Positions 1-37,587 of a stretch of 37,587 nucleotides of DNA are shown in pieces. The DNA is taken from positions 1-37,587 of IMG/VR virus record IMGVR_UViG_3300030098_003895; one strand, 5' to 3'. A program made the position numbers and the translations under genes. The notes under the pieces were generated by a model. That model worked only from the letters and a program-made list of their open reading frames with translations, made no database searches and was not told the DNA's origin. Origin of the DNA: a virus. Every line of letters starts with the position of its first letter. Position 1 is the stretch's first letter.

Positions 1-404
1 ATCGTCGTAGTTTTTGAAACTTTAAAAGAGCGATCAAGCTGCTCTTGCAGATTCTGTGTGATATACGTTAGTCGGTCGAGCGCGTTCTCATGGGAGTCAC
101 TTGGAAATGGATCGTTCTCAACATAATCGGTTCCTTGTGTCAGTGTAAGATTGCGTCGGATCACAACTGTCTCGCCGCTGGCCGGTATATTGCCGCTGGT
201 GAACACAACATTACCACCGCTGTCGTTGCCGGCGTTTGTGACTGTATAATGCGTAGTCAGAGTTTTCGTTGTTTCGGTTCCCGCCGCTGCTCGAATAATT
301 ACCTGCAGATCCGCGTCTGCAAAAATTTTAAAACCATAAGCAAAGGTCGTTGTAGAGCCATTGCCAGAATATGAATTTTTGGTCGTTGTACTACTTACAC
401 TCAT
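1..404 (-). CDS. Tail fibre protein, N-terminal part (runs off left edge)
   Basis: 134 codons are visible before the left edge. The protein starts MSVSSTTTKNSY and continues with the GNGSTTTFAYGFKI, GETVVIRRN, TDYVENDPFP and ENALDRLTYITQNLQEQ segments. This is the pattern of the T7 gp17 N-terminal domain, which attaches the fibre to the tail. The ATG overlaps the stop of the upstream gene (ATGA) and is preceded by GAGGA. The gene is cut by the edge. The fragment entering from the right edge (36392-37587) is probably the rest of the same fibre, if the map is circular. Confidence 0.88.
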   Translation of the reverse strand, partial: MSVSSTTTKNSYSGNGSTTTFAYGFKIFADADLQVIIRAAAGTETTKTLTTHYTVTNAGNDSGGNVVFTSGNIPASGETVVIRRNLTLTQGTDYVENDPFPSDSHENALDRLTYITQNLQEQLDRSFKVSKTTT

Positions 405-3400
405 TCCTCAATGCCTCTCACTTCCTGCTCAAGGTTTTTAGTTTGCTCGGATGTCATAAATTCAATATATCGATTTAGGCCGCGCCCAAACTTTGGATGC
501 TCGATCAGCTCTTGCTGAGCGGCTTGCCTCGAACTAAGCCATAATTTTTGTAAATTGAGCTGCAACTTTTCGCGCAGCGATTTAAATTTTGGATCTTTAG
601 CGCGCTCTAATAATTTTTTAATTGTGGGATTTTGCACGTAGTTGGTCATCTGCTCCCAGCCTAGCGAGTGGGCGCGCTTCTGAAACCAGTAACGTCCCTC
701 ATCTGTCAATCCGATTGGCTCATCTAAATTTGGAACCGATATAGCTGCCGGTGCAGGTGCCAAAGATATTGTGCCGAGAATCTTGGCTGCATTGACAACC
801 GGGTCATTGCGATACTTTTTACGATAGATTGGTGAAATAACGTCAGGCCCGTACGCTAAATCGTAAGACTTGGTTTGCGGGTTCCAATTGCCGGCATGTA
901 CGTCCTCACCACGCAACGATACGAGCGGCTTGAGGTCTTTTGATAAGCCCGGCAACTGCCCTTTAACTCTCTCAATAAAATTAGCCGCATCCCTGATAAG
1001 AGGATCATTTAGACGCTCAACATATGCCGCAACCCGCGGCACCAGACTTGTGCCGAGGCTTTCAAAAAATTTGCCCCCATATCTCCTCGGGTCTTGCGTC
1101 AACGCGACGAGATTTGAGAACCCTTCCATAAAAGTTTTATTCGATACGTTGTAGAGCGTAGCTCCAAGTGCCGCGCCGACAACGTCATTAAAATCAACAT
1201 CAGCATCTTGGTCTGAAAGCGGCATCCCGGCTGTATTGACCATAATTTCACTGGCATCAGCCCACGCGCCGATAATAGAGCTTAACGGCTCCATGCCCTG
1301 ATAACTAAAATACTCCCCCCCAACTTTGATGCTGTACGGTTGCCAGCCGCTCTCTCTTAGGATTCGACGCATGTTTGAATCTGCCGGCCCCCCGCCGGTA
1401 ATGTCACCAGTGGCAGCAAGGCCAAACATCGTAACGCCGATACTAGTACCAACAGAAATTCGCGCAATTGCTTCATCGCGAGCTGCACCGCCGGCTTTAA
1501 GCATATTGTTTGTTTCACCCCATGCCAGACCGAGCGGAGTGCGATCGAGAAAACTGTATTTTGAAGCGTTGTACGGTGTTTTGAGAAACGGCACGGCATA
1601 GCGCACCATTGGCACACGCTGCAACGTCTGCAATGCTTTGCCTACGCTATCCATATCCGTTTGCAATGTTTGATACTTTGCCGCGGCTTGGGCTTTTTCC
1701 ATCATGTCGGGCGGCGGGTTAGTAACGGCTTCGGCAATAAAATCTGAGAGCTCCTCGCCTTCCAGCCCTTGCGCCCGGCCTCTGCGAAAACTTTCCTCGT
1801 AAAGCATTGATCGCTGCGCAACCACTTTAAAAAAAACGTCACCGGCCTCGAGCGTACGAAAACTGATGCGACCGCCTGTTAGAACATGCCCAAACCAATC
1901 TATAGTCGTTCCAATGGCCCCGGTCTGCCCAAACGCTTCACCAGAAAATGCCGGGTGCCGACCATCGCGAGCGCGATCAATCTTAAATCCCGGTAGATCA
2001 TTGCTGCCCATATTTGCAAAAGCATCGACGCTTCCGACAAACGCCTCACGTAAAGCTATTTTTTGACCAAACAGCCGGGCTTGCATATCGGCCATTGTAA
2101 ACACTTCGTCAGTTGAGCCGGCCAGCCTTCTAATCTGACCTATGCCAACTGCCGCAAGCCCCTCAATATTTGGAATTACAAACGTGCCGAGCAAGCCGCC
2201 AATAATGTTCTTGGTTTGCGTAATCGGATTGGTAAGCAACGCATGCTGCCAAACCTCATACATGGCATTGAATACTTTTTTGCCTAAACTGCCGCGAACA
2301 AATGCAGCCTTTTTATGTGGCGGTACTTTCTTGGAATAAAGCTCAGCCATTTTGCGCACGTTCTCAGGGCCACCGTACTCGTCGAGCATCTTGCTAAAGT
2401 CTCGAGTACGCGCTTGCATTGAGAGTTGCTGCGCCAAGCCCGGATCACCACCAACCTCGAACACTTGCGCCGGGATGTTGAACGCCCCTAACGCTCTTGC
2501 AATTTCGGTCTGAGACCCCTTGATGTTTTGCTGCAAATTAGCAACAAGCTCCATCTGATAGCGGAACGCCAACAGGTCTTGCTCGCTGCCGGTCTTGGCT
2601 GTTTCGGCTAAACCATCAAGCTTGCGCATTTCGCTGACAAGAAGATCTCTTGCAGCCAACATTGTCTCAGCCAACCCTTGGCCTTCGACCTCAATAGTTT
2701 GGCCTTGTTGCCTGTTTAAAATAGCATCGCGTAGTTTGCTCGGTCGTTGCCCAAGCAGGTTCGCCATCTGGCGCGTTGCTTCGTGGGTAATCTCTCCGCG
2801 TTTTGCCTCATTGATGTTGCCGGCATACTTCTGCGAGATCGACTCCATACGCTCTTGGATGCCGTCCTCATCAGGCAACTTGCCAGAATTGAAATCAGAC
2901 AACCCGCCGGCAAGCAGCTCGTCACGATTGCCCGGTGCTTTCATTACACCATCTACATCCGCATCATCGACCTTGATGTAATCCTTGTATGGGTCATCGA
3001 TAATAAACTGCTTAGGCGTATCAACTCGCGGAGCTGGCTCAGGCGAAACCGGCGGTGCATCCTCGACGACAGGAGAGGCATCGGGCGCGACCGCCGGCTC
3101 CACCTCGGCTGGGTCAAGGGAGTCATCCCCAGCCTCTTTTTTTGCCTTTCGCAAATCACTATTGATGCCGCGTAATTCTTCTGTCTCTTCTGTCGAAAGC
3201 TCTTGGCCTTCTCTTTTCATTTTATTGAGAACACGCCGCCGCTCTTTTTTATTTTTAATATCCTGTAGCGGTACAGCTTTCTCTTTTGCAGCTCCCAGCG
3301 TTTGCCAATTCTCAATAAACTCACGCCCAAGCTTACTTGGTACGCGGCTCATAGCGACTTGTGTATCGCCGGGCTGCTCGGTTAAAGGCTCACTCGGCCC

Positions 3401-3451
3401 ACCGCTTCCCAGTAGTGAACTACTGAGCTGCTCAGTCTCATTAAGTGCCAT
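401..3451 (-). CDS. Large internal virion protein (gp16-position), LPD38-like region
   Basis: A 1016-residue protein in the slot of T7 gp16, between the other internal proteins and the tail fibre. The N-terminal ~170 residues are charged and Pro-rich. The middle is helical with a hydrophobic stretch (HALLTNPITQTKNIIGG, then GLAAVGIGQIRRL), typical of large polyvalent phage proteins, probably LPD38-like. I see no transglycosylase motif. It probably forms part of the ejectosome released into the cell at infection. The open frame reaches a TTG at 3463, but the ATG at 3451 has a good GGAAAA ribosome site. A terminator hairpin lies just upstream. Confidence 0.72.
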   Translation of the reverse strand: MALNETEQLSSSLLGSGGPSEPLTEQPGDTQVAMSRVPSKLGREFIENWQTLGAAKEKAVPLQDIKNKKERRRVLNKMKREGQELSTEETEELRGINSDLRKAKKEAGDDSLDPAEVEPAVAPDASPVVEDAPPVSPEPAPRVDTPKQFIIDDPYKDYIKVDDADVDGVMKAPGNRDELLAGGLSDFNSGKLPDEDGIQERMESISQKYAGNINEAKRGEITHEATRQMANLLGQRPSKLRDAILNRQQGQTIEVEGQGLAETMLAARDLLVSEMRKLDGLAETAKTGSEQDLLAFRYQMELVANLQQNIKGSQTEIARALGAFNIPAQVFEVGGDPGLAQQLSMQARTRDFSKMLDEYGGPENVRKMAELYSKKVPPHKKAAFVRGSLGKKVFNAMYEVWQHALLTNPITQTKNIIGGLLGTFVIPNIEGLAAVGIGQIRRLAGSTDEVFTMADMQARLFGQKIALREAFVGSVDAFANMGSNDLPGFKIDRARDGRHPAFSGEAFGQTGAIGTTIDWFGHVLTGGRISFRTLEAGDVFFKVVAQRSMLYEESFRRGRAQGLEGEELSDFIAEAVTNPPPDMMEKAQAAAKYQTLQTDMDSVGKALQTLQRVPMVRYAVPFLKTPYNASKYSFLDRTPLGLAWGETNNMLKAGGAARDEAIARISVGTSIGVTMFGLAATGDITGGGPADSNMRRILRESGWQPYSIKVGGEYFSYQGMEPLSSIIGAWADASEIMVNTAGMPLSDQDADVDFNDVVGAALGATLYNVSNKTFMEGFSNLVALTQDPRRYGGKFFESLGTSLVPRVAAYVERLNDPLIRDAANFIERVKGQLPGLSKDLKPLVSLRGEDVHAGNWNPQTKSYDLAYGPDVISPIYRKKYRNDPVVNAAKILGTISLAPAPAAISVPNLDEPIGLTDEGRYWFQKRAHSLGWEQMTNYVQNPTIKKLLERAKDPKFKSLREKLQLNLQKLWLSSRQAAQQELIEHPKFGRGLNRYIEFMTSEQTKNLEQEVRGIEE

Positions 3452-3464
3452 GAAATTTTCCAAT

Positions 3465-3490
3465 AAAAAACGCGGCCCGAGAGCCGCGTT
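3465..3490 (-). terminator. Rho-independent terminator between internal-protein genes
   Basis: An 8-bp perfect stem (AACGCGGC / GCCGCGTT) with a 6-nt loop is followed on the minus strand by TTTTTT. It lies inside the late operon, 14 nt before the ATG of the 1016-residue virion protein, so it probably attenuates rather than ends transcription. Confidence 0.8.
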
Positions 3491-3526
3491 ACATTAGACA
3501 TTTATAACTAAATTTAGCGTGTGTCG

Positions 3527-3694
3527 CTAGTCTTTACTTGTATCCATTGGCCGACCGCCGGCAATAAAATGACGTTCAGCACTAGATGCTTTCTCGTCTG
3601 CGTCCCGCTGTTCTTTCATCATCTTGGCAAAGAAGCTGTCTTCACCATGACGCTCGACTGCTCGATCATAAATTTCCTGCAAGGTAGGCATCAT
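3527..3694 (-). CDS. Small phage protein, 55 aa
   Basis: The protein begins MMPTLQEIYDRAVERHGED and is helical and highly charged. The start at 3694 has GGAG six bases upstream. A longer reading from a TTG at 3775 has no comparable ribosome site. It overlaps the 3' end of the 1065-residue gene by 29 nt and sits between two very large virion genes, as short uncharacterised proteins do in related phages. Its function is unknown; a minor virion or assembly role is possible from position only. Confidence 0.6.
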   Translation of the reverse strand: MMPTLQEIYDRAVERHGEDSFFAKMMKEQRDADEKASSAERHFIAGGRPMDTSKD

Positions 3695-6600
3695 AATCTC
3701 CACTGTCTCTAAAAAATAGTCGCGTATCGTATTCAGTATATCTCGCGGCACTGACATAATCCAGCTTCTTTCCAAGCAATTCGACTAGATCGCCAATTCT
3801 GTCGGTTACTGCACTGGCACCCTCTTGGCCCCCGCCAAACTCGGGTATGTATTGCATCCGTAATCCAACATAATTATCTGCAAGCTCTGCGCCGCCGGCT
3901 TGACGCTCAGCGAACCTTAGATCCGTTGCAAAAGTAAACCCAACATCCAGATCCAGTTTATTGATAATCTTTGTGAGATTTAAAACCTCACGTTTGTTAA
4001 GCTTTCGATTAAAATATATCTCAAAGCCGGGGTTGGCCCCCTCTACTGTTCCCGGTTTCACTACTTCAGAAAAAAACGCGCTTTCCTGATTATTGTCTTT
4101 AGCTTCCTGTACAAGCTGCCGTATTGCGTCAGAGGGGTCGTGATTTTCTCGAGCAACATACTCAAAATCAATTGTTCTCTCATCCCATTTTTTGCCAGAG
4201 GGGTCTATATATCGACCGATAGACGGCGTTGCCTTTGCCATAAGAACAGTTGGATCAGGATCAACTGTACTTAACAACCTGCTTTGTGACTCATTCATGT
4301 CCGGGTCTTGTGGTATTTTGGCCTGACCCTCTTGCAGCGATATTCCCCCTACAAACCGCCGCGCCGGCACCTTTCGCTCAAGCATCTTCTCAGCTTCCGC
4401 GACTTCGCCTTCGCGCTTTTGAACTACCTTATCAAGTCGAGGCTGTAATGCTTCATACTTTTTAATTTCATTATTGTACTTGGCAAGCTGCGCGTTCACT
4501 TCTTTTCTACGCTCAAGAGCGACATCTTTATCCTCGATGTCCTCGTTTTTCATAATGTAATCACGCTGCTTCGCAAGTGTCCTAGCTTCAATAAAGTCTG
4601 CGAGCTCTTTTTTACCCGCTACCGCTTCCTCATAGACAGCTTTGCGCGCCGGGTCTGCGAGTGCTTCCTCAGTTGCGCGGCGAACAGCCGCATCCGGGTC
4701 TGATCTAACGGTGCTCCGCGCTTCCTTGACCTCTTCTGGGTTCCAGACACCTGCAAAGTCGGCCTCGGTTTCAAGCGATCCTTCTTCACCTGCTCGCGTT
4801 GTCCAGCCGTTTTCTGTCCAGATTTCTTTTTCCATAAACCACACAACGGCTTGCAGATCATCATCGTTAACATCAATACCTTGCTGCCTAAGCTTGTTTG
4901 CTGCTTCACGATAAACATCCTGACCGAAACCAAATTCACCACCGGGCTCCATTGTGGTTTTAAGTATGTCGCCGCCGACAGCTTGCTCCGCGGCGACAGG
5001 AATACGCTTTAGACCAGCAAGCCGGCGCAAGTTTCGCGCTGCCCAGACATCGATAGTTGCCCTTTGTTTTTCTCCAAATGCCGGGAATCCAATAATATTG
5101 CTTGCAAAATTAAATGTTTTCGGGCTTGAACCCGGAACAATGTCGCGGAATAAATCAAGCAACGCCATCATGGTTTGTGGGCTGTTTGTGTTAAATAAAG
5201 CACCGCTGCTTTTTGCAATCAGCGGGAACTCACCCTGAGCTGCATCAAATCCAATTTGCTCAGCCTCTTCTTTACTATAACCTTGTTTTAATGCAGCGTT
5301 TTTCGCTTCCTTCTTAACCCGGTAATGGTGATCAACGTAACCATCGTTTTCGGGTTTTCCGCTGCCGAGCTTGCGAGGGTCACCATTAGCATCAACTGAA
5401 TTAAGCCATACGTCTAGCTTTGTTAAAGCATCGTCATACTCACCTCGCGTAAACCGACGCATTACCTCAATGGCGTTTTCCCAGTTTTGCTGGACGTTCG
5501 TTTGCGCGCTGGTTGTAGCAATAACGTCTGTAAACACATCGCCAAACGCGCCAAATTCAGCGCGCATGCGTTGACGCATTTCACTATACCATGTGCGGTG
5601 CTCCCAGATTGCCTTAGCAACTGGGTCGCCTGAGCTAACGCGCTGTTTAAGTTGCAAGACCTCGCTAACCATTTTATTCGATAGCGTATCTATATTGCCT
5701 TTATTGAGAAAATCATAAGACTGCTTTTTTACTTCTAATTGAATTTTTCCTTTAACCTTTTTCGCGCTTTCAACTTCAAACGGAGCCCAGCCGGCACTCT
5801 CAGGATACTGCGCTTTAAGACGTTTATATTCAGCTTCAACATCCGCGGCTTTAAGGTTTGCTTGCTCAGCAATAGCGTTGATTTGATCGCGCTCGCCGGG
5901 TTTAAAACGATAAGCTTTCTTCTTTCGCTTTCCACGCTTGGCACCTGTCGCTCGAGTGGAGCTGCCGGGTGTCGGCACACCACTGAAAAACGTGCCTGAC
6001 TGCGCAGCGCGCACTGTATCGTTAAATCCTTTATAGGCACTCCGCACTACTGCCGGGATCACGATCGGCGCGGCTATTCCGACCCCTGTGCCGAGAACTG
6101 TGCCAACGCCGGCAGACACGCCGGTTTGTGGTAGGTTAAATTCCGTTTGACCACTGGTTGGAGATGCCAACTTGACAAACTGGCGTGAGGCATCGTCAAC
6201 CGATCCATATATGCCCCCTTCAATGCCGGTCAAAATACCTGCCGGCAATGTTGCGCGCAGTGCCGCTTTCAAGCCTGTCTTGCCAGCCTCTTTTGCCGCT
6301 TGCTTGGCAAGAAACCCGACTCCTAATGTGGTGAGTCCAATCCAGCTCGTTATGTCCGTTGCCAGACCTTTAAACATGCGCTCGGAGCCATCCCATGTAA
6401 AATTGGGCAGCTTGTCGTAAGTCTCCATCATGTTATAAAAAGCAATGCGCTGCTCGATCGGCGCACCTTGTATCTTGTAAGCCATCATCGCCATCTCTGG
6501 CAGGTTCCAGTTAAACCGGCCCATAAGCTCAAGACCCCACTCACCGACATCCTCGTCGGAGATCTCTTCCCAGTCAGGCTTGTATGCTCTTACTTGTGGA

Positions 6601-6863
6601 TTTACGAACATGCCATAAAGCGTACGTGCGCTATCAATCCACATGGGGTTTTTTACAAGCCCGGTGCTTGTGATTTGGTGAGGCCGGTCAATTGGATCGC
6701 TCTCGCAATCTAGTTCAACATCCGGGTTTTGCTCAACATACTCGGCATTATACCCGCATTGCTGAACGCGCTCTCGCGTTTCATTATCAAAAACGATAGG
6801 GCCGGTCGTTGCTACCGGGTTTTGCAGCGGTGCATTATCTTCCAGCATTCTTCTTTCTCGCAT
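3666..6863 (-). CDS. Large internal virion protein, 1065 aa
   Basis: A second very large protein in the internal-virion block. The N-terminal part (about 1-110) is followed by glycine/alanine-rich hydrophobic segments around 165-280. A charged region carries a GAFGDVFTDVIATTSAQ-like stretch around 430-460 that recalls the DUF7178 family of phage internal proteins (recalled, not checked). Residues ~770-880 are helical and coiled-coil-like (LERRKEVNAQLAKYNNEIKK). It probably belongs to the DNA-ejection apparatus with its neighbours. It overlaps the preceding gene by 29 nt, and the start is supported only by a weak GAG. There is no evident catalytic motif. Confidence 0.68.
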   Translation of the reverse strand: MRERRMLEDNAPLQNPVATTGPIVFDNETRERVQQCGYNAEYVEQNPDVELDCESDPIDRPHQITSTGLVKNPMWIDSARTLYGMFVNPQVRAYKPDWEEISDEDVGEWGLELMGRFNWNLPEMAMMAYKIQGAPIEQRIAFYNMMETYDKLPNFTWDGSERMFKGLATDITSWIGLTTLGVGFLAKQAAKEAGKTGLKAALRATLPAGILTGIEGGIYGSVDDASRQFVKLASPTSGQTEFNLPQTGVSAGVGTVLGTGVGIAAPIVIPAVVRSAYKGFNDTVRAAQSGTFFSGVPTPGSSTRATGAKRGKRKKKAYRFKPGERDQINAIAEQANLKAADVEAEYKRLKAQYPESAGWAPFEVESAKKVKGKIQLEVKKQSYDFLNKGNIDTLSNKMVSEVLQLKQRVSSGDPVAKAIWEHRTWYSEMRQRMRAEFGAFGDVFTDVIATTSAQTNVQQNWENAIEVMRRFTRGEYDDALTKLDVWLNSVDANGDPRKLGSGKPENDGYVDHHYRVKKEAKNAALKQGYSKEEAEQIGFDAAQGEFPLIAKSSGALFNTNSPQTMMALLDLFRDIVPGSSPKTFNFASNIIGFPAFGEKQRATIDVWAARNLRRLAGLKRIPVAAEQAVGGDILKTTMEPGGEFGFGQDVYREAANKLRQQGIDVNDDDLQAVVWFMEKEIWTENGWTTRAGEEGSLETEADFAGVWNPEEVKEARSTVRSDPDAAVRRATEEALADPARKAVYEEAVAGKKELADFIEARTLAKQRDYIMKNEDIEDKDVALERRKEVNAQLAKYNNEIKKYEALQPRLDKVVQKREGEVAEAEKMLERKVPARRFVGGISLQEGQAKIPQDPDMNESQSRLLSTVDPDPTVLMAKATPSIGRYIDPSGKKWDERTIDFEYVARENHDPSDAIRQLVQEAKDNNQESAFFSEVVKPGTVEGANPGFEIYFNRKLNKREVLNLTKIINKLDLDVGFTFATDLRFAERQAGGAELADNYVGLRMQYIPEFGGGQEGASAVTDRIGDLVELLGKKLDYVSAARYTEYDTRLFFRDSGDYDAYLAGNL

Positions 6864-8571
6864 TTATCTCGGCCTGAGTAGGTTGAGCCACGTCATTGAT
6901 GGCACCGTCTGTTTGATTACTGACTGCGCCACGCGACTCCAGATAACGCTTAACCAAAAACAGCGTTATCATTTGAGAGGCCAAACCTCTCGATGTGCCT
7001 TTAAACTTGGTTTTTGTTTCTGCGATTGCTTCCTCGACATCTTCCAGCCCCCACTCAGTCACTGGCCTATTAGGTCCATAACGCGGTTGCGGTAGTTGTT
7101 GCAGTGTCGGCTTGGCTCGAAAACTGTTTACGGCTAATTTAAACGCCTCGAGCGGAGGTATTCCATCTGCAACGTCAGATCGAAATTGGTCGAGGACGAC
7201 CTGTCCACGTTGCTTTGCACCGGGTAAGATACTGTCGAGAATGCCCTCGGTTTTTGTCCAGCTCTCGATGACGCTTTCAAAGCTTTTGTTCTGCCGGTAC
7301 TCCCGCGTATTGTTTTTGCGCGCATCGATACGATTCTCAATATCTCGCAGCGTTTCTATATCAAAGTCTTTTTTTAGCGCGTCAACCGCTCTCTTTTTAA
7401 TCTCATCAAGGTCAGCCTGTGTGGTTGCCTTATAAATGTCTTGAATCATATCACGCGCTAGACCCTTGTTAACGACAATAGGATCGAACCGTTTTTCGAG
7501 CGCATCAAGCACTCGCGCATGCCCTTCGCGGGACAACTCAAGTCTCGCAAACGCTTCGGTTACTAGAGCAGCGGTAGGCAGCGTAACCCCTTTCTCGCCG
7601 GCTTTAACTCTAGCAATCCGCGTTATCATTTCTGCCTCAGTCATGCGCTGCTTGCGCTTGAGAGCTTTTTCATCCGCTATAATCTGGGCATTGGCACTGG
7701 ATATGGCTTGCCGCGCCAGCCGCGAACTCAGGCTTTCAGCCCTTTCCGATAACCGCGTAGCATCTTCGGGATCGAGGTCAGGATATTTGCCGCCTTGGAT
7801 TGCCTCAAAAACTTTATCTGCATTTGTGGAATCGCCGCTGCGAGATGCATCGAGCAGAGCTTGGCGCACTTCTCCTTCAGCAAGGTCGGCGCGATCATTT
7901 GATTCCGCTTTTTGTTGTTGCTCCGCATCATAAGCACCAATACGAACAAGCTTTTGATACACGCCCTCGACAGACATGATTGTCTGTTTCTTAACAGGGT
8001 CGATGCCGCCTACCCGGCCAAACAGCTTGTCTTGAATCTGTCGTTTGCGAACAGGTGACGCTGTTGCGTATTCCTGTTTAAGGGTCTGTGCCTCGTTAAG
8101 AGTATCTGCAATATAGCCCGACACCATCCGCTTGCGCGCTTCCGTACGCGCTCGGGCAACCATATTACCATCTTCAGTTGCCAGTGCGGTTTTGACGCGG
8201 GTTTTTGTAACGCTATCGAAAGACCCGGTTAGAACCTTGAGCCGCGCACGTTCCTTTTTTGCCACTCTAGCCAAATATACCCGAGCGTGTTCCGGGTCAT
8301 TAAATCCGCTCGCCACTTTTTCATGCTCAAACATTGCTGTCTTATAAGCATTCTCGGCAGCGGTGACGTTCGTTGCCCGGCGTATGCTTAATTCTTTTTT
8401 GCTCCACTCCAGCAAATTACTTGTGGTTTGACCTGCAACCGCGGCTTGCGCTTTAGCCGGCGCAGCCATTGCCGCTGCACTGAGCTGAGCTGTCAACGGG
8501 CGCGCACCGCTATCCGCTTTCATTTGCGTTTGAGAGCGATAGACTTTTGGTATTCTGATCGTTTCGGACAT
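6835..8571 (-). CDS. Internal virion protein (gp15-position), 578 aa
   Basis: A long, mostly helical, Ala/Arg/Lys-rich protein beginning MSETIRIPKVYRSQ, lying between the gp14-like and the two gp16-like genes, as T7 gp15 does. The ATG at 8571 overlaps the stop of the previous gene by one base (TAATG), with GGAAG inside the upstream gene as ribosome site. It has no membrane segment or enzyme motif. The family assignment rests mainly on order, size and composition (T7 gp15 is ~747 residues). Confidence 0.66.
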   Translation of the reverse strand: MSETIRIPKVYRSQTQMKADSGARPLTAQLSAAAMAAPAKAQAAVAGQTTSNLLEWSKKELSIRRATNVTAAENAYKTAMFEHEKVASGFNDPEHARVYLARVAKKERARLKVLTGSFDSVTKTRVKTALATEDGNMVARARTEARKRMVSGYIADTLNEAQTLKQEYATASPVRKRQIQDKLFGRVGGIDPVKKQTIMSVEGVYQKLVRIGAYDAEQQQKAESNDRADLAEGEVRQALLDASRSGDSTNADKVFEAIQGGKYPDLDPEDATRLSERAESLSSRLARQAISSANAQIIADEKALKRKQRMTEAEMITRIARVKAGEKGVTLPTAALVTEAFARLELSREGHARVLDALEKRFDPIVVNKGLARDMIQDIYKATTQADLDEIKKRAVDALKKDFDIETLRDIENRIDARKNNTREYRQNKSFESVIESWTKTEGILDSILPGAKQRGQVVLDQFRSDVADGIPPLEAFKLAVNSFRAKPTLQQLPQPRYGPNRPVTEWGLEDVEEAIAETKTKFKGTSRGLASQMITLFLVKRYLESRGAVSNQTDGAINDVAQPTQAEINARKKNAGR

Positions 8572-9074
8572 TATGCAAACTTCCACATATACGCTGCTTG
8601 CTGCGCGTTGCCTAGTAATGACCCAAATGCTTGTATTCTGGATGCCCGTTTCTGCGCTTGGCCTTCCATGCGCGTAAGGTTTGCCGTTAACTGCATGTTA
8701 GTGCCTTGTTCTCGCAGCGCGAGCGCATCGACTCTGGCGTTGTAGTCGCGCATGGCAAGTTCTTCATCTGCTTGCGCGGCACTTTCCATCTGCACTTTGA
8801 GCGGCGTTCCTGTTTTACCTTTGACGTTAGCCTTTTCATATGCAACGCCAACGGTATCGAGAAACCGCCCTGCCTGTTTAACAAACTTTAAATCATCGAG
8901 ATCCTGTGAAAACAGCCGCATTTCGGCTTGCTGTTCATAGACCTTGGCATTGCGTTCCGCGATCTTGGCATTGTACTCAGCCGTACGCGCAGCCGCGTTG
9001 CCAGCTTTCATGTGGCCGGCTGCGCCGGTTAAAGCACTTGCGCCGGCGAGTGCGTATAAAGGAACCATGCTCAT
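8571..9074 (-). CDS. Internal virion protein B-like (gp14-position)
   Basis: 167 residues. A small hydrophobic N-terminus (VPLYALAGASALTGAAGHM) is followed by an Ala/Asn/Arg-rich helical region with repeated NAKIAERNAKVYEQQ-type heptads. The end, with ASRIQAFGSLLGNAQQA, is typical of T7 gp14-like internal core proteins. These assemble on the portal and form the outer-membrane part of the ejection channel in T7. The start ATG overlaps the stop of the upstream gene (ATGA). A second Met at residue 3 could also be used. Confidence 0.75.
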   Translation of the reverse strand: MSMVPLYALAGASALTGAAGHMKAGNAAARTAEYNAKIAERNAKVYEQQAEMRLFSQDLDDLKFVKQAGRFLDTVGVAYEKANVKGKTGTPLKVQMESAAQADEELAMRDYNARVDALALREQGTNMQLTANLTRMEGQAQKRASRIQAFGSLLGNAQQAAYMWKFA

Positions 9075-9505
9075 TTTACGATCGCCACACGTAAATAGTT
9101 AGCGCCATCAGGTCCAAATTTTTTCATCACACCTTCTTTCTCAAATCCTAGAAATTCCGTAAACCGTATTGCCGTATGCCAATCCGATCGAATGTTGGCT
9201 TGCAGTCTCCAATACCCGCCTTCATCAATCTGATTGTACAGAACCTCTTTTGTTGCCCGAGCGATCGTGATCGGGTAATCGCTCATATCATCCGTTGCCA
9301 CAAACCAGCCTTCACCAACACCCGGCCAGAGTTCCACAATGCCGCTGCATATGATTGGCTTGTCGTCGGCCATGAGCGTGACCGAAAATTTGGATTGCTC
9401 CATAATTTGCGCATGCGTTGGATCATCCATCGACCGGGTATGCCCCGAGTTCATAATGGCGATCGCATGCTCAGCTTTGTATTTTTCAACTATAAACTCA
9501 GGCAT
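9071..9505 (-). CDS. gp13-like / GNAT-fold phage protein
   Basis: 144 residues starting MPEFIVEKYKAEHAIAI. The fold pattern is that of GNAT-like DUF2833 proteins, which include T7 gp13. It has the central SGIVELWPGVGEGW strand and a late helix with WRLQANIRSDWHTAIRFTEFLGF, where an acetyltransferase would say 'moves up in rank, same person, new description'. In T7-like phages this protein is needed for internal-protein assembly, and true acetyltransferase activity is not established. It overlaps the tail tube B gene by 8 nt and the next gene by 4 nt, so the block is translationally coupled. Confidence 0.74.
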   Translation of the reverse strand: MPEFIVEKYKAEHAIAIMNSGHTRSMDDPTHAQIMEQSKFSVTLMADDKPIICSGIVELWPGVGEGWFVATDDMSDYPITIARATKEVLYNQIDEGGYWRLQANIRSDWHTAIRFTEFLGFEKEGVMKKFGPDGANYLRVAIVK

Positions 9506-11981
9506 CAAAAGTTTGGAGTCGAGCGTAAACGGCTAGGATCGTCATAGGCAGTGGTTGATCCTGTACGACAGTGATATGCCCATCTGTCGTATAGCCGTCC
9601 TTGAACTCGATGTCCTTGTCTCCTGTAAACAAGTCGAGTGCGGTATCCATCTCATCTGCGCTCGAGCGAAATGGTATAAGATCCAAATCCGTTGAGCTTG
9701 GCCCGACCTTGGCACCAACCGTGTTATGCAAACGCACAGTGACATCATGGATGCGTTTGATCTTGCCCTGCGAGCTGCCATCAACGGATCCACCTTCGAC
9801 GCGCATGGTGCGTAGGGTCGATGAATACGGCAGTCCGACATGCACCTTGGTCGATGATCGCTCGAGAGTAATTGCTCCTGAGCTGACAGTTTTATTGGGA
9901 TGCGTCGAGCCATCAGCCAATATGGCAACGCTTGCACCCTCGAGGTGATCAAGCCCGGTAATGCTGGTTGTCGCACCTCCGCTGTACGTCAATCCGCTAT
10001 CAACAAAAAACGCATCTGTAACCGCACCAAACTCTTGCGCCTTTATGTATTCAACATACCTCCGGGTAACTGAGTTGATGGTGCGTTTGGTAAGAATCCA
10101 TACTTGATCTTCATCGAGATCGCCGGGTATGACTGCGACAGACTCGGCAGCTCCCGAGCCGCCTAGATCGTGCTTGTGCCATGCGACAACATTTTCCTCG
10201 CGGCGATACGTCATGCCCAGCAATGCGCCGTCAGCTCTGCAGCACCAGAGCACATTGTCGGGCTCTTGCTGTATGTCCATATCGACAATGCCGCCGGCCG
10301 TAATGTCCTCGCTAAGCAATGTCATATCGGGAGCGATATAACCATCGACATCAAAGTTATAGACCAGCTCGCGGATCTTGCGCTGGGCGCGCTGCAGAAA
10401 CAAAACTACATTGCCGGTTTGCACCGGCGATACGGTTGCCGTGCCGTAGGTTGTTTGCCTTTTTATGTTAATCGATGTTGGTGTAATTGGTTCGTTGGCA
10501 CTTGAACCCTGCGCAGCAAACTCGGCTGCACTGGTTCCAATAATTAGCACCCGGCCCGGTGACAGGTAGCGGATCTTGTTTACCTGCGAACTGGCTATGC
10601 TGTAGATCATGGCATCGCCATCATCTGCACCATCTGCGAATTGATCGAACCCGCCTGACTCTGAAAAGAAAACTGTTTGCGGCTGGTTGGTTGTACCGGC
10701 GTAAACCAAACGCTCCTCAAAAAAACATACGGCACTCGGGTAGCCGGTCGTATCGCTGAATGCACCAAGCGACCATTCATCTGTCGCCTCGAGCTTGCCT
10801 ACCAGCGTATTGCCAGAGCTGGCACCTTCCGCGGCTAAATCATCGGACGGCGCTGTTAAGATTGTGTCGTCGGTTACGCTTACAATAAGCAAGTCTTTAT
10901 TGTTCGAGCTAGTGCCTGACACTGTGATTGTGTGTCCGACTTTGAATCCTTGTTCGATGAATTTTTTGGCTGTGTCGGTAATGCGATCGTTATGCTCGGC
11001 CCCGGTCGCGCTGGGATCTCCTTCGACAAAAGCTATGGTTGCTGCCGTGTATTCGGGTAGCAGCTCGGCTCTGCCCTCGAGGTTATCCTGTACGGTGCCG
11101 ACAACTTCAGTGGCACTATTGAAAGTATCGATCTTAACCCAACCGTCGTAAATTTTTATCAGCCGGCCAACATCAGTACTGGCAAATGTATCGGCGCTTG
11201 CTGTAATCGTGCAGCTCGAGCCTGTACGCGCTGACGCTGTAAGCGTTGTATCGGACGTATTCTCGTCTTGCATTGGCCCGTATTCGAGAGGTGCTTGCGT
11301 TAGCGTCCAAGCCGTGTTTCCCGTTCTTGTCAGCTTCCTTGGAAAATGGCTCGGATGCACCATCCACATGGTGTCAGCGGATTGCGCAAACTTCACATCG
11401 AATAACTGCGCCTCGAGAAATGGTGACGTAATCTCGTAAATACGATTTGCAACGCCAGCCGAGCCGTACGCTGTAAAGCTTGTACTATTGATGTTGGTGC
11501 CGTCTTTGTTTGTCAGCTCAAAAGTATTGGTTGTTTTGTTTTTAACGAGGTAACGCTTGCCGTTCAGCTCACTCATGCCTACCACTGAACTTATCGTTAT
11601 TTCCTGATTATTTTCATAGCCATGCGAGCTCGAGGTGATGACGCAAGGATTCGCCTGAGTCGCTCCTGATATGGTTTTGTTCCCCTCAACGATCTGCCCG
11701 TTGTTGGTAAAAAACCGCATGTACTGGTCGCCGAGCTCAATGATGTAAGTCTGGTCGGTATTGAACTCGAACGGTATCAACCTTGTTGCTTTGGAGCTGG
11801 TCTTAACCTCGGCAGCAAAGTACGTGCCGGGCCGGCGGGTTGCGCCGCCATGCGGATGCACAAGAAAATTAGTGAGCGTTGTACAGCCGTTAAAATATTT
11901 TGCCAGATCCGTTCTGCCGTCGAGCCGACTTGAAAGCTGACCCGCACTAAAATTGGAAAAGGCAATTGATGCCCGAGCCAT
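9498..11981 (-). CDS. Tail tubular protein B / tail nozzle
   Basis: 827 residues, close to T7 gp12 (~794). The N-terminus, with NFSAGQLSSRLDGRTDLAKY, NFLVHPHGGATRRPGT and TRLIPFEFNTDQTYIIE, is diagnostic for the nozzle / stabilisation-protein family. Further family landmarks are YPSAVCFFEERLVYAGT, the SSQVNKIRYLSPGR and GTSAAEFA strands and QRKIRELVYNFDVDGY. It forms the distal tail tube under the adaptor. The ATG is three bases after the adaptor stop with GAGG as ribosome site. Confidence 0.95.
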   Translation of the reverse strand: MARASIAFSNFSAGQLSSRLDGRTDLAKYFNGCTTLTNFLVHPHGGATRRPGTYFAAEVKTSSKATRLIPFEFNTDQTYIIELGDQYMRFFTNNGQIVEGNKTISGATQANPCVITSSSHGYENNQEITISSVVGMSELNGKRYLVKNKTTNTFELTNKDGTNINSTSFTAYGSAGVANRIYEITSPFLEAQLFDVKFAQSADTMWMVHPSHFPRKLTRTGNTAWTLTQAPLEYGPMQDENTSDTTLTASARTGSSCTITASADTFASTDVGRLIKIYDGWVKIDTFNSATEVVGTVQDNLEGRAELLPEYTAATIAFVEGDPSATGAEHNDRITDTAKKFIEQGFKVGHTITVSGTSSNNKDLLIVSVTDDTILTAPSDDLAAEGASSGNTLVGKLEATDEWSLGAFSDTTGYPSAVCFFEERLVYAGTTNQPQTVFFSESGGFDQFADGADDGDAMIYSIASSQVNKIRYLSPGRVLIIGTSAAEFAAQGSSANEPITPTSINIKRQTTYGTATVSPVQTGNVVLFLQRAQRKIRELVYNFDVDGYIAPDMTLLSEDITAGGIVDMDIQQEPDNVLWCCRADGALLGMTYRREENVVAWHKHDLGGSGAAESVAVIPGDLDEDQVWILTKRTINSVTRRYVEYIKAQEFGAVTDAFFVDSGLTYSGGATTSITGLDHLEGASVAILADGSTHPNKTVSSGAITLERSSTKVHVGLPYSSTLRTMRVEGGSVDGSSQGKIKRIHDVTVRLHNTVGAKVGPSSTDLDLIPFRSSADEMDTALDLFTGDKDIEFKDGYTTDGHITVVQDQPLPMTILAVYARLQTFDA

Positions 11982-12554
11982 TTACAGCCTCACAGTTGTG
12001 AAGTTATCGGACACCAGCTCAGCCGGCGTTCCTTCCGTTGCGTCGGCAAAACGTGCCTCGCTTAATTTCATAAGATACAGATTCCAGAGCTGCTCAGTAT
12101 GCGTTGTACTGTTTGCAAGTCCGTACGAAATCTCATGCGCCATGCGCGCCGAGAGCGTTTCCGTCAGCATTGCATCATACTCGTTAGCGTCGGTGATCCG
12201 CGCCACATAGCGGATGTTGATTGAGCCCTCATCTGTAAGTAGCGACCGGCCCTCAATAACGTAAGTGACACCTTGGGCAACTTCGTTTTCGACATCGAGA
12301 ACGCGCAAGCAGTAGGGGTCTGCCGGCAACTGGTATTGATAGGCATATTCATAAGCCGGCGTGTCTGCGAGCTGCGCTAGTGAGGCGCGGCGAATGATGC
12401 AGTTCCAAGGATGGGCGCGCATTACCGCATCGCGTACAAACGGAAACCGCTGGTTGCACACGCGGCCTGACTTTGAGTCCTCAGTCAATGAAATGATATT
12501 AGACGCGCCTATCATGTTCAAAGCCGAGTTACAGATATCAACGTCAGATGCCAT
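11982..12554 (-). CDS. Tail tubular protein A / head-tail adaptor
   Basis: 190 residues against ~196 for T7 gp11. The N-terminal signature is DICNSALNMIGASNIISL, then VCNQRFPFVRDAVMRAHPWN and YQLPADPYCLRVLDVE, ending in a long helix (ARMAHEISYGLANSTTH). It builds the ring between portal and nozzle and binds fibres in T7. A GGAG site stands before the ATG, and a strong terminator stands between this gene and the head genes upstream. Confidence 0.95.
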   Translation of the reverse strand: MASDVDICNSALNMIGASNIISLTEDSKSGRVCNQRFPFVRDAVMRAHPWNCIIRRASLAQLADTPAYEYAYQYQLPADPYCLRVLDVENEVAQGVTYVIEGRSLLTDEGSINIRYVARITDANEYDAMLTETLSARMAHEISYGLANSTTHTEQLWNLYLMKLSEARFADATEGTPAELVSDNFTTVRL

Positions 12555-12566
12555 GAAAAATTCTCC

Positions 12567-12595
12567 AAAAGAAAAGGGGGAGCCGTAGCTCCCCC
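12567..12595 (-). terminator. Terminator after head genes
   Basis: A perfect 8-bp stem (GGGGGAGC / GCTCCCCC) with a CGTA loop is followed on the minus strand by TTTTCTTTT. It lies downstream of the decoration gene and before tail tube A, the same relative position as the T7 late terminator after gene 10. Partial read-through is expected because the tail genes continue in the same direction. Confidence 0.88.
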
Positions 12596-12602
12596 GATTC
12601 CG

Positions 12603-13082
12603 TTAGCTTACAACGTAGTGGATAATGAAGGAGAGATCCCCCTCGGTTCCACCCGCTGCCGCCATCGTTACGGCAATGTAGTAATACCCGCCGGGGTCAA
12701 CTGATGCCCCCGCAAGTTCCCACATTTTCTTTCCAACGGTATTGATGTTGGAAGCCTCATGTCTAACGTCGGCCATTGCACCAGCGTCAGCGACTGCGGT
12801 GGCGAAAGCGTCTTCGTCCACAACAACGCCAGCGGTGGTGTAAATACCGACGTTAAAGGTGTTAGAACCACCCAACGTGTCAGACCCGATATAGAGATGC
12901 GGGACTGTTGCGTTTGATGGCACTGGAGCAAGCATCAAGATGTCATCGTCATCTGAGTCTCCAGCCGCGACAACGATCGTACCCTGAGCTACACGCATCA
13001 CGCCATGTAACAAGGCTACATCGTTCATCTCTTGTGGGTCAGCCTCAAAGTTGGTGACCAAAGTGGAGTTAGCAGTACCCAT
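12603..13082 (-). CDS. Putative head decoration / small structural protein
   Basis: 159 residues starting MGTANSTLVTNFEADPQE. It is Gly/Ala/Val/Thr-rich and strongly beta, with no charged coiled coils and with an acidic SDDDD segment. It lies directly after the capsid gene, with a very strong ribosome site (AGGAGGAC) that suggests high expression. Position and composition suggest a capsid decoration or stabilising protein. I recognise no named family. Confidence 0.6.
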   Translation of the reverse strand: MGTANSTLVTNFEADPQEMNDVALLHGVMRVAQGTIVVAAGDSDDDDILMLAPVPSNATVPHLYIGSDTLGGSNTFNVGIYTTAGVVVDEDAFATAVADAGAMADVRHEASNINTVGKKMWELAGASVDPGGYYYIAVTMAAAGGTEGDLSFIIHYVVS

Positions 13083-13095
13083 TGATCAGTCCTCC

Positions 13096-13956
13096 TTATG
13101 CCGACTCGTCTATGGCAATCTCGACTACTTTCTCCTCTTCCATGCGAGTCGCCCCGATGGTCATGCAGTAGTAGATTTGCGTACTGTAAGACTTATCCGC
13201 TCTCTCGGTGATCCGCGCTTGAACATCCTTACCAACGGCCAAGAGAAGGCCGTCGCCTTGCCATGCAAAGCAGGTGCGGATGTTGCCGGTTTTCGCCAAG
13301 CGGGTTGAAGTATGGAATTGGAACCCGAGGTAAGAATTTAGGCTACCTTGAACCAGAGCTTTCACAGAGTTGTAATCGCTCGATTTTACCTCAGTTGTAT
13401 TCAAGAGATCTTGAAGTCCAATTGGTGAAATAACGATGTGGCGACCCTCTTCATCGACATCTGCCGAATCCATGATCTCCTTGGCACTTAAAAGCTTTGC
13501 CAAGGTGAGCCCGGCACTACCGTGAGCGATCTGGTTCGCTGCGAGCATAGAGGTACTCGTTGAACCCGATTTCCCGGTTTTTGATGAGCCAGTAGCCGCA
13601 GCGATAATTACATCATCGATCGATCTCGACATAGCCGCCGCCGCCGCACGGGCATAGGTGCTTGTCGGGTCAATCAACATTGAAACTTTATCGCTATCGT
13701 CGATTAGATCAGCCCATTCGTACGTTTGAGCGGTCACCATTCGCCGGCTATGAGGCGTTTCCATGAGTGGAGTGTCGCTGTGGCGGCTGCTTTTAACCAC
13801 TGCCGCTGCCGACCCCACCTGATCGAAAAATGCCTTCTCGCCGGTGATGGATTCCTCACGTACGCCTGAGCGGAGCTTTGAGCCTTTTTGCTGCGTCAGC
13901 AAATACACATTGCTTGAGAATTGCTGACTAAAGGCTGTAGTGACTTGAGTGCTCAT
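13096..13956 (-). CDS. Major capsid protein
   Basis: 286 residues. Features of the Phage_capsid_2-like HK97-fold group are an N-terminal TQVTTAFSQQFSSNVYLLTQQ segment, then a SITGEKAFFDQ loop. The MVTAQTYEWADLIDDSDKV segment is the spine-helix lead, followed by the Ala-rich YARAAAAAMSRSIDDVII helix. RHIVISPIGLQDLL and GFQFHTSTRL complete the set. It is flanked by scaffold upstream and decoration protein downstream, and a clear AAAGGAAAG site precedes the ATG. Confidence 0.92.
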   Translation of the reverse strand: MSTQVTTAFSQQFSSNVYLLTQQKGSKLRSGVREESITGEKAFFDQVGSAAAVVKSSRHSDTPLMETPHSRRMVTAQTYEWADLIDDSDKVSMLIDPTSTYARAAAAAMSRSIDDVIIAAATGSSKTGKSGSTSTSMLAANQIAHGSAGLTLAKLLSAKEIMDSADVDEEGRHIVISPIGLQDLLNTTEVKSSDYNSVKALVQGSLNSYLGFQFHTSTRLAKTGNIRTCFAWQGDGLLLAVGKDVQARITERADKSYSTQIYYCMTIGATRMEEEKVVEIAIDESA

Positions 13957-14082
13957 GTCACTTTCCTTTCCGTCTAGGGTTTATGAGAAAATTTGCGACC
14001 GGCTACCCCGTACAGGACCGCATCTTCATTTTACGTCTGATCGACGGCGTGCTCGCCAGTTGTGGACGGTTACCCGCTACCC

Positions 14083-14910
14083 TTACGCATCATCATCAAA
14101 GTAGATGTATCCGTATAATCGATTGCGTTCCGACACATAGTGATCGTGTTGCGGATGCGCTCGATCAAAGAGAGGTCCATCAGGACGCTCAATCTCGACT
14201 AACTTGGTTTTGGCTTCTTCGGGCGTCATAACGCCGGCAGTTTTTTCTGCGCCTACGAATTGATCCTCGGATACCTTAGCCGTAATAAACTCCGCGGCAT
14301 CAGCCCAAGCCTTGAGAAAACCGGGATGGTCACCCACCCGCATGCCGTTTTCCAAAACCAGCTCAGTAAATTCATCGTCACCACCAAAGTGCGCGTAAGC
14401 ATTTGCCGCGCTGCTTACCTTGTCTTCAAATGAAGCGCCCCATTCACCTTTGAGCATCTTCACTGTCTCATCCATCGCTGCCTGTAGATTTTGTTCTTCA
14501 GCGCCACCTTGGGAAGCGATTAGCTCGTTGTATGATGTAACCAGCTTCTGCGCTTGCGTGTTATTCAAGCCAATGTCATGCGCAGCTTGCTGAAACCATC
14601 CAACCATATTTTCGTCGGCACCTTCGCCGGCATCGAGCTGATAGCCGGCTGGATCGTCAGGCCGGCCTAGCCGACCATAGACTTCGTTCCAATCATCCGC
14701 GCTCGAGTTCTCAGCCGGTATAACAACCTTGTCGCGACCGATCATGCTCGACGCATTGACATACGCCTTGGCTAAATTCTCAACGTCCTGTATCGGCTGC
14801 AACGCCGAATGCTCCCGTAAATCCTCGGGCAAGCTTGCCCTGAAATCGGAGATCTCCTCAGACTGAGCTGCCGGCTCTGCCGACTCAGCTACCTGTATTT
14901 CTTCCGACAC
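14083..14910 (-). CDS. Capsid assembly scaffolding protein
   Basis: 275 residues, acidic and helical, with a Ser/Glu/Ala-rich start (MSEEIQVAESAEPAAQSEE). It contains the LPEDLREHSALQPI motif and a middle helix region, and has a charged C-terminus with RNRLYGYIY. The composition and the place just before the capsid gene match T7 gp9-like scaffolds, which fill the procapsid and leave at packaging. It starts with GTG preceded by AAGGAG. About 120 bases without a gene separate it from the capsid gene. Confidence 0.85.
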   Translation of the reverse strand: MSEEIQVAESAEPAAQSEEISDFRASLPEDLREHSALQPIQDVENLAKAYVNASSMIGRDKVVIPAENSSADDWNEVYGRLGRPDDPAGYQLDAGEGADENMVGWFQQAAHDIGLNNTQAQKLVTSYNELIASQGGAEEQNLQAAMDETVKMLKGEWGASFEDKVSSAANAYAHFGGDDEFTELVLENGMRVGDHPGFLKAWADAAEFITAKVSEDQFVGAEKTAGVMTPEEAKTKLVEIERPDGPLFDRAHPQHDHYVSERNRLYGYIYFDDDA

Positions 14911-14911
14911 G

Positions 14912-15160
14912 TTATTCTCCTTCTGTTTGTTTCGGGGGATCCTTTAACATTTGTTCGATAAACAACACCGTCGAACGCTGCCCCTCGTTGTATGCCGTGA
15001 CATACGGGTCAGCCTCGAACGATGGCGCATAACTGTGGCACCGGGTGCGCAGATCCTCGAGAACCCGCTCACCCTCTTCCGTCGCAAACACTTCCCGGTA
15101 GCTCAGCCGTAAGGTTTCGCGGTTCTGCTCGAGAGCCGCGAGCTGCTCCTGTTCATCCAT
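14912..15160 (-). CDS. Bbp19-like small head-region protein
   Basis: 82 residues. The core (YREVFATEEGERVLEDL, then YVTAYNEGQRSTVLFIEQM) matches my memory of the Bbp19-like domain from Bordetella phage BPP-1 and relatives. It is always found near portal and scaffold; its function is unknown. It ends one base before the scaffold GTG. It is the first leftward gene after the rightward cargo gene, so a promoter for the head genes may lie just upstream. Confidence 0.72.
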   Translation of the reverse strand: MDEQEQLAALEQNRETLRLSYREVFATEEGERVLEDLRTRCHSYAPSFEADPYVTAYNEGQRSTVLFIEQMLKDPPKQTEGE

Positions 15161-15254
15161 TTTTCAAAAATCCCGAAAATCCCGAAAAAGCGTTTTTTTC
15201 AGAAATCATTTCATTTTTACGTTTTTAAAATCAGTAACTTAATTTTTTGACTTT

Positions 15255-15281
15255 TAAAAAACCCAGTGTTTTCGCGGGTTT
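15255..15281 (-). terminator. Weak leftward terminator candidate
   Basis: A 6-bp stem AAACCC / GGGTTT with an 11-nt loop is followed on the minus strand by a run continuing to six T. It lies between portal and head genes. The stem is short, so termination would be weak. Confidence 0.4.
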
Positions 15282-15304
15282 CAGCCATTTTCTAAAAGTG
15301 CGTG

Positions 15305-15313
15305 TGGTATAAT
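15305..15313 (+). promoter_or_regulatory. Extended -10 promoter for the cargo gene
   Basis: TGGTATAAT is a perfect extended -10 box (TG-N-TATAAT), about 90 bases before the start of the only rightward gene in the structural region. There is no good -35 at standard spacing, which fits an extended -10 promoter. A small GCGAG/CTCGC hairpin follows in the leader. Confidence 0.6.
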
Positions 15314-15402
15314 GGTGCTAACAAGCGAGAAAACTCGCACTGCTATTTTACATTGTGAATAGGTAACCGTGTCGCCGTGGCTTGACCAAAAAGGACAAGA
15401 CT

Positions 15403-15684
15403 ATGGAAACACCATACGTTGCTAAAGACCGCGAGAGCATTACGACTGCCCTTGAAAATCTTATTGGCGAAACTGTTTGCGCTAGCTGGGTTTCAGATCG
15501 AACCCAATTACGCAAATGCTTTGAACCTCAAATTTCAGTTCAAGCAAAACTAGAAGGCTCGGCTAAAACTGGAAAATTTCGAGTCTTGGTTAATGATAAC
15601 ACTTACTCATATTTTTATGACGATAGTGTTTGGAGTGTCGGGCAAGATGTAGGCAAGAGAGCCATCATCTTTATTGACAAATAA
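15403..15684 (+). CDS. Cargo (moron-like) gene, unknown function
   Basis: 93 residues starting METPYVAKDRESITTALEN, predicted soluble with alternating strands near the end (FRVLVNDNTYSYFYDD, KRAIIFIDK). It is the only gene on the plus strand within the late operon. It has its own extended -10 promoter and hairpins on both sides, and looks more A/T-rich than its neighbours, the usual signature of a moron expressed in the lysogen. AAGGA precedes the ATG at 15403; an upstream TTG at 15382 is less likely. I do not recognise the family. Confidence 0.7.
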   Translation: METPYVAKDRESITTALENLIGETVCASWVSDRTQLRKCFEPQISVQAKLEGSAKTGKFRVLVNDNTYSYFYDDSVWSVGQDVGKRAIIFIDK

Positions 15685-15685
15685 G

Positions 15686-15715
15686 AAACGCCGCAAGCTG
15701 ACACTTGCGACGCTT
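15686..15715. terminator. Bidirectional hairpin behind the cargo gene
   Basis: The stem CGCAAG / CTTGCG extends through GCC/ACGC and AA/TT pairs with two mismatches. It lies directly after the stop of the rightward gene. On the plus strand it is followed only by scattered T; on the minus strand by TTTCTTATTT. It may end the cargo transcript and also attenuate late transcription coming from portal. Confidence 0.5.
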
Positions 15716-15769
15716 CAACTAACTTCTCTTAACATCGCTACGGTAGCACGGTTTCCTATTCACAATCAA

Positions 15770-17395
15770 TTAGAACTGAGCTTGGTTGCCTTGCTGGAGC
15801 ACCTTCATTGCCGGGGCCGCGGCACCAAGTGCCTCAGCCGTTTGCATCGCTTCCATTTGCTGGGCCTGAGCGGCTTGCTGCTCGGCGCGCTCTTCGCGCT
15901 TTGCTATTACCTCGGCCTCGCCTTGGCTGACCCGCGCCGGCACATGCAATACGCCAAGCAGATGCCGCACCAGACCGTCAAAATCAATGTGGTCAAATAC
16001 TGACGGGTCGATCGATGCAGCCGGCGACAGGATCTCGAACATACGCAAGATGGCTTGCATGTCATCTTGACGCTGCGCTCTCGCCAACGGCGACACGTAT
16101 TCGATCTCGATGTCCATATCGCCCAAGATCTCAGGCGGCTGAGGAAACGCACCGCGGCGAACCATCAATGCAAACACGCGATTGATACAGGGCTGAATCA
16201 GCTCGGCGGTGGCTCTCCCGAGAACTGGTCCTAACAGCCGCATCTTGGTTTCTGTGCGGCTGACCACTTCTGTAGCCGTCATCTGTGGGCCGGTTCCCAT
16301 GATGAGCTGATCAACGTAGTACGCTGCACGTATGGCTTGCCGGCGCTGTTCCTCGAGGTTAAGGCCAAGGGGATTGTTCGCGCCGATCTGCAAAGGCTCA
16401 ATTCGGTCACGCGAGCCTGATCGATAGAAGTTTAGACCACCGGGTTTTGTCCTGACGGGGAGAATGAACCCGTCATCGGGAACCATCAGCGGCGGGTCCG
16501 TTTGCTTTTGCGCCGACTTAATCGTCACCTCAGACATGCGGTTGATCATCTTGACATCAGGCAACGCCGTCATGCTCGGAGATCGGCCGTAACCCTTCTC
16601 AAACGAGGATTTTAAGAACCTCGGCGTCAAGTACGGCATCTCGCGGAAACCGCTCTCGCCCAAAATAATTTTTTGATCAGGGTCAAAATACACACTGGCG
16701 AAAGGCATATTTTTCGCGTCAATCTTATCCGCGTCTCGATCGGTGCGGGGCATAACAACATGCACAACCGTCACCTCTTCATGCGGATCCTTCTCTAACT
16801 TTATTTGCCATTTATCGCCAATGTTCTCTTCGCCGAATTGGTCGGCAAGTGCGCGTAAGCTTTGTTTGAATTTTCTGTAAACTGTATCGACCCGGCCTTT
16901 GTGGTCTTCCACAAGAAAACATTCTTTCATGTGCCGCGTCGAAAACCGGATGTCGAAGTCCTCGTCTTCCTCAACAAAACAAACGCCGGTGCCAAACACC
17001 ACAAGGTCGTAATACAGCTCATGGATCTGCTCGTTAAAGTTCGAGCGCTGGAATGCTTTGTGTAAGAGATCGGTGACTTCTTCTAAATATTCTTTGGCCT
17101 CGTCATCTTGGTTCATGGCCTCGTCGCGAAACCGCAAATCGAACCAAGGCGAAAACGGATTGGTCAGCATGCCGTGCAAAGATGCAGCCAAAATTTCAGA
17201 CGCATGTATGGCGGTCGTATCGAACACCAGCTCCATGCGCTTGTCGCCGGCAGTACGCTCGACATTGATGTCGGCTTTGCGCGGCAGAATATAGGTCGCG
17301 AGCTCTTGCCAGTGATGCTCCCACTGGCCGCGCTCGTCCTCAAGCTTGCTCAGCCGCTTGGCAAGCTTGATCGCCGCATCGTCAGGTTGTCGCAT
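15770..17395 (-). CDS. Portal protein (T7 gp8-like head-tail connector)
   Basis: 541 residues against ~536 in T7. Family landmarks are AKRLSKLEDERGQWEHHWQ, YILPRKADI, FDTTAIHASEILAASLHG, NPFSPWFDLRF, YYDLVVFGTGVCFVEED, GYGRSPSMTALPDVKMIN and QMTATEVVSR. It forms the dodecameric ring through which DNA is packaged. The ATG overlaps the upstream stop by one base (TGATG). The C-terminal tail is Gln/Ala-rich (AEQQAAQAQQMEAMQTA), as usual. Confidence 0.96.
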   Translation of the reverse strand: MRQPDDAAIKLAKRLSKLEDERGQWEHHWQELATYILPRKADINVERTAGDKRMELVFDTTAIHASEILAASLHGMLTNPFSPWFDLRFRDEAMNQDDEAKEYLEEVTDLLHKAFQRSNFNEQIHELYYDLVVFGTGVCFVEEDEDFDIRFSTRHMKECFLVEDHKGRVDTVYRKFKQSLRALADQFGEENIGDKWQIKLEKDPHEEVTVVHVVMPRTDRDADKIDAKNMPFASVYFDPDQKIILGESGFREMPYLTPRFLKSSFEKGYGRSPSMTALPDVKMINRMSEVTIKSAQKQTDPPLMVPDDGFILPVRTKPGGLNFYRSGSRDRIEPLQIGANNPLGLNLEEQRRQAIRAAYYVDQLIMGTGPQMTATEVVSRTETKMRLLGPVLGRATAELIQPCINRVFALMVRRGAFPQPPEILGDMDIEIEYVSPLARAQRQDDMQAILRMFEILSPAASIDPSVFDHIDFDGLVRHLLGVLHVPARVSQGEAEVIAKREERAEQQAAQAQQMEAMQTAEALGAAAPAMKVLQQGNQAQF

Positions 17396-17619
17396 CAGTC
17401 GCCCAATTTCGCCTTAGTTGTCTCGCCGGCAACAGAGCCGAGAACGCTCGAGGACAAACGCCGCGGAACACCGCGCCTAATTTTTGCCTTTTTCTTTGTT
17501 GCCTCTTTCATACCTGTACCGGCCTTGACTACCGGAGCAACCGGGACAACCGGTGCCGGCTCAACCGGGGGAGGTGGAGGACTCCGGTCGTCGCCCGTGC
17601 CGGGAATAATACCACCCAT
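17395..17619 (-). CDS. Small Pro-rich protein upstream of portal
   Basis: 74 residues, with SPPPPPVEPAPVVPVAPVV followed by a basic half (EATKKKAKIRRGVPRR). It is probably disordered. GGAG stands seven bases before the ATG, and the gene is coupled to portal by a one-base overlap. Together with the next Pro-rich gene it fills the terminase-portal gap seen in BPP-1-like and related podophages. Function unknown; a minor head or packaging-linked protein is plausible. Confidence 0.62.
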   Translation of the reverse strand: MGGIIPGTGDDRSPPPPPVEPAPVVPVAPVVKAGTGMKEATKKKAKIRRGVPRRLSSSVLGSVAGETTKAKLGD

Positions 17620-17620
17620 A

Positions 17621-17851
17621 TCAATACTCCTTCATAGCGCCGCCTAGCAGTGAAGCGCTGGCGACTTTCTCTTCAGTTGTTAAGCCCATACCGCTCGTCG
17701 CGATCGATGCTTGCGTACCTTTGCGGCGCTTCAAATCCGATCGCAATTCATCTTGAACCTTCGTACCCGGCGCATCGATTGCCGGTGGCGGGGGAACTGG
17801 TGGGATCGGCGGGGGTGGCGGCATCTTTACTTTCGGAAATAAAAAACTCAT
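17621..17851 (-). CDS. Small Pro-rich protein after terminase
   Basis: 76 residues with an N-terminal polyproline stretch (KMPPPPPIPPVPPPPAI), a charged middle (DELRSDLKRRKGTQAS) and a Gly/Ser/Ala-rich tail ending in LLGGAMKEY. The ATG overlaps the TerL stop (ATGA). Similar short Pro-rich proteins are common between terminase and portal genes. No named function. Confidence 0.65.
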   Translation of the reverse strand: MSFLFPKVKMPPPPPIPPVPPPPAIDAPGTKVQDELRSDLKRRKGTQASIATSGMGLTTEEKVASASLLGGAMKEY

Positions 17852-19146
17852 AAACTTGCCTCAAGCGGGTTATAAGAATTATCCGCAATGATTTGCGGCG
17901 CGTTGCGCTTGTCATCGAACTTGTCCAGCCCTACTGCGCAATATCGAAAAGCATCAGCCGCATGACTTGCCCACGTATGCACCGGCTTGTCCCTGAACCG
18001 GCGAGTGCGCTCGTCATACGCATAATGATAAAATCTCAACGCCTCGATACCTTCCCGGCACTTGCCGCGATCGAACCAACTCATGGGTATGAGCAACCTT
18101 GCGGCATGGATCCCATCGTGAATCGGAATCCGCGGCACAATGCGAAACGTCAAACCGAGCTCGTAAGCAACGTCCATGCGGCTCTTGCCGCTGGAAAACT
18201 CTGTTACACTTAAATCGTGCGGCCCAAAGTGCCGCGAATACACATAGTCCAAGCTCTGAAGGTGTTGGACATAGTGTGGCAACCCTTCTCCGCGGCTTTG
18301 GTAATAATCAATAAAATGGTAACTACGCCCAACGCGCTGTACAAACCAGATCGCCGTATAATCGTGGACGCCAATGTCCCAATACGTCTCAACCGGGTAG
18401 CTAGGATCGTACGGTACTTCTGAAATGCGCCCATCTTCATCCGCTTTCTGTAATTCCTTACCCCAGACGCTGCCGCGGGCGTTCGCCACCCAACTGCACT
18501 CAAATTCTTGTTGAAATTGATCTTCTGTCATTGTCGCTCGCGCCGCTGCGAGCTCGTCCTCATCTACAATGCCGGTTTCACTGGCGCGATACATCGCCCG
18601 GCCCCAACCGGGTGTCGTTTCAGCCGCCTCATACAGATCGAAAAAATTGTTGTGGCCTCTTGGTGTTCCTATGAACAGGCAACTGCCCTTCCTGTCTGAA
18701 AGGGCGGGTCTGATAATCTCAGGAAATAAACTTTCCGGGCAGTCGGCAACCTCGTCAATCACGCACATATCGAGGTAAATGCCGCGCAGCGAGCTTGGAT
18801 TTTCCGATCCCAGTAACTGGATTCGGGCTTGATTCTGGAAGTCAGCCCTAAGCTCAGTCTCGTTGTACGTCATGCCCGGTATGGTCGAGCAATAGTGCTT
18901 CAAATAATCCCAAGCGACCATCTTAGCTTGCACTCGTGTGGGCGCTATGTACGCCAATCGAGGCCGATCTTTCGGCTCGAGGATGGCGCGCTTTACGAGA
19001 TGGTTAATCGCCGCACAAGTTTTGCCGAATCGCCGGTGACATGAAACGACATTAAAACGATTTTTATCGATGAGCTCATGTAGCTCTTTTTGTAATGGTC
19101 TGGGCGTATAAGGGATCTCAATGTTAAGAGTTTTTTCCTTAGCCAT
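17848..19146 (-). CDS. Terminase large subunit
   Basis: 432 residues. A Walker A-like CHRRFGKT lies around residues 36-43. A Walker B segment (YLDMCVIDEVADC) lies near residue 130, with the coupling SLRGIYL stretch before it and the FIGTPRGHNNFF motif III after it. The C-terminal nuclease has acidic strands around TYWDIGVHDYTAIWF and HTWASHAADAFRY. It pumps DNA through the portal and cuts it. The ATG is preceded by AGGGAAA. The TerS type suggests headful (Sf6/P22-like) cutting, but this is inferred. Confidence 0.96.
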   Translation of the reverse strand: MAKEKTLNIEIPYTPRPLQKELHELIDKNRFNVVSCHRRFGKTCAAINHLVKRAILEPKDRPRLAYIAPTRVQAKMVAWDYLKHYCSTIPGMTYNETELRADFQNQARIQLLGSENPSSLRGIYLDMCVIDEVADCPESLFPEIIRPALSDRKGSCLFIGTPRGHNNFFDLYEAAETTPGWGRAMYRASETGIVDEDELAAARATMTEDQFQQEFECSWVANARGSVWGKELQKADEDGRISEVPYDPSYPVETYWDIGVHDYTAIWFVQRVGRSYHFIDYYQSRGEGLPHYVQHLQSLDYVYSRHFGPHDLSVTEFSSGKSRMDVAYELGLTFRIVPRIPIHDGIHAARLLIPMSWFDRGKCREGIEALRFYHYAYDERTRRFRDKPVHTWASHAADAFRYCAVGLDKFDDKRNAPQIIADNSYNPLEASL

Positions 19147-19251
19147 GTTTTCCCTGTTTTCTTGGTGGAGCCGAGCGGGAGCTGCCCCCGCTGTTTAGGG
19201 AACCACTCCAGTATTTCACATAGAGGATTCCCATCGATCTGCGCGGCCCCG

Positions 19252-19344
19252 CTATTTAGATTTTTTTGTTCCTTGGGGTTTTGGTTTTCTGGCACTGCCA
19301 TAGCGTTTGTACCCAGACTTGGCCTGTAATTTTTTTGGTGGCAT
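19252..19344 (-). CDS. 30-aa basic peptide upstream of terL
   Basis: A very short ORF, beginning MPPKKLQAKSGYKRYG and ending in KPQGTKKSK, with about one-third Lys/Arg. An AAAGGGAA ribosome site stands at proper spacing. It lies in the otherwise empty 411-bp gap before terL. It could be a DNA-contact peptide or only a leader. I am unsure because the ORF is short and has no recognised family. Confidence 0.38.
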   Translation of the reverse strand: MPPKKLQAKSGYKRYGSARKPKPQGTKKSK

Positions 19345-19411
19345 AGCGGTTCCCTTTCAGTGCGTCTGTGAGGCTGTCCCATGCACACATATCGTAGTAG
19401 ACAATCGGCGC

Positions 19412-19436
19412 ACGGATTTGGGGGGGTAGGGGGGTC
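19412..19436 (-). other. C-tract pair (possible packaging-site landmark)
   Basis: On the minus strand CGACCCCCCT is followed at once by ACCCCCCCAAA, giving runs of six and seven C separated by TA. Such paired C-tracts occur near the packaging sites and terminase genes of many tailed phages. Here it lies between terS and terL in a gene-poor stretch. There is no direct evidence for cutting. Confidence 0.3.
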
Positions 19437-19482
19437 GCGTTTCTGAGATTCGCACAATATGCCGGCGGTCTGTCGCCAGCCG

Positions 19483-19515
19483 TTGCGGAAACCTTGCGGA
19501 AACCTTGCCCTAACC
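19483..19515 (+). repeat. Tandem TTGCGGAAACC repeats beside terminase
   Basis: There are two perfect 11-bp copies, then a third degenerate copy (TTGCCCTAACC). The TTGCGGAAA core is the same as the repeats flanking attP at 31.26-31.53 kb, so these may be integrase- or Xis-type binding sites outside the attP region, or packaging-site repeats. Confidence 0.7.
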
Positions 19516-19532
19516 CATTGATATTATTGGCG

Positions 19533-19560
19533 TGACAGTCAGGCTATGAACCTGATGTCA
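19533..19560. other. Hairpin resembling the attP anticodon stem-loop
   Basis: The stem is TCAGG / CCTGA around a seven-base loop CTATGAA, extended by TGACA / TGTCA with one bulged G, giving ten pairs in all. The stem is identical to that of the tRNA-Met anticodon arm in attP (loop there CTCATAA). It lies immediately after the stop of the small Zn-ribbon gene. Confidence 0.55.
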
Positions 19561-19755
19561 TGCCGTGTTGCGAATGCGACGCATCCACACATCCTCGTGC
19601 GCGAGATTGGCGACATCATTGTCCTTAGACAATCCGTTATCTGCACGTTCTCCGTTGCAGCAATCTTGAACCACACGCTTGCATGCATCGCACTGCACAT
19701 GTCCATTGACATGCGTGTAGCGCGTCACCTGTCCACACCAAGGGCATGCGCTCAT
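19558..19755 (-). CDS. Small Zn-ribbon protein between terS and terL
   Basis: A short protein with a clear four-Cys ribbon: CPWCGQ near the N-terminus and CDACKR ~17 residues later, followed by a CCNGE pair. The remainder is charged and His-poor. From ATG 19755 it has 65 residues; an ATG at 19785 would give 75 and overlap terS by 26 bases. Neither start has a strong ribosome site. Location suggests a packaging-associated DNA- or protein-binding accessory, but no family is recognised. Confidence 0.55.
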   Translation of the reverse strand: MSACPWCGQVTRYTHVNGHVQCDACKRVVQDCCNGERADNGLSKDNDVANLAHEDVWMRRIRNTA

Positions 19756-19759
19756 CGCA

Positions 19760-20173
19760 TTATTGAGATACTTCAACTGCACCATTCCCCCAGCTCAATG
19801 TAATTGCACTCGGCTGGTCAGCATCATCCTTACGAACACGTAAGCCATTGCTCTGCACCTGCCTGATGAACTTGTCCTTGTAGTCAGCCTCGAGGCGGCG
19901 ACGATTCACCTCAGCCGTTGCAAGCTTTGGATCGTCTGGCAATGGCAGCTCGATCAAGTCAATGATCTCGTCACGTAACCGCTCGGCACGTATCGCTTGT
20001 GCTTTGCGATAGAGCTCGTACGCATCGTCATCCTCTTGGATATGTCTAAGCACAGTTCGGTCAGAAGGCAGCTCGGGATCCTCTCGACAGATCCGGGCAA
20101 GCGACATCCCCTCAGACATACGCTGGCATATCACTTCAAACACTGTACGCTTAATGCGTTCACGTTTCGCCAC
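19760..20173 (-). CDS. Terminase small subunit (Sf6 gp1-like)
   Basis: 137 residues. The N-terminal helix-turn-helix (EVICQRMSEGMSLARICRE, then PSDRTVLRHIQEDD) is followed by the long helix AYELYRKAQAIRAERLRDEI. This matches the Sf6 terminase family. It recognises the packaging site and regulates TerL. It starts with GTG with GAGGTGA upstream, and is the first clear gene of the late operon after the terminator at 20.27 kb. Confidence 0.87.
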   Translation of the reverse strand: MAKRERIKRTVFEVICQRMSEGMSLARICREDPELPSDRTVLRHIQEDDDAYELYRKAQAIRAERLRDEIIDLIELPLPDDPKLATAEVNRRRLEADYKDKFIRQVQSNGLRVRKDDADQPSAITLSWGNGAVEVSQ

Positions 20174-20181
20174 AACTCACC

Positions 20182-20250
20182 TCAAAACGGCATTGTTATT
20201 TTGCATGCTGCGAGCAATAACGTAAGCAGCAACAGTGCTAATCCAGCCAT
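20182..20250 (-). CDS. 22-aa lipoprotein-like leader peptide (doubtful)
   Basis: The ORF reads MAGLALLLLTLLLAACKITM, a hydrophobic segment followed by a lipobox (LAAC). It lies between the terminator and terS, ending inside the terS ribosome site, so translation could couple to terS. The ribosome site (GGTGTGAT) is weak and the peptide is very short, so it may be chance. Confidence 0.25.
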   Translation of the reverse strand: MAGLALLLLTLLLAACKITMPF

Positions 20251-20263
20251 ATCACACCACAGC

Positions 20264-20288
20264 AAAAACCCCGGCGTTAACCGGGGTT
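20264..20288 (-). terminator. Terminator between early and late operons
   Basis: A perfect 8-bp stem AACCCCGG / CCGGGGTT with loop TTAACG is followed on the minus strand by TTTTT including the stem end. It follows the HTH gene that closes the early operon and precedes terS, as a late-gene control terminator would. Confidence 0.85.
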
Positions 20289-20377
20289 CCTGACTTCAAA
20301 TAATGGGAAAAAAGGAACAGTCACCATGACTGTAAAGATTTACTACAACATTTCGTACGCAATGTAAACACTAACGT

Positions 20378-20767
20378 CTATATTTTGTACCATAGCTCAA
20401 CCAACGCTTTCTCGAACCGACGCTTCACAGTCTGAGCATGCAGCCCCATGATGCGCCCAAGCTTAGCCCACGCCGGTCCTCGAGATCGACGCGCCGCACT
20501 ATGCGCCACGGCCCACACCAATTTTCGGTCTGGCACATCCAGCAACAACGTCAACCTCAACGCCTGATCATATCGCGTTACCTCCGCACTATTCGCCGCC
20601 CCCAACCCAACCTCAGCATCATTGTACCCATAAGCCAACGCCGGGTCAGGCAAAGCCTCGGGCATATTACCCTTGACCCTCAAGTCATAAGCTCGAGGCA
20701 TTTTACGCTCAGTCTTAGCTGCCTCGAAAAACAGCTCACACAAATCATCAACGCCATTGATCACCAT
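20378..20767 (-). CDS. Sigma-like HTH protein (DUF6362-like), candidate late regulator
   Basis: 129 residues. The C-terminal half (LVWAVAHSAARRSRGPAW, then KLGRIMGLHAQTVKRRFE) is a sigma-70 region 4-like helix-turn-helix, as in the DUF6362 phage family (recalled). The N-terminus contains ELFFEAAKTERKMPRAY. It is the last gene of the replication operon and lies immediately before a strong terminator and the late genes, like lambda Q or phage late sigma-like regulators. GAGG stands upstream of the ATG. Regulation of late transcription is inferred from position and fold only. Confidence 0.68.
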   Translation of the reverse strand: MVINGVDDLCELFFEAAKTERKMPRAYDLRVKGNMPEALPDPALAYGYNDAEVGLGAANSAEVTRYDQALRLTLLLDVPDRKLVWAVAHSAARRSRGPAWAKLGRIMGLHAQTVKRRFEKALVELWYKI

Positions 20768-20799
20768 TTCTCAACCTCACCACAAAAATGGTCGATTCG

Positions 20800-20900
20800 G
20801 ACACCGCATTTCCGCATGCCTATAGGCATTTGCGGTGTTTGCGGTGTGTATCCCGCATATCCGCATACACCGCTTTTCGGTGTTTGCGGTGTTTGCGGTG
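20800..20900. repeat. Iteron cluster with palindromes, candidate replication origin
   Basis: Four perfect copies of the 9-mer TTTGCGGTG start at 20829, 20838, 20883 and 20892. A fifth with one change (TTTTCGGTG) starts at 20874. Between and beside them lie a perfect 14-bp palindrome ATGCCTATAGGCAT and an imperfect inverted repeat GCGGTG..TAT / ATACACCGC (20841-20873). The cluster lies next to the primase-helicase gene. Iterons plus stem-loops beside a helicase gene are classic origin architecture. Confidence 0.6.
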
Positions 20901-21041
20901 TTCATCAAACCGCCTACCTTTCAGCAATTGCGCCCATAATCTTGTCGCTTGAAGCGCACTTGGCCCAACGTCAGGCGTTGCCTCTTTACGCTTGCGAATT
21001 GTCGCTTTTCCTTTTCGCCGGCCTTCATCATCAATATTCAT
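20820..21041 (-). CDS. Small basic protein with HRK repeats
   Basis: 73 residues starting MNIDDEGRRKGKATIRKRK. The C-terminus is built from repeated His-Arg-Lys triplets (EHRKHRKHRKAVY, THRKHRKCL) encoded by the TTTGCGGTG iterons on the other strand. The ATG overlaps the primase-helicase stop (ATGA) and has a strong GGAGGTG site, so it is probably translated. Very basic, possibly DNA-binding. The repeats may be kept because of their DNA role rather than the peptide. Confidence 0.6.
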   Translation of the reverse strand: MNIDDEGRRKGKATIRKRKEATPDVGPSALQATRLWAQLLKGRRFDEHRKHRKHRKAVYADMRDTHRKHRKCL

Positions 21042-22894
21042 CCGCACCTCCATATCCATCGATCGTCGCGCATCAAAAACTCATCCGCGACCAACCCATC
21101 CAGTGCTCGATTAAATGCGGTTGACTTGTGTTTGGGATCATTGGTCATCCGCGGATAGCTGTTATGCCTGAGCTCATCCTCAGTGATGCATGGCAGCATT
21201 GGCCCATCGCTGAACACTTGCCGAGCTGTCGCACCGGCAAACAGTTGTGCCGCTACATTCCACAAAAGCTTTTGCTGTTTACCTGCCGGCTTGCGCTCAC
21301 GCTTGCGGGAGCTGGGCTCATCAGCCTCGATGACTATGCAGCTCGTTACCATCTTGCCTCGAGGGTTTTGGCCGAGCTCGACAATTTCCAGACCGAAATT
21401 ATAGACCCCAGTACACTCGAGCTCGCGCTGCTTGGTAACTACTGCCGTTGAAACATCATCGACCTTGTCGATCTCGATCTCTGTATCTGTGGCTGCGCGT
21501 AGCGCTGAGCTGCCTCGCGCTCCCGCTTCTTTCGCCTTACCACTGTGGTGTATGATCATTACGTGCGCGTTGGTTACGTGCCTGAGCCGATCGCAGTTTT
21601 GGATCAGCGCATTCATGTCCTCGGCTGCATTTTCATTGCCGACCATGACCCTTGCGAGCGTATCCACCACTACCATCGAGATCCGACCATACTTGCGCTT
21701 GGCAAGGCGCACTGTGTTTATCAGCCGATCGATGTCGCCTTCCGGGTCCGACATATTTACCGTGCTTGGAAGTATCGCGAGCGGTATGCCCTCGACTATG
21801 CCGTGCTTTTTCTTAAAGGCGGCGACCCTGTTCTTGATGCCATGCGAGCCCTCTGCAGCTATGTAGATAACGCCGCCTTGCTCAACCTCGAGATCTCGCC
21901 AACGCCAACCCAGTGCTATATGCAATGAGAGATCAGACGCAAAGAAAGTCTTGCCGCAATTGCTCGGGCCGTAGACCACAGACATGGCACCGCTGATCAA
22001 GAGGTTCTCGACGAAATCATCAGCCGCTAACGATGGCTGGATCTGATCAGCCTCGAGCAGCTCAAAGACATTGCTCTCGTCTATAAGATCAACGACAGGA
22101 TCCTCGACAACATCAAACCTGCTAAGCAGATCGAGGATGTTTTGCCTCACCATCCTGTTATGAACATCAAGCCCGACAGTTGACCTGAGCTGATCAAAAT
22201 AGCCGTTCGCATCCAGCCAATCACTCATATCCGACTTGGCCGGCATATCCCTGCAGATATTGCACACGCGGATCTTGTCAGCGACCGGGTGCAGGTTCTC
22301 GACTATCTTGGGCGTGCGATCGTGCCCGGCTTGGTCGTTGTCGGGGATAATATAAACGTGCTTGCCTTTGAAATAAGGCTGCAGCTCCGCTTGCCAATTG
22401 CCAGCGCCCATTGGGTTGGTCGTTGCGACGATGCCAATCTCAGCCAGCCTGTCGGCATCTTTCTCACCCTCGACAATCACTACGTAATCTGATGCGGCCA
22501 TCTCAGCTAATCGGTACGGCACTACGTCGATGCCTTTAACGCTCCAGATAAACTTGGCCGGGTTATTGGGATCAGGCCGGCGAGGCCGAAAGTCTTTTGG
22601 CATGAACCGACACACCTGCATGTGCAGCTCGCCTTGTGCATTGTGGTAATCGTATTTCTTTACAATGATCCGAGGCCAACGAATTGTCGGCTTGTCTACC
22701 GGCGCAGTAAGGTACCCACCCTCGCCAGCCTCATGGTCAAACCATGCTCCTGTTTTTAGCTCGACAGATTTGCTGCCGTGACTGCCGAATCGGAGCTCAT
22801 GCGCATTGCTGAGGCGCGTGTTTGCCTGACCGAAATTTTGGACAGCCAGCTCACGCACCTCGGATACGCTTAGCTCAGAACGGGATGTCATCAT
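21038..22894 (-). CDS. Toprim/RepA-like primase-helicase
   Basis: About 618 residues. The N-terminal region (AWFDHEAGEGG, KFIWSVKGIDVVPYRL) precedes a Toprim fold (VVIVEGEKDADRL, then YIIPDNDQAGHDR). The C-terminal RecA-like ATPase has Walker A GPSNCGKT, Walker B ISMVVVDTLAR and the sensor VMIIHHSGK, as in AAA_25/RepA helicases. It lacks an N-terminal zinc finger. It is probably the replicative helicase, with Toprim-dependent priming or loading, and is the only replisome enzyme found here. It starts at the first of two ATGs that overlap the DDD codons of the upstream gene; GAGGG is the ribosome site. Confidence 0.88.
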   Translation of the reverse strand: MMTSRSELSVSEVRELAVQNFGQANTRLSNAHELRFGSHGSKSVELKTGAWFDHEAGEGGYLTAPVDKPTIRWPRIIVKKYDYHNAQGELHMQVCRFMPKDFRPRRPDPNNPAKFIWSVKGIDVVPYRLAEMAASDYVVIVEGEKDADRLAEIGIVATTNPMGAGNWQAELQPYFKGKHVYIIPDNDQAGHDRTPKIVENLHPVADKIRVCNICRDMPAKSDMSDWLDANGYFDQLRSTVGLDVHNRMVRQNILDLLSRFDVVEDPVVDLIDESNVFELLEADQIQPSLAADDFVENLLISGAMSVVYGPSNCGKTFFASDLSLHIALGWRWRDLEVEQGGVIYIAAEGSHGIKNRVAAFKKKHGIVEGIPLAILPSTVNMSDPEGDIDRLINTVRLAKRKYGRISMVVVDTLARVMVGNENAAEDMNALIQNCDRLRHVTNAHVMIIHHSGKAKEAGARGSSALRAATDTEIEIDKVDDVSTAVVTKQRELECTGVYNFGLEIVELGQNPRGKMVTSCIVIEADEPSSRKRERKPAGKQQKLLWNVAAQLFAGATARQVFSDGPMLPCITEDELRHNSYPRMTNDPKHKSTAFNRALDGLVADEFLMRDDRWIWRCG

Positions 22895-23225
22895 CAAAGC
22901 CCTCGAACTGCTCGGCGCGGCCTTCGGTATAGGCCAACGTGTAACAGCGCAAAGCCTCGAGCCATTCCTCTTTAGTTAATGTACGCAAATCAAATTTATT
23001 GATTGATTCGAGATACTGTCCGACCTGCTTGCCAGCCTCGAGTATCAACTTGTCTTCATCTGGTCGCCAATCCATTGCCCAGCCCAACCCCTTTTTTGCT
23101 TTTGTTTTCCATTGCCTTAAATGCTCTTGCGAGCAAAACCAAAGCGGCTCGCCCGGCAACCCAATAAGATCGGGTGCCAAGCCAAAACCGCGACTGCCGC
23201 GTTTACACAACGGACATAAATTCAT
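22875..23225 (-). CDS. Zn-finger protein with SSB-type C-terminal tail
   Basis: About 116 residues. The N-terminal CPLCKRGSRGFG and a later WFCSQEH look like a zinc finger. The second half (PDEDKLILEAGKQVGQYL, LRTLTKEEWLEALRCYT) is helical and recalls the DUF6511 phage family. The protein ends in FDDDIPF, the same as the last residues of E. coli SSB, which dock replication and repair proteins. It is not an OB-fold SSB. The reading from TTG 23243 is possible, but ATG 23225 overlaps the previous gene less. It precedes and overlaps the primase-helicase gene. Confidence 0.72.
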   Translation of the reverse strand: MNLCPLCKRGSRGFGLAPDLIGLPGEPLWFCSQEHLRQWKTKAKKGLGWAMDWRPDEDKLILEAGKQVGQYLESINKFDLRTLTKEEWLEALRCYTLAYTEGRAEQFEGFDDDIPF

Positions 23226-23571
23226 TGTGTCTGCGATACCCAATAGGCGAGATGTACTCGATGTTGAGTTGTTTGTTTTCCGCGAAACTTATTTCCTTGC
23301 TGACACCCTGCGACTCTTGCCAGCCATCCAGCATGAACACGTGAACCTCTTCCGATATGCGGAGCATGTTAATGCCGTGTATCAGCCAATCGCGGTAAGT
23401 CGGTGCCGTACCCTTGACTACGCATTGCTCAATAAAATGCCCATGCGCGATCGGGCTGAACGCCGCTTGGCCTTGCCTGATTAAATGTGAGGTGTACCGT
23501 GCAACCGCCGCGGCACGTTGGCTCTCAACGATTCTTGTATCCGAGCTGTAGGGAGATGCGACATATATCAT
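23203..23571 (-). CDS. DUF1937 / nucleoside deoxyribosyltransferase-like protein
   Basis: 122 residues. It opens with MIYVASPYSSDTRIVESQR, then ARYTSHLIRQGQAAFSPIAHGH, and has HVFMLDGWQESQGVSKEI near the end. This is the pattern of DUF1937 and the 2-deoxyribosyltransferase-like Rossmann fold: a SPY start, an H-x-H segment and a GWxxSxGVxxEI segment. A role in nucleotide or base metabolism is likely but the substrate is unknown. The ATG overlaps the upstream stop (ATGA); a GTG three codons earlier is less likely. Confidence 0.78.
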   Translation of the reverse strand: MIYVASPYSSDTRIVESQRAAAVARYTSHLIRQGQAAFSPIAHGHFIEQCVVKGTAPTYRDWLIHGINMLRISEEVHVFMLDGWQESQGVSKEISFAENKQLNIEYISPIGYRRHNEFMSVV

Positions 23572-23861
23572 TTTCCGCACTCCTTCAGCTTGATCTTGGT
23601 GATTTCTTTCTCTTCATAGAACTCATCAAGGCGATCACCGAGATGCTTTTTAACATCGTCGGTTTTCATGCTGCGCCGTTTTTCGGTCACAACCTGCGCC
23701 TCAAAACTCTGCCCCACACAGTCGCCTATCTCTTTAATCTCAGCGACGAGCTGCTCCTCGTCTTTTTTTAAGCCTTTAATAATTTTGCGAATTTCCGCGA
23801 GCTGGTCAGGCAACGTCATGTTTGATTGCGTTGCGTTTTGTTGAAAAGGATTACTGCTCAT
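23568..23861 (-). CDS. Coiled-coil protein of the replication operon
   Basis: 97 residues, Lys/Glu-rich and helical (LPDQLAEIRKIIKGLKKDEE, then DEFYEEKEITKIKLKECGK), after a short polar N-terminus. It is coupled by ATGA overlaps to both neighbours: the Cas4-like nuclease before it and the DUF1937 gene after it. It could be an accessory of the recombination module, but no named family is recognised. Confidence 0.66.
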   Translation of the reverse strand: MSSNPFQQNATQSNMTLPDQLAEIRKIIKGLKKDEEQLVAEIKEIGDCVGQSFEAQVVTEKRRSMKTDDVKKHLGDRLDEFYEEKEITKIKLKECGK

Positions 23862-24829
23862 ATCGGTGCTCCATCATCTGTCCACTCGTCACCGTTTTGC
23901 AGACGGTAACTGAGGGTGTTCTTTTCATCGTTGCTGGAGAGGAGAACGCCGGGAACAAGCGCCGGCCTGTAACGCTGATGGTTACAGCCGACGCGCTGCT
24001 TGGCTTTACTTATGATCGTGTCATCGAACCCGCATAACCAATCACCATGATCAACCGTCTGCGAATACAAACAGGTGCGACAGTTGCGCGGCGGCGTATG
24101 CCCATGATGGCAAATGTGATTAAACTCACACCAGTTGCATTGATAAAAACTGGCGTTCTCACTAATGCGATCAGGAATTATATGCGTGTTCTGAATGATC
24201 TGCCGGGCGCGATCGCTATAGTATTCAGCCGCACCCTTATCGTAGTCGGTGCGGATTGAATCCCACATGCGACCGCCGGCTGACGCAACCACCATGTAAT
24301 GGCGCGTCATCCCCCGGTACATCATGTATTGCTGCGCTTGCGCGTAGTAAGTTTCGTTCCATTGCTTCAGTACATTTTTCTCATGGTAATCGCGCTTGAA
24401 CTTTTGGAACTTGGCAAACGCCTGATCACCGACGCACTTGACCTCGAACACATGCCACGTTTTTGGTGCCTGTTTAATGCCAAGGATTTCACCATCAAGA
24501 TGACCGAGATAATGACCATTGTGATCAGCAACCTCGATCTGCTCGCCGGTTTCGGGATCTCTATCAATAAGAGTAATACCCTCGACCTGACGTAACCGCT
24601 CAATAATAAGATCCTCAGTGCGGTGACCATCAGCAAATCGCTTGAGCGTCAAAGCGTCAAACGGCTGACGATCAACCATTAAAAAGCCGTAGTATATTTT
24701 CCTTGGACACCCGCCGATCTGGCTGATGCCAACGTACGTACGTGCCGGTTCCCGGTTACCTGACACCTCGAGAGCTTCATCTGCTAACTCAAGAGTCGGG
24801 TCTACGCGCACAAGGTCGATCTTGACCAT
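23858..24829 (-). CDS. Cas4/exonuclease-like PD-(D/E)XK nuclease
   Basis: 323 residues. The catalytic series runs GCPRKIYYG, a GHRTE helix, GHLDGEILG (Asp), HVFEVKCVG (E-x-K) and the QAQQYMMYRG motif, in that order. C-terminal cysteines (CNWCEFNHIC, NCRTCLYS) with the early CPRK could hold an iron-sulphur cluster, as in Cas4/AddB-type nucleases. It probably resects DNA ends for the Sak4-like annealing system of this operon. The frame is open to a TTG at 24847, but ATG 24829 has a GAGGAG site six bases upstream. Confidence 0.85.
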   Translation of the reverse strand: MVKIDLVRVDPTLELADEALEVSGNREPARTYVGISQIGGCPRKIYYGFLMVDRQPFDALTLKRFADGHRTEDLIIERLRQVEGITLIDRDPETGEQIEVADHNGHYLGHLDGEILGIKQAPKTWHVFEVKCVGDQAFAKFQKFKRDYHEKNVLKQWNETYYAQAQQYMMYRGMTRHYMVVASAGGRMWDSIRTDYDKGAAEYYSDRARQIIQNTHIIPDRISENASFYQCNWCEFNHICHHGHTPPRNCRTCLYSQTVDHGDWLCGFDDTIISKAKQRVGCNHQRYRPALVPGVLLSSNDEKNTLSYRLQNGDEWTDDGAPI

Positions 24830-24833
24830 GACG

Positions 24834-24858
24834 CACTCCTCAATCAAAGTGAGGAGCG
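24834..24858 (-). promoter_or_regulatory. Hairpin sequestering the nuclease ribosome-binding site
   Basis: CTCCTCA and TGAGGAG pair perfectly across a seven-base loop, extending by a G-U and a C-G pair. The 3' arm contains the whole GAGGAG Shine-Dalgarno of the Cas4-like gene. An upstream hairpin (GCGAGGC, ATT, GCCTCGC; 24856-24872) overlaps its outer pairs, so the two would compete. This could be a translational switch in the early operon. Confidence 0.5.
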
Positions 24859-24883
24859 AGGCAATGCCTCGCCCCTCTTGTGG

Positions 24884-25378
24884 TTATTGGCCCCAAGGTG
24901 GGACGTTACCTGCCGGTGCCGGTTCAGCTTGTGGCGTGGGAGCTCCTGTCTGAACTGGTGCCGGTTTTACAGGCTCAGGGAAATCTTGCTGAGCTGTTAC
25001 CCGCTCGTATCCGAGAACCTCATTTCTGGTCTGGTCTTTAGCTTGGATGCCGATAACAACATTGGCCTCTTTAAGCATCAGCTCGTCGGTGTCGCCAATC
25101 GTCGCCATGCCTAACGCGACGCCAAGTTTGTTGAGCCGTTCCGTTGAAATCTGCACCGCTGTCGGGTTGGTATTCCACAGGTTGAGATAGTCGCGAATCG
25201 TACGACCGTTTTCGAGTTTCCATTCAACCTGCAAATAGCTGTTCTCGGGTTTGTTCTCTGACTGATTGACCATAACGTCAATCACCTGCCCTTTATATTT
25301 ACCGGGCGGGATAGGCTCAAACTCGTTTGACCCCATGTTGGGATCTATTGTCATATTTAAAGCGACCAACTTTTTCAC
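24884..25378 (-). CDS. DUF669-like single-stranded DNA-binding protein
   Basis: 164 residues. The DUF669 pattern is present: EFEPIPPGKYKGQVID, SENSYLQVEWKLENG-like strands, TIRDYLNLWNTNP and LNKLGVALGM. A disordered Pro/Gln tail ends in PPWGQ without an acidic tip. Members of this family act with Sak4-type recombinases as phage ssDNA-binding proteins. The GTG start overlaps the stop of the ATPase gene (GTGA). An ATG nine codons later has no ribosome site. Confidence 0.83.
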   Translation of the reverse strand: MKKLVALNMTIDPNMGSNEFEPIPPGKYKGQVIDVMVNQSENKPENSYLQVEWKLENGRTIRDYLNLWNTNPTAVQISTERLNKLGVALGMATIGDTDELMLKEANVVIGIQAKDQTRNEVLGYERVTAQQDFPEPVKPAPVQTGAPTPQAEPAPAGNVPPWGQ

Positions 25379-26118
25379 TCCTTGTTAAAAATTGCTGCAA
25401 CAACATCATCCCACTTCAACGGCAGCTCGTCGGGTATGGGATATCTCGATTTGGCTATGAACGCCGGCCTTGCGCTTGTCTTGATAACACGCTCGCCGGT
25501 GCCGATAGCCCGGCTGACCTTGCGGCCAAACCCGGTATCAACCTGCTTGGTCGATGTCTTGTAGGTGCAGAACCCGATCAGGTCGCAGTGCTCCATGATC
25601 AGATCGGCGGCGCGCTTATGCACCTTGATCTCATAACGATCAAATGGATCCGCGTCAGGATCTTCAAACCTGCGAATCTGGGAATGCGCAATAATAACGA
25701 CAGCCATGTTAGCCTTGTCGCGAACCGCATTAATGCCTGAGATAAATCGACGCCAGAGATCCAATGCCATGACGTAGCCTTTGCCGTAACCCGGATCTTC
25801 GATCGACTTGAACTTATGCTGCTCGCAGAGGCTTGACCACACAAGCGGCTCTAGCCAATCGAGGCTATCGATCACCAGTGTCTGATAGTCATGCTTCTCG
25901 TTGACCAGCAAACCGAGCTGCTCTTCCACAGCCTGATAGCTTTCGGGTTGTGGGAAACGAGCCGCACCGACGACATCGGCACCATCTTCCGTTTGAATAA
26001 AGATCGGGCTTGGTGCGCTGGCAGCAAAAGTTGTTTTGCCTACACCGGGAGGCCCATAGCTGAGCACCCGAGGCGGCTTAATAGTTTGGGTATCAACAAT
26101 GTCTGATAATGATACCAT
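25375..26118 (-). CDS. Sak4-like RecA-fold ATPase (single-strand annealing/recombination)
   Basis: 247 residues. Walker A is GPPGVGKTTFAA and Walker B is YQTLVIDSLDWLEP, followed by the AVVIIAHSQIRRFEDP sensor. ELPLKWDDVVAAI stands at the end. This single small RecA core is typical of phage Sak4/AAA_24 recombinases. Its neighbours (ssDNA-binding protein, Cas4-like exonuclease, RusA) complete a recombination-dependent replication set. AAGGAG lies seven bases before the ATG. Confidence 0.88.
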   Translation of the reverse strand: MVSLSDIVDTQTIKPPRVLSYGPPGVGKTTFAASAPSPIFIQTEDGADVVGAARFPQPESYQAVEEQLGLLVNEKHDYQTLVIDSLDWLEPLVWSSLCEQHKFKSIEDPGYGKGYVMALDLWRRFISGINAVRDKANMAVVIIAHSQIRRFEDPDADPFDRYEIKVHKRAADLIMEHCDLIGFCTYKTSTKQVDTGFGRKVSRAIGTGERVIKTSARPAFIAKSRYPIPDELPLKWDDVVAAIFNKE

Positions 26119-26196
26119 GCTTGCACTCCTTTTGTTTTTATGGTTTGCATCCCCGCGAGCGAGCCAGATCTATCGTGTCAGGCGGGAGTGCAAACG

Positions 26197-26598
26197 CTAT
26201 TCAGTCAAAACCCGGCTCGCTCTCGAACTGTCTAAATTTTTTATAATGATTTGTACGCCGACTACCTTGTCGCTCCAATACGAGCGCAGGTCATGGACGT
26301 AGTGGTCGTTCTCTAATATCTGGACATGCTCAAGCAAATCGAGCACTGCTTTATTGACGTTATCAATATCGCGCTTGCGCGCATCAGGCCGGCCAACGGC
26401 CAGCTCTAAAGCTATGGGATAATTAATTGCGGTAGATGGAGCTTGTTGTTGTTGCAGGTGCCTGACTGCATCTTCAGCCCATTCCGTATACACCTTTGTA
26501 CGGTACATACGTGGGCCGCTAAACCGCCAGAGCCGGTTGACTGATGGCGGGAACGGCAGCAGATAAATCTGCATCGTATCGTCTGGATTGCACTCCAT
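26197..26598 (-). CDS. RusA-like Holliday-junction resolvase
   Basis: 133 residues. The RusA landmarks are FPPSVNRLWRFSGPRMYRT near the start, then AVGRPDARKRDIDNVNKAV with its catalytic Asp residues, and ILENDHYVHDLRSY. It cleaves four-way junctions arising in replication or recombination. Homologues start close to LLPFPPSVN, so the internal ATG at 26574 is an alternative to 26598. Neither has a clear ribosome site. Confidence 0.88.
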   Translation of the reverse strand: MECNPDDTMQIYLLPFPPSVNRLWRFSGPRMYRTKVYTEWAEDAVRHLQQQQAPSTAINYPIALELAVGRPDARKRDIDNVNKAVLDLLEHVQILENDHYVHDLRSYWSDKVVGVQIIIKNLDSSRASRVLTE

Positions 26599-26670
26599 GC
26601 ATAATGCATATAATGAAATCCAATTAACGCATAGTTAAATTTCGTCTTTTTTTTGTACGGTATCGTATGT

Positions 26671-27240
26671 TTATTTGTCTATTTTTTTTACACCATAAAA
26701 TGCAGATGCTGCTTCTGAGAGCTCGGTGTTGTCTGGCGTTTCAGTACGTAAGATTTTTTGTGTCCAAGTGCGAGCCATAAGTTTTGTTTCGGGCAGCTCC
26801 TGTGTAGCCAATACGGTTTTTGCGTAACCGTTGATAAAGGATTCGGTTGGGCGATTAAGGTTATCAAGTATGCCATCATTGCGCCCGTCCGATAGAACAT
26901 TATGAATAGTGGCCCTTGATAAACCATAACGCTCTTGTGCTTTAGAAACATTAAACTTCTTTGATGTCCCGTGCATTCCATAGTGACGGAGAATGGCAGT
27001 GTATATGACGATGTGGTTGTACGTTTTTTGATAAGCCAGCGCGAATAGAGACTCGCCGCGTCGGCGTACTCGTTTTACGTGGATCTCGTCCATCATTGCG
27101 CAATATCGAATTACAAGATTTATATCTAATACAGCATTTACTTTTTCACTCCGCTCATTCGGTCTACCGCTCGCTATATTAAATTCAGTAACCTGATACC
27201 CATCTGTTCCTGTCGTAAATTCTGTAAATTTTTTAGACAT
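26671..27240 (-). CDS. HTH protein in CII/early-regulator position
   Basis: 189 residues, polar. A probable helix-turn-helix lies around residues 100-125 (KAQERYGLSRATIHNVLS). A central VIYTAILRHYGMHG segment precedes it. It is the gene after cro in the leftward early operon, where lambda CII or O-like proteins sit. AAGGAACAG precedes the ATG. A transcriptional or replication-initiation role is possible, and no named family is recognised. Confidence 0.6.
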   Translation of the reverse strand: MSKKFTEFTTGTDGYQVTEFNIASGRPNERSEKVNAVLDINLVIRYCAMMDEIHVKRVRRRGESLFALAYQKTYNHIVIYTAILRHYGMHGTSKKFNVSKAQERYGLSRATIHNVLSDGRNDGILDNLNRPTESFINGYAKTVLATQELPETKLMARTWTQKILRTETPDNTELSEAASAFYGVKKIDK

Positions 27241-27271
27241 TACTGTTCCTTAAAACTGTCTGAATATTATA

Positions 27272-27475
27272 CTATCTCGAATTTACGTAGTGAGCATAAA
27301 CGTCTTTTAACGTAACACTCCCTCTTGTCGCTTCAAAAATTGTGGAAATGTGTGCTGGCCTCGGCATAATGCGCCCGGTTGCCCACTTCATAACCGTGAC
27401 GCGGCTCACGCCTACGCGCTTGGCAAAAGCCGTATAAGTTAGGTTTTTAGATTTTAAGTATTCTGATAGGCTCAT
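27272..27475 (-). CDS. Cro-like repressor
   Basis: 67 residues with one helix-turn-helix (YTAFAKRVGVSRVTVMKWA), divergent from the S24-type repressor across a 91-bp operator region. It is small and has no second domain, as expected for Cro. AAGG precedes the ATG. It probably competes with the repressor for the operators at 27.50-27.54 kb and commits the phage to lytic growth. Confidence 0.84.
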   Translation of the reverse strand: MSLSEYLKSKNLTYTAFAKRVGVSRVTVMKWATGRIMPRPAHISTIFEATRGSVTLKDVYAHYVNSR

Positions 27476-27566
27476 TGTAATACCTTTGCGTATTCAAAAT
27501 GTACGTTACACTCTTATAGACAAAACGTACAAAAACGTATACAAAAAAATACAAGGGAGAGGGTTG
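27476..27566. promoter_or_regulatory. Immunity-type operator/promoter region
   Basis: The intergenic region between the divergent cro-like and repressor genes holds a palindrome TGTACGTTACA (27500-27510) and a CGTAC-AAAAA-CGTAT pair (27526-27542). Both contain the CGTAC/GTACG core. A TATAG/TATAAG-like -10 element lies between them. The CGTAC-A6-CGTAC pattern recurs at 28170-28185, so these are probably repressor/Cro binding sites. Confidence 0.7.
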
Positions 27567-28160
27567 GTGCAAAATCGGATAGCACAACTTGCAGAGTCAC
27601 AAAACCTAAGTGGTAGTGAGCTGGCGCGCCGCTTAGACATGCACCCGCATGCTATGCGTCGATATCTACGTAACGAGACTCAGCCTAAGTCACCGCTCGC
27701 CGCAAAGATCGCTGAGATGTTTGGCGTTAGTGTCGAGCATGTTCTTGGATTTGGCGAAGACGCATCGATCGCTTTAGGCCGCATTCCGCTCTACGGCACC
27801 GCTGAAGGTGGGCTCGGCTCAGACGTATCGTTGGCACAAGCCATCGACCATATCGAACGTCCATCCTTGATGCGCGCAGCTCCGAGCGCCTACGCTGTTT
27901 ATGTGGTCGGGGAGTCGATGGAGCCTCGATACTATGCCGGCGAGATTGCCTACGTAAATCCAACCCGGCCCGTGCGCAAAGGCGACTTTGTTATTGTGCA
28001 GATGCTTGATGGTGATGACCGTAGCGCCATAATCAAACGCTACATTAGTTCAAACGATAAGCATGTTTTCGTTGAGCAGCTCAACCCAAGCCGCAAGATG
28101 CAGTTGCCCAAAAAAATAATTGTCGGCGTCCATTTCGTTCAAGGCGCTTTTCTCACCTAA
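27567..28160 (+). CDS. S24/LexA-like autocleaving phage repressor
   Basis: 197 residues from GTG 27567, whose GGGAGAGGG ribosome site is strong. The longer reading from 27486 lacks support and would cover the operators. The N-terminal XRE helix-turn-helix (SGSELARRLDMHPHAM) spans about residues 15-45. The C-terminal S24 peptidase has nucleophile Ser117 in GESMEP and Lys157 in AIIKRY, with a possible cleavage region around TAEGGLG. It maintains lysogeny, and DNA damage would trigger RecA-promoted self-cleavage. It heads the rightward operon. Confidence 0.9.
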   Translation: MQNRIAQLAESQNLSGSELARRLDMHPHAMRRYLRNETQPKSPLAAKIAEMFGVSVEHVLGFGEDASIALGRIPLYGTAEGGLGSDVSLAQAIDHIERPSLMRAAPSAYAVYVVGESMEPRYYAGEIAYVNPTRPVRKGDFVIVQMLDGDDRSAIIKRYISSNDKHVFVEQLNPSRKMQLPKKIIVGVHFVQGAFLT

Positions 28161-28161
28161 C

Positions 28162-28190
28162 TTGACGAGCGTACAAAAAACGTACTAAAA
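28162..28190 (+). promoter_or_regulatory. Operator-overlapped promoter for the xis operon
   Basis: TTGACG, a good -35 box, starts two bases after the repressor stop. The operator-like CGTAC-A6-CGTAC (28170-28185) fills the following spacer. A TACTAAAA-like -10 follows. Repressor or Cro bound there would block it, coupling the excisionase-like operon to immunity. The -10 match is poor. Confidence 0.5.
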
Positions 28191-28226
28191 GGGATCTTTC
28201 TGTAACTATCAAGACAGGAGCTCCCC

Positions 28227-28370
28227 ATGCTAAGTGCGTTACGTTTATTTGGACAATTCTCGTTATTACTGGCTTGCGCCGGCACTATCTGGCTATGGCT
28301 ATGGATCGGTTGCGCTATGTCCGATCAATGTTTTTATAACCAGACAGGCATTGAGGCATTCCGACCATGA
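28227..28370 (+). CDS. 47-aa membrane peptide coupled to the xis-like gene
   Basis: The reading frame starts MLSALRLFGQFSLLL and has a hydrophobic core of ~20 residues rich in Leu/Ala/Trp (CAGTIWLWLWIGC), then a polar tail. One transmembrane helix is expected. GACAGGAGCTCC gives a strong ribosome site. The stop overlaps the next ATG (ATGA), so the genes are translationally coupled. Function unknown; a superinfection-exclusion or lysogeny peptide is one possibility. Confidence 0.6.
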   Translation: MLSALRLFGQFSLLLACAGTIWLWLWIGCAMSDQCFYNQTGIEAFRP

Positions 28371-28564
28371 ATGCCCCCGGCTTGCTTTCAGTATCTGAGG
28401 CCGCGGCGCAGCTCCGCGGCGAGAACACGCAATACAACCGGCGAATCATTCATAAGCTTATCGATGCCGGCGAGCTCGAATCGGTATCGATTGATAAGCA
28501 CAAGCTTGTGCCGTTAGCTGAGATCAAAAGATTGCGGGGCAGTGATGTCGAACGCAATCTGTAA
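28367..28564 (+). CDS. Excisionase-like HTH protein
   Basis: 65 residues with a winged-helix pattern of the MerR/Xis class (LLSVSEAAAQLRGEN, then RRIIHKLIDAGELESV and KHKLVPLAEIKRL). This is consistent with a recombination directionality factor or small DNA-binding regulator. It begins in the ATGA overlap with the membrane peptide gene, and its end overlaps the next gene by 20 nt. The integrase lies 1.9 kb away on the other strand, so Xis function is inferred. Confidence 0.62.
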   Translation: MNAPGLLSVSEAAAQLRGENTQYNRRIIHKLIDAGELESVSIDKHKLVPLAEIKRLRGSDVERNL

Positions 28565-28922
28565 CATTTGCAACGGCAATGGATTTATCACAAACGAGCA
28601 AGGTGAATACGCGCCTTGCTCAACTTGCATCCCGCCTGACATATGCGACCTGCCAACCAAGACGGCACCGCGAACACATATTCTGGACACGGCTAATCGT
28701 TTGATCACTGGCGATCGGGCAACAACCCACGGTGACGCCAAGGTGACGTTTGGCAAGATCGCTGCGCACTGGTCAATTTATCTCAATCAAAAAATCGAGC
28801 CGCAAGATGTCAGCAATATGATGGTGTTGCTTAAAGTTGTCCGGGCTCAGGAGAGTCCACGGCACAAAGATAACTACGTTGATCAGGCTGGCTATGCAGC
28901 TCTCGGCTGGGAAGTATCTTGA
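28545..28922 (+). CDS. Zn-ribbon plus DUF6378-like protein
   Basis: 125 residues. The N-terminal knuckles are CNICNGNGF and CSTC. A DUF6378-like domain follows: ANRLITGDRATTHGDAKVTF, then DVSNMMVLLKVVRAQESPRH, and ending DNYVDQAGYAALGWE. It recurs in phages of many groups and its function is unknown. The HGD/HKDNYVD residues recall nucleotide pyrophosphohydrolases. It starts with GTG-ATG; the ATG at 28545 is taken. GGGG lies upstream. Confidence 0.72.
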   Translation: MSNAICNICNGNGFITNEQGEYAPCSTCIPPDICDLPTKTAPRTHILDTANRLITGDRATTHGDAKVTFGKIAAHWSIYLNQKIEPQDVSNMMVLLKVVRAQESPRHKDNYVDQAGYAALGWEVS

Positions 28923-29353
28923 GGCCAACTTACGAAAGGCCGAGCGACCGCATGAACGAGGAGCGTGTCGTTGCGGTTCTTTCGCCAGTTTGGAACCTGA
29001 GCTTTTTTAAGACGCACAACAAAGCAACTTTTGATTATGCCATGATGCGTGATGATGAGATCTATGGCTTGGCTGAGATCAAGTGTCGGACAACACCAAG
29101 CAACGCCTACCCGACTTACATGATCTCAACGCGCAAGCTACATGACTGCACAATGCTGGCTAATTTTATCAGTGTACCTTTTATCCTGATCGTATCGTTC
29201 AGCGATCAGATTATGTATTGGGATGGTAGCGGTTATATTACTCACGGCATAGGTGGACGGCGTGACCGAAATGACAATCGGGACATGGAGATCGTCACCC
29301 ACATCCCGATTGAAAATTTTGAACCTGCTATTAAGAACGGGCCGGTTCAGTAA
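28919..29353 (+). CDS. PD-(D/E)XK-like nuclease of the lysogeny operon
   Basis: 144 residues. A probable core is FDYAMMRDDEIYGLAEIKCR, in which Asp and E-x-K are spaced as in restriction-like nucleases, followed by strands VPFILIVSFSD and MYWDGSGY. It starts at TTG 28919 overlapping the preceding stop, with GGGAAG upstream; ATG 28952 is an alternative. It converges on the integrase gene with a five-base gap. A role in DNA degradation or exclusion in the lysogen is possible. Confidence 0.55.
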   Translation: MRPTYERPSDRMNEERVVAVLSPVWNLSFFKTHNKATFDYAMMRDDEIYGLAEIKCRTTPSNAYPTYMISTRKLHDCTMLANFISVPFILIVSFSDQIMYWDGSGYITHGIGGRRDRNDNRDMEIVTHIPIENFEPAIKNGPVQ

Positions 29354-29358
29354 TTATC

Positions 29359-30513
29359 CTATAAGTGAACGGCTCGGCCCATGCGCTGGCTCAGTTTCCG
29401 ATCGCGGTCGCGATCGTCCAGCCACTCCGCATAGGTCTTGCGCGTAAAGTTAATGTCGGCATGCCCCATCATTTGCGTGATTACCGCATCAGTCTCATCC
29501 ATCTCGTAGATCAAGATCGATGCAAAGAAGTGGCGCAGATCTCTCAGCGTGACGCGATCAACGCCGGCGCGTTGGCAAGCTACGTTACTGCCCCGGTTTC
29601 GCAAATTGTCCATGCACTGCATTTGTCCGTCTTTATTTGGAAAGACCAAACCTTCAGATGGCCGGCCAGCCTTCAACCAACGCTCTTGTAACATCTGCTT
29701 GACCTGCGGATGCATCGCGATCTTGCGATCGCCTGACTTGGTTTTGGTGTCGCCAATTATATCTTCCGCAACATGTTTGCTGAGTTTTTTCTTGGCGCGC
29801 TGCACATGGATCAGCTCGCGATCAAGGTCGATGTCTATCCACTCCAGCGGAGCAAGCTCGCTCGTACGCAATCCGCTTTCTGCAATTATGAGCAGCTCGT
29901 CGCGGTAGCGATCAGGCGCATGCCTAATGATCTCGCTGACAATCTCTTTGCTCAACAATGTTGGAGCTGGTTTCTTGCCAATAACTGGAACCGACAATTC
30001 AGCCGCGGGATTGAGGTTGATGTACTTTGCGCTGACGGCATAGTGCAAAGCTTGCTTTAAAATCGAGCGGATGTTCTGAGCTGTCTTGTTGGTCCGACCG
30101 GCAAGGATCTCATCAACGAGATCGAGCTCAAGCCGGCCTTGATGGATTTCAGCGACCCTGACATCCCCAAACCGCTTGCCGTCGTAAATCATTTCGCAAA
30201 GATGCTCGCATGCCTTTTCTTTGTTGGCGAGCTCGCCGCCGCCGATCTCTTTGCGCCGTACACGCTTCTCTGTGTGTGCGAGAAAACAACTGGCCGGCGT
30301 GAACTTGCCATCGTCGCCGCGGCGACCAACAACCTGCTCAAACGTCGGTGACGTTTTCTTGTTGATATAGCCGCCGGTTTCACTCTCAGCAATAGCCGCG
30401 TTCAATGCTGCGACGGCATCTTCCTTATTCCGAAACGTCGGCTCTTTACCACCTACATCGCGCAGGTCAGCAATCCAACGCTTTTTGCTTTTGCTGTACT
30501 TTACGTGTGCCAT
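29359..30513 (-). CDS. int: Tyrosine integrase
   Basis: 384 residues. The N-terminal arm-binding region has SKKRWIADLRDVGGKEP, and a SAM-like core domain lies around residues 75-180. The catalytic residues are Arg in ESGLRTSELAPLEW, Lys in TKTKSGDRKI, Arg-His in TLRDLRHFFAS (the first His of HxxR is Arg here), His in MMGHAD and the Tyr nucleophile in TRKTYAEWL. It inserts the phage at the tRNA-Met site copied at 31356-31405. GACAGGAG precedes the ATG, and an RNA-like element lies just upstream. The last gene of its leftward unit. Confidence 0.95.
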   Translation of the reverse strand: MAHVKYSKSKKRWIADLRDVGGKEPTFRNKEDAVAALNAAIAESETGGYINKKTSPTFEQVVGRRGDDGKFTPASCFLAHTEKRVRRKEIGGGELANKEKACEHLCEMIYDGKRFGDVRVAEIHQGRLELDLVDEILAGRTNKTAQNIRSILKQALHYAVSAKYINLNPAAELSVPVIGKKPAPTLLSKEIVSEIIRHAPDRYRDELLIIAESGLRTSELAPLEWIDIDLDRELIHVQRAKKKLSKHVAEDIIGDTKTKSGDRKIAMHPQVKQMLQERWLKAGRPSEGLVFPNKDGQMQCMDNLRNRGSNVACQRAGVDRVTLRDLRHFFASILIYEMDETDAVITQMMGHADINFTRKTYAEWLDDRDRDRKLSQRMGRAVHL

Positions 30514-30536
30514 TGAGGAGCTCCTGTCATTTACCT

Positions 30537-30595
30537 ACCCCGAAACCCCGGCCACCTGTTAGGCTCCGGGGCTGGGCGCTGCTGCGCGATGGGGC
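30537..30595 (-). ncRNA. Three-way-junction RNA-like element, copy A (integrase leader)
   Basis: On the minus strand, from 30595 down, CCCC..GGGG closes the outer stem. GCGC-AGCA-GCGC forms a hairpin. CCCCGG..CCGGGG forms a third stem capped by CCT-AAC-AGG. Linkers AUC and UUUC and the UGG internal loop match copy B. It begins 8 nt after the stop of the 61-aa gene and ends 24 nt before the integrase ATG. There is no U tract, so it is not a simple terminator. Confidence 0.62.
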
Positions 30596-30602
30596 TCCCG
30601 TG

Positions 30603-30788
30603 TCAAACGTCTCTTAGCTCGACGGTGAAAACCCCATAGGCATCGTCAGTGTAATTAATGGCATCTTTCACAGCCAACCGCTTTGCGCGATTCACGTCAC
30701 CACCTGCATATAAGAGGTACACTGACGCACCGATAAACTCATCGTTGTTCTCATCGATGACTGCCCAGCTTTGTTTCACGTTTTGCAT
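30603..30788 (-). CDS. Small protein of the integrase operon, 61 aa
   Basis: 61 residues starting MQNVKQSWAVIDENND, with a beta-alpha pattern (ASVYLLYAGG, VNRAKRLAVKDAI, GVFTVELRDV). ATG 30788 has a GGAG six bases upstream. The frame continues to 30839 without a ribosome site. RNA-like elements flank it on both sides. Function unknown. Its place between the operon promoter and integrase suggests a lysogeny accessory. Confidence 0.6.
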   Translation of the reverse strand: MQNVKQSWAVIDENNDEFIGASVYLLYAGGDVNRAKRLAVKDAINYTDDAYGVFTVELRDV

Positions 30789-30812
30789 TTTTCTCTCCAG
30801 TGTGTTGCTTTC

Positions 30813-30873
30813 ACCCCGAAAGCCCCGCCACTTTTTCAAGCCGGGGCAGTGGGAGCGTTTAGCTCGATGGGGT
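30813..30873 (-). ncRNA. Three-way-junction RNA-like element, copy B
   Basis: This has the same architecture as copy A: outer ACCCC/GGGGT, hairpin GAGC-UAAAC-GCUC, stem GCCCCG..CGGGGC capped by CUU-GAAA-AAG with a GNRA tetraloop. Compared with copy A, several pairs change on both sides (A-U for C-G in hairpin 2, U-A for C-G in the cap). It starts 5 nt after the stop of the 96-aa gene and ends 25 nt before the 61-aa gene. Confidence 0.62.
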
Positions 30874-30877
30874 TGAG

Positions 30878-31168
30878 TTAGGAATGTGCTCTAAAAAGTT
30901 TTGCGGCCTCTAATCGCACATTCTCTTTTTCAGTGTTCAGCCAAGGGTGCATCGAAAGCGCTTTGATCATGTTGTCGAGTGCATTGGCTGGTTGCGTCAT
31001 TACGCTTTTAGCTTCAGCGTGTAGAGCCTTTGCCCATTTCTCATTTTGTGTGGTTACCAAGGTGGCCTTAATAACCCTGTTAACTGAGAACGTGACGCTA
31101 AAAAATCTGCCTCGGTTGAACGTCGGCTCGATGCAAAAACCAAATCTCAAATTCTTTTTACGTGCCAT
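30878..31168 (-). CDS. First gene of the integrase operon, 96 aa
   Basis: 96 residues. The N-terminal half is basic and beta-rich (RKKNLRFGFCIEP, GRFFSVTFSVNRV); the C-terminal half is helical (NEKWAKALHAEAKSVMTQ, NALDNMIKAL). GGAG precedes the ATG, and a 17-bp-spaced promoter lies 40-70 bases upstream. Not recognised. A control protein for integration or a small lysogeny factor is possible. Confidence 0.62.
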   Translation of the reverse strand: MARKKNLRFGFCIEPTFNRGRFFSVTFSVNRVIKATLVTTQNEKWAKALHAEAKSVMTQPANALDNMIKALSMHPWLNTEKENVRLEAAKLFRAHS

Positions 31169-31208
31169 CGTCTTTCTCCTGTGTACGTGTTGCGTCCTTA
31201 TGTGTACT

Positions 31209-31237
31209 TTTATAGTACTTTTTAGTTACGCATACAA
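31209..31237 (-). promoter_or_regulatory. Promoter of the integrase operon
   Basis: On the minus strand TTGTAT (-35), a 17-bp spacer and TATAAA (-10) lie upstream of the 96-aa gene. The -10 is one base from consensus; the -35 is weak. The promoter adjoins the left end of the att region, so integrase or Xis binding at the flanking repeats could regulate it. Confidence 0.55.
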
Positions 31238-31310
31238 GCACAAAACGACCGTCAGGTTATTTTGCGGAAACATCCAAAATGATTTGATTGCGGAAAATTT
31301 GCGGAAAAAC

Positions 31311-31343
31311 AAAAAAAGCCGCCTCTTGCGAGGCGGCGTTTTT
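31311..31343. terminator. Strong bidirectional terminator in the att region
   Basis: A perfect 8-bp GCCGCCTC / GAGGCGGC stem with loop TTGC is flanked by seven A on one side and GTTTTT on the other, so it works in both directions. It ends the long late operon (after the HNH-like gene) and insulates the integrase operon. Confidence 0.88.
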
Positions 31344-31355
31344 GGCTTCCAGCTT

Positions 31356-31405
31356 TGGTTGCGGGGGTAGGATTTGAACCTACGACCTTCAGGTTATGAG
31401 CCTGA
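31356..31405 (-). other. attP: attP core: 3' 50 bp of an initiator tRNA-Met gene
   Basis: On the minus strand the sequence gives an anticodon stem TCAGG, loop CTCATAA (anticodon CAT) and CCTGA. AGGTC, T-stem GTAGG / CCTAC with TTCAAAT loop, acceptor CCCCGCA and ACCA follow. There is no D-arm or 5' half, so it is not a functional tRNA but the copied 3' end that restores the target gene after integration. The CCCCGCA-ACCA end is that of initiator tRNA. Phage genes lie on both sides, so this is attP rather than attL or attR. Confidence 0.88.
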
Positions 31406-31548
31406 TTTTGGGGTGTAGTAATATCAATCACTTAGCACCTAAGTGGCTGATACTGTTATAAAGATCGGTTGTTATCAGTACATATCTGGACATATCAAAT
31501 CAAATTGGCTGCGGAAGTTTTGCGGAAATCCGCAAAATAACCTGAAGG

Positions 31549-31767
31549 TCACTTTCGCTTGCGAGCTAAGTTGCGAGCTCGAGACATGATAGACAGATTA
31601 CCCGGAGAGTTGTCAAGCGCGTTGCGATTCTTGTGGTCAACGTCCTTGCCATCGCCTTTGCGAACGCGGCCAGCTTTCATCATTTTATATCGCGCCCGGT
31701 TGCGCGCTGCGCGCTTCTTTTTTCGCGTGACCGACTCGGCAGCATACTCGGCTTTGTAATCTCTCAT
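31549..31767 (-). CDS. Small HNH-like protein
   Basis: 72 residues, very basic. The DVDHKNRNALDNSPGNLSIM segment is the HNH-like core (D-H followed by N-x-x-N-L). It ends ARKRK. Similar small phage proteins are annotated as HNH-type or unknown. The full HNH metal set is not evident, so activity is uncertain. It is the last gene of the lysis block, coupled to the holin by ATGA; its stop falls inside the right arm of the att inverted repeat. Confidence 0.65.
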   Translation of the reverse strand: MRDYKAEYAAESVTRKKKRAARNRARYKMMKAGRVRKGDGKDVDHKNRNALDNSPGNLSIMSRARNLARKRK

Positions 31768-32174
31768 TTGTCTTTCCCAAGCTTAGCTTTGTCATAAGAT
31801 CTGGCACCCGTGTACCCAAGGTAACCGGCCCCGAATAATCCCCACAAGGTATCGGGAATAGCACCGAGCAGATCGTTGATGTTCATTGCTGCTTGCGTCA
31901 CATGGTCAGGCCACCAGATGCCGGCGATCCCACCAAACACGCACAACAAGATAACCAGATAGATTATGTACAGGAAGCTCGGACGCGCCCGGCTTGTCCA
32001 CGGGTCTGAGCTTTTTGCCTCAGCGACAATCGCACTGAGCTGCACCTCATAGCGTTTGATGTCCAGCCGCTCGAGCTTTGCTCTTGCGTTCGCCTTTTCC
32101 TCTTCAGTCTCAAAAAGGTTATCGATAAGCTCGCCGCCAAGCTTACCAACGATTGGTCCCAAAACTCCTATCAT
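31764..32174 (-). CDS. Holin, GTA 3-TM family
   Basis: 136 residues. The N-terminal segment MIGVLGPIVGKLGGEL is followed by the charged DNLFETEEEKANARAKLERL helix. The family mark SSDPWTSRARPSF precedes hydrophobic helices YIIYLVILLCVFGGIAGIW and LWGLFGAGYLGYTG. Matches the three-TM holin of gene transfer agents and related phages; it permeabilises the inner membrane. The ATG at 32174 overlaps the amidase stop (ATGA) with GGGG upstream. Confidence 0.88.
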   Translation of the reverse strand: MIGVLGPIVGKLGGELIDNLFETEEEKANARAKLERLDIKRYEVQLSAIVAEAKSSDPWTSRARPSFLYIIYLVILLCVFGGIAGIWWPDHVTQAAMNINDLLGAIPDTLWGLFGAGYLGYTGARSYDKAKLGKDK

Positions 32175-32581
32175 ATTGAACCCCACCATGCTTTTACGTT
32201 AAACGTCGGACATGCTTTGGCCGAGCAATCGTTGTGTCCGATAACTTCAGCCGCCGGGTAACGCGCAATTAAATCCGTAACAAGCTTCTCGAGAGCATGC
32301 CATTGGCTGACCGAAAAATTGGTTGGTTGCTCCCCTGCTCTTGCCTTGCCGCCGACCATTGCCACGCCGATCGACTTGGCGTTGCGCCCAGCCGCATGCG
32401 CGCCGGCAACATCCTCAGCTCTACCGAGCTCCACCTCACCTGATCGATTAATTAAAAAATGATACCCGACATTTGACCAGCCGTTGTCCTCAACATGCCA
32501 GCGTCGAACCTCATCAATGCCTATGTCCATGTCAGCGTAGGTGTCCGTACAGTGGATAATCAGCTCGTTAATTTCGCGCAT
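32171..32581 (-). CDS. Endolysin: N-acetylmuramoyl-L-alanine amidase (T7 lysozyme-like)
   Basis: 136 residues from ATG 32581. Zinc ligands are His10 (IIHCTD), His116 (IGHNDC) and Cys124 (KACPTF); Lys122 and Tyr40 (GYHFLI) fill the other catalytic places of T7 lysozyme. A single domain without signal peptide, so release depends on the holin gene downstream. The start overlaps the preceding nuclease gene by 22 bases. Confidence 0.94.
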   Translation of the reverse strand: MREINELIIHCTDTYADMDIGIDEVRRWHVEDNGWSNVGYHFLINRSGEVELGRAEDVAGAHAAGRNAKSIGVAMVGGKARAGEQPTNFSVSQWHALEKLVTDLIARYPAAEVIGHNDCSAKACPTFNVKAWWGSI

Positions 32582-32952
32582 GCTTGATCCCAACTTTCTC
32601 TCTCGTCAATTTCTAAAAACTTCTGCTCAAATAAATGTGTGGTGACTGTATGGATGTCGTTGACGTTGCGAAAAACTGCCTTCCGCGCATCGAGAGCGAC
32701 TAGGGCAACAACGTCACAATCATTATTTGTGAGGTAATGTTTTTTGTTATTGCCGCGACTTGTTTTCCAAGTGTAGCAACGGCGTTCTCTCTGCATGCGC
32801 TGAGTGGCTTTGACCTCAACCCGAATCCATTGCTCGTTATAACGCGCCAAGAGATCGCAGCCTTGACGATTTACAATTGAAACGTCAGCTCCAAAACCCT
32901 CCAGTATCGCCGCGGCCAACAAATCTCCCCGGCGTCCGATCCGAATGGACAT
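32560..32952 (-). CDS. PD-(D/E)XK nuclease-like protein in the lysis block
   Basis: 130 residues. GRRGDLLAAAILEGFGADV is the first helix, then NRQGCDLLARYNEQWIRVEV with K-A-T after it gives the Asp and E-x-K pattern. WKTSRG and CDVVALVALDARK follow as in small archaeal-type resolvases and PDDEXK_5-like endonucleases. Resolvase or restriction-type activity is possible. It is unusual to find it between lysis and tail genes. Confidence 0.68.
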   Translation of the reverse strand: MSIRIGRRGDLLAAAILEGFGADVSIVNRQGCDLLARYNEQWIRVEVKATQRMQRERRCYTWKTSRGNNKKHYLTNNDCDVVALVALDARKAVFRNVNDIHTVTTHLFEQKFLEIDERESWDQACAKLTS

Positions 32953-32958
32953 TCGACA

Positions 32959-33192
32959 TCAGACCTTGAGCTCTTTCTCAAGCGGTTCAGGTTCCTTTTT
33001 AGGTAAATCAAAATTGACAATCGTACACAGAGCACTCCACGCTTTTATTTCATGAAATTCGTTTTGAGCCAAAAGATTATCGTAGCTTCTTTCAACCTCT
33101 GCCTTCGGTGGACACTCAGGTACATGCACAACCGTGGTATGGAATTGGTCATTGTGCAGCCAGAGCATCACAATAAAAAATGTAGCTTTCAT
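32959..33192 (-). CDS. Small exported or membrane-anchored protein
   Basis: 77 residues. A short hydrophobic N-terminus (MKATFFIVMLWL) looks like a signal or anchor, followed by a polar domain with VPECPPKAEVER and a second Cys in SALCTIVNF; the two Cys may pair in the periplasm. Similar proteins occur beside lysis genes in marine phages (recalled). Possible spanin-related or exclusion function. Confidence 0.6.
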   Translation of the reverse strand: MKATFFIVMLWLHNDQFHTTVVHVPECPPKAEVERSYDNLLAQNEFHEIKAWSALCTIVNFDLPKKEPEPLEKELKV

Positions 33193-33194
33193 GG

Positions 33195-33548
33195 CTAATC
33201 CTTTGATGGGCTCGACACCGGCAGATGCACCGTGTTATGCATTGTGTGCATTCGACCAGATTCAGCCTCAAGCTGCACAATGCGCGCCGTTGTCTCGGCC
33301 TCGAAGCGCGCTCGCTTTTCAAGAGCTTGCACACTGTTAATTATTGCATGCGTGTCGAGCTTGTTATTTTGAACAGCCTCTGTTGATTCCACGATGTCGA
33401 GGCGTTGGTTGAGCTGCGCAAGCTCTTTCTGGATTGTGTTAAGATCCTCTCGCGCCCTGCCGAGCTGCGATCGAACCATACCCCATGTAGCAGCTAACCC
33501 TGACAGAACGGTGCCAAGGGTCATTAATTCACGCGGCCCGAGTTCCAT
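33195..33548 (-). CDS. N-anchored coiled-coil protein, spanin-like candidate
   Basis: 117 residues. A hydrophobic N-terminal helix (LMTLGTVLSGLAATWGMV) precedes a long coiled coil (REDLNTIQKELAQLNQRLD, then NSVQALEKRARFEAET). The inner-membrane plus periplasmic coiled coil topology resembles i-spanins, but no matching lipoprotein partner is seen. The ATG overlaps the upstream stop by one base (TAATG). Confidence 0.55.
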   Translation of the reverse strand: MELGPRELMTLGTVLSGLAATWGMVRSQLGRAREDLNTIQKELAQLNQRLDIVESTEAVQNNKLDTHAIINSVQALEKRARFEAETTARIVQLEAESGRMHTMHNTVHLPVSSPSKD

Positions 33549-34072
33549 TAGCAGACACTCGAGGTGCAGCGGTTCTCAACAATGAACCAGACAAACAACG
33601 CTATCATGGTTATTACACCAATTACCTGACCGAAAATTATAGACCACTTTTTTATGAAGGCTCGACGCTCAGCCGCCTCTCGAGCTCTCGCCTCAGCAAT
33701 TTCTTTCGCTTGCTTCTTTGCTTTTTCTTGTCGCTCTTTGCGGATCCGCATAATCTCATCGACGGTGCCTTTGCCGAAACGATTATCGATCTCTATAAAT
33801 AAATTTTGACGAGCTCTTTCGTTTCGCCGCTCGGTTAAAACCTCGTCAGCGATCTCCGAAAACGAATTTTCCTCAGCATCGTCATGCGAGCGCATGCGTA
33901 AAATTTGTTGTTGTCGCGTCTTTGGCTTAGTGCCTTTTTTCTTATTTTTCTCAGCAGCTTCCTCAGTATGTAGAAGCTGATCTACGGACTGCGCAACTGA
34001 CTTTATATCGCTTGCGGTGTCCAATATTTTTTTACAGGCAGCTAGGCCAAGGGCAATGCTGGCCGGGTCCAT
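33548..34072 (-). CDS. Coiled-coil protein with C-terminal membrane anchor
   Basis: 174 residues. It starts MDPASIALGLAACKKIL, then has a basic linker (EKNKKKGTKPKTRQQQ) and a charged coiled coil (RKERQEKAKKQAKEIAEAR). One transmembrane helix follows (IIFGQVIGVITMIALFVWFI) and Cys residues stand at the very end (RCTSSVC). Similar proteins often follow receptor-binding proteins in marine podophages. Function unknown; it may act in lysis or as an adsorption-linked membrane protein. Confidence 0.55.
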   Translation of the reverse strand: MDPASIALGLAACKKILDTASDIKSVAQSVDQLLHTEEAAEKNKKKGTKPKTRQQQILRMRSHDDAEENSFSEIADEVLTERRNERARQNLFIEIDNRFGKGTVDEIMRIRKERQEKAKKQAKEIAEARAREAAERRAFIKKWSIIFGQVIGVITMIALFVWFIVENRCTSSVC

Positions 34073-34073
34073 A

Positions 34074-36392
34074 TCATTTAGCCCTGTTATTCAGTGGGAA
34101 TGGCGTACCGATAGAAATGCCGCAAGTGGTTTGACCGTCTGTCTGATGCCATGCTCCTTGACCGGGACTGTCTTCACGAACTTTAAATCCCGCACCTAAA
34201 ATATCCGCACTTCCAGTTATTTCGTTAGTGCTAATATTGTGTATGCGAGTGCATTTCGTCCAAGGGTTGTATGGATTGTGCGTGCCACTCCAAGCTAGGT
34301 ATTGCCCGTAACCGCCCCCTGTTTCTGTCATTTGGCCCCATAGCATCCAGTGGGGCTTGTTGTTCGTATGAACATATGCGCTATCTGTGCCGCTAACATT
34401 GACATATTTGTAAAAAGAAACGAGATCATTTTCTGCAAATACAATGTATCGATATGTTCCACTAGGAGCCGCGCTTTTAACTACAGCATTTGAACTGGTC
34501 ACGGCTGCATAATATTTAGAACTTTGCTGACCTTCAGAACCACCTTGAGCAAGCCGGATATTGTTGTTGGCTGTCATATCGGGATGAAACCAAAACCAAC
34601 CATCATGGCTTGATGTAGCCTCAGAACTTATAAGAATAGAAAAACGACTTGTTGGACTGGTTAAACCATGTGCGCCAGTGCTGTCACCACCGCCGTTAGT
34701 ATGAGAAATCGTACCAGTAGCAATTCCTGTGTCTGCGCCAGTTTTAATAGCGCAACCCGTCCAATTATTTGACCCAGCTAACGTAGGAAACGAATTTTTT
34801 CCAAGAACGCCATCGTCTGCAAAAGGAATATAATTAGACGAGTCATCACTAGCATAAAAAATTCGTTGCTCACTCGCATCACGATTGTAGAGTATGCTAA
34901 TCCAGTTGCTAAAACTGTGCGCTCCCTCAGTCGTCGCTTTTATATTTGCTTCCGTTGCATTAGCTGTGACGATTGCGTCAGAGAGTGATCCAGTGTAGCC
35001 ACATGGTAAATTTTGTGTCGCCAATGCTACTCGATAATCCGTGTCAGAAGCATCGTAATCCATAGTTATGGATATTTCCGCATCCTCGACATAAAAGCTA
35101 AAATAGCAATCGGCTCCCTGTAAATCTGAAGGAATATTTGTAGTGTAATCACTACCACCATCTTGGATTCGTGACCCGTTCATATACCACTTAATGGTGT
35201 TGGCATCTCTATCGACGAGAGCTTCAACATTTCCTGTGCCTGTGCCCCAATGTGAGATGCTGACTTCCTCTGATCCTCCTTCAAATATTTTAACAGTCCC
35301 ACCGCCACTGCTGTAGACTAAGGCTAATGTGTCTGAACCACTATGAGGGTTGGTGGAGTTTTGTGGAAAGTTTGACGCTTTACTTACCATCAAATTAAAC
35401 CAGTCATGGCTACCAGTTAAACTTCCTTTAGTAGTCTTACAGCTCCACTTTCCTGTAGTGGGAATAGGGATAGTTGTCACAGCCGTTTTAGCACCACTTG
35501 AAGAAGTCGCCGTTAAGTTTCCATTGCTGAATGTAGGGGGATTATTAGTGGAGTTATTTTTAAAAATAGGATTAAAAGTGCATTGGTTCCCTTTGTTATT
35601 CTCCACATCATTAACTGGATTTTCACCAGCAATTACATTTGCGGCAACCATGCTTGAAGGGGTGAAGTGGTTATTGTTTCCGCTTACATCCTTTCCAACA
35701 CCATAAGTTGAAAAAGATGGATCACTCCCGTTGATCCAAAATCCATTGGTCCCAAAACTGCTAATTGTGCTTGGGTCTTTTGGCACCCATATGCCTGTAT
35801 CTGCATCAAACCCACCGAAATCAGTAATTGCAAAATCACCCTCTTGAATGGACTTGGTATCAATAAATAATGGATCAGCCATGTACCCCGAAAACCAATT
35901 CTCACTACCACTACCATGATTACTTCCCAAGTAATGAACTTGATTTTCGTTGAACTTGCCAACGTATGTTGAGGATGAAGGATAGTTGGTTGTGCCTAAA
36001 CTTGGCTCTACCCCATTAACATAGACCTTTATTCGATCTGAAGCTGTCCCTTCGCCGTGGTGATGTGAAACCAGAATGTGGTACCAAGCAGTAGGGTCAA
36101 AGAAAACACCGCTAGTGACAAGTTGTGCATCACTACCATCGTTTAAATTGATATATAATTTATTGCTGACAAAGAAATAAATGTCCCGATTCGGGCTAGA
36201 ACCTGCCGAGAATATTGTGTCATTGTCGCTAAAGCTTGTCCGTTTTACCCATACGCTAAAGATGAACTCAGTGCCGTCACTGTCGCTAAATGTTCGACTT
36301 AAAGTATCTGCCGACCCATCGAACATCAAAGCCGCCGCTGGAGAATATGCGTCATCCGCGCTGGACATCATCGTGAAAGGAAATGTAAACAT
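34074..36392 (-). CDS. LamG/SPRY receptor-binding tail protein
   Basis: 772 residues. A LamG/concanavalin-like domain occupies about residues 20-175 (FIFSVWVKRTSFSDN, WYHILVSHHHGEG, IKVYVNGVEP). A SPRY-like jelly-roll follows at about 290-450 (KWSCKTTKGS, VEALVDRDANTIKWYMNG, CYFSFYVEDAE). The DUF7483-like C-terminal module (HSFSNWISILYNRDAS, HWMLWGQMTETGG) ends it. The gene looks lower in GC than its neighbours, typical of swapped host-range modules. The ATG overlaps the fibre stop by one base. Confidence 0.8.
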   Translation of the reverse strand: MFTFPFTMMSSADDAYSPAAALMFDGSADTLSRTFSDSDGTEFIFSVWVKRTSFSDNDTIFSAGSSPNRDIYFFVSNKLYINLNDGSDAQLVTSGVFFDPTAWYHILVSHHHGEGTASDRIKVYVNGVEPSLGTTNYPSSSTYVGKFNENQVHYLGSNHGSGSENWFSGYMADPLFIDTKSIQEGDFAITDFGGFDADTGIWVPKDPSTISSFGTNGFWINGSDPSFSTYGVGKDVSGNNNHFTPSSMVAANVIAGENPVNDVENNKGNQCTFNPIFKNNSTNNPPTFSNGNLTATSSSGAKTAVTTIPIPTTGKWSCKTTKGSLTGSHDWFNLMVSKASNFPQNSTNPHSGSDTLALVYSSGGGTVKIFEGGSEEVSISHWGTGTGNVEALVDRDANTIKWYMNGSRIQDGGSDYTTNIPSDLQGADCYFSFYVEDAEISITMDYDASDTDYRVALATQNLPCGYTGSLSDAIVTANATEANIKATTEGAHSFSNWISILYNRDASEQRIFYASDDSSNYIPFADDGVLGKNSFPTLAGSNNWTGCAIKTGADTGIATGTISHTNGGGDSTGAHGLTSPTSRFSILISSEATSSHDGWFWFHPDMTANNNIRLAQGGSEGQQSSKYYAAVTSSNAVVKSAAPSGTYRYIVFAENDLVSFYKYVNVSGTDSAYVHTNNKPHWMLWGQMTETGGGYGQYLAWSGTHNPYNPWTKCTRIHNISTNEITGSADILGAGFKVREDSPGQGAWHQTDGQTTCGISIGTPFPLNNRAK

Positions 36393-37587
36393 TAGGCGAA
36401 CCCGAGCTGCGCCACGCCAAGCATTTTTGTACCGTTAGATACAAACGTCAGGACATCGATGGCGTTAGCTCCAGTTGATAACGTCGGTTCAGTTCCACCC
36501 GGCCAAATGTATGCGCTGGCAGTTGTGTCCAGTGTTCGAGAGCCGGTGCCGTCTTGCACCACAATCAAGATGTATGTGCAGCCGGCTACTTGGTTGCTCG
36601 GATTATCGAGCACCCGGTTACCTCCGAGCGTGACCGTAGCCACCTGATTTTGGCTCAGATCCCATGAAATATTTGAGCCATCGCTCAAGGTTGTCATATT
36701 AAAGTTTTGCGCTTTAGTGTATTCCCTTGCAGTAGCTGTTAGTTCAGTCGAGCCAAACAATTCAGTCGTTGTAATCTTCTTGTGAGCCGTCGCGCTGGCA
36801 TCGTAAATGGCAAACGCATCAGCCGCTACCGGGCTCCCGCTCAACGCACTTTGAGCGTTGATGTCTACCGTGATCGTGCCTGTAGATGTGATGGCACCAC
36901 CTGTTGCCATTCCAGCCGTGGCGATATTTGTAACCGTGCCGCCGGTGCCGGGAAATATCTTGGTATAGGTGATAGCGGTTGTGCCAAGTGTTCCTCCAGA
37001 ATCGGAAGTGTTTAGGTAGAGGTCATCGGCGTTTGTGCTACCTTGCTGAATGCTGATGAGCTGACCAGCAATCTCATCCCATGTGTCAGCCTCACTGCTC
37101 CGCGCTGGCGAGCTGCCAACAGTGTATAGCCCATTTTCGCTTTGGTCCGATTGGTCTTTCACGAGCACCGTATCGCCATCGCTCAAACTAATCCCGTCAA
37201 GCGTATCTGAGGGGTTAAGCGCAGTTGCTATTGTAATGTTCGCCGTGGTTGCAGCCTTCACGGTTAGCCGAGTGCGGATACCGGCCAATGCGGAGTCCAC
37301 GTATTGTTTGCTCGCAATGCTTAGATTTGCTGAGCCCATCGAGGCCAGCGTAGAGCTTGAGGTGATGCCTGAGTACGTGCCGCCGGTGATCGTTTTCCCT
37401 GTAAAGGTAACGGCTGACGGGATGCTGATTGTTGGGTTGCCGCTTACACCGTTACCGTTTGCAAGCGTAATCTCGTTTGAGGTGCCGGTGATGGTTCTTG
37501 GCTCGGCAGATCCGCTGCCGGCATGCGCTATTATGCCATTCCCCTCGGTTGCTAAAAGATTTGTAAAAACTTGCGCGGGGGTCTGAA
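36392..37587 (-). CDS. Tail fibre, C-terminal part (runs off right edge)
   Basis: An open frame to the right edge gives 397 residues. It starts with QTPAQVFTNLLATEGNGI and then a fibre repeat (ITGTSNEITLANGNGVSG, FTGKTITGG). The middle contains KQYVDSALAGIRTRLTVKA, typical of phage fibres, and TWDEIAGQLISIQQGS. The C-terminus ends MLGVAQLGFA. An apparent ATG at 37339 is only an internal Met. It is probably the continuation of the fibre beginning at 404. Confidence 0.8.
   Translation of the reverse strand, partial: QTPAQVFTNLLATEGNGIIAHAGSGSAEPRTITGTSNEITLANGNGVSGNPTISIPSAVTFTGKTITGGTYSGITSSSTLASMGSANLSIASKQYVDSALAGIRTRLTVKAATTANITIATALNPSDTLDGISLSDGDTVLVKDQSDQSENGLYTVGSSPARSSEADTWDEIAGQLISIQQGSTNADDLYLNTSDSGGTLGTTAITYTKIFPGTGGTVTNIATAGMATGGAITSTGTITVDINAQSALSGSPVAADAFAIYDASATAHKKITTTELFGSTELTATAREYTKAQNFNMTTLSDGSNISWDLSQNQVATVTLGGNRVLDNPSNQVAGCTYILIVVQDGTGSRTLDTTASAYIWPGGTEPTLSTGANAIDVLTFVSNGTKMLGVAQLGFA

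What the first reader, a model, noticed from the sequence alone, without database searches (positions are those of the whole stretch)
30537..30873. Two copies of a three-way-junction RNA-like element precede consecutive genes in the integrase operon
Seen: copy A (30537-30595) and copy B (30813-30873) share an outer CCCC/GGGG stem, a 4-bp hairpin, a GC-rich third stem with a capped tip, and identical AUC, UGG and UUUC linkers. Pairs change on both sides between copies: A-U versus C-G in hairpin 2, C-G versus U-A in the cap, G-U versus G-C at the base of stem 3. Copy B has a GAAA tetraloop. Both start 5-8 nt after a stop codon and end 24-25 nt before the next ATG. Inference: a cis-acting regulatory RNA or processing element, possibly controlling integrase expression. 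I know of no named family with this shape.
Basis: partly seen in the sequence, partly recalled or inferred. Interest (0 to 1): 0.85.

Follow-up and report, generated by a model that had tools for sequence, protein, structure and literature searches.

The report
New stop-codon-phased phage RNA element
Between consecutive small genes of many uncultured phages there is an undescribed folded RNA of about 60 bases that sits at a nearly fixed distance behind the stop codon of the gene before it; its shape is clearly preserved by evolution, but what it does is not yet known.

Summary
Both copies exist on the minus strand and fold as described. They belong to a real RNA family with no Rfam match. I found 41 aligned copies (plus one later) in 24 loci from this and other uncultured phages, 1 to 4 per phage. 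The core is two adjacent hairpins, P2 and P3 plus cap: 99% of pair cells paired, 108 compensatory cells, against 19-48% and at most 13 when partners are slid. The outer CCCC/GGGG stem that makes it a three-way junction is only weakly supported family-wide.

It is not an integrase element: the downstream genes are mostly unrelated. It is intercistronic and phased to the upstream stop codon: P2 begins 12-14 nt after it in 27 of 41 copies. That stop has C on both sides (32/41 and 31/41, against 41/150 and 44/150 for neighbouring genes). A Shine-Dalgarno and start usually follow 16-42 nt later. In related phages, gene replacement and loss often break at the elements. No true copy was found in bacterial genomes or isolate phages, with limited searches.

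Best reading: a cis-acting punctuation element in polycistronic phage mRNA, folding at the edge of the terminating ribosome and read by an unknown factor. Fold and placement are shown; the mechanism is inferred.

The parts
30813..30873 (-). Copy B: whole element (P1 ACCCC 30869-30873 / GGGGU 30813-30817; AUC 30866-30868; UUUC 30818-30821)
   Evidence: cmsearch
30853..30865 (-). Copy B hairpin P2: GAGC-UAAAC-GCUC
   Evidence: P2 pairs 100% kept across 41 copies, 3 of 4 with double changes
30822..30847 (-). Copy B hairpin P3: GCCCCG-GCUU-GAAA-AAGU-(GG bulge 30828-30829)-CGGGGC
   Evidence: P3 99%, cap 97% paired with double changes
30537..30595 (-). Copy A: whole element (P1 GCCCC 30591-30595 / GGGGU 30537-30541; AUC 30588-30590)
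   Evidence: cmsearch
30576..30587 (-). Copy A hairpin P2: GCGC-AGCA-GCGC
30545..30572 (-). Copy A hairpin P3: GCCCCGG-A-GCCU-AAC-AGGU-(GG bulge 30552-30553)-CCGGGG-U
30878..30880 (-). Stop codon TAA of the 96-aa gene; P2 of copy B starts after 12 further nt
30603..30605 (-). Stop codon TGA of the 61-aa gene; P2 of copy A starts after 15 further nt
30878..31168 (-). 96-aa ORF upstream of copy B, no family match
30603..30788 (-). 61-aa ORF between the two copies, no family match
29359..30513 (-). Tyrosine integrase downstream of copy A
   Evidence: Pfam PF00589 3.3e-17; PHROG 1 3.4e-52

Best explanation
The two copies belong to an undescribed family of cis-acting intercistronic RNA elements of phages. 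The core is CAUC - hairpin P2 (4 bp, loop mostly NNUA or NNAAC) - CC.A - hairpin P3 (about 6 bp, GG bulge, about 4-bp cap, often a GNRA loop) - UUUC or UGAA - GGNGU. An outer stem P1 closes it to a three-way junction in some lineages, this one included. P2 starts 12-16 nt behind the stop codon of the preceding gene in most copies; the next gene's ribosome-binding site follows directly. Shown: the fold, the family, the placement, the phasing, the mostly unrelated neighbours. Inferred: it acts on the mRNA locally, cistron by cistron. P2 folds just outside the ribosome that terminates on the upstream gene, and the conserved unpaired bases are recognised by a host or phage factor. That factor marks off (cleaves, caps or protects) the upstream cistron from the next one, as RNase III sites do in T7 early mRNA. 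It is not an integrase-specific switch.
For: Core helices 99.0% paired in 41 distinct copies, 108 cells changed on both sides (shuffles 33.5; slid controls at most 13), covariation 0.565 against at most 0.037 slid. A number of copies were not what the fetching pattern matched, e.g. L003:4577-4648, L005:10455-10519, L014:7312-7380, L160:3828-3894, L239:4280-4350. 36 of 41 copies have both an upstream stop and a downstream SD+ATG at close range, against 3.9% of random same-strand positions. Distance from stop to P2 is 12-14 nt in 27 of 41, whereas distance to the start mostly spreads over 16-42 nt. Base before the stop is C in 32/41 (controls 41/150), base after it C in 31/41 (controls 44/150). 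Several copies lie in successive gaps of one operon: two around a 61-aa gene here, four in G004 and in G023; this favours a local per-cistron role. Copies within one phage mostly share the UUUC or UGAA type, as expected if a lineage-specific factor reads it, though descent also explains it.
Against: No cleavage, binding or expression data exist. Stems are short for classical RNase III substrates. A cleavage or stability role does not explain why the bases flanking the stop codon are conserved; a direct effect on the terminating ribosome would. One gap in G023 keeps leader and SD but lacks the core, so expression of the next gene does not always need it. In related phages elements stay more often with the downstream gene (14 pairs) than with the upstream gene (3 pairs), which fits a downstream role at least as well.
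Confidence: 0.4

Rival explanations
1. The element acts on the terminating ribosome itself: a stop codon in a C-stop-C context slows termination, the hairpin pair sits at the mRNA entry side, and translation of the upstream gene controls whether the fold (including P1) forms and so how well the next gene is started (translational coupling or insulation).
For: Phasing of P2 to the stop, C enrichment at -1 and +4 of the stop, UAA/UAG favoured over UGA. P1's 5' strand begins 4-7 nt after the stop in this window, inside the ribosome footprint (own knowledge). Terminator tR2 in E. coli is repressed when only a few nt behind a stop codon and recovers with distance (PMC4824070).
Against: P1, the helix a ribosome would switch, is only weakly conserved. 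The frame from stop to start is mixed (10/12/15), so no fusion by readthrough. SD sites lie outside the fold.
Confidence: 0.3
2. A put-like antiterminator: the RNA binds host RNA polymerase and lets it pass terminators.
For: Similar size, two adjacent hairpins, found in phages; HK022 put RNAs are about 70 nt with two stem-loops and need no protein factor (PMC9378689).
Against: Two copies in a three-gene operon ending at the integrase, and copies in consecutive gaps, are odd for a processive modification. put lies downstream of the early promoters, not behind stop codons. No sequence relation tested.
Confidence: 0.13
3. A self-cleaving ribozyme separating cistrons.
For: Compact fold with conserved unpaired bases in intergenic position.
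Against: No match to any Rfam family, known self-cleaving classes included; the hammerhead core sequence is absent on either strand by inspection.
Confidence: 0.06
4. A folded DNA or homology site for recombination that shuffles small phage genes, with RNA structure secondary.
For: In related phages homology often stops or starts at element edges. G026 carries element plus a 60-aa gene where L111 and L192 have neither. The block between two elements differs between L111 and G023.
Against: Strand-specific placement between stop and SD, stop phasing and base-level context of the stop are explained by RNA and translation, not by DNA exchange. Recombination at gene borders is common in phages anyway.
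Confidence: 0.07
5. One reading: a regulatory RNA dedicated to the integrase.
For: Copy A directly precedes the integrase here; in G001 an element precedes a small gene and a gene that by sequence looks like a serine recombinase.
Against: Most copies precede unrelated small genes.
Confidence: 0.03

Closest known systems
T7 early-mRNA RNase III processing sites (own knowledge)
   Same: Folded RNA in successive intercistronic gaps of a polycistronic phage transcript
   Different: Conserved unpaired sequence, two short hairpins, phasing to the stop codon; cleavage untested
HK022 put RNA (PMC9378689)
   Same: About 70 nt, two adjacent stem-loops, phage cis element
   Different: Several copies in consecutive gaps placed behind stop codons rather than near promoters; no known sequence relation
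Phage boxB/nut sites (own knowledge)
   Same: Short GC hairpin with a 4-5 nt loop
   Different: Second conserved hairpin with GG bulge; no boxA-like sequence seen; no N-like protein identified
Intrinsic terminators
   Same: GC-rich hairpin shortly behind a stop codon
   Different: No U-tract; an SD and a gene follow directly; loops and bulge are conserved

Membership tests
Any Rfam 15 family | Covariance-model match | tested here: not met
   No match at gathering score in the window except a tRNA fragment; no credible match with a loose threshold at these elements or in five other loci
T7-type RNase III sites | Intercistronic position on the sense strand | tested here: met
   36 of 41 copies with both stop and SD+ATG nearby
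T7-type RNase III sites | Cleavage by RNase III | not testable with these tools
   Needs biochemistry
put antiterminator | About 70-nt RNA with two stem-loops | tested here: met
   description of put in PMC9378689
put antiterminator | One copy downstream of each early promoter | tested here: not met
   1-4 copies per phage, in consecutive gaps
put antiterminator | Antitermination through the beta' zinc-binding domain | not testable with these tools
   Needs biochemistry
Intrinsic terminator | U-tract after the hairpin | tested here: not met
   Tail is mostly UUUCGGGGU or UGAAGGCGU
Three-way-junction RNA | Closing stem P1 conserved with compensatory changes | tested here: inconclusive
   79% of cells paired, covariation 0.127 (shuffled 0.065), not predicted by RNAalifold on 41 copies; present in both window copies

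The most novel reading that the evidence does not exclude
A phage RNA module that is read together with the ribosome terminating on the upstream gene (C-stop-C context, P2 at +12 to +14) and that travels with exchangeable small-gene cassettes: a termination-coupled punctuation system of a kind not described before.
Probability: 0.25. Interest if true: 0.85.

Novelty: new variant of a known kind. Interest (0 to 1): 0.62.

Why it matters
A strongly covarying RNA family, absent from Rfam, marks gene-to-gene borders in uncultured phages, including one whose portal and terminase genes are closest to Pelagibacter phage HTVC010P. Its near-fixed register with the preceding stop codon points to a link between translation termination and mRNA fate that can be tested directly with reporters. 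It also gives a covariance model for finding and annotating small-gene modules that now look like plain hypothetical genes.

Tried and rejected
Integrase relatives in viral contigs: none. Isolate phages by blastn: only unrelated hairpins such as terminators, plus chance coding matches. One strict pattern scan of 84,980 species genomes: 13 matches, none convincing. R3 search of 385 genomes of the class of a Rhodobacteraceae MAG gave one chance match, but only 13 candidates per genome were scored, so this null is weak. A UGAA-type pattern in the same class gave 5 matches, none scoring as the element. Pelagibacter phage HTVC010P has no match. Readthrough fusion was rejected by mixed frames. Tests for an extended P1 including the stop codon were borderline at best. 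Terminator and hammerhead readings were rejected on sequence. L033 and L011 were dropped as weak or pattern-driven. A first MAFFT alignment misplaced P2 and was replaced by model-fitted alignments.

Full report
1. Observation. The elements lie on the minus strand between the genes of a three-gene operon: 96-aa gene, copy B, 61-aa gene, copy A, tyrosine integrase. Folding energy alone is unconvincing for A (z -1.13) and moderate for B (z -2.48). Rfam has no match.

2. Homologues. Pattern scans of viral contigs built from the two copies returned several clear relatives among chance hits. A model from copy B alone (R1) found the window's copy A and further copies in the same contigs that the pattern that fetched the contig had not matched. 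Further patterns and models (R2 from 10 copies; R3 from 41 copies) gave 41 aligned copies in 24 loci, plus one more in G024. Copies come 1 to 4 per record, often in consecutive gaps. The other contigs, fetched by chance pattern matches, gave only weak hits, mostly at the pattern itself.

3. Structure. On the 41-copy alignment the core helices P2, P3 and cap are 99.0% paired, with 108 cells changed on both sides and covariation 0.565. Slid controls reach at most 48% paired, 13 such cells and 0.037. The alignment was fitted to this structure, which inflates these numbers. RNAalifold, predicting its own structure on the same alignment, recovers the same core with 9 of 12 pairs showing double changes. 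The outer stem P1 is weaker: 79% paired, covariation 0.127, not predicted by RNAalifold. The tail GGNGU is conserved even where its 5' partner is not. A comparison of 5' CCCC or CGCC with tail type gives p = 0.028. So the three-way junction is real as a foldable shape in this phage and some others, but the family as a whole is a two-hairpin RNA.

4. Conserved unpaired bases: CAUC before P2; P2 loop mostly NNUA or NNAAC; CC and A between hairpins; U followed by a GG bulge in P3; UUUC or UGAA, then GGNGU. Nearly all copies within one phage share the tail type.

5. Placement. In 36 of 41 copies a stop codon lies just upstream and an SD plus ATG just downstream, against 3.9% of random same-strand positions. 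P2 begins 13 nt after the stop in 15 copies, 14 in 8, 12 in 4, with a tail to longer distances. The stop is preceded by C in 32/41 (41/150 in neighbouring genes, p = 9e-9) and followed by C in 31/41 (44/150, p = 1.4e-7). Related phages make the copies partly non-independent, so these p-values are optimistic. By general knowledge of ribosome footprints, P2 starts just beyond the edge of a ribosome on the stop codon. A published reporter study shows that a terminator hairpin within a few nt of a stop is kept from acting by the ribosome and recovers with distance (PMC4824070). The frame between stop and start is mixed.

6. Neighbours. Downstream genes are mostly small and unrelated between lineages, so this is not an integrase regulator. 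In closely related phages mosaic borders often fall on the elements. G026 has element plus a 60-aa gene where L111 and L192, 93-96% identical just beyond it, have only a short leader and SD. The gene block between two elements differs between L111 and G023 while both elements are kept. One gap in G023 keeps leader and SD but lacks the core. Pairs of copies from different loci share a homologous downstream gene without a homologous upstream gene in 14 cases, the reverse in 3, both in 4.

7. Distribution. The window phage's portal and terminase are closest to Pelagibacter phage HTVC010P and its group (about 54-58%), which itself lacks the element. An alphaproteobacterial host is therefore an inference, not shown.

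8. Mechanism. Repetition in successive gaps argues for a local role per cistron. Anchoring to the stop rather than to the start suggests the upstream cistron or its terminating ribosome; inheritance with the downstream gene points the other way. I commit to mRNA punctuation by a trans-acting factor (0.40), with ribosome-coupled control of the next gene close behind (0.30), and put-like antitermination (0.13), recombination site (0.07), ribozyme (0.06) and integrase-specific control (0.03) below.

9. Novelty. No Rfam match and no described motif found in the papers searched. Large-scale lists of candidate viral RNAs exist that could not be searched here (own knowledge), so an unnamed prior listing is possible.

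Noticed in passing
window 31242-31555: Likely attP next to the integrase operon: 3' part of a tRNA-Met-like gene (Rfam tRNA 33.8 bits at 31359-31437, minus), a 27-nt inverted repeat and several TTGCGGAA repeats that look like integrase arm sites.
   Followed up: partly
window 15770-19146: Portal and large terminase 54-58% identical to the Pelagibacter phage HTVC010P group, yet this phage carries an integrase and a tRNA-like att region.
   Followed up: partly
L246 (G023) 1950-2040 on the reverse strand: A gap with the conserved leader CTAACCTCCCTCA and SD but without the P2-P3 core: a natural core-less version.
   Followed up: partly
L251 (G026) 1020-1298 reverse strand against L111 6232-6300 reverse strand: Presence or absence of an element plus a 60-aa gene between phages that are about 93% identical beyond it.
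   Followed up: yes
L220:2309-2373 and L229:1721-1775: Copies that lack hairpin P2 but keep P3, GG bulge and tail.
   Followed up: no
L247 (G019) and L249 (G022): Near the elements, proteins that by sequence look like QueC/QueE (L247) and a DNA polymerase III alpha subunit (L249), suggesting 7-deazaguanine chemistry in some carriers.
   Followed up: no
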